Shown here piece by piece: positions 1 to 64,000 of a stretch of 64,000 nucleotides of DNA. The stretch's first letter is position 1, and each line of letters starts with the position of its first letter. The notes under the pieces are model-generated. The model was not told where the DNA came from. It ran no database searches and saw only the letters and a program-made list of their open reading frames with translations. The position numbers and the translations under genes are program-made. This DNA is from Lichenibacterium minor (GTDB taxonomy: Bacteria; Pseudomonadota; Alphaproteobacteria; Rhizobiales; Beijerinckiaceae), in assembly GCF_004137685.1 (NCBI RefSeq), contig NZ_QYBB01000014.1, positions 62,001 through 126,000 on the forward strand, in the 5' to 3' direction.

Positions 1-99
1 GGCAAGTGCCGCGCCGTCCGGGCGAGGCCCCGGCGCCCTACCCTTCCGGCGTCGTTCCCCCTATGGTGCGGCGCGATCGTTCACCCGCCGAGGACACCC

Positions 100-345
100 A
101 TGGCCGGCCACCAGACCCCGCATTTCCACAATCAGCCCGGCGTGCCCACCATCCGGATCGGGGTCAGGGAGTTCATGTGCACCGGCGCGCTGCCGCCGCT
201 CGACCATCCCCACACGTTCATCGACATGGGCGACAGCGACGACGCCATCTGTCCCTACTGCTCGACCCATTACGTGTTCAACGGGGCGCTCGGCCACCAC
301 GCCGACCCGTCCGCCTGCGAATACACGCCCGACACCGCGCCCTGA
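100..345 (+). CDS. zinc-finger CHCC domain protein (NDUFS6-like)
   Basis: An 81-residue cytosolic protein of the CHCC zinc-finger type, the fold that forms complex I accessory subunit NDUFS6 in mitochondria (family knowledge). The ligands can be seen: Cys27, His36/His38, and the Cys51-Pro-Tyr-Cys54 knuckle followed by a short aromatic stretch and Cys73. The ATG is preceded by a GAGGA ribosome site. It ends 8 bases before the FAD monooxygenase, so the two are probably co-transcribed. A role in respiratory complex assembly or zinc-dependent scaffolding is inference from the family; nothing else here fixes its job. Confidence 0.85.
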   Translation: MAGHQTPHFHNQPGVPTIRIGVREFMCTGALPPLDHPHTFIDMGDSDDAICPYCSTHYVFNGALGHHADPSACEYTPDTAP

Positions 346-353
346 CGGGCGCC

Positions 354-1580
354 ATGCCGAGGATCGCCGTCGCGGGCGCCGGCATCGGCGGCCTCGCGGC
401 CGCCCTGGCGCTGGCGGAGGTCGGCTGCGCGGTCGACGTCTACGAGCGCGCGGGGACGCTGGACGCGGTCGGCGCCGGGGTGCAGCTGTCGCCGAACGCG
501 TCGCTGGTGCTGCGGCGCCTCGGCGTGCTCGACGAGCTCGGGCCGGCGGCCGTCGAGTCCTCCGAGGTGCTGATGCGCCGGGCGCGCGACGGGGCCGTGC
601 TGGCCCGCGTGCCGCTCGGCCCCGCGGCCGCGGCCCGCTACGGCGCGCCCTTCCTGTCGGCGCTCCGGGCCGACCTGCAGGCGGCGCTCCTCGCCCGCGT
701 GGCGCTGCGCCCCGCCATCGCGCTCCACCTCGGCCGCGCGGTGGAAGGCTACGAAGGCAGCGGGCGCGGCGTCGCGCTGCGCTTCGCCGACGGCGCGGCG
801 GCGGCCGACGGGCTCGTCGGGGCGGACGGCATCCGCTCGGCGGTGCGGCGGCAGATGACGGGCGCCGGCGACGCCAGCGCCTCGACCCGCTCGGCCTTTC
901 GCGCGTCGGTCCCGCGCGCGGCGGCCGACCCGGACGCGCTCGTGCCGCGCTCGAACCTGTGGCTCGGGCGCGGCGCCCACCTGGTGCACTACCCGGTCGA
1001 CGGCGGGCGGCGGGTCAACGTCGTCGCCATCGTCGACGAGGGCGCGCCGACCGGCGGCGCGGAAACCTGGTCGCAGCCCGCCGAGGCCGCCGCGGTCGAG
1101 CGTCGCTTCGCCGGTTGGGCCCCACCCGCGCGACGCCTCATCGCGGCGGCGCCGGACTGGCGCCGGTGGCCGCTGCTGGACCGGCCGCCCCTGCCCCGCT
1201 GGTCCGACGGCGCCGTGACGCTGCTGGGAGACGCCGCCCACCCGATGCTGCCGTTCCTGGCGCAGGGCGCGGCGCAGTCGATCGAGGACGCGGCGGTGCT
1301 GGCCGACGCCGTCGCGCGCTGCGGCGGCGACCTGCCCGCGGCGTTCCGGGCCTACGAGGGCCTGCGGCGGCCCCGGACATCTCGCGTTCAGGCGCAATCC
1401 GCCAAGCAGGGCCGCGTGTACCACCTCGGCCCGCCGGCCTCCCTCGCGCGCGACATCGTGCTCTCGACCCTCGGCCCCGCCCGGCTGGCGGCGCGGGTCG
1501 ACTGGCTCTACGACGCACCCGCGGAGGTCAGGCGGTTCGCCGGCACCCGGACGAGCGCACCCGCGCCAACCCCGACCTGA
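354..1580 (+). CDS. FAD-dependent aromatic-ring monooxygenase (salicylate hydroxylase-like)
   Basis: A 408-residue flavoprotein of the PHBH/salicylate hydroxylase family, which uses NAD(P)H and O2 to hydroxylate small, usually aromatic, substrates. The N-terminal dinucleotide fold reads AGAGIGGLAAALALAE at about residues 7-22, and the second FAD motif GDAAHPMLPFLAQGAAQ lies near residue 292. The ATG at 354 puts the Rossmann glycines at the expected distance; the reading frame continues further upstream but overlaps the CHCC gene. The stop is 3 bases from mipZ, so the genes form one transcription unit. The substrate cannot be told from sequence: UbiH-like, salicylate-like and urate-like roles all remain possible. 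Confidence 0.88.
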   Translation: MPRIAVAGAGIGGLAAALALAEVGCAVDVYERAGTLDAVGAGVQLSPNASLVLRRLGVLDELGPAAVESSEVLMRRARDGAVLARVPLGPAAAARYGAPFLSALRADLQAALLARVALRPAIALHLGRAVEGYEGSGRGVALRFADGAAAADGLVGADGIRSAVRRQMTGAGDASASTRSAFRASVPRAAADPDALVPRSNLWLGRGAHLVHYPVDGGRRVNVVAIVDEGAPTGGAETWSQPAEAAAVERRFAGWAPPARRLIAAAPDWRRWPLLDRPPLPRWSDGAVTLLGDAAHPMLPFLAQGAAQSIEDAAVLADAVARCGGDLPAAFRAYEGLRRPRTSRVQAQSAKQGRVYHLGPPASLARDIVLSTLGPARLAARVDWLYDAPAEVRRFAGTRTSAPAPTPT

Positions 1581-1583
1581 TCC

Positions 1584-2507
1584 ATGTCGACCGAACCCCA
1601 GAAACCGGACCTGCGCTCGGCCCACGTCATCGTGGTGGCCAACGAGAAGGGCGGCACCGGCAAGTCCACCGTGTCCATCCACACCACGGTGGGGCTGCTG
1701 AAGGCGGGCTACCGCGTGGCGACGGTCGACCTCGACACGCGCCAGCGCACGCTCACGCGGTTCTTCGAGAACCGGCAGTCCTGGGCGGAACAGTCCGGCG
1801 TCGCCCTCGAGATGCCGTTCCACCACGCCCTCGACCGGGGCGATTCGCTCGACGTCGGCGACAACGAGACGCGCGAGTTCGGGGTGTTCGCCGACGCGAT
1901 CGAGCGGATCGAGCACGACTACGAGTTCGTGGTGATCGACACCCCGGCCTCCGACAGCTACCTGATGCGCCTCGCGCATTCGCTGGCCGACACGCTGGTG
2001 TCGCCCATCAACGACAGCTTCATCGACGTGGACGTGTTTTCGCGCGTCCACCACGACCGGGCTAAGCGCGGCGCGGTGGCGCATTACGCCGACCTCGTGC
2101 TCGAAGCGCGCCGGCGGCGGCGGCAGGTCGACGCCGGCATGATCGACTGGGTGCTGCTGCGCAACCGCGTGGCCTCGATCCAGTCGAACAACGCCAGGCA
2201 GATCGCCCTGTCGGTCGGCAGGCTCGCCGCGGAGCTGCAGTTCCGCGCCGCGGAAGGGCTGCACGACCGCGTCATCTTCCGCGAACTGTTCCCCATCGGG
2301 CTGACCGCGCTCGACGCCATCGAGGACGGCGCCAAGGGGGGCGTGCTGACGAACTCGCAACTCGCCGCGCGCCAGGAGATCGCCGAGCTGATCGAAACGC
2401 TGCGCCTGCCCGTGCGGACCCCCGGGGTGTCCCACATGGCGGCGCGCCACGCCTGGTTCGAGCGCATGTCGCGGTTCTACCGGGAGCGCCCGCCCGGCGG
2501 GTCCTGA
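1584..2507 (+). CDS. mipZ: division plane positioning ATPase MipZ (ParA family)
   Basis: A 307-residue ParA/MinD-type ATPase. In Caulobacter, MipZ binds ParB near the origin, forms a gradient from the poles and inhibits FtsZ so that division occurs at midcell (established knowledge). The deviant Walker A motif EKGGTGKST is at residues 21-29, and the VATVDLDTRQRTLTRFFENR stretch is typical of MipZ rather than Soj/ParA. The C-terminal third carries the long basic helices seen in MipZ. It starts 3 bases after the monooxygenase stop. A perfect 8-base-stem hairpin follows the stop codon and probably ends transcription. Confidence 0.95.
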   Translation: MSTEPQKPDLRSAHVIVVANEKGGTGKSTVSIHTTVGLLKAGYRVATVDLDTRQRTLTRFFENRQSWAEQSGVALEMPFHHALDRGDSLDVGDNETREFGVFADAIERIEHDYEFVVIDTPASDSYLMRLAHSLADTLVSPINDSFIDVDVFSRVHHDRAKRGAVAHYADLVLEARRRRRQVDAGMIDWVLLRNRVASIQSNNARQIALSVGRLAAELQFRAAEGLHDRVIFRELFPIGLTALDAIEDGAKGGVLTNSQLAARQEIAELIETLRLPVRTPGVSHMAARHAWFERMSRFYRERPPGGS

Positions 2508-2508
2508 G

Positions 2509-2529
2509 CGCGCCGTTCACCACGGCGCG
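2509..2529 (+). terminator. hairpin after mipZ
   Basis: A perfect inverted repeat, CGCGCCGT-TCACC-ACGGCGCG (8-base stem, 5-base loop), starting two bases after the mipZ stop. There is no T run, as is common in very GC-rich genomes, so intrinsic termination is likely but not certain. Confidence 0.6.
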
Positions 2530-2629
2530 GTCGGCCGGGGATCTCGAAACGCCGCGACGCGTTGGAACCGATTGCGGAAAGGGGCCTCGCGCCGCTTTCA
2601 TCCCCGGTCCGATTGCGCGAGCGCCCGAT

Positions 2630-3805
2630 ATGAAATTGTTCGATTGCCAGGTTTGTTCGCAGACGCTGTATTTCGAGAACACGACCTGCGAGCGATGTGG
2701 GCACCGCGTCGGCTACGTGCCCGAAGACCAGGACCTGTACGCCGTCGTGCGCGTCGGCGACATCGCGAAGCACCATTGGCAGATCAAGGGCGACGCCACC
2801 CGCACCTTCCAGTTCTGCAACAACGCGCAATACGACGTGTGCAACTGGATGGTGGCGGGCGACGATCCGGGCGGCTACTGCACCGCCTGCCGCCACAACC
2901 ACACCGTCCCCAACCTGTCGAAGCCCGGCAACGACGAGCTGTGGCGGCTGATGGAGATCGCCAAGCACCGGCTGTTCTACACGTTGATCGAGCTCGACCT
3001 CCCCACCATTCCGCGCAGCGTCGACCCGAAGGAGGGGTTGGTCTTCGAGTTCCTGGAGGACCCGAGTGCCGGCAAGCGGGTGATGACCGGCCACGAGGAC
3101 GGGCGCATTACCATCGCGATCGCCGAAGCCGACGACGCGGAGCGGGAACGGCGGCGGAAGGCCATGCGCGAGCCCTACCGCACCCTGCTGGGCCATTTCC
3201 GCCACGAGATCGGGCACTACTACTGGGACAGGCTCGTCGACAACAAGCCGGCGCTGAAGCATTGCCGCGACACGTTCGGCGACGACCGGCGGGACTACGG
3301 CGAAGCCTTGAAGCGCCATTACCGCGAAGGGGCGCCGGCGAATTGGAAGGACAGCTTCGTCAGCGCCTATGCGACGACGCACCCGTGGGAGGATTTCGCG
3401 GAAACCTTCGCCCACTACCTCCACATCCTCGACACGCTGGAAACCGCCGAAGCCTTCGGGGTCGCCACCCATCCCCACGGCATCGCCCAGGCCGAGGAAC
3501 TGTCGGCGGAGGTCGACTTCGCGCCCGACAAGGCGCTCAGCATCCGGCCCCTGATGAAGGCGTGGCTGCCGCTCACCTTCGCGCTGAACAGCCTCAACCG
3601 CTCGATGGGCATGGGCGACCTCTACCCCTTCGTGCTGACGCCGGCGATCATCGAGAAGCTCGGCTTCATCCACGACCTCGTCCACGGCTACGTCGGCGTG
3701 ACGCGGCCCGACCAGCCGGAGATGGCCCCCTACGCACCGGTGCCCGAGAACGTGCCGCCGCCCGCGAGCCCCACCTTCGTGGGGGCCGAACAGGACTTCG
3801 ACTGA
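2630..3805 (+). CDS. putative zinc-binding metallopeptidase
   Basis: A 391-residue protein with two parts. The first ~100 residues form a zinc-ribbon region with several Cys pairs (CQVC, CERCGH, then QFCNN...CNW and CTACRHN). The rest is an alpha-helical metalloprotease-like domain with HEIGH (an HExxH zinc motif) near residue 194 in the context [13 protein letters not shown], then a second acidic/aromatic helix ([16 protein letters not shown]) that could supply the third ligand. This matches the Peptidase_Mx / putative zinc-binding peptidase family of alphaproteobacteria, whose substrate is unknown. There is no signal peptide, so it acts in the cytosol. It has its own 120-base upstream gap and is followed by ppc after 106 bases. 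Confidence 0.85.
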
Positions 3806-3911
3806 CGCGTCCCCGCCCGCGGCGAGGCACGCCGCTTGCACCTCGCGCCCGAGTCCCGCTTCATCGCGCCGCCCGGTCCCCGGTTCCGGCGCGATTCGCT
3901 TCGAGGGTGCC

Positions 3912-6683
3912 ATGCACGCCACCGTCCATCCTGCCCCCAGCCGCGACCCCGAGAAGGACCGGCCGCTGATCGACGACATCCGGCTGCTCGGCTCCATGCT
4001 GGGCGACATCGTGCGGGAACACGAGGGCGAGGCCTGCTTCGCCATCGTGGAGAACGTCCGACGCCTCAGCGTGTCGCATCAGCGCGACCGCGACCCGAAG
4101 GACGAGCATGCGCTGGAGCTGATCCTGCGCGGCCTCACGCCGTCCCAGGCCGTGGCGGTGATGCGGGCCTTCTCGTATTTCTCCCACCTCGCCAACATCG
4201 CCGAGGACCGCCACCGCGTCAGGCGGCGCGCCGAGCACGCCCACGAGCCCGGCCCCGCCGTCCACCAGGAGGGCAGCCTGGCCCGCGCCTTCGCGCGCTT
4301 CGCGGACGCCGGCATCGACAAGGGCAGGATCGCCGAAACGCTGCGCCACGCCTGGGTGTCGCCGGTGCTGACCGCCCATCCCACCGAGGTGCAGCGCAAG
4401 AGCCTGCTCGACGCCATGCTGGCCATCGCCGAGCTGCTGGCCGCGCGGGACGGCCTGCACGACCCGCGCGACATCGAGCGCAACACCGCCCTGCTCCGCA
4501 CCCGCATCACGCAGCTGTGGCAGACGCGGCTGCTGCGGGACCGCAAGCTCACCGTGCGGGACGAGATCGAGAACGCCCTCTCCTATTACCGCACCACCTT
4601 TCTGCGCGAAATCCCGCGCCTCTACGCCGAGGTGGAGCATTTCCTCGGGGAAGCCCCGGCGCCCTTCTTCCGCATGGGCAACTGGATCGGCGGCGACCGC
4701 GACGGCAATCCCAACGTCGACGGCGCCACGCTGGACGTCGCGATGCGCCGCCAATGCGAGACGGCGCTCGACTTCTACCTCGCCGAGCTGCACCTCCTCG
4801 GCGCCGAGCTGTCGGTGTCGGACCGGCTCGTCGGCTGCTCACCCGAGCTGACGGCGCTCGCGGCCTCGTCCCGGGACGACAGCCCCCACCGCGAGGACGA
4901 GCCCTATCGCCGCGCCGGGCTGGCGGTGTCGGCGCGGGTGTCCGCCACGCGCCTCGCCCTCACCGGCGAGGTCGGCGCGCACCCGCCGCGGGCGACGCTG
5001 CCCCCCTACCCGACGCCCGAAGCCCTCGCGGCCGACCTCGGCCTCATCGTCGATTCGCTGCGCGGCCACCACGGCGGGGCGCTGGTGGACCTGCGGCTCG
5101 GGCCGCTGAAGCGCGCCGTCGAGGTGTTCGGCTTCCATCTCGCCACCGTCGACCTGCGCCAATCCTCCGACCGGCACGAGGAAACGCTGGCCGAGCTGAT
5201 GGAGAAGGCGGGCGTCGAGCCCGCCTATGCGTCGCTCGACGAGGACGCCAAGCGCGCGCTGCTGCTGCGCCTGCTCGGCGAGCCGCGGCCGCTGCGCCTG
5301 CCCTTCGAAAGCTACTCGGAGCGCGCCGCGAGCGAGTTCGGCGTGTTCGAAACGGCGCGGCGCCTGCGCGCCGCCTTCGGGCGCGAAAGCATCCGCCACT
5401 ACATCATCAGCCACACCGAAACGGTGAGCGACCTGCTCGAAGTGCTTCTGCTGCAGAAGGAGTTTGGGCTGATGCACGGCACGTTCGGCCGGCCCGGCAC
5501 GACGTGCGAGCTGATCGTGTCGCCGTTGTTCGAAACCATCGCCGACCTCAGGAACGCGGAGCCCATCATGCGGGCCTTCTACGCGCTCCCCGGCGTGGAA
5601 GCGCTGGTGGTCGCGTCCGGCGCCGAGCAGGACATCATGCTGGGCTATTCGGATTCCAACAAGGACGGCGGCTTCTTCACCTCCAACTGGGAGCTTTACC
5701 GCTCGTCGACGCAGCTGGCGGCCCTGTTCGACGGCAAGCCCGGCATCACCATGCGGCTGTTCCACGGGCGCGGCGGCACGGTGGGGCGCGGCGGCGGCCC
5801 GAGCTACCAGGCGATCCTGGCGCAGCCGCCCGGCACCGTGAAGGGGCAGATCCGCCTGACCGAGCAGGGCGAGATCATCTCCTCCAAATATTCCAACCCC
5901 GACATCGGCCGCCGCAACCTCGAAACCCTGGTGTCGGCGAGCCTGGAAGCGACGCTGCTGGCGTCGCACGACGCCGCGCCCGACGCCTTCCTCGGCGCCG
6001 CCGCGGAGCTGTCGCGGCTCAGCATGGCGGCCTACCGGGCGGTGGTCTACGAGACGCCCGGCTTCACCGACTACTTCTTCGCCGCGACGCCGATCGCCGA
6101 GATCGCCGACCTGAACATCGGCTCGCGGCCGGCGTCGCGGAAGGCCAACCGGGTCATCGAGGACCTGCGCGCCATCCCCTGGAGCTTCTCCTGGGGCCAG
6201 TCGCGCGTCAGCCTTCCCGGATGGTTCGGCTTCGGCTCCGCCGTGCGCGACCTCCTGGCGGAGCGCGGGGAGGAGGACGGCATGGCGCTGCTCCGGCGCA
6301 TGAACGCCGAATGGCCGTTCTTCCGCACGGTGCTGTCGAACCTCGACATGGTGCTGGCCAAGGCCGACACCTCCGTGGCGCGGCGCTACGCCGAGCTCGT
6401 GCCCGACCGCGCCCTGGCCGCCCGGATCTTCGACGCCATCGAGGCCGAGTGGGACCGCACCACGGCGGCGCTGAACGGCATCCTGGAAACCGAGGAGCGC
6501 TTGAGCGACAACCCGTCGCTGGCGCGCTCGATCGAGCACCGCTTCCCCTACATCACGCCGCTGAACCACCTCCAGGTGGACCTCATCCGCCGCTTCCGCG
6601 CCGGGCAAACGGAGGACCAGGTGCAGCGCGGCATCCTGATCTCCATCAACGGCGTCGCGGCGGGCCTGCGCAACACCGGGTGA
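3912..6683 (+). CDS. ppc: phosphoenolpyruvate carboxylase
   Basis: A 923-residue enzyme that carboxylates PEP with bicarbonate to oxaloacetate, the anaplerotic reaction and, in serine-cycle methylotrophs, a carbon-fixing step. The catalytic signatures are present: [12 protein letters not shown] with the essential His (near residue 155), [11 protein letters not shown], and the glycine/arginine loop [14 protein letters not shown]. The length fits the bacterial family. The ATG follows a plausible purine-rich site. The gene stands alone on the plus strand and converges on the sarcosine oxidase operon, with a shared hairpin in the 43-base gap between them. Confidence 0.97.
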
Positions 6684-6705
6684 CGACGCCCACGCGCGTC
6701 CGCAC

Positions 6706-6722
6706 CGCCCGGCCGGCGGGCG
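6706..6722. terminator. bidirectional hairpin between ppc and soxG
   Basis: CGCCCG-GCCGG-CGGGCG, a 6-base GC stem with a 5-base loop, sits in the 43 bases between two convergent genes. It could stop transcription from either side. No T tract is present. Confidence 0.5.
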
Positions 6723-6726
6723 CGGC

Positions 6727-7287
6727 TCAGCCGAGCCCGCGCTCCGCCACCCGCAGGGTGCCCGCCAGGTAATCCGCGAAGGAGCGGTTCACCTCGAGCC
6801 GGAAGGCGTCCGGCCCGCGCCGCCACAGCACGACGTCGCATTTCGCCAGGACGGTGCGGGTGCAGGCGCCGATCGGGAAGGCGGACAGGTCGAGGTCGAG
6901 CGGGCATCCGGCGTTGAGCAGCGCCGGCGCCAGCCGGCCCAGGACCGCGAAGCCGACCTGGCGGTGCGACACGTCGACGAGCGCGTGCGGCACGCCGGCG
7001 AGCGCGGCCTCGACGGCGGCGAAGAGCGGAACCGTTTCGGCCTCGGGCGCCAGCACCAGCCACTCGTCCGGCCCGAGCCACAGCACGGCGCGGTCCCCCG
7101 CCTCGGCCGACCGGCAGGCGACGCGCGGCAGCGCCAAGCCGAGGGCGCGCCCGCAGCCGTCGGCCGCGGCGGCGTCGCCGCGGAACGAGAACCGCGTGGC
7201 GGGCGGCACGAGGCCGAGCGACACCAGCGCGCCAGCGCCCGGCGGGTCGGCGCGCGGCGCCGTGCGGGCGATCGACGGATCAGCCAT
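6727..7287 (-). CDS. soxG: sarcosine oxidase subunit gamma
   Basis: A 186-residue protein; the smallest catalytic-complex partner except delta in the heterotetrameric sarcosine oxidase. It has the aminomethyltransferase-like (GcvT) fold typical of SoxG: LGPDEWLVLAPE near the middle, then DVSHRQVGFAVLGRLAP and GCPLDLDLSAFPIGACTRT. The ATG at 7287 overlaps the last bases of soxA by 8, showing translational coupling, and the order soxB-soxD-soxA-soxG is the classical one. The gene ends the operon. SoxG contacts the alpha subunit and is needed for a stable complex (family knowledge); it has no known catalysis of its own. Confidence 0.93.
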   Translation of the reverse strand: MADPSIARTAPRADPPGAGALVSLGLVPPATRFSFRGDAAAADGCGRALGLALPRVACRSAEAGDRAVLWLGPDEWLVLAPEAETVPLFAAVEAALAGVPHALVDVSHRQVGFAVLGRLAPALLNAGCPLDLDLSAFPIGACTRTVLAKCDVVLWRRGPDAFRLEVNRSFADYLAGTLRVAERGLG

Positions 7288-10276
7288 GGAGGCGCTCCCC
7301 TTCGGCGTCGTAGAAGACCGGCGACACCACGCGCGCCGGGATCGCCCCACCGGGCATCGGCACGTACACGGTCTGCCCCGTCAGCGCCCGCCCGTTCTCG
7401 ACCAGCGCCAGCGCGATCGGCACCCCGAGGGTCGGGCTCGCATAGGCCGAGGTGACGTGGCCGATCGCGTGGGCGCCGCGCTTCGGGTCGGGGACGGGGG
7501 TGATCTGCGCACCCTCCTCGAGCACGGCGGTCCCCTCCGTCCTGAGGCCGACGAGCTGCTTGCGGCCGGGCGCCACGAGGTCGGGGCGGGACAGCGACCG
7601 CCGCCCCACGAAGTCCGGCTTGGCCCGGCCCACCATGCCGCCGAGGCCGAGGTCGTCGGGTGTCACCGTGCCGTCCGTTTCCTGGCCGACGATGACGTAG
7701 CCCTTCTCGGCCCGCATGACGTGCATGGATTCCGTGCCGTAGGCGACCCCGCCCAGCGCCTCGGTGCGGGCCCACACGGCGTCCCACACGGCCGCGGCGT
7801 GGTCCGAAGGCACGTTCACCTCGAAGCCGAGTTCGCCCGTGAAGCTGACGCGGAACAGCCGCGTCGGCACGCCGCAGATCGCCCCTTCGCGGATCGCCAT
7901 GTGGGGGAAGGCGCCCGACGACAGGTCGATGCCCTCCACCAGCGGCTCCAGGATGGCCCGGGCGCGTGGGCCCTGCACGGCGATCACGGCCCATTGCTCG
8001 GTGACGGAGGTCAGCCACACCCGCAGCTCGGGGAACTCGGTCTGGAGGTAGTCCTCCATGTGGTGGAGCACGCGCGGCGCCCCGCCGGTCGTGGTGGTGA
8101 CGTGGAAACGGTCCAGCGCCAGGCGCCCCACCACGCCGTCGTCCATCACGAAGCCGGGCTCGTTCAGCATCAGGCCGTAGCGGCAGCGGCCGACGCCGAG
8201 CTTCGACCAGCTGTTGACGTAGAGCCTATTCAGGAACTCCGCCGCGTCCGGGCCCACAACCTCGATCTTGCCGAGCGTGGACGCGTCGAAGATCCCGGCG
8301 ACCTCGCGCGTCGCCCGCACCTCGCGCGCCACGGCGGCGTGCAGGTCCTCGCCGGCGACGGGGAAGTACCAGGCGCGCTTCCATTGCCCGACATCCTCGA
8401 AGCGGGCGCCGCGCGCTTCCGCCCACCCGTGGATCGGGGTGCGGCGGACGGGGTCGAACAGCTCGTCGCGGGCCGCGCCCGCCAGGGTGCCGAAGGTCAC
8501 GGGCGTGTAGGGCTGGCGGAAGGTGGTCAGGCCCACCTCCGGCAGCGTCCGGCCGAGCGCACCGGCCGCGATCGCCAGGGCGTTCATGTTGGACGTCTTG
8601 CCTTGGTCGGTCGCCATGCCGGTGGTCGTGTAGCGCTTGACGTGCTCGATGGACTTGAAGCCTTCGCGAACGGCGAGCTTGATGTCCTTCGCGGTAACGT
8701 CGTTCTGGAAATCCACGAAGGCCTTCACGCGGGACGGGTCGCGCCCGTGCGGCAGGGTGCCGAGCGTGCCGCCGCCGTCCTCGGGGTGGTCCCCCGACAC
8801 GGCGTGGCGCAGGGCTTCGCCGCCGGACGCCGCCGCGCCGGCGGCCGAGCCGCCGTCGAGCGCGGCAGCGAGCCCCCAGGCGCCCGCGCAGGCCCCGGCC
8901 GAACTCTGCGCCTGGGCGGCGTCGCCGGGCAGGTATCGCTGGGTCGCGGCGTCGAAGCGCAGCTTCCCGCGCGACTGCGAGAACAGGTGGACGGCCGGGG
9001 TGAAACCGCCCGACATCAGCACGAGGTCGCAGGGCACGGCTTCGTGGTCGGTGGCGCCCGCGCCCGCGGAGCGTGCCACCAGCGCCGCCGACACGCGCAG
9101 GCTTCCCTTGACCCCGATCACCGTCCCGCCCGCCGTCACCGGGAGGCCGGCCGCGCGCGCGGCGTCGAGGGCCGGGCCGGCGGGCCGGGGCCGCGGGTCG
9201 ACGATCCGGGCGATGCGGACGCCGGCGCGGTGGAGGTCGAGCGCCGTCCGGTAGGCGGCGTCGTGCGCGGTCACCACCACGGCCTCGGTGCCGGGCTTCA
9301 CGCCCCAGCGGTGCAGGAAGGCCCGCGCGGCGTCGGCCAGCATGACGCCGGGCCGGTCGTTGTCGGGGAACACGAGCGGCCGCTCGGTCGCGCCCGTCGC
9401 CAGCACGACGTGGCGGGCCCGGACCTGCCACAGGCGTTCCCGCGGCGCCCCCGCGGCGGGATGCGCGAGGTGATCGGTCAGCCGCTCCGTCAGCGCGACG
9501 AAATTGTGGTTGTAGTAGCCGAAGCCCTGGGTGCGCGGCAGCACGGTGGCGCCGAGCCGACGCAGTTCCTCCACCGCCGATGCCGCCCACGCGGCCGCGG
9601 GCCGGCCGTCGACCTCGGCCGCGGGATGCGTCAGCAGCGCGCCGCCCATCTCGGGGTTCTCGTCGCACACCATCGTTCGCCGGCCGGCCCGGGCCGCCGC
9701 GAGCGCGGCGGCGAGGCCGGCGGGGCCGCCGCCCACCACCAAGACGTCGCAATGGGCGAAGCGGTTGGCGTAATGGTCCGGGTCGGCCTCGGTCGGCGGG
9801 CGGCCCAGGCCGGCCGCGCGGCGGATCACCGGCTCGAACAGTTTGGCCCACATCGTCGTGCCGCCGACGGCACGCGGCCCCATGAAGGTCTTGTAGTAGA
9901 AGCCCGCGGCGAAGAGCGGAGACAGGAGATCGTTGATCGCGCCGACGTCGAAGCCCCGCGCCGGCCAGCTGTTCTGGCTCGCGGCGTCCAGCCCGTCGTA
10001 GAGTTCGACCTGCGTCATGCGCAGGTTCGGCTCGGTGCGGGCGCGGTCGCGCGTCACGGTGCAGAGCGCGTTCGGCTCCTCGGCGCCGGCGGCGAGGAAC
10101 CCGCGCGGGCGGTGGTACTTGAAGGAGCGGCCGACGAGGTGGACGCCGTGGGCCAGAAGCGCCGACGCCAGCGTGTCGCCGTGGCAGCCCTCGTAGACGT
10201 GCCCGTCGAAGGTGAAGCGGATCGGGCGGGCGCGGTCGATGCGCCCGCCGCGGGGGGTGCGGTGCTGGCCGCTCAT
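7280..10276 (-). CDS. soxA: sarcosine oxidase subunit alpha
   Basis: A 998-residue subunit. An N-terminal ferredoxin-like segment (GCHGDTLASALLAHG) is followed by an NAD/FAD Rossmann domain (VVGGGPAGLAAALAAARAG at roughly residues 175-193) and a C-terminal GcvT-like aminomethyltransferase domain that hands the sarcosine methyl group to tetrahydrofolate as 5,10-methylene-THF. The complex converts sarcosine, THF and O2 to glycine, methylene-THF and H2O2 in the cytosol. The ATG at 10276 overlaps the soxD stop in an ATGA arrangement. A longer frame upstream runs through soxD and is not used. Length and domain order match the heterotetrameric (not monomeric) enzyme. Confidence 0.96.
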   Translation of the reverse strand: MSGQHRTPRGGRIDRARPIRFTFDGHVYEGCHGDTLASALLAHGVHLVGRSFKYHRPRGFLAAGAEEPNALCTVTRDRARTEPNLRMTQVELYDGLDAASQNSWPARGFDVGAINDLLSPLFAAGFYYKTFMGPRAVGGTTMWAKLFEPVIRRAAGLGRPPTEADPDHYANRFAHCDVLVVGGGPAGLAAALAAARAGRRTMVCDENPEMGGALLTHPAAEVDGRPAAAWAASAVEELRRLGATVLPRTQGFGYYNHNFVALTERLTDHLAHPAAGAPRERLWQVRARHVVLATGATERPLVFPDNDRPGVMLADAARAFLHRWGVKPGTEAVVVTAHDAAYRTALDLHRAGVRIARIVDPRPRPAGPALDAARAAGLPVTAGGTVIGVKGSLRVSAALVARSAGAGATDHEAVPCDLVLMSGGFTPAVHLFSQSRGKLRFDAATQRYLPGDAAQAQSSAGACAGAWGLAAALDGGSAAGAAASGGEALRHAVSGDHPEDGGGTLGTLPHGRDPSRVKAFVDFQNDVTAKDIKLAVREGFKSIEHVKRYTTTGMATDQGKTSNMNALAIAAGALGRTLPEVGLTTFRQPYTPVTFGTLAGAARDELFDPVRRTPIHGWAEARGARFEDVGQWKRAWYFPVAGEDLHAAVAREVRATREVAGIFDASTLGKIEVVGPDAAEFLNRLYVNSWSKLGVGRCRYGLMLNEPGFVMDDGVVGRLALDRFHVTTTTGGAPRVLHHMEDYLQTEFPELRVWLTSVTEQWAVIAVQGPRARAILEPLVEGIDLSSGAFPHMAIREGAICGVPTRLFRVSFTGELGFEVNVPSDHAAAVWDAVWARTEALGGVAYGTESMHVMRAEKGYVIVGQETDGTVTPDDLGLGGMVGRAKPDFVGRRSLSRPDLVAPGRKQLVGLRTEGTAVLEEGAQITPVPDPKRGAHAIGHVTSAYASPTLGVPIALALVENGRALTGQTVYVPMPGGAIPARVVSPVFYDAEGERLHG

Positions 10277-10599
10277 GGCCGGGGCTCCTCGCCGGCGCCG
10301 ATCCGGGGCGCTTCGCCCTCGGGGATCGGCGGGGGCGCGGCGGGGCGGGGCTCGCCGACCCTGTAGGACGCCAGGAAACCGTCGCTCACCGTGTCGCGCA
10401 GCGCGTTGAAGAAGCGCCCGCAGCCGGAAAAATGACGCCAGCGCTCGGCGATCACCCCCTTCGGATTGTCGCGGTAGAACAGGGTTTCGGCCCAGCCCTG
10501 GTCGTCGGCCGCGGTGGCGCGGGCGATGTGGGCGTGGCCGGCGTTGCGGAACTCGAGCTCGGGGCGCGGGCCGCAATAGGGACAGGGGATCAGCAGCAT
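10273..10599 (-). CDS. soxD: sarcosine oxidase subunit delta
   Basis: A 108-residue zinc-binding subunit. It opens MLLIPCPYCGPRPELEF, giving the Cys-x2-Cys pair, followed by His residues (NAGHAHIAR) and the FSGCGRFFNALRDT motif with a further Cys, exactly as in SoxD families. The ATG at 10599 was chosen because the Cys-rich motif must lie at the extreme N-terminus; an in-frame upstream extension is ignored. It overlaps soxA by 4 bases. It is separated from soxB by 265 bases holding an inverted-repeat element, which is unusual for an otherwise overlapping operon. Confidence 0.95.
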   Translation of the reverse strand: MLLIPCPYCGPRPELEFRNAGHAHIARATAADDQGWAETLFYRDNPKGVIAERWRHFSGCGRFFNALRDTVSDGFLASYRVGEPRPAAPPPIPEGEAPRIGAGEEPRP

Positions 10600-10694
10600 C
10601 GGGGAGCCCAGCGGCGCAGGCGCATCGTTGCGAGGAGCGCGCGGCGAGTGAGGGGAAGGATGGATCGAAGCACCTGCGGCGCCGTGGCTCCACA

Positions 10695-10863
10695 GGCTGT
10701 CGTGGACCACGGACGATGGCTCTCCGGGAGCCGTTTCGCGGGGTCGGCGGGAGCCTCGCGGCGGGCGTGGCCGGGCCAGGGACGGACGGACCGGCTGACA
10801 GCGTGTCCCGCCATTCGGCGGGTCGTGCCGCGAGGAAGCCGTCGCCCGTGGTCCATGACGGCC
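10695..10863. repeat. imperfect inverted-repeat element in the soxB-soxD gap
   Basis: The left arm (10695-10721, read on the plus strand) and the right arm (10837-10863, read on the minus strand) match at 23 of 27 positions, sharing the core TGGACCACGG; all four differences are transitions. The arms enclose about 115 bases, giving a ~169-base unit shaped like the palindromic mosaic or MITE-like elements of Rhizobiales genomes. In the sox transcript it could fold into a long hairpin between soxB and soxD. No transposase or target duplication is visible, so the mobile origin is inference. Confidence 0.55.
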
Positions 10864-10864
10864 C

Positions 10865-12145
10865 CTAGTGCGCCACCGCCGCCGCGGCGGCCTCGTCGAT
10901 GAGCCGGCCGGTGCGGAACCGGTCGAGCGTGAAGGGGGCGTTGATCGGGTGGGGCTCGCCGGTGGCGACCTGGTGGGCGAAGACGTGGCCCGAGCCCGGC
11001 GTCGCCTTGAACCCGCCCGTGCCCCAGCCGCAATTGACGAAGAGGCCCGGCACCGGCGTCTTGCCGATGATGGGCGAACGGTCCGGCGTGACGTCGACGA
11101 TGCCGCCCCAGCTCCGCAGCATGCGCAGGCGGCGCACCGCCGGGAACAGCTCGCAGATGGCGTCGAGCGTGTGGGTGGCGATGTGGAGGCCGCCCGTCTG
11201 GCTGTAGGAGATGTAGGAATCCGTCCCGGCGCCGATGACGAGCTCGCCCTTGTCGGATTGGGACATGTAGGCGTGGATCGTGTTCGACATGACCACGCAG
11301 GGCATCATGGGCTTCACCGGCTCGGACACCAGCGCCTGCAGGGGATAGCTTTCGAGCGGAAGCCGCACGCCCGCCATGCCCATGACCACGGACGTGTTGC
11401 CGGCGGCCACGACCCCGACGCGGCGCGTCGCGATGGGGCCGCGGGTGGTGTCCAACCCGGAAACGGCGCCCGACGCGTCGCGGGTGATCCCCTTCACCTC
11501 GCAGCGTTGCAGGATGTCGACGCCGAGCGCCGAGGCTGCCCGGGCGTAGCCCCAGGCCACGGCGTCGTGGCGCGCCACGCCGCCCCGGCGCTGCAGCGTC
11601 GCGCCGAGGATCGGATAGCGGACGCGCTCCGAGGTGTTGAGGATCGGGCAGAACTCCTTGGCCTCCTCGGGGGTCAGCCATTCGTTGTCGATGCCCGCCA
11701 GGCGGTTGGCGTGGACGTGGCGCTTGAACACCTGCACGTCGTGGATGTTGTGGGCCAACATCATGCAGCCGCGGGGGGAATACATCACGTTGTAGTTCAA
11801 CACCTGAGACAGGTCCTGCCACAGGTCGAGCGCGTGGTCGTAGAGCGCTTCGCTCTCCTCCCACAGGTAGTTCGAGCGGATGATGGTGGTGTTTCGCCCG
11901 GTGTTGCCGCCGCCGAGCCAACCCTTGTCGACCACGGCGATGTTCCGCAGGCCGTGCTCGGCCGCCATGTAGTAGGCCGTGGCGAGGCCGTGGCCGCCCG
12001 CGCCGATGATGACGGCGTCGTAGGCGGCCTTCGGCTCGGGGTCGCGCCATTGTTCCGGCCACCCCTGGTGGCCCGAGAAGCTTTGGCGGACGAGGTTGGC
12101 GAAGGAAAAGCGCAAGGGTTCGGGGCTCCGGGCGACGGGGCGCAC
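10865..12145 (-). CDS. soxB: sarcosine oxidase subunit beta
   Basis: A 426-residue (from a GTG start) DAO-family flavoprotein that dehydrogenates sarcosine. The Rossmann motif IIGAGGHGLATAYYMA lies at residues 46-61, followed by DKGWLGGGNTGRN typical of SoxB. ARHDAVAWGYARAA (His193) lies where the covalent FMN histidine is expected in this subunit, judged from family position. The start is uncertain: GTG at 12145 gives a short Arg/Pro-rich extension, while TTG at 12115, preceded by GGAG, would begin LRFSFANLVRQ, closer to the usual SoxB N-terminus. First gene of the sox operon. Confidence 0.93.
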   Translation of the reverse strand: MRPVARSPEPLRFSFANLVRQSFSGHQGWPEQWRDPEPKAAYDAVIIGAGGHGLATAYYMAAEHGLRNIAVVDKGWLGGGNTGRNTTIIRSNYLWEESEALYDHALDLWQDLSQVLNYNVMYSPRGCMMLAHNIHDVQVFKRHVHANRLAGIDNEWLTPEEAKEFCPILNTSERVRYPILGATLQRRGGVARHDAVAWGYARAASALGVDILQRCEVKGITRDASGAVSGLDTTRGPIATRRVGVVAAGNTSVVMGMAGVRLPLESYPLQALVSEPVKPMMPCVVMSNTIHAYMSQSDKGELVIGAGTDSYISYSQTGGLHIATHTLDAICELFPAVRRLRMLRSWGGIVDVTPDRSPIIGKTPVPGLFVNCGWGTGGFKATPGSGHVFAHQVATGEPHPINAPFTLDRFRTGRLIDEAAAAAVAH

Positions 12146-12165
12146 CGCACTGTCGTGTCCCGGGA

Positions 12166-12184
12166 CCGGCGCGTCTAGCGCCGG
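12166..12184 (-). terminator. hairpin between the small secreted protein gene and soxB
   Basis: CCGGCGC-GTCTA-GCGCCGG, a perfect 7-base stem with a 5-base loop, 52 bases past the stop of the upstream small gene and just before soxB. It probably ends the upstream transcript, so soxB would need its own promoter in the same 90 bases. Confidence 0.55.
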
Positions 12185-12235
12185 AGCGACCTGCGCGCCG
12201 CGCCGAGCGACACCGCCCCGCCCCGGCGGGTGCCC

Positions 12236-12481
12236 TCAGCAGCCCTTGCAGACGCTCGTCGTGTCCTTCTGCGCCTTGTGCTCGTAGTGTTGCTCCGTCG
12301 GCGTCGGCGCCCCCACCTGCGGGACGCCCGGGTCGGGCTTGGCGGTCGACCCCGAGGGCGCGGTGCGCGACACGTTCCCGGGGCTGGTGCTCGACGGCGA
12401 CGTCGGGCTGACGTTGGCGGTCTGCGCCAGGGCCGCGGCGGGGACGGCCAGGAGGGACAAGGCGAGGATCAGGTGTTTCAT
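12236..12481 (-). CDS. small secreted protein of unknown function
   Basis: An 81-residue precursor. MKHLILALSLLAVPAAALA is a clear Sec signal peptide with an AxA-type cleavage site near residue 19. The mature part is short, rich in Ser/Thr/Pro and likely disordered, and ends in a Cys-containing tail (VCKGC). No known family is recognised. The ATG at 12481 was chosen because GGAG lies 7 bases upstream; an in-frame ATG four codons earlier is less well placed. It is divergent from the RBBP9-like hydrolase, with 142 bases between. The C-terminal CxxC could bind metal or form a disulfide, but this is speculation. Confidence 0.7.
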   Translation of the reverse strand: MKHLILALSLLAVPAAALAQTANVSPTSPSSTSPGNVSRTAPSGSTAKPDPGVPQVGAPTPTEQHYEHKAQKDTTSVCKGC

Positions 12482-12623
12482 GGGGCGCTCCATGGCGAGG
12501 AACGCCGGAGCCCGGACACGGTTTCCCCTCCGGTCGGGCATGGCCGTCATGCCTCGACACGCGGGGTGGCGGCGCGGCAAGCTCGCGGCACCCATCCCCC
12601 GACAGCCGGACCCGGACCCCTCC

Positions 12624-13175
12624 ATGCGCAGCCGCGACGCCGACCTCCTCATCATCCCGGGCCTGGGCGGCTCGGACCCCGACCATTGGCAAAGCCGCTG
12701 GCAGGCGAAGCTGCCCAACGCCGTCCGCGTCGAGCAAGCGGACTGGAACCGGCCCGTGGCGGCCGAATGGGAAGCCCGCATCGCCGAGGCGGTGGCGGGC
12801 TGCGAACGGCCGGTGGTGGCCATCGCCCACAGCCTCGGCGTCGTCGCCTTCGTGCGCGCCTTGAAGCGCACGGGCGGCGAGCGGATCGCGGGCGCCTTCC
12901 TGGTGGCGCCGCCGGGAGAAGCCGCGCTGGCCGAGCTGCCGCAGGTCGACCCCGCCTTCCGCCCCTACCCCACCGACCCGTTGACCTGCCGCAGCCTGCT
13001 CGTGGCCAGCCACGACGACCCCTTCGCCAACATCGAGGAAACCGCGACGCTGTCGGCGGCCTGGGGCTCGGCCTTCGTGGACGCCGGCAACGCCGGGCAC
13101 ATCAACGTGGAATCGGGCCACGGCCCGTGGCCCGAAGGGCTGATGACCTTCGGGGGGTTCCTCAGCCGGCTTTGA
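12624..13175 (+). CDS. RBBP9/YdeN-family alpha/beta hydrolase
   Basis: A 183-residue serine-hydrolase-fold protein. The oxyanion-side motif LLIIPGLGGSDPDHWQSRW near the N-terminus and the nucleophile elbow AHSLGVVAF (Ser near residue 74) match the RBBP9/YdeN family. The late Asp and His are visible in SHDDPFA and GHINVESGHGPWPEG. The ATG at 12624 places the first beta strand correctly; longer in-frame starts cross the divergent promoter region. The physiological substrate is unknown for most bacterial members. The gene stands alone and converges on the secreted protein gene downstream. Confidence 0.9.
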   Translation: MRSRDADLLIIPGLGGSDPDHWQSRWQAKLPNAVRVEQADWNRPVAAEWEARIAEAVAGCERPVVAIAHSLGVVAFVRALKRTGGERIAGAFLVAPPGEAALAELPQVDPAFRPYPTDPLTCRSLLVASHDDPFANIEETATLSAAWGSAFVDAGNAGHINVESGHGPWPEGLMTFGGFLSRL

Positions 13176-13227
13176 GCGGCCCACCGGACGGCGAGCCGCG
13201 ACGGAGGCGCCGTGGCAGCGCCCGTGG

Positions 13228-13746
13228 TCAGCGCCGGTAGCAGGTGCGGTGCGTGACGGTCTCGCGCCAGCCCGAAGGCGTTTCGGACTGCACCTGCTCG
13301 ACCGTGCAGCCGACGCCGTCGCCGAAAGCCGGGCCAGCCGGCACGGCGACCGGTCGATAGAACGGCACCGGCCGGCCGCCGTCGGGAAACCCGTCGGGCG
13401 GGCCCCAGCCGTCGGCGCGGCCGCCCCCCGGCCCGGCGAACGCCGGGCGGCCGTAGCCGTATCCCCACGCCGGCCGGCCGAGCGCGACGGGCCGGCGGTC
13501 GCCGGGTCCGTCGTAGCCGGGGGCGGGACGGTCGAAGCGCCGGTCGGACCCGCGCTCGTCGAAGACGACCGGGCCCGGCGCGCGGCGGTGGCCGCCCGAC
13601 CGGCCGAAGTCCACCCCGTCGCCCTCGTCCCGGCAGTGAAAGGCCGGGACGCCGTCGTCCCCGGAAGGATAGTCGGCCGCCGCGGCCGGCACGGCGGCCC
13701 ACAGCGCCGCGGCGGCGGCGCCCAGAAACACGATGCGCTTCGACAT
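13228..13746 (-). CDS. secreted Gly/Pro/Arg-rich protein of unknown function
   Basis: A 172-residue precursor with a Sec signal peptide (MSKRIVFLGAAAAALWAAVPAAAA, cleavage near residue 24). The mature region is low-complexity, rich in Gly, Pro, Arg and Asp, with repeated Phe/Tyr-Gly patches. The C-terminal part is better ordered: GCTVEQVQSETPSGWRETVTHRTCYRR, with two Cys that could pair. Similar proteins with a conserved C-terminal WRE...RTC motif occur in rhizobial genomes as hypothetical periplasmic proteins. It follows carA on the same strand but a hairpin separates them. Function unknown. Confidence 0.75.
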   Translation of the reverse strand: MSKRIVFLGAAAAALWAAVPAAAADYPSGDDGVPAFHCRDEGDGVDFGRSGGHRRAPGPVVFDERGSDRRFDRPAPGYDGPGDRRPVALGRPAWGYGYGRPAFAGPGGGRADGWGPPDGFPDGGRPVPFYRPVAVPAGPAFGDGVGCTVEQVQSETPSGWRETVTHRTCYRR

Positions 13747-13811
13747 CTTCCCGACCCTCTTCCCCGCATCCCCGCGGATCGGGAAACGGTGGGCCGCCCG
13801 CCTTGAACCCG

Positions 13812-13875
13812 GGCTGAGCGCGGCGTTCAGCCGGGCTTCAGGGGCCGTCCCGGCTGCGGCGGACCACCGGCCGGG
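13812..13875 (-). terminator. two hairpins after carA
   Basis: Two GC stems lie in the 148 bases between carA and the next gene. CCCGGC (13849-13854) pairs with GCCGGG (13870-13875), and GGCTGA (13812-13817) pairs with TCAGCC (13827-13832). Either could terminate carA transcripts. Confidence 0.45.
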
Positions 13876-13894
13876 AGGGATCGATCCGGGCCCG

Positions 13895-15106
13895 TCAGCG
13901 CGGGGGGCGCTGCTTCCCGCTCGCCTTGTCGGCCTCCATCAGGGCCACGAAGCGCTTGAACAGGCCGTGGCTGTCGTGCGGGCCGGGCGAGGCTTCCGGA
14001 TGGTACTGCACCGAAAAAGCGGGCCGGTCCGACAGGCTGATGCCGCAATTGGTGCCGTCGAACAGCGACACGTGGGTTTCCACCGCTTCGGGCGGCAGGC
14101 TCTTCGGGTCCACCGCGAAGCCGTGGTTCATCGACACGATCTCGACGCGGCCCGTGTCCTGGTCCTTCACGGGGTGGTTCGCGCCGTGGTGGCCCTGGTG
14201 CATCTTCACGGTCCTGGCGCCCAGCGACAGCGCCAGCAGCTGGTGGCCGAGGCAGATGCCGAAGGTCGGCACCTTGCGGTCGACGATGTCCCGGATGACC
14301 GTGCCGGCGTAGCGCGCCGTTTCGGCCGGGTCGCCCGGGCCGTTGGACAGGAACACGCCGTCCGGCTCCAGCGCCATGATGTCCTCCGCCGTGGCGGAAG
14401 CCGGCACCACCGTGACGGCGCAGCCCGCGTCGGCGAGCAGGCGCAGGATATTGCGCTTGATGCCGTAGTCGATCGCGACGACGCGGTGCTTCGGCGCGTC
14501 CTGCCGGCCGAAGCCCCCGTCGAGGCTCCACACCGTCTCGTCCCATTCGGTGTGGCCGGCCGAGGTCACGTCGGGCACGAGGTCGGTGCCCTGCATGCCC
14601 TGCCACGCCGCCGCCCGCGCCTTCAGGGCGTCGCGGTCGAACCGTCCCTCGGGGTCGTGGGCGATGACGGCGTTGGGCATCCCCCTGTCGCGGATCAGCG
14701 CCGTGAGGGCGCGCGTGTCGATTCCGCCGATGCCGATGATGTCGCGGGCTTTCAGCCACATGTCGAGCGGGGTCTGGGAGCGGTGGTTCGACGGCGCCGT
14801 GATGGCGGCGTGGAGCACCACGCCGCGCACGCCGCCCTCGACGGCGCCGAGCGTTTCCACGTCCTGCTCGTTGACCCCGACGTTGCCGATGTGCGGGAAC
14901 GTGAAGGTGACGATCTGGCCCGAATAGGACGGGTCGGTGAGGATCTCCTCGTAGCCCGTCATGGCGGTGTTGAAGCAGACCTCCGCGACCGCGGAGCCTT
15001 CGGCGCCGAACCCCGTGCCTTCCAGCACGGTGCCGTCGGCCAGGACCAGGAGGGCGGTCGGCACGGGGTCGGCCCAGCCGTCAAACGCGTCTTGTCGGTC
15101 GCTCAT
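13895..15106 (-). CDS. carA: carbamoyl-phosphate synthase small subunit
   Basis: A 403-residue glutamine amidotransferase subunit that supplies ammonia to CarB for carbamoyl phosphate, the precursor of pyrimidines and arginine. The N-terminal CarA-specific domain shows FNTAMTGYEEILTDPSYSGQ; the C-terminal class I glutaminase domain shows GICLGHQLLALSLG with the nucleophilic Cys and QYHPEASPGP with the catalytic His-Glu. The ATG at 15106 gives the normal length; a 35-codon in-frame extension is not supported. carB is not adjacent, which is common in alphaproteobacteria. It is divergent from the YqeY gene across 176 bases. Confidence 0.96.
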   Translation of the reverse strand: MSDRQDAFDGWADPVPTALLVLADGTVLEGTGFGAEGSAVAEVCFNTAMTGYEEILTDPSYSGQIVTFTFPHIGNVGVNEQDVETLGAVEGGVRGVVLHAAITAPSNHRSQTPLDMWLKARDIIGIGGIDTRALTALIRDRGMPNAVIAHDPEGRFDRDALKARAAAWQGMQGTDLVPDVTSAGHTEWDETVWSLDGGFGRQDAPKHRVVAIDYGIKRNILRLLADAGCAVTVVPASATAEDIMALEPDGVFLSNGPGDPAETARYAGTVIRDIVDRKVPTFGICLGHQLLALSLGARTVKMHQGHHGANHPVKDQDTGRVEIVSMNHGFAVDPKSLPPEAVETHVSLFDGTNCGISLSDRPAFSVQYHPEASPGPHDSHGLFKRFVALMEADKASGKQRPPR

Positions 15107-15225
15107 CGCCGTTCTACACCCCCGCGTTCCGGCGGGCGACGCCGTCGCCCGCGGGTCCCCGCCGGCGCCGATGTCGCTCCCGCCCTCGTCATATTGTGCT
15201 TGTCGCCGCATCGTTAGTGGCAGCC

Positions 15226-15245
15226 CCCCGAAGGGTCAATCGGGG
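15226..15245. promoter_or_regulatory. inverted repeat in the carA-yqeY divergent region
   Basis: CCCCGA-8 bases-TCGGGG, a perfect 6-base-arm inverted repeat 38 bases before the YqeY start and 120 bases from carA. It may be an operator or a leader hairpin. No regulator can be named. Confidence 0.3.
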
Positions 15246-15282
15246 CGGCCGGGCGGCGCGACAGCCTCCAAGGATGGTCCCC

Positions 15283-15738
15283 ATGCGCGAACAGCTCCCC
15301 ACCCTCATGAAGGAGGCCATGAAGGCCGGCGACAAGAAGCGCCTCGGCGCCATCCGCCTGATCGGGGCCGCCATGAAGGACCGCGAGATCGAGGCGCGCG
15401 GCGCCGGCCGCGAGATGACGGACGAGGACGAGCAGGCCGTCCTGCGCAAGATGGTGAAGCAGCGCCAGGACTCCATCGTCGCCTTCGAGGCCGCCGGCCG
15501 CGACGAGCTCGCCGCGCAGGAGCGCGACGAGGTGGCGGTGCTGTCCGAGTTCCTGCCGCAGATGATGGACGAGGGCGGCGCGCGCGCGGCGATCTCGGCC
15601 GCCATCGCGGAGACGGGCGCGGCGGGGCCGAAGGACATGGGCAAGGTCATCGCCGCCGTGAAGGCCAAGCACGCCGGGCAGGTCGACTTCGGCAAGGCCA
15701 GCGCCATCGTCAAGGAGATGCTGGCGGCTCTCGGCTGA
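15283..15738 (+). CDS. GatB/YqeY domain-containing protein
   Basis: A 151-residue helical protein of the YqeY family, the tail domain shared with GatB, the tRNA-dependent amidotransferase subunit. Signature features are the KEAMKAGDKKRLGAIRLI opening, the QRQDSIVAFEAAGRDELA helix and FLPQMMDE, followed by the KDMGKVIAAVKAKHAG segment. The ATG at 15283 is preceded by AAGGA at the right spacing; earlier in-frame starts are less likely. Stand-alone YqeY proteins are thought to bind tRNA or assist amidotransferases, without firm proof. It is followed by mutL after 118 bases. Confidence 0.93.
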   Translation: MREQLPTLMKEAMKAGDKKRLGAIRLIGAAMKDREIEARGAGREMTDEDEQAVLRKMVKQRQDSIVAFEAAGRDELAAQERDEVAVLSEFLPQMMDEGGARAAISAAIAETGAAGPKDMGKVIAAVKAKHAGQVDFGKASAIVKEMLAALG

Positions 15739-15856
15739 GCCTTCGGGCCCGCGCCCGGCATGTCCACGGGATCCGGGGCCCGGCCGTCCCCGGCTTCGCG
15801 GGGACAGGGCGGCGCGGACCCTTGACGCCCCCGCCGCACCGTCCGACATCTGGTCC

Positions 15857-17719
15857 ATGCCGGTGCGCCGCCTCGACCCGATCCTGATCGACCGCATCGC
15901 CGCCGGCGAGGTCGTCGAGCGCCCGGCCTCCGCCATCAAGGAGCTCGTCGAGAACGCCGTCGACGCCGGCGCGCGCCGCATCGCGGTGCGGATCGAATCG
16001 GCCGGCCGCGCCCTCATCCGCGTGTCCGACGACGGGTCCGGCATGGACGCCGCCGACCTCGCGCTGGCGATCGAGCGCCATGCCACCTCGAAGCTCCCCG
16101 ACGGCGACCTGCTCGACATCGCCACCCTGGGGTTCCGGGGCGAAGCGCTGCCCTCCATCGGCTCGGTGGCGCGGCTCGACATCGTGAGCCGCACGGCCGG
16201 GTCGCCCTCGGCCCACGCCGTCACGGTCGACGCCGGGGTGGCGACGCCGGTGCGGCCCGCGTCGCGGTCGCCCGGCACCACCGTCGAGGTGCGCGACCTG
16301 TTCGGCGCCACGCCGGCGCGGCTGAAGTTCCTCAAGGGCGACCGCGCCGAGGCGACCGCCGTGACCGACGCGCTGCGCCGCCTCGCCATGGCCAACCCCG
16401 CCGTGCACCTGTCGCTCGAAGGCACGCCGACCGTGGGCTTCGACTACCTCGCCTGCGCGGAGGACGACGAGGGGCGGCTCACCCGCATCGCCCAGATCGT
16501 CGGCGACGACTTCATCGACAACGCCCTGCCGCTCCGGGCCACGCGCGAATCGCCGGACGGCGAAGGGGTGGAGCTGTCGGGCTTCATCGGCCTGCCGACC
16601 TTCCACCGCGGCACGCGGGACGGGCAGTACCTGTTCGTCAACGGCCGGCCGGTGCGCGACAAGCTGCTGACCTCGGCGCTCTACGCCGGCTACATGGACC
16701 ACGTTCCGCGCGACCGCTTTCCCGTGGTGGCGCTGTACCTGCGCTGCGGCCCGCGCGCCGTCGACGTCAACGTCCACCCCGCCAAGGCGGAGGTCCGCTT
16801 CCGCGATTCCACCCTCGTGCGCGGCCTCGTCGTGTCGGCGATCCGCGACGCCCTGTCGGGCGCGCTGCACCGCGCGTCCACCACGGGCGGAACCCGGACG
16901 ATCGACGCGCTGGCGTCCCGCAGCTTCGGGACGGCCCGCCCGGGGCCGGGGGGGCCGGCGGGCGGCTGGCACCCGCGCCGCTCCGTGGGGGCGCCGGCCG
17001 ACCCGCGGGGCTACGGGGCGCCGCGCGGGTTCGACGAGAGCCCGCAGGCGAGCTTCGAAACGGAACCCTCGGCGCCGCCGTCCGCCCCCGCCCGCGCGGC
17101 CGAGCCCGACGTCGCGGTGTCGGACGAGGACGCGCCCCTCGGCGCGGCCCGCGCCCAGTTCCACGAAACCTACATCCTGGCCCAGACGCGCGACGGGGTG
17201 GTGATCGTCGACCAGCACGCCGCCCACGAGCGCCTCGTCTACGAGCGGATGAAGCGGGCCCGCGCCGAAGGCGGCATCGGTCGCCAGATGATGCTGATCC
17301 CCACGGTGGTGGACCTGCCGCCCGACGACGCCGCGACGCTGCTCGACGAGGTGGACGCACTGGCGCAGCTCGGGCTTTGCATCGAAGCCTTCGGCCGCGG
17401 CGCCGTGGCGGTGACGGAGGTGCCGTCCGCGCTCGGCAACGGCGACACCACCCGCCTCGTGCGCGATCTGGCCGAGGTGATCAGGTCGCAGGACGGCGGG
17501 GCCGGGACGGTGCCGTTGGAGCGCCGGCTCGACCGCTACCTCGCCACCATGGCCTGCCACCATTCGGTGCGGGCCGGCCGGCGCCTGCAGCCCGACGAGA
17601 TGAACGCGCTGCTGCGCGAGATGGAGCGCACGCCGGGGTCGGGCCAGTGCAACCACGGGCGGCCGACCTACGTGGAACTGAAGCTCGCAGACGTGGAGCG
17701 GCTGTTCGGGCGGCGGTGA
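15857..17719 (+). CDS. mutL: DNA mismatch repair protein MutL
   Basis: A 620-residue GHKL ATPase and nicking endonuclease of mismatch repair. N-terminal ATP-site motifs are intact: ELVENAVDAGA, VSDDGSGMD and GFRGEALPSI within the first ~100 residues. A Pro/Gly-rich linker (about residues 350-410) leads to the dimerisation domain with the endonuclease motif DQHAAHERLVYE (near residue 452), and ACHHSVRAG and QCNHGRPTY further on, the last usually reading CPHGRP. The presence of the metal-binding motif implies a MutH-independent system. It ends six bases from the convergent DUF6101 gene. Confidence 0.97.
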   Translation: MPVRRLDPILIDRIAAGEVVERPASAIKELVENAVDAGARRIAVRIESAGRALIRVSDDGSGMDAADLALAIERHATSKLPDGDLLDIATLGFRGEALPSIGSVARLDIVSRTAGSPSAHAVTVDAGVATPVRPASRSPGTTVEVRDLFGATPARLKFLKGDRAEATAVTDALRRLAMANPAVHLSLEGTPTVGFDYLACAEDDEGRLTRIAQIVGDDFIDNALPLRATRESPDGEGVELSGFIGLPTFHRGTRDGQYLFVNGRPVRDKLLTSALYAGYMDHVPRDRFPVVALYLRCGPRAVDVNVHPAKAEVRFRDSTLVRGLVVSAIRDALSGALHRASTTGGTRTIDALASRSFGTARPGPGGPAGGWHPRRSVGAPADPRGYGAPRGFDESPQASFETEPSAPPSAPARAAEPDVAVSDEDAPLGAARAQFHETYILAQTRDGVVIVDQHAAHERLVYERMKRARAEGGIGRQMMLIPTVVDLPPDDAATLLDEVDALAQLGLCIEAFGRGAVAVTEVPSALGNGDTTRLVRDLAEVIRSQDGGAGTVPLERRLDRYLATMACHHSVRAGRRLQPDEMNALLREMERTPGSGQCNHGRPTYVELKLADVERLFGRR

Positions 17720-17725
17720 CGGCCG

Positions 17726-18256
17726 TCAATCCCGCGCGATGATCTCCGCTTCGCGGTGAACGGTCCCGAGCGCCTCGGGGCGGGCCACGCGGCGGGCCAC
17801 GATGCCGGGGCGGTGACGGCGCTTGGCGCGCCGGTCGCGGCATTCGGCGGGGGCCGCCATCGCGCCCCACACTTCCGGCCCGTCGTTGCGCTCCACCAGG
17901 GCGGGCAGGCCGAAGAAGCCCGCCGAAGCGCGCCATTCGGCCCAGATGCGGCTCTCGTCCCGCGCCTCGTCGAGCAGCACCGACAGGTCGGGGTCGCGGT
18001 GGGCGAGGCGGAGCTCGTACACGAAGCCCCCGTCCTCGCCGGCCCGCACGCCGACGCAGACGCCCTGGTAGGCCGAAACCGGCACGGACAGGCGCATGGC
18101 GATGCCGCGGTAGCTGCGGTCGATGGTGACGCGCTCGCGCGACAGCTGCACCGACCGGCGGCGGTTGTCGGCGCGCCCGTCGGCGGCCTGGAGGGGGGCG
18201 GCGCCGACGTGGTCGGCGATGCGGTCGAACAGGCCGGTGGCGGCAAAGCTGGTCAT
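17726..18256 (-). CDS. DUF6101 family protein
   Basis: A 176-residue cytosolic protein of the alphaproteobacterial DUF6101 family. Typical features are an N-terminal helix, the RRRSVQLSRERVTIDRSYRGIAMR-like basic strand region, and the segment DPDLSVLLDEARDESRIWAEW in which a hydrophobic core is mixed with acidic residues. The C-terminal 40 residues are strongly basic (RDRRAKRRHRPG). No catalytic motif or membrane segment is visible, and the function is unknown. It converges on mutL with a 6-base gap and is preceded by a long non-coding region. Confidence 0.8.
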   Translation of the reverse strand: MTSFAATGLFDRIADHVGAAPLQAADGRADNRRRSVQLSRERVTIDRSYRGIAMRLSVPVSAYQGVCVGVRAGEDGGFVYELRLAHRDPDLSVLLDEARDESRIWAEWRASAGFFGLPALVERNDGPEVWGAMAAPAECRDRRAKRRHRPGIVARRVARPEALGTVHREAEIIARD

Positions 18257-18654
18257 GATGGGACGCCTCGAATTCCTGCGGCCGCCTGCACGGCCCTGAC
18301 GCTCCGATCCGAGGTTCCGCCACAGCGTTACCGGATCGTTGCTGACGCCTTACTGGCGCTCTGGTGGGTCATCGCCCCCCGTTGCAGTCAACTTAGATCG
18401 AGGTTCGGGGCAAAAGCGCTAACGGGCGTCCTTAAGCTTCGATGAAACGCGCTCTACGCAGTCGCATCGCGCCTTATGGTGTCGAATTCGTCGCCGTGAC
18501 CCACGGCATTCGCGCCGATCCCGTCGCGGACACCCGGCGCCTCCGGCACGGGAGCCACACGCTCCCTGGCGCGCTTGCGCGCCCGGCCCCGCGCGGGCTA
18601 TGCGTCGGGGGGCGGCCGATCGGCCCCTTTCCTTTCCCACACGCGATCGGCGCC
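18257..18654. other. gene-free region between DUF6101 and the IMPase-like gene
   Basis: About 398 bases with no convincing gene. It must hold divergent promoters. The part at 18310-18490 is visibly less GC-rich than its surroundings. Two perfect palindromes lie nearer the plus-strand gene: GGCGCGC-TT-GCGCGCC at 18568-18583 and GGCCGATCGGCC at 18614-18625. An in-frame ATG at 18442 would extend the next protein by 71 residues, but that extension looks non-coding. Confidence 0.5.
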
Positions 18655-19473
18655 GTGGCCCCCATCTCCCCTTCCGACACGCGCGCGGTGCTCGCCCTCC
18701 TCATCGACGCCGCCCGGATCGCCGGCGACATGGCGCTGCATTTCTTCCGCCCCGGCGCCGAAACGGCGGCGAGGGTCGACTTCAAGGCCGGCGGATCGCC
18801 CGTCACCGAGGCCGACCTCGCGGTGGACCGCTACCTCCACGACCGCCTGCGCGCCGCCGTGCCCGAGGCCGCCTGGCTGTCGGAGGAAACCGCCGACGAC
18901 CTCGACCGGCTGCTGCACGACCACGTGCTCGTGGTCGATCCCATCGACGGCACCCGCTCCTTCGCGGGCGGGGACCCGCACTGGGCCGTGTCGGTCGCGC
19001 TGGTCAGCCACGGGCGGCCCGTCGCCGGCGTGGTGCACGCGCCCGCGCTGGAACAGACCTTCGAGGCGGGGCTCGGCCTGGGGGCGCGGCTGAACGGCCG
19101 CCCCACCGCGGTCAGCCCCCGGGCCGAGCTCGGCGGCGCCAGGCTGTCAGCGCCTGCGGGCTTCATCAAGCCGCTCGCCCGCGCCGTGCCGGTGGCGCTG
19201 GTGCCGCGCATCCCGTCGCTGGCCTGCCGCTTCGCCGCCGTGGCGTCGGGCGCGATCGACGCCGCCGTGGCGTCGCCCGACTCGCACGATTGGGACCTCG
19301 CCGGCGTCGACATCGTGCTCCACGAGGCCGGCGCGCGCTTCACCGCCGCCGATGGGCGGCCCATCACCTACAATGCGCGCGTGCCGCGCCACCGCACGCT
19401 CTACGCGGCGGGGCCGAACCTGCACGACGCGCTGGTGGCGGCCGGGCGCCGAACGCTCGGCGCCGGCGGCTGA
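18655..19473 (+). CDS. inositol monophosphatase family protein (CysQ-like)
   Basis: A 272-residue Mg-dependent sugar/nucleotide phosphatase. The metal-binding motifs are complete: SEET (glutamate pair), VVDPIDGTRSFAGG, and HDWDLAGVDIVLHEAGARFT. The family includes inositol monophosphatase, 3'(2'),5'-bisphosphate nucleotidase CysQ and HisN; this copy sits directly upstream of lipid A genes, as is usual in rhizobia, where it is often named CysQ. The GTG at 18655 gives a normal N-terminus but lacks a clear ribosome site, so the start is uncertain; ATG at 18442 is the alternative. Exact substrate not determined. Confidence 0.88.
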   Translation: MAPISPSDTRAVLALLIDAARIAGDMALHFFRPGAETAARVDFKAGGSPVTEADLAVDRYLHDRLRAAVPEAAWLSEETADDLDRLLHDHVLVVDPIDGTRSFAGGDPHWAVSVALVSHGRPVAGVVHAPALEQTFEAGLGLGARLNGRPTAVSPRAELGGARLSAPAGFIKPLARAVPVALVPRIPSLACRFAAVASGAIDAAVASPDSHDWDLAGVDIVLHEAGARFTAADGRPITYNARVPRHRTLYAAGPNLHDALVAAGRRTLGAGG

Positions 19474-19499
19474 CCCTCGAACCACAAAGGAGCCCCACC

Positions 19500-19760
19500 A
19501 TGGAACAGCAGAGCAAGCAACTGCTCCATCTCGTTTTCGGCGGCGAGCTCGTCGACCTCGGCGGGACCGAGTTCCGCGACCCGTCCAAGATCGACATCGT
19601 CGGCATCTTCCCGAACTACGCGTCGGCCGTCACGGCCTGGCGGTCGAGGGCGCAGGGCAGCGTCGACAACGCCAACATGCGCTATTTCGTGGTGCACATG
19701 CACCGCTTCCTGGATCCTTCGTCGCCCGTCGCGGCGGCCGCCGGGGCCTTGAAGCCCTGA
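19500..19760 (+). CDS. DUF4170 domain-containing protein
   Basis: An 86-residue cytosolic protein of the DUF4170 family, found in alphaproteobacteria between the phosphatase and the acyltransferase of the lipid A cluster. The conserved run FGGELVDLGGTEFRD and IVGIFPNYASAVTAWR are characteristic. A strong AAAGGAG ribosome site precedes the ATG by 9 bases. Its TGA lies inside the presumed start region of the next gene, so translation is probably coupled. The function is unknown; the steady neighbourhood suggests a support role in LPS assembly. Confidence 0.88.
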   Translation: MEQQSKQLLHLVFGGELVDLGGTEFRDPSKIDIVGIFPNYASAVTAWRSRAQGSVDNANMRYFVVHMHRFLDPSSPVAAAAGALKP

Positions 19761-20491
19761 GGACCCCGAAGCTCATCAAGACCGCCGGCCGCGCCCGCCC
19801 CGTCGTGGCGGCCGCGGGCGCGCTGGCCGGCGCCTACCTCGACCTCGTCCGGCGCACGACGGGCTTCGTCCAGGAGCCGCCGGACTTCGTGTCCGCCATC
19901 GCGCCCGAGCTGCCCGCCATCGTGGCCATGTGGCACGGCCAGCACTTCATGGTGCATTACGCCTGGCCGAGCGGCGCCCGGGTGGCGGCGCTGATCTCGC
20001 GGCACCAGGACGGCGAGATCAACGCCGCCATCCTGCGCCGCCTCGGCGTGGAGCCGATCCGCGGGTCGGGCGGCCATGCCGCGCACAAGATCCGCCTCCA
20101 CGGCGGCGCCGCGGCGCTGCGCGCCATGGCCAGGGCGCTCGCCGCCGGCCGCACGGTGTGCATGACGGCCGACGTGCCCAAGGTGTCGCGCCGCTGCGGC
20201 CCCGGCATCGTGGCGCTGGCCCGCATGACCGGCCGGCCGATCTACCCCATCGCGGTGGTGACGGGCCGCCGCTTCGATTTCCGCTCCTGGGACCGCGCCA
20301 GCATGGGCAAGCCCTTCGGGCGCGGCGCCATGGTGCTGGGCGAGGCCGTGCGGGTCGCGCGGGACGCCGACGCGGACGCGCTGGAAGCCGCGCGCGCCGC
20401 CGTCGAGCGCGGGCTCGACGCCGCCCATGCCCGCGCCTACGCGATGGTGGGGTCGCGCGACCCCGGCGCGCGCGAGGGCGCGGCGTCGTGA
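19757..20491 (+). CDS. DUF374 lysophospholipid acyltransferase-like protein
   Basis: A protein of about 244 residues of the DUF374 / LPLAT family. The acyltransferase motif is altered from HX4D to the MWHGQHFMVHYAWP form seen in DUF374, followed by SRHQDGEINAAILRRLGVEPIRGSGG and TADVPKV...CGPGIVALARMTGRPIYP. The family is tied to lipid A/LPS biogenesis by gene neighbourhood. No ATG, GTG or TTG lies at the expected place: CTG at 19757, overlapping the DUF4170 stop, keeps the full N-terminus, while the first GTG at 19805 loses 16 residues. It overlaps waaA as GTGA. Confidence 0.82.
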   Translation: MRTPKLIKTAGRARPVVAAAGALAGAYLDLVRRTTGFVQEPPDFVSAIAPELPAIVAMWHGQHFMVHYAWPSGARVAALISRHQDGEINAAILRRLGVEPIRGSGGHAAHKIRLHGGAAALRAMARALAAGRTVCMTADVPKVSRRCGPGIVALARMTGRPIYPIAVVTGRRFDFRSWDRASMGKPFGRGAMVLGEAVRVARDADADALEAARAAVERGLDAAHARAYAMVGSRDPGAREGAAS

Positions 20492-21765
20492 CGGCCTCCC
20501 CCCTGTTCCTGGCCTATCGCGGCCTGACGGCGGCGGTGGAGCCCGCCGGGCGCCCCTTCCTCGGGTGGCGGCTGCGCGCCGGCAAGGAGGATCCGGCGCG
20601 GCTCGGCGAGCGGCTCGGGCGGGCGTCCCGGCCCAGGCCGGCGGGGGTGCTCGTGTGGCTGCACGGCGCCAGCGTCGGCGAAGGCGTGTCGCTGCTGCCG
20701 CTGGTGGACGCGCTGCTGGCGCGGGGCGCGCGGGTGCTGCTGACCACCGGCACGGTTAACGCCGCCCGCGTGCTGGTGCCGCGCCTGCCGAGCGGCGTCA
20801 TCCACCAGTTCGTGCCGCTCGACCTGCCGGGCGCAGTGGGGCGCTTCGTGGCGCATTGGAAGCCCGACCTCGCCGTCCTGGCCGAATCCGAACTCTGGCC
20901 CAACCTCGTCGAAGCGCTGCACCGCGCCGCCGTGCCGCTGGCGCTCGTCAACGCCCGCATGTCGGCGCGCTCGGCGCGGCGCTGGGCCCGCGCGCCGGGC
21001 TTCATCGGCGCCCTGCTGGGCCGCACCGCGCTGTGCCTGTGCCAGACGGAAGCCGATGCCGGGCGCTACCGGGCGCTCGGGGCCGGCAGGGTCGCCGTGA
21101 CGGGGCTCCTGAAATACGACGTCCCCGCCCCGGCGGCCGATGCCGAGGCGCTGGCGGCGTTCACCGCCGCGGTGGGCCCGCGCCCGCTCTGGGTCGCGGC
21201 TTCGACGCACGAGGGCGAGGAGGACGCGCTGATCGAGGCCCACCTCCTGCTTCGCCGCGACGTGCCCGACGCGCTGACCGTGGTGGCGCCCCGCCAGCCG
21301 AACCGCGGCCCGCCTCTGCTCGCCGAAGCGCAGCGCCGGGGCATCGCCAGCGCGGCGCGCTCCCGCGGCGACGCCCCCGGCGCCGCGACCGCGCTCTACG
21401 TCGCCGACACGCTGGGCGAACTCGGCCTGTGGTTCCGCGCCGCCGGGCTCGTGTTCGTGGGCAACTCGCTCGTGCCGCCCGGCGGCGGCCAGAACCCGAT
21501 CGAGCCGGCCCGGCTCGGCTGCGCCATCCTGCACGGGCCCCACACGGACAATTTTTCCGACGTGTACCCGGCGCTCGACGCGGCGGGCGGCGGCGCGGAG
21601 GTGGGCGATGCCGCCCACCTCGCCGAAGCGGCCGCCACCCTGTTGGGCGACCCGGCGCAGCTCCGCCTCATGGCGCGGGCCGCCGCCGACGCCGTGGAAG
21701 GCCGCGGCGGCGCCACGGCGCGCACCCTGGCGGCGCTGTCGCCCTACCTGCCGTCGGCGGCATGA
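20488..21765 (+). CDS. waaA: 3-deoxy-D-manno-octulosonic acid transferase
   Basis: A 425-residue GT30 glycosyltransferase at the inner membrane that adds Kdo from CMP-Kdo to lipid IVA. The first 20 residues can form the membrane anchor helix. The signature LHGASVGEG (acceptor-side Glu) is near residue 60, followed by LLTTGTVNAARVL, LAESELWPNLV and the C-terminal nucleotide-sugar region VGNSLVPPGGGQNPIEPA. GTG start at 20488 overlaps the acyltransferase stop; the stop overlaps lpxK as ATGA. The tight coupling fits the consecutive steps of Kdo2-lipid A synthesis. Confidence 0.95.
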   Translation: MTASPLFLAYRGLTAAVEPAGRPFLGWRLRAGKEDPARLGERLGRASRPRPAGVLVWLHGASVGEGVSLLPLVDALLARGARVLLTTGTVNAARVLVPRLPSGVIHQFVPLDLPGAVGRFVAHWKPDLAVLAESELWPNLVEALHRAAVPLALVNARMSARSARRWARAPGFIGALLGRTALCLCQTEADAGRYRALGAGRVAVTGLLKYDVPAPAADAEALAAFTAAVGPRPLWVAASTHEGEEDALIEAHLLLRRDVPDALTVVAPRQPNRGPPLLAEAQRRGIASAARSRGDAPGAATALYVADTLGELGLWFRAAGLVFVGNSLVPPGGGQNPIEPARLGCAILHGPHTDNFSDVYPALDAAGGGAEVGDAAHLAEAAATLLGDPAQLRLMARAAADAVEGRGGATARTLAALSPYLPSAA

Positions 21766-22760
21766 GGGCGCCGGCCTTCTGGTGGCGGCCCCGGCCCGGC
21801 CTCGCCGCGCGCGCGCTCGCGCCGGCGGGCGCCGCCTATGGCGCCGTGTCGGGCCGCCGCATGGGCATGGCCGGCACGCGCGTCGGCGTGCCGGTGATCT
21901 GCGTCGGCAATTTCACGGTCGGGGGCGCCGGCAAGACCCCGACGGCGATCGAGATCGCCCGCCACCTCGTCGCCGCCGGGCACGAGCCCGCCTTCGTGTC
22001 GCGCGGCTACGGCGGTGCTGCGCGAAGCGCGCCCCTGCGCGTCGACCCGGCCCGCCACGCCGCCGCCGAAGTCGGCGACGAGCCGCTGCTGCTCGCCCGG
22101 GTAGCGCCCTGCTTCGTCGGCGCCGACCGGCTCGCCGCCGCCCGCGCCGCCGCGGCGGCCGGGGCGAGCGCGGTGCTGATGGACGACGGGCTGCAGAACC
22201 CCGCCCTCGCCAAGGACCTGCGGGTCGCGGTGGTCGACGGCGCGGTGGGGATCGGCAACGGGCTGTGCCTGCCGGCCGGCCCGTTGCGCGCCCCGATGGA
22301 CCGGCAATGGGGCGGGGTCGACCTCGTGCTGGTGGTCGGGCCGGGGGATGCCGGGGATGCGGTCGCGGCCGAAGCCGCCCTGCGCCGGTTTCCCGTGCTG
22401 CGCGCCACCGTCGAGCCCGACGCGCGGGCGGTGGGGGCGCTTTCGGGCCGGCGCCTGTTCGCCTTCACGGGGATCGGGCGGCCCGAAAAGTTCTTCGACA
22501 CGCTCGCGGGGGCGGGCCTCGACGTGGTCGGCCGGCGCGCCTTCCCCGACCACCACGCCTTCACGGCGGCGGAACGGGACGCCCTGCTGAGGGACGCCGC
22601 GGCGGCGGGCGCGGTGCTGGTCACGACCGAGAAGGACCGCGTGCGCCTGCCCGCCGACGCCCCCTTCGGCGCGCCGCCGATCGCGGTGCTGCCCATCCGG
22701 CTCGGCTTCGACGATCCCGAAACGCTGGCGGAGATGCTGGGCCGGCTCGTCGGCGCCTGA
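21762..22760 (+). CDS. lpxK: tetraacyldisaccharide 4'-kinase
   Basis: A 332-residue membrane-associated P-loop kinase that phosphorylates the 4' position of the lipid A disaccharide to make lipid IVA. The Walker A region reads GNFTVGGAGKTP (residues ~47-58); other LpxK landmarks are SRGYGG, DEPLLLAR, MDDGLQNPALAKDL (with the acidic pair) and FPDHHAFT. The N-terminal hydrophobic helix is the usual membrane anchor. It shares ATGA with waaA. In pathway order LpxK acts before WaaA, though the genes are in the reverse order. A GC hairpin follows before the convergent DUF2093 gene. Confidence 0.96.
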   Translation: MRAPAFWWRPRPGLAARALAPAGAAYGAVSGRRMGMAGTRVGVPVICVGNFTVGGAGKTPTAIEIARHLVAAGHEPAFVSRGYGGAARSAPLRVDPARHAAAEVGDEPLLLARVAPCFVGADRLAAARAAAAAGASAVLMDDGLQNPALAKDLRVAVVDGAVGIGNGLCLPAGPLRAPMDRQWGGVDLVLVVGPGDAGDAVAAEAALRRFPVLRATVEPDARAVGALSGRRLFAFTGIGRPEKFFDTLAGAGLDVVGRRAFPDHHAFTAAERDALLRDAAAAGAVLVTTEKDRVRLPADAPFGAPPIAVLPIRLGFDDPETLAEMLGRLVGA

Positions 22761-22771
22761 CGGGGCGCGTC

Positions 22772-22785
22772 GCGGGCGGGCCCGC
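22772..22785. terminator. short GC hairpin between lpxK and DUF2093 gene
   Basis: GCGGGC-GG-GCCCGC in the 30-base gap between convergent genes; realistically a 5-base stem with a 4-base loop. It could serve both genes. Confidence 0.4.
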
Positions 22786-22790
22786 TCGGG

Positions 22791-23012
22791 TCAGCCCCCG
22801 ACCTTGATCCCCAGCCGGGCCATCTTGGCTTCCGGCGACGCGTAGGCCTCCTGCAGGGCGACGTTCCAATAGCGGAGGTCGTCGAGCGGGATCGGCACGC
22901 CGGTGACGCCGCAGCGCACGAAGGCGCCGGGGCGGATGACGCGGAACTCGCCGTCGCCGTAGTCGAGTTCGGCTTCGGTGGCGGCGGCGGGGCGGCGCTC
23001 GTAACGGTTCAT
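22791..23012 (-). CDS. DUF2093 domain-containing protein
   Basis: A 73-residue protein of the DUF2093 family, common in alphaproteobacteria and often next to lpxK. Recognisable features are EAELDYGDGEFRVIRPGAFV followed by RCGVTGVPIPLDDLRYWNV and the LQEAYASPEAKMARL helix. The single Cys is in the conserved RCAVTG-type turn. There is no signal peptide. The function is unknown. It converges on lpxK and is divergent from the ABC transporter operon across a 270-base region that holds a very strong hairpin. Confidence 0.88.
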   Translation of the reverse strand: MNRYERRPAAATEAELDYGDGEFRVIRPGAFVRCGVTGVPIPLDDLRYWNVALQEAYASPEAKMARLGIKVGG

Positions 23013-23081
23013 GGGACCCAGGGGGCTCGGGACGCGGGGGGCTCGCGGGCGTCCTTACGCCGATCGAAACCGGTTGAACAG

Positions 23082-23114
23082 GGCGGGCCCCGGCCCGCCG
23101 GCCCGGGGCCCGCC
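23082..23114. promoter_or_regulatory. perfect 12-base-stem GC hairpin in a divergent intergenic region
   Basis: GGCGGGCCCCGG and CCGGGGCCCGCC are perfect reverse complements with a 9-base loop, 70 bases upstream of the DUF2093 gene and 168 bases upstream of the ABC permease. Because both neighbouring genes point away, it is not positioned as an ordinary terminator for either; an operator, a leader element of one transcript or a dispersed palindrome are all possible. Confidence 0.5.
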
Positions 23115-23282
23115 GGGCGGCTTTCGACTCGGCGCCCCGCTTTCGCGGGTGTCGTCGCGCTCCGCCGCCGGACCGGGTCCGGGTCGGGACCGCATCCCGC
23201 GTCATCGCATTGTCACCGCGGTCGAACATGCGATAGGGAGCCCTTCGCGCCCTGCGGCGCCCACTCCCACAAGGACCACCGC

Positions 23283-25019
23283 ATGGCGTCAAAGTTCGTG
23301 GCCTTCACGTCCCTCGGCCGGCGCTCGCTGCCGAACCAGTGGGACTTGATCGCGCTGTCCCTGATCTTCGGCCTGTTCGTGCTGGTCGCGCGGGGCTCCC
23401 ACGACATGACGGTGCCGCTGCCCGCGCCCGACGCGGCGCCCATCACGCTCGACTACGCCTACCTGCCCTATTACGCGCTGCGCACCACGCTGCGCATGTT
23501 CCTGGCCCTCGCCGCCAGCCTCGCCTTCACGCTGACCTACGCCACGCTGGCGGCGAAGAGCCGGCGCGCCGAAGCCGTGCTGATCCCGCTGCTCGACGTG
23601 CTGCAGTCGGTGCCGATCCTGGGCTTCCTGTCGTTCACCGTGACGTTCTTCCTCGGCCTGTTCCCGGGCTCCTCGCTCGGCGCCGAGCTGGCCTGCATCT
23701 TCGCCATCTTCACCAGCCAGGCCTGGAACATGGCCTTCTCGTTCTACCAGTCGCTCCGCACCGTGCCGGGCGACTTGGCGGAGGTCAGCGAAGGGTTCCG
23801 CTTGTCGCCGTGGCAGACGTTCTGGCAGCTCGAAACGCCCTTCGCCATGCCGGGGCTCATCTACAACACCATGATGTCCATGTCGGGCGGGTGGTTCTTC
23901 GTGGTGGCGGCGGAAGCCATCACGGTAGGCGACACCACCATCAAGCTGCCCGGCATCGGCTCGTACCTCGCCACCGCCATCGACCAGAAGGACATCGGCG
24001 CCGTGCTGGTCGCGGTCGCGATGGTGCTGGTGGTGATCCTGCTCTACGACCAGCTCGTGTTCCGGCCCATCGTGGCCTTCTCGGACAAGTTCAAGGTCGA
24101 GCTGTCCGCGTCCCAGACCGTGTCGAAGTCCTGGGTGCTCGACCTGCTGGCCCGCACCTTCTGGGTGCGCCGCGCCGCGGAGCCTCTCGCCCGCGCCTTC
24201 GACTGGTTCACCAGCCTCCGGCTCGACCTCCCCGCCTTCGGCCGGCGCCGCGCCGAGCCGTCGCGCGCCGTGAGCCGCGCCGTCGACGTCGCGTGGTTCG
24301 CCGTGATCGCCCTCATCGCCGTCTACGCGGGCTGGCAGGCGGTCCTGTTCATCGCGACCACGCTCGATTGGCACGACGTGCTGACGACGATCGGCCTGAC
24401 GCTGATCACCATGGTGCGGGTGGTCGTGCTGCTGGTCCTGGCCAGCTTCGTGTGGGTGCCGATCGCCGTGTGGATCGGGCTCCGGCCCCGCATCGCCCAG
24501 CGGGTGCAGCCCGCGGCCCAGTTCCTCGCCGCCTTTCCCGCCAACGTGGTGTTCCCCATCGCCGTGGTGGGGATCCTGACCTTCCACCTCGATCCCGACA
24601 TCTGGCTGTCGTTCCTGATCATCTTCGGGACGCAGTGGTACATCGTGTTCAACGTCATCGCCGGGGCGTCGGCCTTCCCCAACGACCTGCGCGAAGCGGC
24701 GGCGAACTTCCGCATCTCGGGCCTGACCTGGTGGTTCCGGGTGATGATCCCGGGCATCTTCCCCTACTACGTCACGGGGGCGCTGACGGCGTCCGGGGGA
24801 TCCTGGAACGCCGCCATCGTGGCCGAATACGTGAAGTGGGGGAACGACAAGGTGTCGGCGTCGGGCATCGGCGCCTACATCGCCCAGGCCACGGAGGCCG
24901 GCGATTTCCCCCGGATCGTTCTCGGCGTGGCGATGATGTCCATCTTCGTGATCCTGTACAATCGCCTGCTGTGGCGCCCGCTGTTCTCCTACGCCGAGCG
25001 ACGCCTGCGCCTGAGCTGA
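23283..25019 (+). CDS. ABC transporter permease with duplicated membrane domain (NitT/TauT-type)
   Basis: A 578-residue inner-membrane protein made of two tandem BPD permease domains. The first spans about residues 70-270 and holds the EAA-type loop around EVSEGFRLSPWQTFWQLETP; the second spans about residues 360-575 with REAAANFRISGLTWWFRVMIP. This matches COG4986, an anion-type transport system with duplicated permease (nitrate/sulfonate/taurine relatives). The fused form supplies both halves of the channel from one gene. A purine-rich site (AAGGA) precedes the ATG. It is followed by its ATPase after 95 bases. No binding protein is encoded nearby, so the substrate is unknown. Confidence 0.9.
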   Translation: MASKFVAFTSLGRRSLPNQWDLIALSLIFGLFVLVARGSHDMTVPLPAPDAAPITLDYAYLPYYALRTTLRMFLALAASLAFTLTYATLAAKSRRAEAVLIPLLDVLQSVPILGFLSFTVTFFLGLFPGSSLGAELACIFAIFTSQAWNMAFSFYQSLRTVPGDLAEVSEGFRLSPWQTFWQLETPFAMPGLIYNTMMSMSGGWFFVVAAEAITVGDTTIKLPGIGSYLATAIDQKDIGAVLVAVAMVLVVILLYDQLVFRPIVAFSDKFKVELSASQTVSKSWVLDLLARTFWVRRAAEPLARAFDWFTSLRLDLPAFGRRRAEPSRAVSRAVDVAWFAVIALIAVYAGWQAVLFIATTLDWHDVLTTIGLTLITMVRVVVLLVLASFVWVPIAVWIGLRPRIAQRVQPAAQFLAAFPANVVFPIAVVGILTFHLDPDIWLSFLIIFGTQWYIVFNVIAGASAFPNDLREAAANFRISGLTWWFRVMIPGIFPYYVTGALTASGGSWNAAIVAEYVKWGNDKVSASGIGAYIAQATEAGDFPRIVLGVAMMSIFVILYNRLLWRPLFSYAERRLRLS

Positions 25020-25114
25020 CCCTCCGCGCGCCGGGGGGGATCGCGCCCTCCGCGCCCGGTTCGACGCCGCCCCCGCATCCCAAACTGCCACGACGTGCCC
25101 GAAAGGTTCCAGCG

Positions 25115-26431
25115 ATGCTCGAAGAGGTGAAGGGCGGCCCGCTGCTCGAAGTGCGCCATGTCAGCCAGCGCTACAAGGGCGGCTCGGACGACGAGGCCCC
25201 GGCGGTGCTCGACGACGTGTCGACCACGCTGTCGCGCGGCGAGATCGTCGGGCTGCTCGGCCGCTCGGGCTGCGGCAAGTCCACCCTGCTGCGCATCGTG
25301 TCGGGCCTGATCCGCCCCTCCGCCGGCGAGGTCGTGTACCAGGGCAAGGCGTTGACCGGCCCCGCCGACGGCGTCGCCATGGTGTTCCAAAGCTTCGCGC
25401 TGTTCCCGTGGCTGTCCGTGCTGGAGAACGTCGAGATCGGCCTCAAGGCGCTGAAGATCGCGCCGGACGAGGCGCGGCGCCGGGCGCTGGCCGCCATCGA
25501 CCTCATCGGTCTCGACGGCTACGAATCGGCCTACCCGAAGGAGCTCAGCGGCGGCATGCGGCAGCGCGTCGGCTTCGCCCGCGCGGTGGTGACGCATCCC
25601 AACATCCTGCTCATGGACGAGCCCTTCTCGGCGCTCGACGTGCTGACCGCCGAAACGCTGCGCTCCGACCTCATCGACCTGTGGAGCGAGGGCCGGCTGC
25701 CGATCAAGTCGATCCTGATGGTGACGCACAACATCGAGGAAGCGGTGCTGATGTGCGATCGCATCCTGGTGCTGTCGTCCCATCCCGGCCGCATCGCGTC
25801 CGAGATCCGCGTGACGCTGCCCCACCCGCGCAACCGGCTCGACCCGGTGTTCCGCCAGCTCGTCGACAACATCTACGCGCTGATGACGCGCCGCTCGGCC
25901 TCCAAGCAGCCCGGCAAGGACGGCCTCTTCCCCGGCACCGGCATCGGCATGGTGCTGCCCCGGGTGTCGACCAACTCGCTCGCCGGCCTCATCGAGGAGG
26001 TCGCGGCCGAGCCCTATTCGGGCCGGGCCGACCTGCCCCACCTCGCCGATTCGCTGCAGATGGAGATCGACGACCTGTTCCCCATCGCCGAAACGCTGCA
26101 GCTCATGCGCTTCGCCGAACTGGAGGAGGGCGACATCAAGCTCACCGGCGCCGGGCGGCGCTTCGCCGACGCCGAGGTCGACGCCCGCAAGAAGCAGTTC
26201 GGCGACCACCTCATCGCCTACGTGCCGCTGGCGGCGCGCATCAAGCGCGTGCTCGACGAACGCCCGTCCCACGTCGCCAACGCGGCGCGCTTCCGCGAGG
26301 AGCTCGAGGACTACATGAGCGAGGACTATGCCGAGAAGACCTTGCGCTCGGCCATCAACTGGGGCCGCTACGGCGAAGTCTACGCCTACGACGAGGACAA
26401 CCGCTCCTTCAGCCTGGAAAACCCGACCTGA
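25115..26431 (+). CDS. ABC transporter ATP-binding protein with C-terminal AAA-associated domain
   Basis: A 438-residue ATPase of the nitrate/sulfonate/taurine type. Walker A is GRSGCGKST (near residue 50), the signature LSGGMRQRVGFARAVV, Walker B ILLMDEPFSALD and the switch His in MVTHNIEEAV. After residue ~300 comes an extra domain (LAGLIEEVAAEPYSGRADLP, then HLADSLQMEIDDLF, then INWGRYGEVYAYDEDN) matching the AAA-associated C-terminal domain usually paired with the COG4986 permease; it may sense the substrate or a cellular signal. It is in an operon with the fused permease. The ATG is preceded by AAAGG. Confidence 0.92.
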   Translation: MLEEVKGGPLLEVRHVSQRYKGGSDDEAPAVLDDVSTTLSRGEIVGLLGRSGCGKSTLLRIVSGLIRPSAGEVVYQGKALTGPADGVAMVFQSFALFPWLSVLENVEIGLKALKIAPDEARRRALAAIDLIGLDGYESAYPKELSGGMRQRVGFARAVVTHPNILLMDEPFSALDVLTAETLRSDLIDLWSEGRLPIKSILMVTHNIEEAVLMCDRILVLSSHPGRIASEIRVTLPHPRNRLDPVFRQLVDNIYALMTRRSASKQPGKDGLFPGTGIGMVLPRVSTNSLAGLIEEVAAEPYSGRADLPHLADSLQMEIDDLFPIAETLQLMRFAELEEGDIKLTGAGRRFADAEVDARKKQFGDHLIAYVPLAARIKRVLDERPSHVANAARFREELEDYMSEDYAEKTLRSAINWGRYGEVYAYDEDNRSFSLENPT

Positions 26432-26542
26432 CGCCATCGCCGCTCGCGATCCGGGCGGCGTGGCCGAACCCCCTTGGCCTGCGGCGCGTTGTCCCCACAT
26501 GAGGCACGCCGGTTTCCGGCCCGCCATTTGGGGAGACGCAAC

Positions 26543-27340
26543 GTGAACTCCGACGAACGCCAACTCATCACGGGTCTGTTCGACCGCATGAGGTCGGTGG
26601 GCAGCCAGGGGCGCGACCGCGACGCCGAGCAGCTCATCGGCGACCAGGTCCGGTCGCAGCCCTACGCCCCCTACCTCCTCACCCAGACCGTTCTGGTGCA
26701 GGATCAGGCGCTGCGGGCCGCCAACGACCGCATCCAGCAGCTCGAGGAGCAGGTGCGCAACGCGTCGTCCGGCCAGCCGCAGGGCGAAAGCGGCGGCTTC
26801 CTCGGCGGGCTCGGCCGCATGTTCGGCGGCGGCGCGGCCGGCGCCTCGGTCCCGTCGACCGGCCATGCGGCACAGCAGGGGTACGGTCAGCAGCCCGGTT
26901 ACGGCCAGCAGCCCGGTTACGGCCAGCCGCAGGGCTATCCGCAGCAGCAGCCGGGCGGCCCCTGGGCCAACCAGGGCCAGGGCCAGGGCCAGGGGTATGC
27001 CCCCCAGCCGCAGGCGGGTGGCGGCATGTTCGGCGGCGGGGCCGGCGGCGGCGGCGGGTTCATGAAGGGCGCGCTCGGCGCCGCGGCGGGCGTCGCCGGC
27101 GGCGTGCTGATGGCCGACGGCATCAAGAACCTGTTCTCCGGCGGCCACAACCCCTACGGCATGGCGTCCGGCTTCGGCGGCGGCGAACAGCCCGGCGGCG
27201 AAACCGTCATCAACAACTATTACGACAGCCCCCAGGACCAGGGCGGGGGCGGTGCCGGCGGCTACCAGGCCGGGAACTACGGCACCGATGGCGGCGACAC
27301 GGGCGGCAGCGACCCCGGCGGCTACAGCCAGGACGTCTGA
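26543..27340 (+). CDS. DUF2076 domain-containing protein
   Basis: A 265-residue protein of the DUF2076 family. The N-terminal 80 residues (MNSDERQLITGLFDRMR, then AEQLIGDQVRSQPYAPYLLTQ and a helical coiled segment RAANDRIQQLEEQV) are the conserved core. The rest is low-complexity: repeated Tyr-Gly-Gln-Pro-Gly units coded by near-identical 18-base repeats, then a Gly/Met/Ala-rich stretch GAAAGVAGGVLMADGIKNLF typical of the family, and a Gly-rich tail. No signal peptide is seen. The GTG at 26543 follows GGGGAG. Function unknown; relatives are described as periplasmic ligand-binding sensor proteins, weakly supported. Confidence 0.85.
   Translation: MNSDERQLITGLFDRMRSVGSQGRDRDAEQLIGDQVRSQPYAPYLLTQTVLVQDQALRAANDRIQQLEEQVRNASSGQPQGESGGFLGGLGRMFGGGAAGASVPSTGHAAQQGYGQQPGYGQQPGYGQPQGYPQQQPGGPWANQGQGQGQGYAPQPQAGGGMFGGGAGGGGGFMKGALGAAAGVAGGVLMADGIKNLFSGGHNPYGMASGFGGGEQPGGETVINNYYDSPQDQGGGGAGGYQAGNYGTDGGDTGGSDPGGYSQDV
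26878..26945 (+). repeat. 18-base coding repeats in the DUF2076 gene
   Basis: Three to four copies of an 18-base unit centred on CAGCCCGGTTACGGC code for Gly-Tyr-Gly-Gln-Gln-Pro. The copies are nearly identical in DNA as well as protein, which suggests recent slippage and possible length variation between strains. Confidence 0.6.
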
Positions 27341-27356
27341 CCTCCGCTGCCGCCCG

Positions 27357-28244
27357 TCACCGCGCGACGAAGATCGCGCGGTCCCGGGCGGCGGCCTCGA
27401 CGAGGGCGTCGTGGACGGCGCGGATGCGCCCGATGCCGCGCGTGTCCTCGTGTTCGACGATCCAGTAGGACCGCCGCGCGCGCCGCGCCGGCAGCACCCG
27501 CACGAGGTCGGGATGCTTCCGCGCGATGAAGTCGTGCAGCACGCCGATGCCGATCCCCGCCCGCACGGCTTCCAGCTGGCCGATGGCGCCCGCGCATTGG
27601 AACGCCACCGGCGCGTCCCCGCACAGCTCCCCCACGTAGCCCAGCGCCGGCGAATAGGTGAACTCCTCGACGTAGCCGACGAGGCGGTGCGCCGCGAGCC
27701 CGTCGGCGTCGGGCGGCGCCGGATGGCGGGCGAGGTAGCGCGCCGAGGCGAAGAGCCCGAGCGAATAATCGGTGAGCTTCTGCACCACGAAGCGCCCCGC
27801 TTCCGGCTTCTCCAGCACCACGGCGATGTCGACCTCGCGCCGCCCCACGGGCCCCGCCTGGGGGGTGGGGACGAGCTGGATCGCGATGGCGGGATGGCGT
27901 TCCGCCAGGGCGGCGAAGAGCCCGGCGAGGTAGTAGGTGGAGAGCCCGTCCGGCGCGCCGATCCGCACCGTGCCGCCGAGCTCCACGTCGCGGTCGCCGA
28001 GCTCCGCCTGGGCCTGCAGGCAGGCCGTCTCCATCCGCTCCGCGGCGGCGAGCAGCCGCGCCCCCGCCTCGGTCAGCAGCACGCCCGTGGTGCGCCGCTC
28101 GACGAGCCGCGCGTTCAAGGCCCGCTCCAGCGCGGATACGCGCCGTGCCGCCGTGGCGTGGTCGACCTTCAGCGCCCGCGCGGCGGCGACGAACTGCCCG
28201 GCCCGCGCCACGGCCAGGAACACCCGCATGTCGTCCCAGTTCAC
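27357..28244 (-). CDS. LysR-family transcriptional regulator
   Basis: A 295-residue LysR-type regulator. The winged helix occupies residues 1-60: NWDDMRVFLAVARAGQFVAAARALKVDHATAARRVSALE, with the unusual DHATAARR recognition helix seen in the LysR subgroup paired with dehydrogenase genes. The remaining 230 residues are the effector-binding domain (GTVRIGAPDGLSTYYLAGLF onward). GTG at 28244 is preceded by GAGGG and fits the family N-terminus. It is divergent from mmsA with 109 bases between them, a layout that strongly suggests it controls mmsA and itself. The effector is unknown, perhaps a valine or inositol breakdown intermediate. Confidence 0.92.
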   Translation of the reverse strand: MNWDDMRVFLAVARAGQFVAAARALKVDHATAARRVSALERALNARLVERRTTGVLLTEAGARLLAAAERMETACLQAQAELGDRDVELGGTVRIGAPDGLSTYYLAGLFAALAERHPAIAIQLVPTPQAGPVGRREVDIAVVLEKPEAGRFVVQKLTDYSLGLFASARYLARHPAPPDADGLAAHRLVGYVEEFTYSPALGYVGELCGDAPVAFQCAGAIGQLEAVRAGIGIGVLHDFIARKHPDLVRVLPARRARRSYWIVEHEDTRGIGRIRAVHDALVEAAARDRAIFVAR

Positions 28245-28279
28245 GCCGCCCTCGTCTACCGATCCGCGCACAGCGGTTG

Positions 28280-28292
28280 CGCGAAGCTCGCG
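28280..28292. promoter_or_regulatory. palindrome in the lysR-mmsA intergenic region
   Basis: CGCGA-AGC-TCGCG, a perfect 5-3-5 inverted repeat, followed by two direct GTGCAGA copies (about 28299 and 28313). It lies in the 109-base divergent region where a LysR protein would bind, though it does not match the T-N11-A box cleanly. Confidence 0.4.
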
Positions 28293-28353
28293 ATTGCTGT
28301 GCAGATTTATCGGTGCAGAATGCCGGCCGTCAATCGATCGGGGGAGAAGCGCC

Positions 28354-29847
28354 ATGCCGGATTACGGCCATTTCATCGGCGGGAAGCACGTCGCCGGCAC
28401 GTCGGGCCGCCACGCGGACCTGTTCTGGCCCATGACGGGCGAGGTCGCGGGCTCGGTGGCGCTCGCTTCCGCGGCGGAGGTCCGCGCCGCCGTCGAGAAC
28501 GCGCGCGACGCGCAGCGCGACTGGGCGACCGTGAACCCGCAGCGCCGGGCGCGCGTGTTCATGAAGTTCCTGGAACTGATCCACCGCGACATGGAGCCCC
28601 TCGCGACCCTGCTGGCCCACGAGCACGGCAAGACGGTCGCGGACGCCAAGGGCGACATCCAGCGCGGCTACGAGGTGGTCGAATTCGTGATGGGCGTGCC
28701 GCACCTGATGAAGGGCGAGTTCACCGACGGCGCCGGGCCCGACATCGACGCCTATTCGATCCGGCAACCGCTCGGCGTCACCGCCGGCATCACGCCGTTC
28801 AATTTCCCCGCGATGATCCCGATGTGGAAGTTCGCGCCCGCCATCGCCTGCGGCAACAGCTTCATCCTGAAGCCGTCCGAGCGCGACCCCGGCGTGCCGA
28901 TGCGCCTGGCCGAGCTGATGATCGAGGCGGGCCTGCCGGCCGGCGTGCTCAACGTCGTCAACGGCGACAAGGAGGCGGTCGACGCCCTGCTCGACGACCC
29001 GGACGTGAAGGCCATCGGCTTCGTGGGGTCCACGCCCATCGCCGAATACATCTACGGGCGCGGCGCGTCGAAGGGCAAGCGCGTCCACGCCTTCGGCGGC
29101 GCCAAGAACCACATGGTCATCATGCCGGACGCCGACATGGACAAGACCGTGGATGCGCTGATCGGCGCCGGCTACGGCTCGGCGGGCCAGCGCTGCATGG
29201 CGATCTCGGTGGCGGTGCCGGTCGGCGCCGGCACGGCCGACAAGCTGATGGAGAAGCTCGTCCCCCGCGTGGAAGCGCTGAAGATCGGCCCTTCGACCGA
29301 CGCGTCCGCCGACTACGGCCCGATGATCACGCAGGCCGCCGTCGACAAGGCCAGGATGTACATCGAGAGCGGCATCGCCGAGGGCGCCACGCTGGCGGTC
29401 GACGGCCGCGGCTTCAAGATGCAGGGCTACGAGAAGGGTTTCTACCTCGGCTCCTGCCTGTTCGACAACGTGACGGAGGACATGCGGATCTACAAGGAGG
29501 AGATCTTCGCGCCCGTGCTGTCGGTGCTGCGCGCCAAGAGCTACGACGAGGCGTTGCGCCTGTGCAACGACCACGAATACGGCAACGGCGTCGCCATCTT
29601 CACGCGCGACGGCGATGCTGCACGCGACTTCGTGTCCAAGGTGCAGGTCGGCATGGTGGGCGTCAACGTGCCGATCCCGACGCCGCTGGCCTACTATTCC
29701 TTCGGCGGCTGGAAGCGCTCGGTGTTCGGGGACCTGAACCAGCACGGGCCGGACGCCATCCGCTTCTACACGAAGTCGAAGAACGTCACGGCGCGCTGGC
29801 CGTCGGGGGTGAAGGAGGGCGCCGAGTTCTCCATGCCGACCATGTGA
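28354..29847 (+). CDS. mmsA: CoA-acylating methylmalonate-semialdehyde dehydrogenase
   Basis: A 497-residue aldehyde dehydrogenase that oxidises methylmalonate semialdehyde (or malonate semialdehyde) with NAD and CoA to propionyl-CoA (or acetyl-CoA), used in valine and inositol breakdown. The MmsA hallmarks are ITPFNFPAMIPMWKFAPAIA, GGAKNHMVIMPDADMD and the catalytic Cys in GSAGQRCMAIS (near residue 285); the Glu usually seen in hydrolytic ALDHs is replaced, as in CoA-acylating members. The ATG follows GGGGGAGA. It stands alone and is divergent from the LysR gene. Confidence 0.95.
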   Translation: MPDYGHFIGGKHVAGTSGRHADLFWPMTGEVAGSVALASAAEVRAAVENARDAQRDWATVNPQRRARVFMKFLELIHRDMEPLATLLAHEHGKTVADAKGDIQRGYEVVEFVMGVPHLMKGEFTDGAGPDIDAYSIRQPLGVTAGITPFNFPAMIPMWKFAPAIACGNSFILKPSERDPGVPMRLAELMIEAGLPAGVLNVVNGDKEAVDALLDDPDVKAIGFVGSTPIAEYIYGRGASKGKRVHAFGGAKNHMVIMPDADMDKTVDALIGAGYGSAGQRCMAISVAVPVGAGTADKLMEKLVPRVEALKIGPSTDASADYGPMITQAAVDKARMYIESGIAEGATLAVDGRGFKMQGYEKGFYLGSCLFDNVTEDMRIYKEEIFAPVLSVLRAKSYDEALRLCNDHEYGNGVAIFTRDGDAARDFVSKVQVGMVGVNVPIPTPLAYYSFGGWKRSVFGDLNQHGPDAIRFYTKSKNVTARWPSGVKEGAEFSMPTM

Positions 29848-29979
29848 GGCGAGGAGCGACGGACGGGCGGCGCCCCATCGGCGGCGCCTAACGTCGCGTC
29901 GGCCCGGATCGGGTGCGGCATCGCGACCGGCGCCGGCCGGGGTGACGCGAGAGCGCGAAGGATCGTGGCAACGTCCTCC

Positions 29980-30015
29980 GGCCGAACCCCGACCGTGCGA
30001 CGATCCGGTTCGGCC
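29980..30015. terminator. hairpin between convergent mmsA and xseA
   Basis: GGCCGAACC and GGTTCGGCC are perfect 9-base reverse complements with an 18-base loop, in the 246-base gap between convergent genes. No other gene is seen in this gap. Confidence 0.5.
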
Positions 30016-30093
30016 AGCGACCACCGAGCACGGTCCCTCAGAGCGGCGCGCTCCCCGGCGCTCCACCCGGGGCGGGAGGGCGCGAAAGCGGCC

Positions 30094-31827
30094 TCAGAAC
30101 AGGTTGCCCTGGTTGACCGGGCCCTTCGCGGCCCGCGGGACCGGCGCCTTCGCGGCACGCACCGTCGCCGCCCGCGGCTTCGGGCTCTTCGCGGTGGGCG
30201 GCGCGCCCCCGCCCCCGCCCGGCCCCCCCAGCGCCTCGACGGCGACCGTGCCGTCGGCGAATTCCAGCCCGAGGCGCGCGCCGGGCGACACGCCGGCGGC
30301 CGAGCGCAAAGGCTGGCCGGCGGCGTCGCGCACGAGCGCGTAACCGCGGCCGAGCACGGACTTGTAGCCGAGCGTTCCGAGGAGCTGTGCCAGCCGGGCG
30401 ACGCGCTCGCGCCGCCGGTCGTTCGCCAGCGCCGCCGCGGGCCCCATCCGCGCCGCCAGGGCGTCGAGGCGCTGGCGCGACGCCGCGTTGGCCTGGCGGG
30501 CCAGCGCGGCGCGGCCCTGCAGGGCGGTTCCGAGGCGCGCCGCCACGGCGTCGAGCCGCTGCCGCCGCCGGTCGGACAGGACCTTCGCCGAGCGGCCGAG
30601 GCGCGCGTCGAGCCCGCTCAAGCGTTCGGCCGCCCGCGCCAAGCGGGCGCCGGGCGACTGCGCGGCGAGCCGGCTGCCGACCCGCGCCACGGTGAGGCGG
30701 CGCGCGTCCGCCCCCCGGCGCAGCGCCGAAGGCAGCGCCGTGGCGGCGCGGTCGAGGCGCTGCCGCGGCAGCGCCAGCAGGTCGGCGCCCGAGGGCAGCG
30801 CGCGGGCGGTCGAGCGCAGGGCGTCGCGCGCGCCTTCCACCCGCCGCAGCATGGCGGCGCCGTGGCGGGCGCCGAGCCGGTCGAGCCCGACCGCGAGTTC
30901 GGCCCGCACCGGCACGCAGAGTTCCGCCGCGCCCGTCGGGGTGGGGGCGCGGAGATCGGCGACGTGGTCGAGCAGCGTCCAATCCGTCTCGTGGCCGACG
31001 GCGGACACGAGCGGGATGCGGCAGTCGGCGGCGGCGCGGATCACCGCCTCGTCGTTGAAGCCCCACAGGTCCTCGAGCGAGCCGCCACCGCGCGCCACGA
31101 TGAGCACGTCGGGCCGCGGCAGCCGCCCGCCGGGCAAGAGCGCGTCGAAGCCCCGGATGGCGCGGGCCACCTCCTCGGCGCTGCCGTCGCCCTGGACCCG
31201 CACGGGCCACAGCAGCACGCGGCGCGGGAACCGGTCGGTGATGCGATGTAGGATGTCGCGGATGACGGCACCCGTCGGCGAGGTGACGACGCCGATCACT
31301 GCGGGGAGGAACGGCAGCGCCCGCTTGCGCGACGGGTCGAACAGCCCTTCGGCGGCGAAGCGCCGCCGGCGCTCCTCCACCATGGCCATGAGGGCGCCGA
31401 CGCCGGCGGGCTCCAGCGACTCGATGACGATCTGGTAGGCGGATTTGCCGGGAAAGGTCGTGAGCTTGCCGGTGGCGACGACCTCCATGCCCTCCTCGGG
31501 CTTCACCCGCATGCGCGAGAAGCTCGTGCGCCACACGACGGCGTCGATGCGGGCGCCCTCGTCCTTCAGCGAGAAGTAGGCGTGGCCGGAGGAATGGGGG
31601 CCCCGGTAGTTCGACACCTCGCCCCGCACCCGCACATGGCCGAACCGCTCCTCCACGGTGCGCTTCAGCGCGCCCGACAGCTCGGACACGCTGACTTCGG
31701 GCGTGTTGGACAGGCGCGAACCCCCGTCCTCGCCGTCCTCGCCCGGCGCGGCGGCCGGGGCATCGAAGATCGAAGGGGCGGCGGTCCTGCCGCGCGGGCT
31801 CGTGCGAGCCGAGGGTCTGCTGGCCAT
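30094..31827 (-). CDS. xseA: exodeoxyribonuclease VII large subunit
   Basis: A 577-residue nuclease subunit that, with several XseB copies, degrades single-stranded DNA in both directions. An OB-fold ([28 protein letters not shown]... around residues 40-140) precedes the catalytic domain with [30 protein letters not shown] and [28 protein letters not shown]-type motifs. The long Arg/Ala-rich coiled coil (about residues 290-480) binds XseB. The last ~70 residues (after residue 510) form a Pro/Lys-rich tail ending near VNQGNLF, which is longer than in enterobacteria. xseB is not adjacent. It is divergent from the nitrate operon. Confidence 0.95.
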
Positions 31828-31877
31828 GGCGGCAGACTACCACGGCGCCCGGGGGCCTGTCGCCGTGCCGCCGCGAC

Positions 31878-31910
31878 GGGCGGGTGCCCCTTCGCCGGGC
31901 ACCCCTGCCC
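31878..31910. promoter_or_regulatory. long imperfect palindrome upstream of the nas promoter
   Basis: GGGTGCC (31882-31888) pairs with GGCACCC (31898-31904) across 9 bases, and flanking GGGC and GCCC blocks extend the symmetry. It is centred about 98 bases upstream of the predicted nasA transcription start, a distance suited to an enhancer-binding protein. The half-sites are in the opposite order to the usual NtrC box. Confidence 0.4.
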
Positions 31911-31911
31911 G

Positions 31912-31930
31912 CCACGCCGCGACGGCGTGG
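31912..31930. promoter_or_regulatory. perfect 8-3-8 inverted repeat upstream of the nas promoter
   Basis: CCACGCCG-CGA-CGGCGTGG, centred about 70 bases upstream of the predicted nasA transcription start and 35 bases before the -24 element. A candidate activator site for the nitrate operon. Confidence 0.45.
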
Positions 31931-31964
31931 GCCGGCTCGCCGCGGCGGAACCCCGCGCCCCCCG

Positions 31965-31980
31965 TGGCATGGCGGTTGCT
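31965..31980 (+). promoter_or_regulatory. sigma-54 (-24/-12) promoter of the nitrate assimilation operon
   Basis: TGGCATGGCGGTTGCT fits the sigma-54 consensus TGGCAYR-N4-TTGCW at every defined position, with GG and GC exactly 10 bases apart. The predicted start of transcription is near 31991, leaving a ~155-base leader before nasA. Nitrogen assimilation genes are classical RpoN/NtrC targets (established knowledge). Confidence 0.75.
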
Positions 31981-31994
31981 TGGACCTTCCCCGA

Positions 31995-32055
31995 GGGCGC
32001 ATGCGCCCGCCCCTTCCCACACGAGGGCCGGTGTCGTGGCCAGGATCGACGACAC
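31995..32055 (+). promoter_or_regulatory. two hairpins in the nasA leader
   Basis: The palindrome GGGCGCATGCGCCC (31995-32008) sits at the predicted 5' end, and GTGTCGT (32031-32037) pairs with ACGACAC (32049-32055) across 11 bases. A two-hairpin leader is where NasR/NasT-type ANTAR antiterminators act, but the loops do not show the expected A1/G4 hexaloop, so the mechanism is open. Confidence 0.4.
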
Positions 32056-32146
32056 GCTCCGGCGCCCCGCCGCCCACCCCCGCCGCGCACCGCGCATGCG
32101 GCCCTGAGCCGCCACGACGCCGCGCGCACGGAGCCACAGACCCGCG

Positions 32147-34285
<2,139 letters not shown>

Positions 34286-34299
34286 CCCGGACGGACGCC

Positions 34300-34647
34300 A
34301 TGCTGTCGCGACCCAAGAACCTCACCGGCGTGTTCCCCTTCGTGGGGACAGGGTTCGAGCGCCCGGTGCCGCTCGACGCGAGCCTGTCCTACAGGGTGCC
34401 GCCCGACCGGCGCGCCCAGGCGATCTACCTGCGCGCCGGCAATTCCGCCGACGCGCTCGCGTGCCTGACCATCACGCGGGACGGCGCGGTGATGCGGCTG
34501 TTCCCCGTCGGCGCCAAGGCGGCCATCCACGTGCCGCTGGCGGTGCTGGAAGACCTCGAACCCGACGCGACCCTCGGCGTGCTGGTGTCGGCGCCGGCGG
34601 GCGCGGAAGGCCACATTGTGCTCGACCTCGGGCTGATGGAGATCTGA
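34300..34647 (+). CDS. conserved small protein of the nitrate operon, unknown function
   Basis: A 115-residue cytosolic protein, 14 bases after nasA. It begins MLSRPKNLTGVFPFVGTGFE and is built of short strands (SYRVPPDRRAQAIYLRAGNS, LTITRDGAVMRLFPVGA) with a hydrophobic C-terminus, giving the look of a small beta-sandwich. No Cys pair, cofactor motif or DNA-binding helix is visible. Its place between nitrate reductase and the flavoprotein suggests an accessory role, such as maturation or subunit contact, but this is inference from position only. A perfect 7-base-stem hairpin follows it. Confidence 0.75.
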   Translation: MLSRPKNLTGVFPFVGTGFERPVPLDASLSYRVPPDRRAQAIYLRAGNSADALACLTITRDGAVMRLFPVGAKAAIHVPLAVLEDLEPDATLGVLVSAPAGAEGHIVLDLGLMEI

Positions 34648-34654
34648 CCGCCGT

Positions 34655-34673
34655 CCCGGCGAGCGACGCCGGG
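34655..34673 (+). terminator. hairpin between the 115-residue gene and the flavoprotein gene
   Basis: CCCGGCG-AGCGA-CGCCGGG, a perfect 7-base stem with a 5-base loop, within the 139-base gap. As the downstream gene belongs functionally to the same pathway, this may be a partial terminator or an RNA stability element. Confidence 0.45.
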
Positions 34674-34786
34674 CGTCCGGCGCAGGGCGGAGCCTTCGGG
34701 AACCCTGCCATGCGCCGACACGGCCCGGCGTGGCACGGATCTCGCGATCCCGTCGCGGAACCCGCAGGCAGGAACGCGACCTCGAC

Positions 34787-36505
34787 ATGACCAAACGCAA
34801 GCTGGTGGTGGTCGGCAACGGCATGGCCGGGGCCAGGGCGGTGGAGAACGTGCTGGCGCGGGGCGGCGGCGAGCTGTTCGACATCGTCATGTTCGGCGAC
34901 GAGCCTTACGGGAACTACAACCGCATCATGCTGTCCGGCATCCTCGAAGGATCGAAGACGCTCGATGACATTCTGATCAACACGCCCGCTTGGTATGCAG
35001 AAACGGGCGTCACGTTGCACAGCGGCGATCGCGTGGTCGAGATCGACCGCGCCGCCAAGGCCGTGCGGTCGCGGCGCGGCGTCGTCGAGAACTACGACGT
35101 CCTGCTCATCGCCACGGGCTCGAAGGCCTTCGTGCCGCCCTTCGCGGGCGCCTTCACGGCCGACGGCGCGCTGAAGACGGGCGTCTTCGCCTACCGGACG
35201 CTCGACGACTGCACGGGCATCGCCGATTACGCCAAGGGCGCCCGCAAGGCGGTGACGATCGGCGGCGGTCTGCTCGGGCTCGAGGCGGCGCGGGCGCTGG
35301 GCGGCCTCGGCTGCGAGTCGCACGTGGTCCACCTCGCCGGCCACCTGCTGGAACTGCAGCTCGACGCCACCGGGGGCGGCATGCTGCGCCGGACGATAGA
35401 GGGCTTCGGCCTGCACGTCCACACCGGCAAGGCCACCACGGCGGTGCTGGGCGAGGACCGCGTCGCCGGGCTCGCCTTCAAGGACGGGACGACCATCGAC
35501 TGCGACCTCGTGGTGGTGGCGGCGGGCGTGCGCCCGAACAGCGAGATCGGGCTGCGCGCCGGCCTGACGGTGGAGCGGGCCATCGTGGTCAACGACCACA
35601 TGCAGTCCATCGACGACCGCTCGGTCTACGCGGTCGGCGAATGCGCGCAGCACCGCGGCAAGGTGTACGGCCTCGTGGCGCCGCTGTGGGACCAGGCCAA
35701 GGTCTTCGCCGAGCACGTCACCGGGCGCGACGCCCAGGCCGCCTACCACGGTTCCAAGCTCGCCACGAAGCTGAAGGTGATGGGCGTCGAGCTCGCCTCG
35801 ATGGGCATCACCGAGCCGTACGACGAGCACGACGAGGTGATCCAGTTCGCCGAACCCAAGCGCGGCACCTACAAGAAGCTGATCGTGCGCGACGGCCGCC
35901 TCGTCGGCGGCATCCTGATGGGCGAGATCTCGAAGGCCGCCTACCTGATGCAGGCCTTCGACCGCGATTCCCCCCTGCCCGAGGAGCGGCTGGCGCTGCT
36001 GTTCGACCTCGGCGCCCCGCCTGTGGCCGTGACGCTGGAGGAGATGCCCGCCGAAATGCAGGTCTGCAACTGCAACGGCGTCACCAAGGGCGCCATCGGG
36101 GCCTGCGTGGCGGCCGGCAACCGCGACCTCGGGTCCGTGATGGCGGCCACCCGCGCCAGCATGGGCTGCGGCTCCTGCAAGTCCCAGGTCGCGGCGCTGA
36201 CGGACTATTTCGTCGAGCAGGTGTCGGAGGCCGTGCCGGACCGGGCGGTGGTGGCGGAGGACGCGTCGCGGCTCGACGGGCACGTCCAGGCCCGGATCCT
36301 GGACGACGGGACCTTTTCGATGATGCCCGACACCGAAGACGGGCATTGCACGCCCGCGCAGCTCCTGCGCATCGCCGAGGTCGCGGTGAAGTACAAGGTG
36401 CCGTCGGTGAAGCTGATGGGCCACGACCGCATCGACCTCGTCGGCCTGCCGAAGGACGACCTCGCCAGGATCTGGAACGAGCTCTACCTGACGGCCGCCG
36501 AATAG
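34787..36505 (+). CDS. NirB-like NAD(P)H flavoprotein lacking the siroheme domain
   Basis: A 572-residue protein equal to the N-terminal two thirds of the assimilatory nitrite reductase large subunit. In order: FAD domain (VVVGNGMAGARAVENV, residues ~7-22), NAD(P) domain (TIGGGLLGLEAARAL, ~157-171), a BFD-like [2Fe-2S] domain with Cys427-x-Cys429 and Cys461-x2-Cys464, and a single nitrite/sulfite reductase ferredoxin-like half-domain (CTPAQLLRIAEVAVKYKVPS). NirB proteins are about 250 residues longer and end in a siroheme/[4Fe-4S] domain, absent here without a frameshift. It is therefore most likely an electron carrier for NasA and for a separate nitrite reductase, like Flp of Bradyrhizobium. 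Confidence 0.88.
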   Translation: MTKRKLVVVGNGMAGARAVENVLARGGGELFDIVMFGDEPYGNYNRIMLSGILEGSKTLDDILINTPAWYAETGVTLHSGDRVVEIDRAAKAVRSRRGVVENYDVLLIATGSKAFVPPFAGAFTADGALKTGVFAYRTLDDCTGIADYAKGARKAVTIGGGLLGLEAARALGGLGCESHVVHLAGHLLELQLDATGGGMLRRTIEGFGLHVHTGKATTAVLGEDRVAGLAFKDGTTIDCDLVVVAAGVRPNSEIGLRAGLTVERAIVVNDHMQSIDDRSVYAVGECAQHRGKVYGLVAPLWDQAKVFAEHVTGRDAQAAYHGSKLATKLKVMGVELASMGITEPYDEHDEVIQFAEPKRGTYKKLIVRDGRLVGGILMGEISKAAYLMQAFDRDSPLPEERLALLFDLGAPPVAVTLEEMPAEMQVCNCNGVTKGAIGACVAAGNRDLGSVMAATRASMGCGSCKSQVAALTDYFVEQVSEAVPDRAVVAEDASRLDGHVQARILDDGTFSMMPDTEDGHCTPAQLLRIAEVAVKYKVPSVKLMGHDRIDLVGLPKDDLARIWNELYLTAAE

Positions 36506-36516
36506 GCCGCCGTGCG

Positions 36517-36577
36517 GGTCCGGCTCGACAGGCGAGGGTCGATGGCCCGTGCCGGCTAGCCCCGGTCCAGCCGGACC
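36517..36577 (+). terminator. inverted repeat after the flavoprotein gene
   Basis: GGTCCGGCT (36517-36525) and AGCCGGACC (36569-36577) are perfect 9-base reverse complements, and flanking GTGCG/CGCAC extends the stem after a 3-base bulge. The 43-base loop is long for an intrinsic terminator, but position fits the end of the nas operon. Confidence 0.4.
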
Positions 36578-36600
36578 GGCCGCACCGTCGCCGCCCTGCC

Positions 36601-36636
36601 ACGGCAACAAGCGTCCGTCGCGGATGTTGCTGCCGT
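36601..36636 (+). promoter_or_regulatory. complex hairpin in front of the DUF892 gene
   Basis: ACGGCA pairs with TGCCGT on the outside and TCCG-TCG-CGGA forms an inner stem; alternatively GCAACA pairs with TGTTGC. The structure ends 26 bases before the DUF892 ATG, so it is either the upstream terminator or a leader element. Confidence 0.4.
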
Positions 36637-36662
36637 ACGGCAGGGACATGGGAGACGGGACG

Positions 36663-37274
36663 ATGGCGGCGGATCGGCAGCTCTTCGAGGACGGACTGCG
36701 CCTGCTCTACGGGGCACACCGGCAGGGTGCCGCGCAGGCGGCGCGCAACGGCGAAACCTCGACCCTGCCCAAGCTGAAGCGGATGGTGCGGGCGGGCGCG
36801 AAGCAGAACCTCGCCCAGGCGGAACGGCTGGAGCGCGTCTTCGCGCTGGTCGGCGCCACGCCCTACGCCCGGCATGACGCCGGCATGCAGGGCATCTGCG
36901 ACACCAATGAAGGGGAAGTGGCGCGTCGCCGCGGCGCGGCCAAGCGCGACCTGATCAACATCGCCTACGGCCAAGTGGCGGCGCATTTCTACCTCGCGCG
37001 ATACGGCACGCTGCGGAGCGCCGCGCGGGCGCTCGGGCACGCCGATGCGGCCAAGCTCCTCGACCGCACGATGGTCGAAACCCGCACGATCGACCGCGCC
37101 TTCACGCGGCTTCACGACCACCTGCTGGCCCGCCGCGCTTCGGCGCCCTATCCGGGCGAAAGCGCCCTCGCCACCACGGCTGCCCTGCACCCGGCCTTGA
37201 CCGCCGCGGCGGCGCTGTGCGGCCTCGCCGCGACGGTCGCCCTGATCGGCAGGGGCAAGGCGCGACCCGGCTGA
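36663..37274 (+). CDS. DUF892 ferritin-like protein (YciE type)
   Basis: A 203-residue protein. Residues ~1-155 form the four-helix DUF892 domain: LFEDGLRLLYGAHRQGAAQA, LPKLKRMVRAGAKQNLAQAE with ERLERVFALVG, and a final helix containing MVETRTIDRAFTRLHDHLL. The acidic residues for a di-iron site are only partly evident (Glu in the first, third and fifth helices). Relatives are induced by stress and starvation. A C-terminal stretch (ALTAAAALCGLAATVALIG) could be one membrane helix, which is not usual for YciE. The ATG at 36663 has GGAG 8 bases upstream; longer starts run into the intergenic hairpin. Confidence 0.85.
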   Translation: MAADRQLFEDGLRLLYGAHRQGAAQAARNGETSTLPKLKRMVRAGAKQNLAQAERLERVFALVGATPYARHDAGMQGICDTNEGEVARRRGAAKRDLINIAYGQVAAHFYLARYGTLRSAARALGHADAAKLLDRTMVETRTIDRAFTRLHDHLLARRASAPYPGESALATTAALHPALTAAAALCGLAATVALIGRGKARPG

Positions 37275-37349
37275 GGGTCGAACGGTCCGGCGCTGGAGGC
37301 GGGCGATCCCGATCCGCGATGAGGTCGATGTGATGATCTGGCGATGGGG

Positions 37350-37426
<77 letters not shown>

Positions 37427-37501
37427 ACGATCCGAACATGAACGCCACGGAGGGCGCGTTCGGCGCGGTGTCTTCGACTTAACGACGCGAACCAGACGAA
37501 C

Positions 37502-37578
<77 letters not shown>

Positions 37579-37586
37579 GCGAACCG

Positions 37587-37606
37587 CGCTGCGAGTGATC
37601 GCAGCG
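37587..37606 (-). promoter_or_regulatory. hairpin in the tRNA-Asp leader
   Basis: CGCTGCGA-GTGA-TCGCAGCG, a perfect 8-base stem with a 4-base loop, 9 bases before the first tRNA-Asp. It may guide 5' processing of the precursor or be the terminator of the preceding minus-strand gene. Confidence 0.5.
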
Positions 37607-37624
37607 GTGTCGCTCGGTGAGGCG

Positions 37625-37653
37625 TGTCTACGGGGCGCCCCTGGGTGAGTCAA
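37625..37653 (-). promoter_or_regulatory. sigma-70 promoter of the tRNA-Asp pair
   Basis: On the minus strand TTGACT (37653-37648), a 17-base spacer, and TAGACA (37630-37625). Good -35 and acceptable -10 at ideal spacing, 47 bases before the tRNA 5' end. Confidence 0.6.
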
Positions 37654-37711
37654 GGGCGCCGTCGGCGAAGGGGGGAATTTCTCGTGCCCCCTGACGCGTC
37701 GGCGGCGGCCG

Positions 37712-38389
37712 TCAGTGCAGCCGCGGGGTCCCCACGCGCCAGCGGGCGATCTCCTTCGGGGTGAGGATGTGGATGGACGAGGAATCGACCTGCTCGGCTT
37801 CCGCGATGGCGGCCGGGTTGACGCCCATCAGCTTGGTATAGGCGCTGAGCGCGTCGACGAGTTCCGGCGTGCCCTTGGAGCGGACCGTTTCCTCGCCGCC
37901 GCCGAAGAAATCGAAGCTGTGGCTGTAGATGGCCATCTGGTGGATGCCGAGATGGCTCGCCGGCGGGATGATGCGCCGCTTGCCGCCGAAGAAGGCGTAG
38001 ACGCAGGCCGACATGCAGTAGCTCGACATGACGTGGAGGTCGTCCGAGCCCTCCTCGGCCCGCGCGCGGGCGACCAGGACGGTGGCGCCGATCTGGCGCA
38101 GCACCAGCCCGAGCTTCATGGCGCCCACCACCGTGCCGCCCGGCGAGCTCAGCATCACCAGGGGGCGGAAGTCGGGATCGGCGCCGTGGGCCTGGACGAA
38201 GGCCTGGAAGCTCGCCGCCGTGTCGTTGGTGATCTCGCCCTGGGCGCCGATCACGTCCGCCCGCACCTCGGCGTTCGAACACCGGCGCTTGGAACAGGGC
38301 GCGGCCCCGGCGACGGTCAGCAGCTCGAACGTCATGGGTTCGGCCGCCAGCGCCCGGCCGGGGGACAAAGCGGCGGTGGCGGACAGCAC
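37712..38389 (-). CDS. secreted ClpP/crotonase-like protein (COG3904 type)
   Basis: About 225 residues related to periplasmic ClpP-like proteins. SSPGGTVVGAMKLGLVLRQIG and SYCMSACVYAFFGGKRRIIP resemble the ClpP-fold pattern, in which the second motif carries a Ser flanked by Cys (MSAC), followed by LGIHQMAIYS with a His. An AAEP-type cleavage site precedes MTFELLTVAG. The start is a problem: the only in-frame ATG (38557) lies beyond the tRNA-Val gene, and reading from it would translate the tRNA. The GTG at 38389 leaves a very short signal peptide, while the sequence before it (RPRRTASFAARLGLAASVVLSA) looks like a true signal n-region, so a non-ATG start such as CTG is possible. Confidence 0.75.
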   Translation of the reverse strand: MLSATAALSPGRALAAEPMTFELLTVAGAAPCSKRRCSNAEVRADVIGAQGEITNDTAASFQAFVQAHGADPDFRPLVMLSSPGGTVVGAMKLGLVLRQIGATVLVARARAEEGSDDLHVMSSYCMSACVYAFFGGKRRIIPPASHLGIHQMAIYSHSFDFFGGGEETVRSKGTPELVDALSAYTKLMGVNPAAIAEAEQVDSSSIHILTPKEIARWRVGTPRLH

Positions 38390-38451
38390 GACAGACGCCG
38401 CGAGGCCCAGCCGAGCGGCAAAGGACGCCGTGCGCCGCGGGCGGGAGGCGG

Positions 38452-38524
38452 TGGGCGGTGACGGGCTCGAACCGCCGACATTCTCGGTGTAAACGAGACG
38501 CTCTACCGACTGAGCTAACCGCCC
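38452..38524 (-). tRNA. tRNA-Val(TAC)
   Basis: A 73-base cloverleaf without encoded CCA. The acceptor GGGCGGT pairs with ACCGCCC, the discriminator is A, and the anticodon loop TTTACAC gives TAC. It sits immediately upstream of the ClpP-like gene on the same strand. Confidence 0.97.
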
Positions 38525-38545
38525 GAACAGCTCGGAAGACCCGAG

Positions 38546-38574
38546 GTCATAACGCATTCGCCGTCGCCTTCCAA
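38546..38574 (-). promoter_or_regulatory. sigma-70 promoter of tRNA-Val
   Basis: Minus strand TTGGAA (38574-38569), 17-base spacer, TATGAC (38551-38546). The -10 ends 22 bases before the tRNA, so transcription would begin about 15 bases upstream of it. Confidence 0.55.
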
Positions 38575-38700
38575 GTCGACATCGGCGCCCGGGACGGAAC
38601 GCCGACCGCCCGCCATGGAACACCCGCGCGGAGGCGCGCACAAGCCGCGCCGTGACGCAGCCGCCGACCGGAGCGCGCGGCGCCATCGCGGCCGCGGGCC

Positions 38701-38761
38701 GGTACATACATATTTAGGACGTAGAATTTTTTAATTCTCGTAATTTCAGTGGGGAATTCTA
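38701..38761 (+). promoter_or_regulatory. AT-rich promoter/operator region of the sulfate reduction operon
   Basis: This 60-base stretch is the most AT-rich of the window. AGAATT-TTTT-AATTCT (38723-38738) is a perfect inverted repeat, and a further GAATTCTA block follows at 38754-38761, so TAGAATT and AATTCTA also form a wider pair. Repeated ATTC/GAAT half-sites are typical of LysR-type control (CysB-like), but the regulator is not identified. Confidence 0.55.
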
Positions 38762-38856
38762 TATCCGCTTCACCCTGGCGCTTGCCCGGCGTTGCCAGCC
38801 GTCGGGACGGCATGCGACACGGCCAGCCCGGAACGAACGCGCGAGCCAGTCCGCCC

Positions 38857-39186
38857 ATGCCCCAAATCGTCACCGCCAGTCGCCTCGCCGACGGGGTGGT
38901 CGTGTTCCTCGACGACGGCGGAGGGTGGACCGAGCGGCTGGACCGCGCCGCGATCTTCGCCGGCAAGGCCGACAGCGCGGCGGGGCTCGACGCGGGGCGG
39001 ACCGCGGAAGTGCGGAGCCTCGTCGTCGACGTCTACGCGGTCGACGTGGCCCTGCAGGCCGGCGTGCCCGTGCCGACCAAGCTCCGCGAAGCCATCCGTG
39101 CCCGCGGCCCCACCATCCTTCCCGAGTTCACCAAGCCCGGCTCGACCCCGGCCCAGGTGCAGGAGGACGACCATGTATCGGTATGA
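38857..39186 (+). CDS. DUF2849 domain-containing protein
   Basis: A 109-residue protein of the DUF2849 family, which in alphaproteobacteria nearly always precedes the sulfite reductase gene. It begins MPQIVTASRLADGVVVFLDD, has a central WTERLDRAAIFAGKADSAAG region, and ends with a VYAVDVALQAGVPVPTKLRE helix typical of the family. It overlaps cysI by 14 bases in another frame, indicating translational coupling. Its function is unknown; a role in sulfite reductase assembly or siroheme delivery is plausible by position. Confidence 0.9.
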   Translation: MPQIVTASRLADGVVVFLDDGGGWTERLDRAAIFAGKADSAAGLDAGRTAEVRSLVVDVYAVDVALQAGVPVPTKLREAIRARGPTILPEFTKPGSTPAQVQEDDHVSV

Positions 39187-40843
39187 CGAGTTCGACGCCC
39201 AGTTCGTGGCCGAGCGGGTCGCTCAGTTCCGCGACCAGACCGGCCGCCGCCTCGCGGGCGAGCTGACCGAGGACCAGTTCAAGCTGCACCGGCTGATGAA
39301 CGGCGTGTACCTGCAGCTCCACGCCTACATGCTGCGCGTCGCGATCCCCTACGGCTCGCTGCGGTCCAAGCAGATGCGCATGCTGGCCCATGTGGCGCGC
39401 CGCTACGACCGCGGCTACGGTCATTTCACCACCCGCCAGAACATCCAGTACAACTGGCCGGCGCTGCAGGACTGCCCGGACATCCTTGCCGACCTCGCCA
39501 CGGTCGAGATGCACGCCATCCAGACCTCGGGCAACTGCATCCGCAACGTCACGGCCGACCATTTCGCCGGCGCCGCTGCCGACGAGGTCGCGGACCCGCG
39601 CCCTTATGCCGAGATCCTGCGGCAATGGTCGTCGCTGCATCCGGAATATTCGTTCCTGCCGCGCAAGTTCAAGATCGCCGTGACGGGCGCCGACCGCGAC
39701 CGCGCCGTCATCCAGGCCCACGACATCGGGCTCCAGGTGGTGAAGGACGCGTCGGGCGCGCTCGGCTTCCGCGTGTGGGTCGGCGGCGGCCTCGGCCGCA
39801 CGCCGATGATCGGCCACAAGATCCGCGACTTCCTGCCCGAGGCGGACCTGCTCGCCTACGTCGACGCGATCGTGCGCGTCTACAACCTGGAGGGCCGCCG
39901 CGACAACAAGTACAAGGCCCGCATCAAGATCCTGGTGCACGAGAAGGGCGTCGAGCCGATGCGCGAGGCCGTGGAGGCCGAGTTCGCCAAGGGGCCGAAG
40001 GGGCTGACCCTGCCGGCCGACGACGTCGCCCGCATCCGCGCCTATTTCGCGCCCCCGGCGCATGCGGCGCGGCCGGCCGCCTCGGAGATCGTCGCCCAGC
40101 GTCGCGGATCGGACCCGCGCTTCGCCGCCTTCGTCGACACCAACGTGGCGAAGCACCGGGAAGCCGGCTACGGCATCGTGACGATCTCGCTGAAGCCCAT
40201 CGGCGGCATCCCGGGTGATGCGTCGGCGGACCAGATGGACGTCGTCGCCGACCTGGCCGACCGCTATTCCTTCGGCGAGGTGCGGGTGAGCCACGAGCAG
40301 AACCTCGTGCTGACCGATGTCGCCCTCGACGACCTGCCGTCGCTCTACGACGCGCTGGAGGCCGCCAAGCTCGCGACCCCCAATGCCGGCCTCGTCACCG
40401 ATATCATCGCCTGCCCGGGGCTGGATTATTGCGCGCTGGCTACCGCGCGCTCGATCCCGGTGGCGCAGCGCATCTCCGAGCGCTTCGGCGAGGGCGAGCG
40501 GGCGAGGGACATCGGCGAGCTCAAGATCAAGATCTCGGGCTGCATCAACGCCTGCGGCCACCACCACGTCGGCCACATCGGGATCCTCGGCCTCGACCGG
40601 AAGGGCGAGGAAACCTACCAGATCACGCTCGGCGGCTCGGGCGACGAGACCGCGTCGCTGGGCGACCTCACCGGGCCGGGCTTCTCGACCGACGACGTCG
40701 TCGACGCGGTCGAGACCGTGGTCGACACCTACCTGGGGCTGCGCGAGGGGGCCGACGAGGACTTCCTCGCCGCCTACCGCCGCGTCGGCATGGCCCCGTT
40801 CAAGAAAGCGCTCTACGAGCGCGACGCGGGCCGGGAGATCTGA
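39173..40843 (+). CDS. cysI: nitrite/sulfite reductase (siroheme hemoprotein)
   Basis: A 556-residue siroheme/[4Fe-4S] enzyme catalysing six-electron reduction of sulfite to sulfide (or nitrite to ammonia). Two ferredoxin-like half-domains and two catalytic domains follow in order; HFTTRQNIQYNW near residue 84 is a substrate/siroheme-binding signature, and the cluster ligands are Cys414-x5-Cys420 and Cys457-x3-Cys461 (ISGCINACGHHH). The operon with cysH and DUF934 indicates sulfite as the main substrate, but the window also encodes a NirB-like protein without a siroheme domain, so nitrite reduction should be considered. AGGAGG precedes the ATG. Confidence 0.94.
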   Translation: MYRYDEFDAQFVAERVAQFRDQTGRRLAGELTEDQFKLHRLMNGVYLQLHAYMLRVAIPYGSLRSKQMRMLAHVARRYDRGYGHFTTRQNIQYNWPALQDCPDILADLATVEMHAIQTSGNCIRNVTADHFAGAAADEVADPRPYAEILRQWSSLHPEYSFLPRKFKIAVTGADRDRAVIQAHDIGLQVVKDASGALGFRVWVGGGLGRTPMIGHKIRDFLPEADLLAYVDAIVRVYNLEGRRDNKYKARIKILVHEKGVEPMREAVEAEFAKGPKGLTLPADDVARIRAYFAPPAHAARPAASEIVAQRRGSDPRFAAFVDTNVAKHREAGYGIVTISLKPIGGIPGDASADQMDVVADLADRYSFGEVRVSHEQNLVLTDVALDDLPSLYDALEAAKLATPNAGLVTDIIACPGLDYCALATARSIPVAQRISERFGEGERARDIGELKIKISGCINACGHHHVGHIGILGLDRKGEETYQITLGGSGDETASLGDLTGPGFSTDDVVDAVETVVDTYLGLREGADEDFLAAYRRVGMAPFKKALYERDAGREI

Positions 40844-40847
40844 CCAC

Positions 40848-41582
40848 ATGAGCGCCCACGATGTGACGCTGTTCGGCGACCAGGTCGCGGCATCGCGACT
40901 GGGCGCCCGTTTCGCCGCCATGGACGCGGGCGCCCTGCTGCGCCTGTCGATCCGTGACCTGTTCCCGGGCCGGATCGCGCTCGTGTCGAGCTTCGGGGCG
41001 GATTCCGCCGTGCTACTCCACATGGTGGCCCAGGTGGACCCCGCGACGCCGGTGATCTTCGTCGACACCGGCTTCCTGTTCCCCGAAACGCTCGACTACC
41101 GCGACGAGCTGGTCCGCCTGCTCGGCCTCACCGACGTCCGCGCCGTCCAGCCCTCCGAGGAGGATCTGGCGGCGCTCGACCCGGAAGGGTTCCTGTGGTC
41201 GAGCGACCCCGACGGGTGCTGCGAGATCCGCAAGGTGAAGCCGCTGGCCAATGCGATCGAGGGCTACGACGCCTGGATCACCGGGCGGAAGCGCTTCCAA
41301 AGCGGCACCCGGGCGGCGCTGCCGCTGTTCGAGGCGGAAGGGGAGCGGGTGAAGATCAACCCCCTGGCGGGGTGGGACGCGAGCGAGCTCCTGCGCTACC
41401 TCGACCTGCACGCCCTGCCCCGCCACCGCATGGTGGCGAAGAACTATCCCTCGATCGGCTGCATCCCCTGCACGTCGCCGGTGAAGCCCGGCGAGGACGC
41501 CCGCGCGGGCCGCTGGCGCGGCAAGGGCAAGACGGAATGCGGCATCCACCTCGGCATCCTTTCGGCCGGACAGGACATCTGA
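40848..41582 (+). CDS. cysH: adenylyl-sulfate/phosphoadenylyl-sulfate reductase
   Basis: A 244-residue PAPS-reductase-family enzyme giving sulfite from activated sulfate with thioredoxin or glutathione as reductant. The PP-loop-like SSFGADSAVLLHMV lies at residues 47-60. The Cys124-Cys125 pair (CCEIRKVKPL) and Cys205-x2-Cys208 (GCIPCTSP) are the four [4Fe-4S] ligands that mark APS-type reductases, and the catalytic Cys231 is in the KTECGIHL tail. APS is therefore the likelier substrate. Starts 4 bases after cysI; its stop overlaps the DUF934 start by one base. Confidence 0.94.
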   Translation: MSAHDVTLFGDQVAASRLGARFAAMDAGALLRLSIRDLFPGRIALVSSFGADSAVLLHMVAQVDPATPVIFVDTGFLFPETLDYRDELVRLLGLTDVRAVQPSEEDLAALDPEGFLWSSDPDGCCEIRKVKPLANAIEGYDAWITGRKRFQSGTRAALPLFEAEGERVKINPLAGWDASELLRYLDLHALPRHRMVAKNYPSIGCIPCTSPVKPGEDARAGRWRGKGKTECGIHLGILSAGQDI

Positions 41583-42091
41583 TGCGACTCTTCAAGGACG
41601 GTGCCTTCGTCGACGACCCGTGGCGGAGCCTGCCCGACGGCGAGCAGCCCGGCGAAGGCCCCGTGGTGATGTCGCTGGCGCAATGGCTGGCCCTCGGCGA
41701 CGCCCGCCGCGGGATCAACACGCCCGTCGGGGTGAAGCTCGACGCCGGCGAGATGGTGGACGCGATCCTGCCCGACCTCGACCGGTTGAGCCTGGTGGCG
41801 CTGTCCTTCCCCAAGTTCGGCGACGGCCGCGCCTTCTCCAAGGCTTCGATCCTGCGGGGCCAGCACGGCTTTAAGGGCGAGATCCGGGCCGTCGGCGACG
41901 TGCTGTGGGACCAGCTCCAGCTGATGCGCCGCTGCGGCTTCGACGCCTTCCTGATCGAGAACGAGCCGACGCTGCGCGCCCTGGAGGGCGGCAAGATCCC
42001 GGTGATGACCGACTTCTACCAGCCGGGCCACGGCGGAGCGGAGCGCCCGGCGGACCCGCGGCGTCCGTGGGCGTGGCGGGCCGCGATCTGA
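41582..42091 (+). CDS. DUF934 domain-containing protein
   Basis: A 169-residue member of the DUF934 family, the usual last gene of this sulfate reduction operon. Conserved segments are GVKLDAGEMVDAILPDLDRL, ALSFPKFGDGRAFSKASILR and RRCGFDAFLIENE. It starts on the last base of cysH (TGATG), so the two are translated in concert. No catalytic residues are established for the family; it is taken as an oxidoreductase accessory or sulfite reductase partner. The last 15 residues are Pro/Arg/Trp-rich. Confidence 0.9.
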   Translation: MRLFKDGAFVDDPWRSLPDGEQPGEGPVVMSLAQWLALGDARRGINTPVGVKLDAGEMVDAILPDLDRLSLVALSFPKFGDGRAFSKASILRGQHGFKGEIRAVGDVLWDQLQLMRRCGFDAFLIENEPTLRALEGGKIPVMTDFYQPGHGGAERPADPRRPWAWRAAI

Positions 42092-42138
42092 GGTTCCCGC
42101 CCGGCCCGCGCTGTCGGCGCGCGCCTTGCCTCGAAGTG

Positions 42139-42155
42139 CGAAGCTGATAGCTTCG
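42139..42155. promoter_or_regulatory. operator-like perfect palindrome before the two-gene HEPN module
   Basis: CGAAGCT-GAT-AGCTTCG, a perfect 7-3-7 inverted repeat that ends 4 bases before the start codon at 42160 and so covers the ribosome-binding site. This is the layout of an autoregulated toxin-antitoxin operator or of an RNA hairpin that blocks translation. Confidence 0.55.
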
Positions 42156-42159
42156 CCTC

Positions 42160-42447
42160 ATGGACACGAATTTCGATCTCGATGGGCTCGTTGGCCAAGT
42201 CGCCGCAGCATCGTTGCCCGGCCATCGGATCGCCAGGATCGCGACCGAGCCGGATGTCGATGCGGACGGATTGCAGGGCATCCGCGTCGTTGTCGTGCTG
42301 GTTGGCGACGATGCCAGCTTGAGCGGCGACGAGGCGCTGAACACGATCGTAGACTTGCGTCAGGCGCTTCAGAAGGCCGGAGACGACCGCTTCCCATTCG
42401 TCGATTTCACCAACGAAAGTGAATTGGCCGCGGATGTCGATCCTTGA
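42160..42447 (+). CDS. small acidic protein, putative partner of the HEPN-like protein
   Basis: A 95-residue, strongly acidic protein with no known motif that I recognise. It shows the pattern helix (LDGLVGQVAAASLPGH), strand (RIARIATEPDVDADG), strand (IRVVVVLVGDD), helix (EALNTIVDLRQALQKAG) and a terminal strand (FPFVDFTNE). The alternation suggests a small alpha/beta fold. Its last 14 bases overlap the next gene, which encodes a HEPN-like protein, so it has the size, order and coupling of an antitoxin. No DNA-binding motif is visible. Base composition is somewhat less GC-rich than in neighbours, hinting at transfer. Confidence 0.65.
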   Translation: MDTNFDLDGLVGQVAAASLPGHRIARIATEPDVDADGLQGIRVVVVLVGDDASLSGDEALNTIVDLRQALQKAGDDRFPFVDFTNESELAADVDP

Positions 42448-42943
42448 TCCGGACCATCTGCTCGAGCAGGCCGACAGGCTGGTCGCGCCGCCGCCCAAAG
42501 GCCCGCCTCGACAGGTCGACCTCCGGCGCGGCATCTCGAGCGCCTACTACGCCCTGTTCCATCTGACGTTGACCGCCCTGTCCGACGAGATCGTCGGAGC
42601 TCTCCACCAGAACACACCTCGCTACGCGCTGGTCCATCGCGGCGTGGATCACCGCACGATCAAGGATCTCTGCCTCACGCTGTCGAAGAGCTCGCCGCCC
42701 ACCAGATACGCTCCCTACGCCCCACCAGGCTTCTTCGGGCGACATTTCCTCGCTTACGCGAGTGGGTTCGTGACACTGCAGGAGGAGCGTCACCGTGCTG
42801 ATTACGACGTCAGTGCGCGATACAGGACGCTGAATGCCAAGTCCGCGATAGCGCAGAGCCGGAGTGCGCTCGTGGCTTTCAGGACCATGTCGCCGGCCGA
42901 GAAAAAGATGTTCTTGACCCTGCTCCTCTGTCCGCCTCGCTGA
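42434..42943 (+). CDS. HEPN-like protein of a two-gene module
   Basis: A 169-residue all-helical protein. RRGISSAYYALFHLTLTAL (residues 31-49) is the classic HEPN first core helix pair. RYALVH at residues 63-68 fits the Rx4H ribonuclease pattern of HEPN toxins, and LQEERHRADYD (residues 115-125) is a second conserved polar patch. The C-terminal helix is basic/Ala-rich. The ATG at 42434 lies inside the upstream small gene; a GTG at 42419 is an alternative. HEPN proteins are commonly RNase toxins or parts of abortive-infection systems, but activity here is inferred only. Confidence 0.7.
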   Translation: MSILDPDHLLEQADRLVAPPPKGPPRQVDLRRGISSAYYALFHLTLTALSDEIVGALHQNTPRYALVHRGVDHRTIKDLCLTLSKSSPPTRYAPYAPPGFFGRHFLAYASGFVTLQEERHRADYDVSARYRTLNAKSAIAQSRSALVAFRTMSPAEKKMFLTLLLCPPR

Positions 42944-42991
42944 GTGTCCAGCGCGCCGGCAGGGGTCGCCCCCACCCACAGGACCGCGCCC

Positions 42992-43885
42992 ATGTTCCAC
43001 AACAGCCAGCCCCAGCACCCCGACCAGCTCCCACGGCCCGGCGAGGCCTTGTCCACAGACCGCCGCACCTTCCTGGTGGCGTCGCTCGGGGTCGGCTTCG
43101 CGCTCGCCGCCGACCCCGTGATGGCGCAGGTGATCACCACGCCGGCGGACGGGCTCGTGGCCGGCGAGATCAAGATTCCGACCGCCGACGGGCAGATCCC
43201 CGCCTATCGCGCCATGCCGGAGGGCGCGGGCCCGTTCCCCGTGATGGTGGTGATCGAGGAGATCTTCGGCGTCCACGAGTACATCAAGGACGTGTGCCGC
43301 CGTTACGCGAAGCTGGGCTACCTCGCGGTGGCGCCGGAGCTGTTCGCGCGCCAAGGCGACCCGCTCCACGCCGACGTGAAGACCATCATCACCGACATCG
43401 TGCCGAAGGTGCCGGACGCTCAGGCGATGTCGGACCTCGACGCGACCGTGGCCTTCGCGACGGCGAAGGAGAACAAGGGCGACCCGACGCGGGTCGGCGC
43501 CACGGGATTCTGCTGGGGCGGCCGCATGATCTGGCTCTACGCCCGCCACGACCCGAAGCTGAAGGCCGCCGTGGCGTTCTACGGCATCCTCGGCGGCAAG
43601 GCTTCGCCGCCGACGGCGATCAAGCCGCAGAACCCGCTCGACTTCGGCCACGACGTGACGGTGCCGGTGCTCGGCCTCTACGGCGGCCACGACGACAACA
43701 TCCCGCCCGAGCTGATCGCGCAGATGCAGGCCGAGCTGAAGGGAACGGCGAGCGAGGTCGTCGTCTATCCCGACGCCCCGCACGGCTTCTTCGCCGACTA
43801 TCGCCCGAGCTACCGCCCCGACGCCGCCAAGGATGCCTGGGGCAAGGCGCAGGCCTGGTTCAAGGACCACGGCATGGTCGGCTGA
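42992..43885 (+). CDS. Tat-exported dienelactone hydrolase family protein
   Basis: A 297-residue alpha/beta hydrolase. The N-terminus holds a twin-arginine signal (TDRRTFLVASLGVGFALAAD) with cleavage near VMAQ, so the enzyme acts in the periplasm. The catalytic triad of dienelactone hydrolases is visible: nucleophilic Cys in GATGFCWGGRM, Asp in GGHDDNIPPE and His in APHGFFADY. The early Glu in VVIEEIFGVHEYIKD is also typical. True dienelactone hydrolases are cytosolic; exported homologues are of unknown substrate. A strong hairpin follows 45 bases after the stop. Confidence 0.92.
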   Translation: MFHNSQPQHPDQLPRPGEALSTDRRTFLVASLGVGFALAADPVMAQVITTPADGLVAGEIKIPTADGQIPAYRAMPEGAGPFPVMVVIEEIFGVHEYIKDVCRRYAKLGYLAVAPELFARQGDPLHADVKTIITDIVPKVPDAQAMSDLDATVAFATAKENKGDPTRVGATGFCWGGRMIWLYARHDPKLKAAVAFYGILGGKASPPTAIKPQNPLDFGHDVTVPVLGLYGGHDDNIPPELIAQMQAELKGTASEVVVYPDAPHGFFADYRPSYRPDAAKDAWGKAQAWFKDHGMVG

Positions 43886-43929
43886 TCGGGCTCACACCCG
43901 AGCGGGACGACGCCGTCCGCCACGCCAAA

Positions 43930-43958
43930 TCCTCCGGCCGCATCGCGCGGCCGGAGGA
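43930..43958 (+). terminator. strong hairpin after the dienelactone hydrolase gene
   Basis: TCCTCCGGCCGC-ATCGC-GCGGCCGGAGGA, a perfect 12-base stem with a 5-base loop. It is the best terminator-like hairpin in the window, though without a T run. The rest of the 295-base gap to the convergent GlcG-like gene shows nothing convincing. Confidence 0.7.
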
Positions 43959-44180
43959 CGCCGTCACTCAGGACCGGGTCGAGCGTGAGCGACAGCAGAC
44001 CCGGTCACGGCCCCTCGACGGCCCTCGCCATCCTCGGTTGGATCCAGCGCAGCTTCCTGCTGTTCGGCCGTCGTCCGCTGCTCATCGGCCGAACCCGGGA
44101 TGTCGATCTCGGGCCCGGCCTGCGCAGCCTGCCCGGCGGAGGCTGCATCATCGTCCCTTGTCCGGCTCTGACGACGCCCG

Positions 44181-44612
44181 TCAGGCGCCCGTCTCGGCCT
44201 TGAGGCCGGCGGCCTCGATGCCCGCCACGGCGCAGATCTCGTCGTTGTCGCTGAGGTCGCCCGACACGCCGACGGCGCCCACGACCTCGCCGCCGTCGAG
44301 GATCAGCACGCCGCCCGGCGCCGGCACCAGCGAGCCGCCGACCGCGTGGGTGGCGGCCGCCACGAAGGTGGGGCGCTCCGCCGCCATCTTGGCCACGGCT
44401 CGCGAGCCGATCCCCAGGGCGAGCGCGCCGTCGGCCTTGCCGCGGGCAATCTCGCCGCGCTTGAGGCTCGTGCCGTCCTGCGCCGCGAAGGCCTTCAAGG
44501 CACCGCGGGCGTCGAGCACCACGACGGCGAGGGGCTTGAACGTGTGCTCCATCCCCGCCTTCAGGGCGGCGTCGAGGATGGTGCGGGCGTGGTCGAGGCT
44601 GAGGAGCGGCAT
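44181..44612 (-). CDS. GlcG/HbpS-family heme-binding-like protein
   Basis: A 143-residue protein of the GlcG/HbpS (PF03928) family. Typical elements are the N-terminal helix LSLDHARTILDAALKAG, PLAVVVLDARGALKAF, the ARGKADGALALGIGSRAVA helix and the Gly-rich PAPGGVLILDGGEVVGAVGVSGD. Some members bind heme or cobalamin, others act with glycolate or diol metabolism; ligands cannot be read from sequence. There is no signal peptide. It is the last gene of an ABC transporter operon, 63 bases after the ATPase, which suggests it handles the imported compound or a cofactor. Confidence 0.88.
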   Translation of the reverse strand: MPLLSLDHARTILDAALKAGMEHTFKPLAVVVLDARGALKAFAAQDGTSLKRGEIARGKADGALALGIGSRAVAKMAAERPTFVAAATHAVGGSLVPAPGGVLILDGGEVVGAVGVSGDLSDNDEICAVAGIEAAGLKAETGA

Positions 44613-44675
44613 GGGGATCCGTGACAGGTGAGGTGCGGCCCGACCCTGCCGCGCCGCGGCCACGGGCGCAAGGGT

Positions 44676-45737
44676 TCAGGCCGCGTCCAGCGGCACGAGG
44701 TCGTCGGGCGAGAAATGCAGCGTCACGCGCTCGCCCGGGCTCGGCGGCGGCAGGCCGGGGCTGTTGAAGCGGTCGAGCATGATCCGGGCCTGGCCCACCC
44801 CGACCTTGATCCGCACCACGGCGCCGAGGAACGACACGTCCTGGATGGTGCCGCCGATGCGGTTGCAGCCGTCGCCCGGGTCCTGCAGCGACACCGCCTC
44901 GGGCCGGAGCGCCACGGTGCAGTCGGCGCCGTCGGCGACGGACACCTGCCGCCCCACGCGGGCGTCCTGCCCGCCGATCCGGATGGCGCCGGCGCGGGCG
45001 TCGACGACCTTCGCCTCGATGATGTTGAGCGTGCCGATGAAGGAGGCGACGAAGCGCGTCCGCGGCCGGTTGTAGATCTCGAAGGGCGTGCCGAGCTGCT
45101 CGATGCGGCCCTCGCTCATCACCACGATCCGGTCCGACATGGACAGGGCCTCCTCCTGGTCGTGGGTGACGAAGACCGTGGTGATGCCGAGGTCGCGCTG
45201 CAGGGCCTTCAGCTCGTCCCGCAGCGCCACCCGCACCTTGGCGTCGAGCGCCGACAGGGGCTCGTCGAGCAGCAGCAGCTTCGGCGAGGTCGCGAGCGCG
45301 CGGGCCAGGGCGACGCGCTGCTGCTGGCCGCCCGACATCTGGTAGGGATAGCGGTCGGCGAGCCCGGGCAGCTTGACGAGGTCGAGCATCTCGGCCACGC
45401 GCGCCTTGATGTCCGCCGCCCGCTTCTTCGCCACCTTCAGCCCGAAGGCGACGTTGCCGGCCGCCGTCATGTTGGGGAACAGGGCGTAGTTCTGGAACAC
45501 CATGCCGACGTCGCGCGCGTTCGGCGGCAGATGCGTGACGTCGCGCCCCGCGATGCGGATGGCCCCCGAGGTCGCGGTCTCGAACCCGGCGATCATGCGC
45601 AGCGTGGTGGTCTTGCCGCAGCCCGAAGGGCCGAGGAAGGTGACGAACTCGCCCGCCTTCACGTCGAGGTCGAAGCGCTGCACCACCTGGTTCGACCCGT
45701 AGCTCTTGGTCAGGTGCTCGATGGCGAGGAAGCTCAT
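44676..45737 (-). CDS. ABC transporter ATP-binding protein (PotA/FbpC-like)
   Basis: A 353-residue ATPase. Walker A GPSGCGKTT (residues ~37-45), Q-loop in VFQNYALFPNM, signature MSGGQQQRVALARALA, Walker B LLLLDEPLSALD and switch His in VFVTHDQEEAL are all intact. After residue ~235 a TOBE domain follows (VSVADGADCTVALRPEAVSL), as in importers for polyamines, ferric iron, thiamine or phosphonates. It starts 4 bases after the second permease gene. With the two permeases and the binding protein it forms a complete type I importer. Confidence 0.93.
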   Translation of the reverse strand: MSFLAIEHLTKSYGSNQVVQRFDLDVKAGEFVTFLGPSGCGKTTTLRMIAGFETATSGAIRIAGRDVTHLPPNARDVGMVFQNYALFPNMTAAGNVAFGLKVAKKRAADIKARVAEMLDLVKLPGLADRYPYQMSGGQQQRVALARALATSPKLLLLDEPLSALDAKVRVALRDELKALQRDLGITTVFVTHDQEEALSMSDRIVVMSEGRIEQLGTPFEIYNRPRTRFVASFIGTLNIIEAKVVDARAGAIRIGGQDARVGRQVSVADGADCTVALRPEAVSLQDPGDGCNRIGGTIQDVSFLGAVVRIKVGVGQARIMLDRFNSPGLPPPSPGERVTLHFSPDDLVPLDAA

Positions 45738-45741
45738 GGGG

Positions 45742-46530
45742 TCACACCTTCACGGAGCGGGCGGCGGGGTCGCGGGCGAAGAGCTGGATCAGCCCCATGC
45801 AGGCCCAGGTGACCGCGAAGGCGATGAAGGCGAGCGCGGAGGGCTCGTAGGCCCTGTTGGCGCCGACGAGCTGCAGGTAGGGGCCGAAGGCCGGCCGGTC
45901 GAGCAGGCTCGCCAGCGTGAACTCGCCGATCACGATGGCGAAGGTCAGGAAGGCGCCGCTCAGCACCGCCGTGCGGACGTTGGGGAAGATGACGCGGAAC
46001 AGGATGGTGGACCGGGCGGCGCCGAGGCTTTCCGCCGCCTCGGTGAGGCTCCTCACGTCGATGCTGCGCATGCCCGTGTCCACCGCCCGGTACAGGTAGG
46101 GCAGCGCCAGCACCACGTAGCCGGCCACCATCAGCACGTCGGTGCTCCAGGGCGCGCCGGTCATCGGCAGCCAGGAGGACGAGTTGTAGAGGCGCAGGTA
46201 GCCGAACACGAGGACGATGGCCGGGATGATCAGCGGCATCAGCGTGATGAACTCGACGTAGGGCCGAAGCCCGGGCAGCCGCAGCCGGATCCAGTAGGCG
46301 GTCGGCACGACCAGCAGCGTGCCCGCCACGATGGTGGCGACGGCCGCCGAGGCCGAGAAGCCGAAGGTGTTCCAGAAGGCCGGGTCCGACAGCACGTTGC
46401 CGTAGGCGTCGAGGCTGTAGGTGCCGCGGCGGATCCTCAGCGAGAACTCCACCGTGCCGATCAGCGGGATGGCGAAATAGGCGACGCCGACCGCGAAGGC
46501 GAGCCAGGCCCCGAACCGGGGGCGCTTCAC
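45742..46530 (-). CDS. ABC transporter permease (second subunit)
   Basis: A 262-residue inner-membrane protein with six predicted helices, starting with FGAWLAFAVGVAYFAIPLIG. The EAA loop is LTEAAESLGAARSTILFRVIFP, the contact site for the ATPase. It belongs to the PotC/FbpB2/PhnV type. The GTG at 46530 overlaps the stop of the first permease gene as GTGA, and AGGTGG lies upstream; a GTG three codons earlier is possible. Substrate unknown. Confidence 0.92.
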   Translation of the reverse strand: MKRPRFGAWLAFAVGVAYFAIPLIGTVEFSLRIRRGTYSLDAYGNVLSDPAFWNTFGFSASAAVATIVAGTLLVVPTAYWIRLRLPGLRPYVEFITLMPLIIPAIVLVFGYLRLYNSSSWLPMTGAPWSTDVLMVAGYVVLALPYLYRAVDTGMRSIDVRSLTEAAESLGAARSTILFRVIFPNVRTAVLSGAFLTFAIVIGEFTLASLLDRPAFGPYLQLVGANRAYEPSALAFIAFAVTWACMGLIQLFARDPAARSVKV

Positions 46531-47423
46531 CGGATCCACCTCTCGTGCCGGGTGCGCAAGGCGATGTAGAGCGCGTTCGACACGCCGGTGATGACCACCA
46601 TGCCGAGCGCCAGCGCGTAGCCGAGATGCGGGTTGTGCAGCACGTCGCCCCGGATCTGGGCGTAGAGCAGGATGGTGACGAGGTTGAGCGTCGAGCCCGT
46701 CAGCCCGTAGGCGGTCGCGATGGCGCCGAATGAATTGGCGAACAGCAGGAGCGTCGTGCCGAGCAGGCTCGGCCACAGGATCGGCATCACGACGTGGCGC
46801 CAATAGCCGAAGGGCGAGGCGCCGAGGATCGTGGCGGCCTCGCGCCATTCCGTCTTCAGCCCGTCGAGCGCGGGCGTGAGGATCAGCACCATCAGGGGGA
46901 TCTGGAAATACAGGTAGGTGAGGGTCAGGCCGGAGAAGCTCAGGATGTTGAAGCCGGTGCCGTAGAGCCTGAACCCGAACACGGACTGCAGGATCGTCGT
47001 GACGAGGCCGGTGCGCCCCAGCGTGGCGATGAACGCGAAGGCGAGCGGCAGGCCGGCGAAGTTCGACGCCACGCCCGAGAAGGTCAGCAGCATCGGCCGG
47101 AGCCAGGCCGGCAGCCCGCCCAGCACCACCGCCCAGGCGAGGAGGAAGCCGAAGGCCGACCCGAGGATCGCCGACGCGGCGCTGACTTCGAGGCTGATCG
47201 CGTAGGCGCTGACGATGCCGGGCTCGGCGAGCCCGGCCAGGTTCGCCAGGGTGAAATGGCCGTCGTTGTCCTGGAACGCGCCGACCACGAGGTAGGCGGT
47301 GGGCAGCAGCAGGAACAGCGCCGCGAAGGAGAAGAACGGCACGACGCCGAGCCACGCCAGGGACATCGGGGCCCTCGGCCGTGCCGGCATCGTGATCGGC
47401 GCGACCGCCTCGACCTGCTCCAT
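46527..47423 (-). CDS. ABC transporter permease (first subunit)
   Basis: A 298-residue inner-membrane protein. After ~25 cytosolic residues (MEQVEAVAPITMPARPRAP) come six hydrophobic segments, the first LAWLGVVPFFSFAALFLLLP. The EAA loop is WREAATILGASPFGYWRHVVMP. It resembles the PotB/FbpB1/PhnU type of importer. It follows the binding-protein gene after 95 bases that contain two strong hairpins, and overlaps the next permease by 4 bases. Confidence 0.92.
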   Translation of the reverse strand: MEQVEAVAPITMPARPRAPMSLAWLGVVPFFSFAALFLLLPTAYLVVGAFQDNDGHFTLANLAGLAEPGIVSAYAISLEVSAASAILGSAFGFLLAWAVVLGGLPAWLRPMLLTFSGVASNFAGLPLAFAFIATLGRTGLVTTILQSVFGFRLYGTGFNILSFSGLTLTYLYFQIPLMVLILTPALDGLKTEWREAATILGASPFGYWRHVVMPILWPSLLGTTLLLFANSFGAIATAYGLTGSTLNLVTILLYAQIRGDVLHNPHLGYALALGMVVITGVSNALYIALRTRHERWIR

Positions 47424-47454
47424 CGTGCCTCGTCTCGGGCTGGGGGATGGGCGC

Positions 47455-47513
47455 GCGGGCGACACGCCCGCACGGCCCGGCTCGGTCGCGGGAGGCGCCG
47501 GCGAACCGGCGCC
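47455..47513 (-). promoter_or_regulatory. two tandem hairpins after the binding-protein gene
   Basis: GGCGCCGG-TTCG-CCGGCGCC (minus strand, 47494-47513; perfect 8-base stem with a TTCG loop) begins 6 bases after the binding-protein stop, and GCGGGCG-TGT-CGCCCGC (47455-47471) follows. Such hairpins between binding protein and permeases usually trim or stabilise mRNA so that the binding protein is made in excess. Confidence 0.6.
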
Positions 47514-47518
47514 GGCCG

Positions 47519-48625
47519 TCACTTCACGTTGGCGCCGACCGTCTTGTCCCAACCGGTGGTGATCGCGGCCTTGGACGCGTTCTGCTGCTCGATCGTCGGG
47601 AAGGCCGCGTGGGAATAGGCTTCGGCGGGGGGCAGCTTCGCCATCAGCTCGGCCGGAACCGCCTTGGCGGCGACCAGCGCCCCATAGCGGATCGGGTGGC
47701 AGTAGCCCTTCAGGTAGTTGAGCTGCCCTTCGTCCGAGTAGACGTAGTCCATCCACAGCTTGGCGGCGTTGGGGTGGGGCGCGAAGGCCGAGATGGCCTG
47801 GGCGTAGACGCCCGCCACGACGCCGGTCTTGGGCACGACGACGTCGACAGGCGGGTTGCCCTTCAGCGTGTCGCGGTCGGCCAGCGCGTTGTAGTCCCAG
47901 CGCACCACGATCGGCGTCGCGCCCTGCGCCAGCGACGCCACCTTGCCGATGGTCGGCACGAAATTGCCGTCCTTGTTCATCGCGGCGAAGTAGTCGAGCC
48001 CGGCGCCGGCCGCATTGGCGGCGTCGCCACCCGCCTTGGACAGCCCGGCCGCGTAGACGGCGAGGATGGCCTGGTTGGACGTGCGGGGGTCGCCCGCCAG
48101 CGCCACGGTGTTCTTGAACTCGGGGGTCAGCAGGTCCGCCCAGTCGGCCGGGGACGTCTTCACGATGTCCTTGTTCACCTCGAAGGCGAGCACGCCGTAA
48201 TAATCGCCCGTCCAGGCGCCGTCGGCGTCCTTGTCGTCGGCCGGGATCGAGTCCCAGTTCGGCACCTTGTAGGGCATCAGCAGCCCTTCGGACTTGGCGG
48301 TCGGGCCGAAGGACAGGCCGACGTCGATGACGTCCGGCGCCTGCGGGCCCTTGTTGCCCTTGTTGGCGCGGATGGCCTCCACCTCGTCGCCAGAGCCGGC
48401 GTCGGGGTTCAGCTCGTTCATCTTCAGGCCGTATTTGGCCTTGAAGCCGTCGATCATGCCGCCGTAGCCGCACCAGTCGTGGGGCAGCGCGATGACCGAC
48501 AGCTCGCCTTCCGCCTTGGCGGCCTTGACGAGGTCGTCGGACGACTGGGCGAAGGCCGGAGAAGCCGACGCCGCCACGACGGCCAGCGTCGAAAGCGAGG
48601 CCAGGAACCTGGAGGCTGTCTTCAT
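47519..48625 (-). CDS. ABC transporter periplasmic substrate-binding protein
   Basis: A 368-residue precursor with a Sec signal peptide (MKTASRFLASLSTLAVVAASASPAFA, cleaved before QSSDD). The mature protein is a class II (ferric/polyamine/phosphonate-like) solute-binding protein: AKAEGELSVIALPHDWCGYG at the start, APDVIDVGLSFGPTA, a hinge region around WTGDYYGVLAFEVNKDIV, and WMDYVYSDEGQLNYLKGYCHPIRYG near the end. The two Cys (WCGYG and YCHPI) may pair. GGGGAAG precedes the ATG. First gene of the operon; the ligand is unknown, with polyamine, organic acid or metal chelate all possible. Confidence 0.93.
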   Translation of the reverse strand: MKTASRFLASLSTLAVVAASASPAFAQSSDDLVKAAKAEGELSVIALPHDWCGYGGMIDGFKAKYGLKMNELNPDAGSGDEVEAIRANKGNKGPQAPDVIDVGLSFGPTAKSEGLLMPYKVPNWDSIPADDKDADGAWTGDYYGVLAFEVNKDIVKTSPADWADLLTPEFKNTVALAGDPRTSNQAILAVYAAGLSKAGGDAANAAGAGLDYFAAMNKDGNFVPTIGKVASLAQGATPIVVRWDYNALADRDTLKGNPPVDVVVPKTGVVAGVYAQAISAFAPHPNAAKLWMDYVYSDEGQLNYLKGYCHPIRYGALVAAKAVPAELMAKLPPAEAYSHAAFPTIEQQNASKAAITTGWDKTVGANVK

Positions 48626-48704
48626 GATCTTCCCCAATGCGTGACGGTGCCGCACGACGACGATGCCCTGCGGCGACGGCCCGCGCTAGCATGGCTTTTT
48701 GACA

Positions 48705-48722
48705 GTCCGGCGACAGCCGGAC
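48705..48722. promoter_or_regulatory. inverted repeat in the divergent region upstream of the ABC operon
   Basis: GTCCGGC-GACA-GCCGGAC, a perfect 7-base-arm repeat, next to a CTTTTTGACA run, between the binding-protein gene (minus) and the secreted-protein gene (plus). It has no T run in either direction of exit, so an operator is likelier than a terminator. Confidence 0.4.
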
Positions 48723-48782
48723 CGGGCACGCCCACACCAGACTGCGGCTCCCGCCCGGGGGCCGACCGTCCCGAAAGGACCC

Positions 48783-49220
48783 ATGATGCTCAGAACCCGC
48801 CACGGCGCCCTGGCCCTGCTCCTCTGCCTGCTCGGTACCGGGCCCGCCCCGGCGCAGGACGCCCCGGTCCCGGCGCCGCCCCCGCCCGCGGTCGCCCCCG
48901 CCGACAAGGGCATGACGACGCTGACCATCTTTTTCCGCCACGACGAATCGATGCCCCTCGACGAGATCAACGCCCGGCTGCGGAAGCAGGGCTTCTACGA
49001 GAGCTTCCCGCCGCCGGGCGTCGAGGTCCTGTCCTGGAACGTGCTGATGGGGGTCGGGCAGGTGGTCACGCTGCGCTTCCCCGCCGAACGCCTGCGCGAG
49101 GTCAACCGCGCGGTCGAGAAGACCGCCTGGGGCGGCTACCGCACGGAGTTCTATCCCACCTACGATTACCGCCCGACCGCCCAGAAGGAGCGCGAAAGCC
49201 TGCCGAACGCGTTCAGGTGA
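48783..49220 (+). CDS. secreted protein of unknown function
   Basis: A 145-residue precursor. MMLRTRHGALALLLCLLGTGPAPA is a Sec signal peptide with possible lipobox-like LLCLLG, though the Cys lies inside the hydrophobic core rather than at a cleavage site. After a Pro/Ala linker the mature domain reads MTTLTIFFRHDESMPLDEIN and LRKQGFYESFPPPGVEVLSW, followed by MGVGQVVTLRFPAERLREVN, which suggests a small alpha/beta fold of ferredoxin-like type. AAAGGA precedes the ATG. No family recognised. It is divergent from the ABC operon and 61 bases before eutB, but the eut promoter lies in between. Confidence 0.75.
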   Translation: MMLRTRHGALALLLCLLGTGPAPAQDAPVPAPPPPAVAPADKGMTTLTIFFRHDESMPLDEINARLRKQGFYESFPPPGVEVLSWNVLMGVGQVVTLRFPAERLREVNRAVEKTAWGGYRTEFYPTYDYRPTAQKERESLPNAFR

Positions 49221-49241
49221 CGCCCGGGGCGCGGCCAGCGT

Positions 49242-49257
49242 TGGACCGCCGCTTGCA
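49242..49257 (+). promoter_or_regulatory. sigma-54-like (-24/-12) promoter of eutBC
   Basis: TGGACCGCCGCTTGCA matches TGGCACG-N4-TTGCW at all but two defined positions and keeps the key GG-N10-GC spacing. Predicted start of transcription is near 49268, leaving a 14-base leader with a GGAG ribosome site before the eutB ATG at 49282. Confidence 0.6.
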
Positions 49258-49281
49258 TCGCGGTCAGCACGGAGACCCTTC

Positions 49282-50664
49282 ATGGCCTATTCCCACGCCG
49301 TCGGCCGGACCACCTGGGCCTTCGCCGACCTCAAGGACCTGATGGCCAAGGCGACGCCCCTGCGCTCGGGCGACATGCTGGCCGGCATCGCGGCCGGGTC
49401 GGCGGAAGAGCGGCTGGCGGCGCGCCACTGCCTCGCCGACCTGCCGCTGAAGGCGTTCCTGGCCCGGCCGCTCATCCCCTACGAGGAGGACGACGTCACG
49501 CGGCTGATCATCGACCGGCACGACGAGGCCGCCTTCGCGCCGATCGCCCATCTCACGGTCGGCGACTTCCGGGATTGGCTCCTGTCCGACCTCGCCGACG
49601 CCGCCGCCCTGGCGCGGATCGCGCCGGGGATCACGCCCGAGATGGCGGCGGCCGTGTCCAAGATCATGCGCAACCAGGACCTGATCCTGGCGGCGAAGAA
49701 GTGCCGCGTCGTCACCCGCTTCCGCAACACGATCGGGCTGCCCGGGACGATGGCGGTGCGGCTCCAGCCCAACCACCCGACCGACGATCCGGACGGGATC
49801 GCGGCGGTGATCGCCGAGGGCCTGCTCTACGGCTGCGGCGATGCCGTGATCGGCATCAACCCCGCCTCCGATTCGCCGACCGGGCTGTCCCGGCTGTGCC
49901 ACCTCATCGACGACCTCATCGCGCGCCACGCCATCCCGACCCAGGCCTGCATCCTCACCCACGCCACGACGACGATCGGGCTGATCGAGCGCGGCGTGCC
50001 GGTCGACCTCGTGTTCCAATCGATCGCGGGGACCGAGGCCGCGAACGCGTCCTTCGGGGTGACGCTGGACCTGCTCGGCGAAGCGAACGATGCCGGACGG
50101 TCGCTGAAGCGCGGCACGGTGGGGCAGAACGTGATGTATTTCGAGACCGGCCAGGGTTCGGCCCTGTCGGCCGGAGCGCATCACGGGGTGGACCAGCAGA
50201 CGCTGGAAGCGCGCGCCTACGCGGTGGCGCGGGCCTACGACCCCTTCCTCGTCAACACGGTGGTGGGGTTCATCGGACCCGAATACCTTTACGACGGCAA
50301 GCAGATCATCCGCGCGGGGCTTGAGGATCACTTCTGCGGCAAGCTCATGGGCCTGCCGCTGGGCTGCGACGCCTGCTACACCAACCACGCCGAGGCCGAC
50401 GCGGACGACATGGACGCGCTGATGACGCTGCTCGGCGCCGCGGGGGTCACCTACATCATGGGCGTGCCGGGGGCCGACGACGTGATGCTGAACTACCAGT
50501 CGACCTCCTTCCACGACCAGCTCTACCTCCGCGACGCACTGGGGTTGAAGCGCGCCCCGGAGTTCGAGGCGTGGCTGCAGCGCATGGGCATCACGGGGCC
50601 GGACGGGCGGCTCCGCCAGGCTTCGGGCTCGCACCCGCTCCTGTCCCGGGCGGAAGCGGCGTGA
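49282..50664 (+). CDS. eutB: ethanolamine ammonia-lyase heavy chain
   Basis: A 460-residue adenosylcobalamin-dependent lyase subunit (EutB), converting ethanolamine to acetaldehyde and ammonia. Family landmarks are FADLKDLMAKATPLRSGDML, KCRVVTRFRNTIGLPGTMAVRLQ-type active-site strands, INPASDSP, and the Glu-rich FETGQGSALSAGAHHGVDQQ segment, followed by GLPLGCDACYTNHAEAD. The TIM-barrel length is normal. It overlaps eutC by 4 bases (GTGA). No microcompartment or reactivase (eutA) genes are nearby, so it is the short pathway used mainly to gain nitrogen. Confidence 0.96.
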   Translation: MAYSHAVGRTTWAFADLKDLMAKATPLRSGDMLAGIAAGSAEERLAARHCLADLPLKAFLARPLIPYEEDDVTRLIIDRHDEAAFAPIAHLTVGDFRDWLLSDLADAAALARIAPGITPEMAAAVSKIMRNQDLILAAKKCRVVTRFRNTIGLPGTMAVRLQPNHPTDDPDGIAAVIAEGLLYGCGDAVIGINPASDSPTGLSRLCHLIDDLIARHAIPTQACILTHATTTIGLIERGVPVDLVFQSIAGTEAANASFGVTLDLLGEANDAGRSLKRGTVGQNVMYFETGQGSALSAGAHHGVDQQTLEARAYAVARAYDPFLVNTVVGFIGPEYLYDGKQIIRAGLEDHFCGKLMGLPLGCDACYTNHAEADADDMDALMTLLGAAGVTYIMGVPGADDVMLNYQSTSFHDQLYLRDALGLKRAPEFEAWLQRMGITGPDGRLRQASGSHPLLSRAEAA

Positions 50665-51461
50665 GCCCGCCTCCCGGGCGACCGCCGGCCCCGGTCACGG
50701 CCGATCCCTGGGCGGAGCTCGCCGCGTCGACGCCGGCCCGCCTAGCGCTCGGCCGCGCCGGCGCGTCCCTGCCGACGCGCGAAGTCCTTAAGCTGGGGCT
50801 CGCCCACGCGCAGGCGCGCGACGCGGTCCACGCCGCCGCCGATTTCGGCGCGTTGCGGTCGGGCCTGGCTTCGCTCGGACATGCGTCCGTCGAGGTCGAA
50901 AGCGCCGCGCCGGACCGTGCCACATACCTCCGACGTCCCGATTTCGGCCGGCGCCTGTCCGCCCGCAGCCGGTCGCTGCTGGGCGGGGCGGATGCGGCCG
51001 GAGCCGACATCTGCGTGCTGGTGGCCGACGGGCTGTCGGCCGCCGCGGTCGACCGCAACGCCTTGGCGCTGCTGGGCGCCTTGCTGCCGCGCCTCGCCCC
51101 GCGCAGCGTCGCCCCGATCGTGCTGGCGCGACAGGGCCGGGTGGCGCTCGGCGACGAGGTCGGCACGCTGACGGGCGCGCGCCTGACCGTGATGCTGATC
51201 GGGGAAAGGCCGGGCCTGTCGGCGGCGGACAGCCTCGGCGCCTACCTCACGTTCGGCCCGCGCGTCGGGCTCACCGACGCCGCGCGCAACTGCGTGTCCA
51301 ACATCCGCCCCGGCGGGCTCGTGCCGGACGCTGCGGCCGGCCGGATCGCGTGGCTGGTCGACCGGGCCCTCGCGCTGTCGCTGACCGGCGTCGCCTTGAA
51401 GGACGGCAGCGGCGATGCCGCCCTGGCGCGATCGCCGGACGCCCCACCGCTCGCCGGCTAA
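50661..51461 (+). CDS. eutC: ethanolamine ammonia-lyase light chain
   Basis: A 266-residue EutC subunit that binds adenosylcobalamin at the interface with EutB. Typical motifs: STPARLALGRAGASLPTREVL, FGLAHAQARDAVHA-type helix (LGLAHAQARDAVHAAADF), YLRRPDFGRRL, CVLVADGLSAAAVDRNA, and the C-terminal DAARNCVSNIRPGGL. The first 15 residues are Pro-rich and variable. GTG start overlaps eutB. It ends before a 57-base gap to the convergent YciI gene. Confidence 0.95.
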   Translation: MSPPPGRPPAPVTADPWAELAASTPARLALGRAGASLPTREVLKLGLAHAQARDAVHAAADFGALRSGLASLGHASVEVESAAPDRATYLRRPDFGRRLSARSRSLLGGADAAGADICVLVADGLSAAAVDRNALALLGALLPRLAPRSVAPIVLARQGRVALGDEVGTLTGARLTVMLIGERPGLSAADSLGAYLTFGPRVGLTDAARNCVSNIRPGGLVPDAAAGRIAWLVDRALALSLTGVALKDGSGDAALARSPDAPPLAG

Positions 51462-51518
51462 AGGGGCGCCGTTTCGGCCTGACGCGCGCGGTGCGGGCGA
51501 GCCTCGCGCCGCGACCGG

Positions 51519-51818
51519 TCAGGCCGGCTCGCCACGCTCCACGGCGATTCGGAACAGCGCGACGTCCACCTCGCGCCAGACCCCACCGGCCGTATACGGG
51601 TCCGAAGCGATCCAGGCGTCGAGGGCGGCCCGGTCGGGGAAGTCCACCACCATGGTGGAGCCCACCGCCGTGCCCGCCGCGTCGAGCATGGCGCCGCCCA
51701 TGATCATGGCGCCGCCGAGCCGGCCCACGGAGGCGAGATGCGCGGGCCGGGCCGCCGCGCGGCGCGCCGGCGCATCGGCATCCGTGCCGTCGCGGGCGGT
51801 GACGAGGAACTGCGTCAC
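51519..51818 (-). CDS. YciI family protein
   Basis: A 99-residue protein of the YciI/DGPF family, a ferredoxin-like dimeric fold. The recognisable parts are the N-terminal VTQFLVTARDGTDADAPARR, the RPAHLASVGRLGGAMIMGGA helix-strand pair with the conserved His, and FPDRAALDAWIASDPYTAGGVW, the family signature including the DPY motif. GTG start at 51818. It lies 17 bases after the first Cys-rich gene on the same strand. Members are implicated in ring-cleavage or lactone chemistry, but no activity can be assigned. Confidence 0.9.
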   Translation of the reverse strand: MTQFLVTARDGTDADAPARRAAARPAHLASVGRLGGAMIMGGAMLDAAGTAVGSTMVVDFPDRAALDAWIASDPYTAGGVWREVDVALFRIAVERGEPA

Positions 51819-51835
51819 GGGACGGCCGCCCCGGC

Positions 51836-52084
51836 TCAGCCGTCGATGCCTTCGTCGTAGATCTTGGCGCAGGCCGGGCTGAGGTCCGCGTGGTGGACCT
51901 GCATGCAGGACTTGATCTTGCCCTCGTCGGGGATCGCGTCGTTGCACAGCTTCTGCACGTCGCCGTAGCAGACGTGCTCGGCCTGCTGGCGGAGCTTCGT
52001 GGCGTCGGAGGGGAGCTTGGCGGCGACGGCGGGCAGCGCGCTCGCGGTCAGCAGGGCGGCGGCGATCAGGAGGCGAAGGTTCAT
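51836..52084 (-). CDS. Cys-rich secreted protein (GLG1/Cys_rich_FGFR repeat), copy A
   Basis: An 82-residue precursor. MNLRLLIAAALLTASALPAVAA is a Sec signal peptide. The mature domain has four Cys in the order C-x7-C-x11-C-x10-C (HVCYGDVQKLC, SCMQVHHADLSPAC), the cysteine-rich repeat also found in eukaryotic Golgi protein GLG1. In bacteria such single-repeat periplasmic proteins have no known role. It is a clear paralogue of the next upstream gene at 52233-52475, sharing the run HLCYGDVQKLC almost exactly. Confidence 0.82.
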   Translation of the reverse strand: MNLRLLIAAALLTASALPAVAAKLPSDATKLRQQAEHVCYGDVQKLCNDAIPDEGKIKSCMQVHHADLSPACAKIYDEGIDG

Positions 52085-52232
52085 CGGTTCTTCCTCGCGG
52101 GGGCGGCGGTGCCGGCGTGGCATCGACGGCCCGTGGCTCACCGGTCAATGGAGCCGCGATGCCGTCGTTCCCCGCTGGGCGACGATTTCGGACACCGTGG
52201 CCGGAAAGACACGGATCAGCGGGTTGCAGCCG

Positions 52233-52475
52233 CTACTTCATCCCCGAGTCTAACACTTTCCGGCAGCCGGGGCTGAGCCGGGCGCGGTGGGTCTTCATGC
52301 AGGCGGCGATCCTGCCCTCGTCCGGGATGTCGGCGCTGCACAGCTTCTGCACGTCGCCGTAGCAGAGATGCTCGGCCTGCGCGCGCATGCGCTCCTTCTC
52401 GCTCATCATCTTCGCCGACGCCACGTCCACCGTGGCCAGCGTCAACAACAGGCCGGCGATCATTCTCGTCACCAT
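52233..52475 (-). CDS. Cys-rich secreted protein (GLG1/Cys_rich_FGFR repeat), copy B
   Basis: An 80-residue precursor with signal peptide MVTRMIAGLLLTLATVDVASA. The mature part repeats the copy A pattern: CYGDVQKLCSADIPDEGR, then CMKTHRARLSPGC, with the same four Cys at the same spacing. The signal peptides differ while the mature domains agree, so the pair arose by an old duplication and the mature domain is under selection. The 148 bases between the copies would allow separate promoters. Function unknown. Confidence 0.82.
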   Translation of the reverse strand: MVTRMIAGLLLTLATVDVASAKMMSEKERMRAQAEHLCYGDVQKLCSADIPDEGRIAACMKTHRARLSPGCRKVLDSGMK

Positions 52476-52643
52476 TGGTCCCCCTCGAGCCCCGCCGTCG
52501 ACGGTTCAGACCTGCCTGATCCCGCGCGAAGGCTATGGCGCGGATGGCCGATCGGCCATCCATGTGCCACACCGGCAACGCCGGGCCGGCGCAGCGGATC
52601 CAGACCGGCGCCGACATCGGCACGGCGGAGCGGAGGCGGGGTG

Positions 52644-53018
52644 ATGAGGGCTTTGCGGATCCTGGTCGTCGCCGGGGCCATGGCGGCCTCGGGGGGCGCC
52701 GGCGCCTTCACGGCGCCTGTCCCGCCGCCCGAGGCGGCCGGGTCCGCGGTCGTGGCCGTGCAGGCGTTCTGCGGTCCGTACCGCTGCTTCGCCCGGCCCG
52801 TGTGGCGCTACCGCTCCGGCGCGGGTTTCAGGCCCTACCGCCGCTTCGGCTTCGTCCCGGGGAGGCCCCGCTTCGCCCCGTTCGGCTTCAGGCGTTTCGG
52901 GGGCTTCGGTGGGCCGGGGCGGTTCGGCGGGCCGAGGGGCTTCGGTGGGCCGGGGCGCTTCGGTGGGCCGGGGCGCTTCGGTGGGCCGGGGCGGTTCGGC
53001 GGCTTCCGGCGCTTCTGA
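52644..53018 (+). CDS. secreted Gly/Arg/Phe repeat protein
   Basis: A 124-residue precursor with signal peptide MRALRILVVAGAMAASGGAGA. A short middle part holds a Cys pair (AFCGPYRCFARPVW). The C-terminal third is a run of hexapeptides Gly-Gly-Pro-Gly-Arg-Phe, coded by 18-base repeats. The protein is highly basic and aromatic. GGAGG precedes the ATG. No family assigned. Such proteins may bind nucleic acid, polysaccharide or the envelope through Arg/aromatic contacts, but this is speculation. It converges on glmS, 10 bases away. Confidence 0.72.
   Translation: MRALRILVVAGAMAASGGAGAFTAPVPPPEAAGSAVVAVQAFCGPYRCFARPVWRYRSGAGFRPYRRFGFVPGRPRFAPFGFRRFGGFGGPGRFGGPRGFGGPGRFGGPGRFGGPGRFGGFRRF
52911..53003 (+). 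repeat. tandem 18-base coding repeats
   Basis: About five copies of an 18-base unit (core GGGCCGGGGCGCTTCGGT) coding Gly-Gly-Pro-Gly-Arg-Phe, three of them almost identical. Copy number may vary by slippage. Confidence 0.7.
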
Positions 53019-53028
53019 ACGCCCGGCC

Positions 53029-54858
53029 CTATTCCACCGTGACGGATTTGGCGAGGTTGCGCGGCTGGTCCGCGTCCTTCCCCATGAAGACGGCCGTGTG
53101 GTAGGCGAGCAGCTGCACCGGCAGCGCGTAGACGATGGCGGCGAAGGTCGGCGCCATGGCGGGCATGACGATCGAAGCGTGAAGCTTCAGCGACGCCGCT
53201 TCGGCACCGCCCGCCCCGCCGATGAGGACGATGCGGCCACCGCGCGCCGCCACCTCCTGCATGTTGGACACGGTCTTCTCGAACACGCCGTCCGGAGGTG
53301 CGATGACGATGACGGGCAGGTCCTCGTCCACCAGGGCGATCGGGCCGTGCTTGAGTTCGCCCGCGGCATAGCCTTCGGCGTGGATGTAGCTGAGTTCCTT
53401 CAGCTTCAGGGCGCCTTCGAGCGCCAACGGGAACGCCGTGCCGCGGCCCAGGTAGAGCACGTCCCGCGCGCGGGCGAGGTCGTGCGCCACCGCCTCGATG
53501 TCGCGCTCGTGCTTCAGCGCTTCCGCCATGAGGCCGGGCAGCGCCAGGAACTCGGCCACGTACCGGGCTTCCGCTTCCACCGTCAGCTCTCCCCGCGCCC
53601 GTGCGAAGGCCAGCGCCAGGCAGGCCAGCACGGCGAGCTGGCACGTGAAGGCCTTGGTGGACGCGACGCCGATCTCGGGGCCGGCCAGGGTCAGGGCCTG
53701 GACGTCCGATTCGCGCGCCATGGTGGAGCTGCCGACGTTGACCACGCCGACGATCTTCTGGCCCTGCGCCTTGGCGTAGCGGAGCGACGCCAGCGTGTCG
53801 GCGGTTTCGCCCGACTGGGAGATGACGATCGTCACCCCGTCGCGGCTCATCGGCGGCTCGCGGTAGCGGAACTCGCTCGCCACGTCGATGTCCACCGCCA
53901 CGCGGGCGATGCGCTCGAACCAGTATTTCGCCGTCAGCCCCGCGATATAGGCGGTGCCGCAGGCCACAATGGTGATGCGGTCGAGCTTGGCGGGATCGAA
54001 GGGCAGTTCGAAGGGGAGAGCGACGCGGCCGGCCGACAGGTCCGTGTAATGGGCGACGGTGCGGCCCACCACCTCGGGCTGCTCGTGGATCTCCTTCGCC
54101 ATGAAGTGGCGGTAGTTGCCCTTGTCGACCAGGAACGCGGAGGCGAGGCTTTTCTGCTTCGGCCGCGACACGCGGCGATCGGACTCGTCGTAGAACTCGA
54201 CGGAATGGCGCGTCAGCACCATCCAATCGCCTTCCTCGAGGTAGGAAACCTCGTCGGTGAAGGGCGCCAGGGCCAGCCCGTCGGAGCCGAGATACATTTC
54301 GCCGTCGCCGTAGCCCATGGCGAGGGGTGCGCCGCGGCGGGCACCGATGAGGAGGTCGGGCTCGCCGGCGAACAGGAAGGCGAGCGCGAAGGCCCCGTGC
54401 AGGCGGGGCAAGGCCGCCGCGACGGCGTCCTTCGGCGCCTTGCCGGCGTCGAGCTCGGCCGTGACGAGGTGGGCGACGACCTCGGAATCGGTTTCCGTCG
54501 CGAACACGTGGCCCTGCGCGGCCAGCTCGTCGCGGAGCTCGCGGAAGTTCTCGATGATGCCGTTGTGGACGATGGCGACCCGCTCGCTGGCATGCGGGTG
54601 GGCGTTGGTCTCGTTGGGCTTGCCGTGCGTGGCCCAACGGGTGTGGCCGATGCCGATGGCGCCGCGCAGCGGCGCGTTGGACAGGCGGACCTCCAGGTTC
54701 TTCAGCTTGCCCGGCGCGCGGCGGCGGTCGAGCGCGCCGTCCCCCTCCAGGGTGGCGATGCCGGCGGAATCGTAGCCGCGGTATTCGAGCCGCTTCAGCG
54801 CTTCGACGATCTGGTCGGCCACCGGGCCGGCGCCGAGAATGCCTACGATGCCGCACAT
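53029..54858 (-). CDS. glmS: glutamine-fructose-6-phosphate aminotransferase (isomerizing)
   Basis: A 609-residue enzyme producing glucosamine-6-phosphate, the entry to peptidoglycan and LPS amino sugars. The mature N-terminus is Cys1 of CGIVGILG, the glutaminase nucleophile, after removal of Met. Further motifs: GHTRWATHGKPNETNAHPH, the EIHEQPEVV linker, SIS domains with ACGTAYIAGLTAKYWFE and ISQSGETADTLA, and the terminal NLAKSVTVE. The gene lies downstream of glmU on the same strand; together they cover two consecutive parts of UDP-GlcNAc synthesis. Confidence 0.97.
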   Translation of the reverse strand: MCGIVGILGAGPVADQIVEALKRLEYRGYDSAGIATLEGDGALDRRRAPGKLKNLEVRLSNAPLRGAIGIGHTRWATHGKPNETNAHPHASERVAIVHNGIIENFRELRDELAAQGHVFATETDSEVVAHLVTAELDAGKAPKDAVAAALPRLHGAFALAFLFAGEPDLLIGARRGAPLAMGYGDGEMYLGSDGLALAPFTDEVSYLEEGDWMVLTRHSVEFYDESDRRVSRPKQKSLASAFLVDKGNYRHFMAKEIHEQPEVVGRTVAHYTDLSAGRVALPFELPFDPAKLDRITIVACGTAYIAGLTAKYWFERIARVAVDIDVASEFRYREPPMSRDGVTIVISQSGETADTLASLRYAKAQGQKIVGVVNVGSSTMARESDVQALTLAGPEIGVASTKAFTCQLAVLACLALAFARARGELTVEAEARYVAEFLALPGLMAEALKHERDIEAVAHDLARARDVLYLGRGTAFPLALEGALKLKELSYIHAEGYAAGELKHGPIALVDEDLPVIVIAPPDGVFEKTVSNMQEVAARGGRIVLIGGAGGAEAASLKLHASIVMPAMAPTFAAIVYALPVQLLAYHTAVFMGKDADQPRNLAKSVTVE

Positions 54859-54906
54859 GGGCCGATATCCTCGCTGTTGCGTCGCCGGGTTTTAGCGCAG
54901 GACCGC

Positions 54907-54930
54907 GCCCGTCTGCAAAGCAGATCGGGC
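54907..54930 (-). terminator. hairpin between glmU and glmS
   Basis: TCTGC-AAA-GCAGA with an outer GCCCG/CGGGC stem (one-base bulge), in the 122-base gap, 49 bases before the glmS start. It may partly terminate glmU transcripts or act in the glmS leader. Confidence 0.45.
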
Positions 54931-54980
54931 CCTGGTGAATCCCGCCGCATGGCCTACTCCCGCCCCGCCCCGGCGGCGCA

Positions 54981-56342
54981 TCAACCCTGGCGCGCCGCCT
55001 TGGCGGCGGCCCGCTCGGCGCGCAGGCTCTTCGCCCGCCCCGCCTTCGTGGTCTGGCGGGCGCGGCCGATCGCCAGCGCGTCCTCGGGCACGTCCTCGGT
55101 CACGGACGACCCGGACGCCACATAGGCGCCCCGGCCGATCGTGACGGGCGCCACCAGCGACGCGTTGGAGCCGATGAAGGCGCCCTCGCCGATGGTGGTG
55201 CGGAACTTGCCGTAACCGTCGTAGTTGCAGGTCACCGTGCCGGCGCCGATGTTGGCGTCCGCGCCCACGCTGGCGTCGCCGATGTAGGTGAGGTGGCTCA
55301 CCTTGGCGCCGGCGCCGATGTCCGCGCTCTTCACTTCGACGAAGTTGCCCACCTTCGCGTCCCGCCCGAGCGACGCCCCCGGACGCAGCCGGGCATAGGG
55401 CCCGACGCTGGCGCGCGGCCCCACCTGGGCCCCCTCCAGGTGCGAGAAGGCGTGGACGACAGCGCCGTCCTCGACCCGCACGCCCGGCCCGAACACGACA
55501 TGAGGTTCCACCGTCACGTCCCGCCCGAAGCTGGTGTCGTGGCTCAGGAAAACGGTATCGGGCGCCTGCAGCGTCGTGCCGCCGCGCATCGCCGCGACGC
55601 GCAGGCGAGCCTGCACGGCGGCTTCGGCGGCGGCGAGCTGCGCGCGGTCGTTCACCCCCATCGCCTGCAGCTCCGGGCAGGCCAGGGCGGCGCAGCGCCG
55701 CCCGTCGGCGCGGGCGAGTTCGACCGCTTCGGTGAGGTAGTATTCCGCCTGGGCGTTGTCGCAGCCGACCCGGTCGAGCAGGTCGAGCGCGCCCGCCCCG
55801 TCGAGCGCCATGGGGCCCGCGAAGCACAGCGTCACGGCGCGCTCGGCCTCGGTCGCGTCCTTGTGTTCCCGGATGGCGACGAGCGCGCCGTCCCGGACCA
55901 GCAGGCGGCCGTAGCCGGTCGGGTCGGCGGCGTCGAACCCCAACGCCACGAGGCCGTTGCCGTCCGCCAGCGCGGCGCGCAGGCCGCGCAGCACGTCGGG
56001 GGCCACCAGCGGAACGTCGGCGAAGAGCACGAGCACGTCGTCGTAGCCGCGGGCGATCGCGCTTCGCGCCGCCAGCACGGCGTGGGCGGTGCCGAGCCGC
56101 TCGGCCTGCACGGCGATCTCGGCCCCCGGAAAAGCGCGGCGCGCTTCGGCGGCGACGTCGTCGCGCCCCGGGCCGACCACCACCACGACGGCTTCGGCGC
56201 CGGCTTCCGCCACCGTGCCGAGCACGTGGCCCAGCATGGTGCGCCCCGCGAGCCGGTGCAGGACCTTGGGCGTGTCGGAGCGCATGCGCGTCCCTTCCCC
56301 CGCCGCCAGCACCACGGCGAGGCACCGTCTCGCTCCGATCAT
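54981..56342 (-). CDS. glmU: bifunctional UDP-N-acetylglucosamine pyrophosphorylase / glucosamine-1-phosphate N-acetyltransferase
   Basis: A 453-residue two-domain enzyme. The N-terminal uridyltransferase shows [18 protein letters not shown] (residues ~11-28) and FADVPLV; the C-terminal left-handed beta-helix acetyltransferase shows hexapeptide repeats and the [19 protein letters not shown] and [16 protein letters not shown] segments. The tail is basic (about 30 residues, [16 protein letters not shown]). ATG at 56342 has AAAGGG upstream and matches the family N-terminus; ATG at 56375 would add 11 residues. Divergent from opgG; operon with glmS. Confidence 0.96.
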
Positions 56343-56500
56343 CCCATCCCTTTCCAGCACGTCAGTCTTTCCCATCGGCCTGCAGGCTTAACAGCGGATT
56401 GAGGCGAAGCCGCACCGGCGCCGCGCACCCCGGTGGAGGGGCGCAAAAATCGCCTCGCGGCGCGTCGCAGATGGGCTATAGGGAGGTGAGCGACCGGCGG

Positions 56501-56517
56501 CGCCCGGTGACCGGGCG
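56501..56517 (+). promoter_or_regulatory. hairpin in the opgG leader
   Basis: CGCCCGG-TGA-CCGGGCG, a perfect 7-3-7 inverted repeat, 37 bases before the opgG ATG in the divergent glmU-opgG region. Confidence 0.4.
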
Positions 56518-56553
56518 GCGTCGGCGTTGCTGTGTTCTCGTTCCAGATGGCCG

Positions 56554-58116
56554 ATGCTCCTTCGCCGGGATCTCTTGAAATGGGCCGCCACGGGGCTCGG
56601 CGCCGGCCTGGCACCGGCCGCCGCGGCCGAGTCCCCCCCGGCGCCGGCCGGAGCTCCCGTGGGGGCACCCCAGGGCTCGACCCCTCCGGTCCCCGCCTTC
56701 GACCTGTCGGCCGTGGTCGACAAGGCCCGCGCCCTCGCCAAGAAGGGCTACGAGGCGCCGTCCGCGTCGCTGCCCGGCGCCTTCTCGAACCTCACCTACG
56801 ACCAATACGTGTCGATGCGCCCCAAGGCCGGCACCGCGCTCTGGGCCGCCGACAACGTCGGCTTCGCGATCGAGCCGCTGCACCGCGGCTTCCTGTTCTC
56901 CGCCCCGATGGCGATCAACGTGGTCGAGGGCGGGGCCGTCCGCCGGCTGGCCTATGCGGCGAGCCAGTTCGACTTCGGCAAGGTGCAGCCCCCGGCCGAC
57001 GTCGGCGACATCGGGTTCTCGGGCTTCCGCGTGCTCCACGCCCGGGGCGCCCGGGGCCTCGTCGATTCGGCGATCTTCCAGGGCGCGTCCTTCTTCCGCG
57101 CGCTGGCCAACGGGCAGAACTTCGGCGTCACGGCCCGCGCCCTGATGATCCGGACCGCCGACCCCAAGGGCGAGGAGTTCCCCGCCATCCGGGAAGTGTG
57201 GATCGAGAAGCCGGCGCTCGCGACGGACGCCCTGGTGATCAGCGCGCTGGTCGACTCGGAAAGCATGACGGGCGCCTTCCGCTTCACGCTGCGGCCGGGC
57301 GAGATCACCATCATCGACACGGAATGCACGCTGTTCTCGCGCAGCCCGGCCGATTTCTACGGCCTCGGCGGCATGACGGGCATGTTCCTGTTCGGCCCGA
57401 CGAGCCGTCATTCCGCCGACGACGTGAGGCTCGGCGCCTACGACGTGTCGGGGCTGCAGGTGCTGAACGGCAACGGCGAATGGCTGTGGCGGCCGGTGTC
57501 GAACCCTTCGACGCTCCAGGTGTCGGTCTTCGTCGACGCCAACCCCAAGGGCTTTGGCCTGCTGCAGCGCCAGCGCGACTTTTCCATGCTGCAGGACGAC
57601 GAGCAGCATTGGGAACTGCGCCCCTCGCTGTGGATCGAGCCCATCACCGATTGGGGCGAGGGCAGCGTCGAGCTCGTCGAGATCCCGACCGATTCCGAGA
57701 ATAACGACAACATCATCTGCTTCTGGCGCCCGAAGGCGGTGCTCGACCCGTCGGGCGAGGCGTCCTTCTCCTACCGCCAGTTCTGGTGCTGGACCCCGCC
57801 GGACCGGCCGCCGCTCGCCACCGTCACGGATACGCGCGTCGGCCGCATCGGCACGACCAAGCGCCGGCGCTTCATCGTCGAGTTCGCCGGCGACGCCTTC
57901 GCTGACCCGGTGGCGAGCCACGACGTGAGGCCGATGCTGACGGCGTCGGCGGGCGCGGTCGGATCCCTCAAGACCTTCGTGTCGCGCGAGCGGAAGACCT
58001 TTCGCGTGCTCTTCGACATGGACTTCGGCGGCGACGCGCTGTCGGAGCTCCGCCTCGTGCTGGAGAACGGCGGAAAGCCGGTGAGCGAGACATGGCTGTA
58101 CCGATGGACGGCGTGA
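56554..58116 (+). CDS. opgG: periplasmic glucan biosynthesis protein OpgG/OpgD family
   Basis: A 520-residue periplasmic protein required for osmoregulated periplasmic glucan (OPG) synthesis. The N-terminus MLLRRDLLKWAATGLGAGLA is a twin-arginine signal, as in OpgD rather than Sec-exported OpgG of E. coli. The mature beta-sandwich domains show YDQYVSMRPKAGTALWAAD, GFRVLHARG, FYGLGGMTGMFLFG, DVSGLQVLNGNGEWLWRPVSNP and ELRPSLWIEPITDWGEGSVELVEIPTDSENNDNI-type conserved strands. Its last 25 bases overlap opgH, so the pair is coupled. Confidence 0.94.
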   Translation: MLLRRDLLKWAATGLGAGLAPAAAAESPPAPAGAPVGAPQGSTPPVPAFDLSAVVDKARALAKKGYEAPSASLPGAFSNLTYDQYVSMRPKAGTALWAADNVGFAIEPLHRGFLFSAPMAINVVEGGAVRRLAYAASQFDFGKVQPPADVGDIGFSGFRVLHARGARGLVDSAIFQGASFFRALANGQNFGVTARALMIRTADPKGEEFPAIREVWIEKPALATDALVISALVDSESMTGAFRFTLRPGEITIIDTECTLFSRSPADFYGLGGMTGMFLFGPTSRHSADDVRLGAYDVSGLQVLNGNGEWLWRPVSNPSTLQVSVFVDANPKGFGLLQRQRDFSMLQDDEQHWELRPSLWIEPITDWGEGSVELVEIPTDSENNDNIICFWRPKAVLDPSGEASFSYRQFWCWTPPDRPPLATVTDTRVGRIGTTKRRRFIVEFAGDAFADPVASHDVRPMLTASAGAVGSLKTFVSRERKTFRVLFDMDFGGDALSELRLVLENGGKPVSETWLYRWTA

Positions 58117-60326
58117 CCGTGGAGCCTCGCGGGCGGGACGCGGCGATGCCCGGCGAGTCCCGCCCGGTGATCGACCTCGACTCGATCCTCGCCGTGCCGG
58201 CCATGCCGGAGGAAAGCCCGATCGGCATGCCGACGCAGTCCCTGCGCCGGTTCGACCGCGCGTCGCGGCGGGGCTGGGCCAACGCCGCCCACCGCTCCGT
58301 GCCGTGGCTGGCGCGCGCGATCGTGTTCGGCGGCGGCGCGGCGCTGCTCGGCTTCGGCGTCGAGGAGATGTGGCGCGTCGTCGACGTCGGCGAGGTGACG
58401 CTGCTGAAGTGGATCCTGCTGGCCCTCTTCGTCGCGAACTTTTCCTGGATCGCGCTGTCCTTCGCGAGCGCGGTCGTGGGCTTCGCCTGGCTGGTGTTCT
58501 TCGCCCCCAAGCGCCCCGCCATGCCGGCGGCGTTGACGGCGAAGACCGCGGTGGTGATGCCGATCTACAACGAGGCGCCGAGCCGGATCTTCGGCGCCCT
58601 GCAGGCCATGGCGGAGGACGTCGCCGCGACGGGGCTCGGCGACCACTTCGACTATTTCTTCCTGTCAGACACGACCGACCCCGACATGTGGGTCGCGGAA
58701 GAGCGGGCGCTGGTGGCCCTGCGGGACCGCCTGCGCGGCAAGGCCCGGGTGTTCTACCGCCACAGGTCGAAGAACACGAACCGCAAGGCCGGCAACATCG
58801 CCGATTTCGTCACCCGGTGGGGCGGCGCCTATCCGCACATGCTGGTGCTCGACGCCGACAGCCTGATGACGGCCCATTCCCTGGTCAACCTCGCCGCCGC
58901 CATGGAGGCCGACCCGGACGCCGGCATCGTCCAGACGCTGCCGCTGATCATCAACCGCAACACCTTGTTCGCCCGCCTGCAGCAGTTCGCCGCCCGCATC
59001 CACGGCCCGGTCATCGCGGCCGGGCTCGCCGTGTGGTCCGGGCGCGACGGCAATTATTGGGGCCACAACGCCATCATCCGCACGCGGGCCTTCGCGGACC
59101 ATTGCGGGTTGCCCCACCTCAAGGGCAAGCCGCCGCTCGGCGGCCACATCCTCAGCCACGACTTCGTGGAAGCGGCGCTGATCCGGCGCGCCGGCTGGGC
59201 CGTCTACATGCTTCCGGTGCTGGGCGGCTCCTTCGAGGAAAGCCCGCCCTCGCTCATCGACCTCGCGGCGCGCGACCGGCGCTGGTGCCAGGGCAACCTG
59301 CAGCACATCCGGGTGATGGGTGCGCGGGGCTTCCACCTCGCGTCGCGGCAGCACTTCGCCACCGGCATCATGGGCTACCTCGCGTCCCCGCTGTGGATGG
59401 CGCAGCTGCTCGTCGGCATCGTGCTGGTGCTGCAGTCGGCCTACATCCGGCCCGAATATTTCACCCAGGACTTCTCGCTCTTCCCCGCCTGGCCGCGGTT
59501 CGACGCGCAGCGCGCGCTGGACCTGTTCGGCATCACCATGGCGGTGCTGCTGGCGCCCAAGGGCTTCGGGCTGCTGATCGCGCTCGGCCAGCGCGACACG
59601 CGGCGGGGCAGCGGCGGCGCGCTCGGCCTCATCCTGTCGACGGTGGTCGAGATCGTCATGTCGTCGCTGCTCGCGCCGATCATGATGCTGATCCAGTCGG
59701 GTTCGGTGATGCAGATCCTGCTCGGCCGCGATACCGGCTGGAACCCGCAGCGCCGCGACGACGGCTCGATCCCGCTCGGCGACATCGTGCGGCGGCACCG
59801 GTCCCACGTCATCCTGGGCTTCATCACCCTGGTGGCGGGCTTCCTGATCTCGCCCTCGCTGGTGGCGTGGATGTCGCCGACGATCGCGGGCCTGATCCTG
59901 GCGATCCCGCTGTCCTGGGCCAGCGGCCAGCGCTCGATCGGGCTGTTCCTGAAGCGCATCGGCCTGCTGCGCACGCCGGAAGAGACGACGCCCCCCGAGA
60001 TCGCGGTGCGGGCCAACGTGCTGGCACGCGAGCTCGCGCTGGCCGGCTACGACCTCACGGACGGCATCTCGGCCCTCCACGCCAGCCGCGAGCTGCGCCT
60101 TCTGCACGAGGCCTACCTGCCGGCCTCGGCCCCCAAGGCGCGCGGCGCCATCGACCAGGACGCCGTGATGGCGCGGGCCAAGCTGTCCGAGGCCGAAACC
60201 GTGGAGGAAGCCGAATCCTGGCTGAACCGCAAGGAGCGGACCGCGGTGCTGAACGACCGCGACCTTATCGACCGCGTGGCGCGCCTGCCGAGCGCCGACA
60301 TGCGGGCGGCAGCCGCGGCAGAATAA
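58092..60326 (+). CDS. opgH: glucans biosynthesis glucosyltransferase OpgH
   Basis: A 744-residue inner-membrane GT2 enzyme that polymerises the beta-1,2 glucan backbone from UDP-glucose. Two N-terminal helices (IVFGGGAALLGFGVEEM, WILLALFVANFSWIALSF) lead to the catalytic domain with VVMPIYNEAPSR, VLDADSLM (DxD), SHDFVEAALIRRAG and the QxxRW-type RDRRWCQGNLQH; several C-terminal helices follow. Overlaps opgG by 25 bases; ATG at 58104 is a close alternative. A hairpin follows the stop. Confidence 0.95.
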   Translation: MAVPMDGVTVEPRGRDAAMPGESRPVIDLDSILAVPAMPEESPIGMPTQSLRRFDRASRRGWANAAHRSVPWLARAIVFGGGAALLGFGVEEMWRVVDVGEVTLLKWILLALFVANFSWIALSFASAVVGFAWLVFFAPKRPAMPAALTAKTAVVMPIYNEAPSRIFGALQAMAEDVAATGLGDHFDYFFLSDTTDPDMWVAEERALVALRDRLRGKARVFYRHRSKNTNRKAGNIADFVTRWGGAYPHMLVLDADSLMTAHSLVNLAAAMEADPDAGIVQTLPLIINRNTLFARLQQFAARIHGPVIAAGLAVWSGRDGNYWGHNAIIRTRAFADHCGLPHLKGKPPLGGHILSHDFVEAALIRRAGWAVYMLPVLGGSFEESPPSLIDLAARDRRWCQGNLQHIRVMGARGFHLASRQHFATGIMGYLASPLWMAQLLVGIVLVLQSAYIRPEYFTQDFSLFPAWPRFDAQRALDLFGITMAVLLAPKGFGLLIALGQRDTRRGSGGALGLILSTVVEIVMSSLLAPIMMLIQSGSVMQILLGRDTGWNPQRRDDGSIPLGDIVRRHRSHVILGFITLVAGFLISPSLVAWMSPTIAGLILAIPLSWASGQRSIGLFLKRIGLLRTPEETTPPEIAVRANVLARELALAGYDLTDGISALHASRELRLLHEAYLPASAPKARGAIDQDAVMARAKLSEAETVEEAESWLNRKERTAVLNDRDLIDRVARLPSADMRAAAAAE

Positions 60327-60333
60327 CGCGGGT

Positions 60334-60360
60334 CGCGATCAGCCGCCGGTCCTGATCGCG
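60334..60360 (+). terminator. hairpin after opgH
   Basis: CGCGATCAG-9 bases-CTGATCGCG, a perfect 9-base stem beginning 7 bases after the opgH stop and before the convergent glutathione transferase gene. Confidence 0.6.
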
Positions 60361-60433
60361 CCGAGGCGCGCTCGAAAACGCGCGCCGCAGGCGCGGCTGC
60401 GCGCGGCCCCGGCCCCGTCCGGCTCGTGCGTCC

Positions 60434-61099
60434 TCAGCCCTTCTTCGGCAGGAAGCGCCGGACCAGCGCCGGGATCGTCGTGTCGACGAAGCTCGACCGC
60501 TCCGCCATGCGGAGCCCGAAGGCGGCGAGCCGGGGGACCATCGCGATCGCGCGCTCGCCTTCCGGCGTCGCGGCGAGGAAGTCGAGGTGGCAGGCGAGCG
60601 CGATGTCGGCGAGCGTCATCGCGTCGCCGGTGAGATGCGGCTTGTCGCCGAGCACGCCCGCCAGCACGCCGAGCGCCCGGGCGACGCGCTTCTCCGCCCG
60701 CGCGCAGGCCTCCTCGTCGGGATCCACCTTCAGGATGCGCGGCGCGATGATGCGGTTGAAGCCCAGCACGGCGCCGGCGTCTGCGAAAAGGTAGCTGTCG
60801 ATCGTGTTCAACACCTGGTCCATGCGCGCCGCGGCCTCGAGGCCGCGCGGCGTCAGGGCCGGCTCGGGGAAGGCGCGGTCGACGTGCCGCAGGATCGCCT
60901 GGGTCTCGTAGACGACGAACCCGTCCTGCTCGAAGGCCGGCACGCGGCCGAACGGATGGAGGGCGCGATATTCGGGCGTCCGCAGGGCATCGAGCTTGAG
61001 CGGCACGAAGCGATAGCCCTGCCCCTTCTCCTCCAGCGCCACGAGCGCGCTCCTGACGAACGGGCTGCCGATCATGCCGTGCACGCTGATGTCGCCCAT
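60434..61099 (-). CDS. glutathione S-transferase family protein
   Basis: A 221-residue GST. The thioredoxin-like N-domain reads ISVHGMIGSPFVRSALVALEEKGQGYRFVPL with Ser-Pro as the likely activating site, then HPFGRVPAFEQDGFVVYETQAILRHVD (the ETQAI glutathione-binding motif). The helical C-domain shows LTGDAMTLADIALACHLDFL, the N-capping box. The ATG at 61099 gives the family start. It converges on opgH and is divergent from the acyl-CoA synthetase gene, possibly sharing control. Substrate unknown. Confidence 0.92.
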   Translation of the reverse strand: MGDISVHGMIGSPFVRSALVALEEKGQGYRFVPLKLDALRTPEYRALHPFGRVPAFEQDGFVVYETQAILRHVDRAFPEPALTPRGLEAAARMDQVLNTIDSYLFADAGAVLGFNRIIAPRILKVDPDEEACARAEKRVARALGVLAGVLGDKPHLTGDAMTLADIALACHLDFLAATPEGERAIAMVPRLAAFGLRMAERSSFVDTTIPALVRRFLPKKG

Positions 61100-61210
61100 G
61101 ACGGTCCCTTCCCATCGGGGCGGCCCTGCCGCGGGCCGCCTCTCGACTTCCACGCCGAAGATCCTTTGAATGGGGCTCCGCAGCAAGACGGAAACGAGGG
61201 GGAGGGGCGC

Positions 61211-62851
61211 ATGCCCGAGAGTTTGGCCGCGGCTTCGCGCGCCGTCGGCGACGCCCTGGCGCGCCGCGCCGCCAACCATGTGCCGCTGTCGCCCGTGTCC
61301 TTCCTCAACCGCGCCGCTTTGGCGCATCCGGACCGCATCGCGACTGTCTACGGCGGCGTGAAGCGAAGCTGGTCGGAGGTCCGCCACCGCTGCCGGCGCC
61401 TCGCGTCGGCGCTGCGGGGGCTCGGGCTGGAGGCCGGCGACACCGTGGCGGTGATGGCCGCCAACACGCCCGAGCTCTTCGAGGCGCATTTCGGGGTGCC
61501 GCTCTGCGGCGGCGTGCTCAACGCCATCAACACGCGCCTCGACGCCGATACGGTCCGCTACATCCTGGAGCACGGCGGCGGCAAGGTGCTCATCTGCGAC
61601 ACGGAGTTCGCCGGCACGGTGCGGGCCGCGCTGGCCGGCATGGCCACCCCGCCGATCGTGGTCGACATCCGCGATCCCGCGGCGCCCGGGGAAGCCCTGG
61701 GCGCCGTCGATTACGAGGCGCTGCTCGCCGGGGGCGACCCCGACTTCGCCGGCGGCGGACCGGCCGACGAGTGGGACGCCATCGCGCTCAACTACACGTC
61801 CGGCACCACGGGCAGGCCCAAGGGCGCCGTCTACCACCACCGGGGGGCCTACCTGACGGCCGTCGGCAACGTGCTGGAATGGGACATGGGGCGGGCGCCC
61901 GTCTACCTGTGGACCCTGCCGATGTTCCACTGCAACGGATGGTGCTTCCCGTGGACCGTCGCCGCCAAGGCCGGGACCAGCGTGTGCCTGCGGCGGGTCA
62001 CCGGCCCCGCCGTGCTCGACGCCATCGCCGAGGACGGCGTCGACCATTTCTGCGGGGCGCCGATCGTTCTGAAGATGGTGGCCGACGCGGCGACGACGCC
62101 CCTGCCCCGCCGCGTCAAGGCCATGACGGCCGGCGCGCCGCCGCCCGCGGCCGTGCTGGCCGCCATGGAAGCGCGGGGCTTCGACGTCACGCACGTCTAC
62201 GGCCTCACCGAAACCTACGGCCCGGCGGTCGCCTGCGACTGGCGCGAGGGCTGGGACGCGCTCCCCGCCGAGGACCGCGCCGCCAAGCGGGCGCGCCAGG
62301 GCATCGCCTACACGCTCTGCGAGGAGGTGATCGTCGGCGACCCCGCCACCTGCGAGCCCGTGCCCGACGACGGCGCCACCCTGGGCGAGGTGCTGTTTCG
62401 CGGCAACCTGGTGATGAAGGGCTACCACGCCGACCCGGCCGCCACGGAAGCGGCCTTCGCGGGCGGCTGGTTCCACTCGGGCGACCTCGCGGTGCGGCAC
62501 CCGGACGGCCACATCCAGATCCGCGACCGGCTGAAGGACATCATCATCTCGGGCGGCGAGAACATCTCCTCCATCGAGATCGAGGACGCCATCCACCACG
62601 TCCCGGGCGTCGCCGCCGTCGCGGTGGTGGGCGCGCCCGACGAGCGGTGGGGCGAGGTGCCGGTCGCCTATGTCGAGCTCGGCGCGGGCGGCGCACCGCC
62701 GAGCGCGGAAGACATCGTGGCCTTCTGCCGAACGCGGCTCGCGGGCTTCAAGATACCGAAGCGCGTGGTCTTCACCACCCTGCCCCGCACCTCGACGGGC
62801 AAGGTCCAGAAACGCCTGCTGCGCGACCGCGACGACGGAGCGAAGCCATGA
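61211..62851 (+). CDS. acyl-CoA synthetase (AMP-forming)
   Basis: A 546-residue ANL-family ligase that activates a carboxylic acid through an acyl-AMP to acyl-CoA. The P-loop YTSGTTGRPKGAVYHH is near residue 197, the A5 region HVYGLTETYGP, the A7/A8 hinge FHSGDLAVRHPDGHIQIRDR and GGENISSIEIED, and the catalytic Lys in TSTGKVQKRLL. It resembles the medium/long-chain group with WTLPMFHCNGWCFPW. The ATG follows GGGAGGGG. Overlaps the next gene as ATGA, giving an acyl-CoA operon. The acid activated is not known. Confidence 0.93.
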   Translation: MPESLAAASRAVGDALARRAANHVPLSPVSFLNRAALAHPDRIATVYGGVKRSWSEVRHRCRRLASALRGLGLEAGDTVAVMAANTPELFEAHFGVPLCGGVLNAINTRLDADTVRYILEHGGGKVLICDTEFAGTVRAALAGMATPPIVVDIRDPAAPGEALGAVDYEALLAGGDPDFAGGGPADEWDAIALNYTSGTTGRPKGAVYHHRGAYLTAVGNVLEWDMGRAPVYLWTLPMFHCNGWCFPWTVAAKAGTSVCLRRVTGPAVLDAIAEDGVDHFCGAPIVLKMVADAATTPLPRRVKAMTAGAPPPAAVLAAMEARGFDVTHVYGLTETYGPAVACDWREGWDALPAEDRAAKRARQGIAYTLCEEVIVGDPATCEPVPDDGATLGEVLFRGNLVMKGYHADPAATEAAFAGGWFHSGDLAVRHPDGHIQIRDRLKDIIISGGENISSIEIEDAIHHVPGVAAVAVVGAPDERWGEVPVAYVELGAGGAPPSAEDIVAFCRTRLAGFKIPKRVVFTTLPRTSTGKVQKRLLRDRDDGAKP

Positions 62852-63636
62852 CCCACGCCCGCACGGATCTCCTGCTGCGCGCCGACCGCGGCGGCGTTGC
62901 CACGCTGACGCTGAACCGTCCGGAGCGGTTCAACGCCCTGTCGGACGCGCTGCTGGCGGCTTTGGGGGAGGAGTTCGGCCGGCTGGCGGCGGAGGAGGAT
63001 GTCCGCTGCGTCGTGCTCGGGGCTTCTGGCCGCGCATTCTCGGCCGGGCATGACCTGCGGGAGATGCGGGCCCACGAGGACGAAGCGCGGCACCGGGCCC
63101 TGTTCGAGCGATGTTCCGCCGTCATGCGGGCGATCCGGGGCTGTCCCGTGCCGGTGATCGCCGCCGTGCAGGGGATCGCGACGGCGGCGGGCTGCCAGCT
63201 CGTCGCGGCCTGCGACCTCGCGGTGGCGGCCGAGTCGGCGCGCTTCGCCGTGTCGGGAATCGACGTCGGGCTGTTCTGCTCGACGCCGGCCGTGGCGCTC
63301 ACCCGCGCCGTGCCCGTGAAGGCCGCCTTCGACCTTCTGATGACGGGGCGCTTCATCGACGCGCCCGAAGCGCTGCGCCTCGGGCTCGTCAACCGCGTCG
63401 TGCCGGAGGAAGCGCTGGACCGGGCCGCCGCCGACTATGCGGCCGTCATCGCGGCGAAGAGCCCCGCGGCGGTGCGGCTCGGCAAGAGGCTCGTCTACGA
63501 GCAGCAAGCGATGGGGCTCGCGGAGGCCTACCGCCACGCCGGCGACGCCATGGCGCGCAACATGGCGGAGCCTGACGCCGTAGCCGGGATCGACGCCTTC
63601 CTGGCGCGGTCCGGATCGAGACAGGGACTGCGATGA
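62848..63636 (+). CDS. enoyl-CoA hydratase/isomerase family protein (ECHDC3-like)
   Basis: A 262-residue crotonase-fold protein. SAGHDLREMRAHEDEARH and VQGIATAAGCQLVAACDLA, with VGLFCSTPAVALTRAVPVK, are diagnostic of the ECHDC3-like branch. Both glutamates used for hydration in enoyl-CoA hydratase are replaced: Gln117 stands at the first (GCELA) position and Gly137 at the second (PEI) position. It therefore is unlikely to be a normal hydratase. It overlaps both neighbours by 4 bases, so it must act with the acyl-CoA synthetase and the AhpD-like protein. Confidence 0.92.
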   Translation: MTHARTDLLLRADRGGVATLTLNRPERFNALSDALLAALGEEFGRLAAEEDVRCVVLGASGRAFSAGHDLREMRAHEDEARHRALFERCSAVMRAIRGCPVPVIAAVQGIATAAGCQLVAACDLAVAAESARFAVSGIDVGLFCSTPAVALTRAVPVKAAFDLLMTGRFIDAPEALRLGLVNRVVPEEALDRAAADYAAVIAAKSPAAVRLGKRLVYEQQAMGLAEAYRHAGDAMARNMAEPDAVAGIDAFLARSGSRQGLR

Positions 63637-64000
63637 GCGACGCGCCGATGCGCTTTCCCGCGCCTGCCCTCGACGACCTGCCCGAGGACATCCGCACGCG
63701 GCTGGTGGTCGTACAGGAGAAATCGGGCTTCGTGCCGAATGTATTCCTGTTGCTGGCGCGGCGGCCGGACGAGTTCCGCGCCTTCTTGACCTACCACGAC
63801 CTGCTGATGGACCGGCCGGGCCCGCTGACCAAGGCAGAGCGCGAGATGATCGTGGTCGTGACCAGCGCCGCCAACCGCTGCCTCTACTGCGTGGTGGCGC
63901 ATGGCGCGATCCTGCGCATCCGCGCCAAGGACCCGCTCGTGGCCGACAGGATCGCGGTGGACCACCGCAAGGCGGGGCTGACCGAGCGACAGGTCGCCAT
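63633..64000 (+). CDS. peroxidase-related / carboxymuconolactone decarboxylase (AhpD-like) protein, partial
   Basis: The first ~122 residues of an AhpD-like protein; the gene runs off the window end. RTRLVVVQEKSGFVPNVFLLLA and EREMIVVVTSAANRCLYCVVAHGAI give the CxxC-x-x-xH redox motif of the peroxidase-related (uncharacterised, PxxR-related) family. The ATG overlaps the ECHDC3-like stop as ATGA. Such proteins use the Cys pair to reduce peroxides or to act with an acyl-CoA partner. The rest of the CMD domain (a DHRKAGLTERQVA helix) begins to appear before the end. Confidence 0.88.
   Translation, partial: MSDAPMRFPAPALDDLPEDIRTRLVVVQEKSGFVPNVFLLLARRPDEFRAFLTYHDLLMDRPGPLTKAEREMIVVVTSAANRCLYCVVAHGAILRIRAKDPLVADRIAVDHRKAGLTERQVA

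Follow-up and report, generated by a model that had tools for sequence, protein, structure and literature searches.

Predicted sigma-54/NtrC control of nasA in Lichenibacterium minor, and a predicted ANTAR-type leader element at a nitrate transporter gene

We consider it rather probable that nasA of Lichenibacterium minor is transcribed from a sigma-54/NtrC promoter through a plain leader, and that nitrate control is exerted at a separate transporter gene. The DNA itself holds a conserved sigma-54-type box, an NtrC-like site that two of the three species have, a predicted ANTAR element at the transporter and none at nasA; which activator binds, where transcription starts, what signals are sensed and how the cell regulates any of this are inferred from these. 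The window, the stretch of 64,000 nucleotides that was analyzed, is part of a 5.9-Mb genome (G000), which we compared with a sister species (G001) and others of the genus, six genomes with G000 included.

Within the window, nasA is separated from the divergent xseA gene (30094-31827, minus strand; TIGR00237 over its cut-off) by an intergenic gap of 319 bp (31828-32146). The gene (32147-34285, plus strand) encodes a NasA-type assimilatory nitrate reductase catalytic subunit of 712 amino acids with Pfam molybdopterin oxidoreductase domains, whose best NCBIfam match, NasC (NF047855), falls under its cut-off (824 vs 1100 bits). On the same strand, a NirB-like FAD/BFD electron-transfer protein (34787-36505) with Pyr_redox_2, Rubredoxin_C and Fer2_BFD domains, for which the NirB match (TIGR02374) is likewise under its cut-off, is probably the partner of NasA. 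Three of the six genus genomes have this nasA, namely that of the window, G001 and G002, with identities of 100, 91 and 85%, and by eye a similar divergent gene also stands beside nasA in G001 and G002. Elsewhere in the window there are three tRNA genes, at 37353-37578 and 38452-38524 (minus strand); the first two, equal in score and 78 bases apart, are perhaps duplicates. At gathering scores Rfam returned only tRNAs in the window, and the same search, which covered three transporter loci, likewise found nothing else there.

The promoter box, TGGCATGGCGGTTGCT, occupies 31965-31980 on the plus strand, with GG at 31966-31967 and GC at 31978-31979, ten bases between them, and a predicted start near 31991. 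Sigma-54 promoters follow the consensus TGGCACGNNNNTTGC or a variant with Y at position 6. The sequence-only reading held that the box fits the RpoN consensus at every defined base, which is correct if position 6 is taken as Y; against TGGCACGNNNNTTGC there is one mismatch, T for C at that position. The box is identical in G001 and reads TGGCACGGCCGTTGCA in G002. The longest exact match between the nasA gaps of the window and G001, 17 nt, includes the box, and G002 keeps a box despite shrinkage of the leader behind it, from 156 nt in the window to 32 nt. Among 37 NasA-type loci of the family, whose flanks proved intact on checking (L117 is truncated, but just at the opposite end), four have a box within 500 bp upstream: the three nasA genes of the genus and a second nitrate-reductase-like gene of G000. 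Outside the genus we scanned 80 NasA loci, dropped three for short upstream DNA, and found no box within 350 bp upstream in any of the remaining 77. Comparison across related genomes thus upholds the sigma-54 promoter that had been proposed, with a box preceding nasA in all three genus genomes that have the gene and in none of those 77 loci, and with rpoN and enhancer-binding proteins encoded in the genome.

The match itself is not what supports the box. Genome-wide, G000 contains 84 sites within one mismatch of TGGCACGNNNNTTGC, compared with 147 for a reversed control pattern; because there is no enrichment, support comes from position and conservation. By arithmetic from the genome count, about 0.002 box-like matches are expected on the correct strand of the 319-bp gap. 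On sequence grounds the -24/-12 box at 31965-31980 is real. The box of the second nitrate-reductase-like gene, TGGCACACCCCTTGCT (G000:C122:39097; L118:1401-1416), lies 100 bp upstream of that gene, which has a CysJ-type flavoprotein part.

The nitrogen regulators of the genus, and the promoters of its PII genes, give the context in which the DNA upstream of the box was read. Each of the six genomes has one rpoN. Contig C22 of G000 carries what we take to be ntrC, with an NtrB-like kinase gene upstream, and nearby an NtrX-type protein with its presumed NtrY-like kinase; at least three further sigma-54 activators are encoded in G000, the NtrX type adjoining NtrC and those on C144 and C87. Both PII genes of G000 have a match to the box pattern upstream (C44:33153 and C126:3618), the latter ending in TTGA, without the -12 GC. 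Across the genus the PII genes form two sets, whose names we infer. The glnB-type set comprises L237-L239, L242 and L244, so called because a glutamine-synthetase-like gene stands behind the PII gene, together with L243; an upstream box with the -12 GC occurs in five of the six genomes, with one mismatch each. The glnK-type set (L240, L241 and L245-L248) has in all six genomes a TGGCA-type box ending in TTGA, not TTGC, and, 88-113 bp upstream of that box, a 17-mer that fits (T/C)GC(C/A)-N9-GGCA.

Two inverted repeats had been noted upstream of nasA, one of them a perfect 8-3-8, and both are there: GGGTGCCC-7-GGGCACCC (8-7-8; 31882-31904) and CCACGCCG-CGA-CGGCGTGG (8-3-8; 31912-31930). As perfect repeats they do not exceed chance: at least two perfect 8-bp repeats (loop of up to 8) also turn up in 91 of the sequences obtained by shuffling the gap 1000 times with dinucleotides kept. 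By eye, the G001 gap has no palindrome matching the 8-3-8 repeat at the corresponding place. Since shuffles reach it and no G001 counterpart was seen, the 8-3-8 repeat was dropped as a conserved operator, and it is probably a product of chance. The 8-7-8 repeat nests a 17-mer, TGCCCCTTCGCCGGGCA (TGCC-N9-GGCA; 31885-31901, plus strand), a candidate NtrC-type site centered near -98 and 80 bp from the box. The sequence-only reading had argued from the order of the half-sites that an activator other than NtrC might operate, because it took the outer GGTGC...GCACC as the repeat; the 17-mer nested inside follows the order of an NtrC site. Its arms and spacing are those of the NtrC-type 17-mers before one PII gene, the glnK-type, in all six genomes of the genus, so no other activator is needed, and the argument from half-site order is unsupported, although the site is weak and is missing in G002.

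We regard TGCCCCTTCGCCGGGCA as a probable NtrC-type site, judged by its arms, its spacing and its counterpart in G001, TGCCGCATCGCCGGGCA, which lies 78 bp from the box. Of 5000 shuffles of the window's gap, 0.2% contain the pattern TGCC-N9-GGCA, as do 0.66% when the G001 gap is shuffled; in 111 kb of G000 the pattern is found three times, the nasA site counted. With an AT-rich matrix built from the six 17-mers that precede the glnK-type PII gene in the genus, TGCCCCTTCGCCGGGCA is the best 17-mer in the 325 bp upstream of the window's nasA, at 4.5 bits (E 0.11), far below the 21-29 bits of the training sites; TGCCGCATCGCCGGGCA ranks second in G001, with 2.6 bits behind 2.9. The six training sites stand 88-113 bp from the box, against 80 bp in the window and 78 bp in G001. 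The 67-bp gap of G002 contains no TGC-N11-GCA, and the best matrix match in G002, at 7.2 bits, outscores the window site yet lies 332 bp from the box. Before the transporter, the paralogue of nasA and the glnB-type PII gene we found no clear NtrC site in G000-G002, the best match there being 7.3 bits at 26 bp, and an enterobacterial-type NtrC pattern gave weak, scattered matches only.

The predicted nasA leader extends for 156 nt from 31991 to 32146 on the plus strand, and holds two weak hairpins and no ANTAR hexaloop. The two leader hairpins described earlier do exist as sequences, but as structures they fare poorly: the leader gains no stability over its shuffles, 122 of 200 of which match or exceed it (z +0.36), hairpin 2 (32031-32055) is lost in G001, where two of its seven pairs are kept, and G002 has its leader of 32 nt. 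Hairpin 1 (31995-32008) keeps four of five pairs in G001, with no covariation. ANTAR-type antiterminators are described, in the cited parts of two sources, as two stem-loops with six-base loops that have A first and G fourth (PMC3369931, PMC7496416); no A..G.. hexaloop occurs in the nasA leader, even allowing 3-bp stems. The ANTAR model R2 gives 7.4 bits at 31993-32032 (nominal E 0.014; 401 bases searched), compared with 85.1 bits at the transporter, and because 20 places besides the transporter site score as much or more in 31 kb of related loci, we treat this match as noise. An ANTAR element at nasA was dropped on the missing A1/G4 hexaloop and the noise-level R2 score, and the earlier suggestion of leader antitermination, given also the fold and the loss of hairpin 2, finds no support at nasA: the nasA leader is without an ANTAR antitermination element. 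A simple terminator scan found nothing in the nasA leader and does not discriminate, because it found nothing in the transporter leader either.

The leader also contains a 23-codon frame, from GTG at 32036 to TGA at 32107, whose stop and length recur in G001, where it starts with ATG, and which is missing in G002. Between the window and G001, 8, 8 and 3 sites of this frame differ at codon positions 1, 2 and 3, respectively, a pattern that argues against constraint at the protein level; on this pattern and the absence from G002, a conserved coding leader peptide at 32036-32107 was dropped. The second-longest exact block between the nasA gaps of the window and G001, CGGCCCTGAGCCGCC (15 nt; 32099-32113), could form a small stem.

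An ANTAR-type element is predicted elsewhere in G000. A NarK-family nitrate/nitrite transporter gene (L224:10519-12035, contig C107; counterparts in L225 and L226), just over the TIGR00886 cut-off, lies on a different contig from nasA. Divergent from it is the gene for the one ANTAR protein found in G000 (C107), which combines an ANTAR domain with two PilJ stretches. Within this protein, AINRAGQLRMLSQR resembles the NarX/NarQ motif AINxAGSLRMQSYRL, with its G-x-x-R, as given in the cited part of PMC8199190. A limited literature search found no description of the ANTAR-PilJ architecture, which is weak evidence of absence. A moaA-like gene lies near the pair. Upstream of the transporter leader (L224:10544-10610) stands a sigma-54-like box, TGGCATGCGTTGTGCA, to which both G001 and G002 have a counterpart. 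The leader itself begins with two stems of 7 bp, and in G000, G001 and G002 alike their hexaloops carry A at position 1 and G at position 4. Two sigma-54-like boxes stand back to back, 6 bp apart, in CGGCGCGGCGCTTGCA (L224:10497-10534), pointing to the transporter and to the ANTAR-PilJ gene, respectively; they are 15 bp apart in G002, and the second box of G001 was seen by eye in an alignment only.

The ANTAR models score the G000 transporter site at 96 bits (R1) and 85 bits (R2), and the next R2 match in G000 reaches 20.1 bits. R1 matches ten genomes, and seven of these lie outside the genus. Three genomes from another genus, g59 (G100, G150 and G063; loci L230, L231 and L234), have the double hairpin followed by a narK-like gene, with a divergent ANTAR-PilJ gene beside it. 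At the other four R1 loci (L232, L233, L235 and L236) no narK/ANTAR-PilJ setting was seen, the fourth g59 match, in G128, included; these matches are probably due to chance and were left out of the double-hairpin alignment (A3), which holds six sequences. In G063 the second loop has G, not A, at its first base. In A3 the pair cells are 98.8% paired, and covariation scores 0.243, compared with at most 0.086 in slid versions; both-side changes fall at two pairs only, a level reached by 60 of 500 shuffles, and the alignment had been fitted to the structure. In G000 an arrangement in two layers is predicted for the nitrate transporter gene, not for nasA.

Nitrate assimilation is known to come under NtrC/sigma-54 control, as with Klebsiella nasF, so the nasA promoter is not new in kind. 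What the window shares with Klebsiella nasF and Paracoccus nas is a sigma-54-type box, a probable NtrC-type site about 98 bp upstream and an ntrC gene in the genome; it differs from both in a NasA of actinobacterial/acidobacterial type in place of the family's common NasA. The NtrC motif given for P. denitrificans in the cited part of PMC5424462 is (T/C)GC(C/A)NNNNTTNNT(G/A)GCA, and TGCCCCTTCGCCGGGCA has the arms of this motif without its three defined core bases, the TT and T of the core being unmatched. In a further difference from Paracoccus nas, nasA here has no ANTAR element. ANTAR/NasT/NasR-type antitermination has its likeness in G000 at the leader of the NarK-type transporter, where it is predicted, and not at nasA; unlike NasR, the ANTAR protein of G000 has two PilJ-type stretches in place of a NIT domain. 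In the Bradyrhizobium narK-bjgb-flp-nasC operon, according to the cited part of PMC6759348, a NasT hairpin is predicted in the narK leader, although narK rose, and did not fall, in a nasT mutant. A NasT-type hairpin is likewise predicted in the narK leader here, whereas nasA, unlike the nasC inside that narK operon (PMC6759348), lies on another contig behind its own sigma-54 box.

The NasA of the window is of actinobacterial/acidobacterial type. It shares 42% identity with its G000 paralogue, and within the family two g64 genomes have matches at 68-69%, followed by 25 next-best loci at 36-40%; the best 80 loci listed from other genomes lie at 57-66%, most of them actinobacterial, some from acidobacterial or proteobacterial MAGs. 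In a tree of 34 sequences, hand-picked from those fetched, its nearest neighbors are the g64 sequences (support 0.997), joined next by proteobacterial and acidobacterial MAGs (0.924); together with the actinobacterial sequences these make up a clade (0.86) apart from the common NasA of the family, a grouping that carries no direction of transfer. The g64 locus L222 (G103) has the NasA that is nearest outside the genus, and by eye it is preceded by NasT-like and NasS-like genes, then a uroporphyrinogen-methyltransferase-like gene and an MFS transporter gene, all on one strand. The g64 transporter (P0002) had no match in the genus at E 1e-20, an empty answer that is uninformative in itself.

The mechanism that we propose for nasA would begin with nitrogen limitation, under which phosphorylated NtrC would occupy TGCCCCTTCGCCGGGCA, some 98 bp upstream of the start, and contact and open the sigma-54 polymerase at 31965-31980. 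Transcription of nasA, probably together with its NirB-like partner, would follow, and the leader would serve as a plain 5' UTR with no ANTAR antitermination element. Nitrate-specific induction would act at uptake, where the ANTAR-PilJ protein would read the double hairpin in the leader of the NarK-type transporter.

Other readings of the promoter bear on the activator and on the box. That a real sigma-54 promoter is driven by another enhancer-binding protein, of the NtrX type or encoded on C144 or C87, strikes us as unlikely. Such proteins are encoded in G000, G002 lacks the NtrC-like site, and in G000-G002 neither the transporter nor the glnB-type PII gene has a clear NtrC site upstream; yet just one upstream element was found to be shared by the window and G001, and its length and arms are of the NtrC type, like those of the glnK-type sites. 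It is very improbable that the box is a chance match and that nasA is read from another promoter. The genome-wide count, below that of the reversed control, is what such a reading can draw on, but next to nothing is expected in the gap by chance and all three genomes and the paralogue have a box, which at nasA sits in the longest conserved block. A simple scan upstream of nasA also found no sigma-70-like site, a scan that expects none by chance either.

The leader has been the basis of two further readings. Control in two layers at nasA itself, with sigma-54 activation and then NasT/ANTAR-type antitermination in the leader, appears quite improbable. G000 does have an ANTAR protein, the R2 match at nasA has a low nominal E, and the cited parts of two papers describe Paracoccus denitrificans nasA as governed by leader hairpins (PMC5424462) and report that a clear hairpin was not seen for every NasT-dependent gene (PMC6759348). 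Against this stand the lack of an A..G.. hexaloop, a score that is noise where chance matches in the genome reach 20 bits, a fold no better than that of shuffles, a second hairpin not kept in G001 and the short G002 leader. Attenuation of nasA by ribosome stalling on the 23-codon leader peptide is less probable again: the stop and length kept in G001 speak for it, but the codon-position differences and the absence from G002 speak against it, and GC-rich DNA of this kind often contains open frames.

We therefore return to a sigma-54/NtrC promoter with a plain leader, which for nasA is ordinary nitrogen control; the value of this reading is that it corrects the two-layer interpretation of nasA and shows the probable place of the second layer. 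More tentatively, and with somewhat less than even confidence, we suggest that an acquired nasA of actinobacterial/acidobacterial type may have been wired into the sigma-54/NtrC network of its host, with nitrate control moved to a transporter that has a sigma-54-type promoter and exerted by a one-component ANTAR-PilJ protein, with two G-x-x-R motifs of nitrate-binding type, acting on the double hairpin of the leader. The ANTAR-PilJ/NarK pair would then represent a single-protein nitrate sensor and antiterminator with a sensor domain unlike that of NasR, and, if this is true, the two layers of nitrate control would be split between two unlinked genes.
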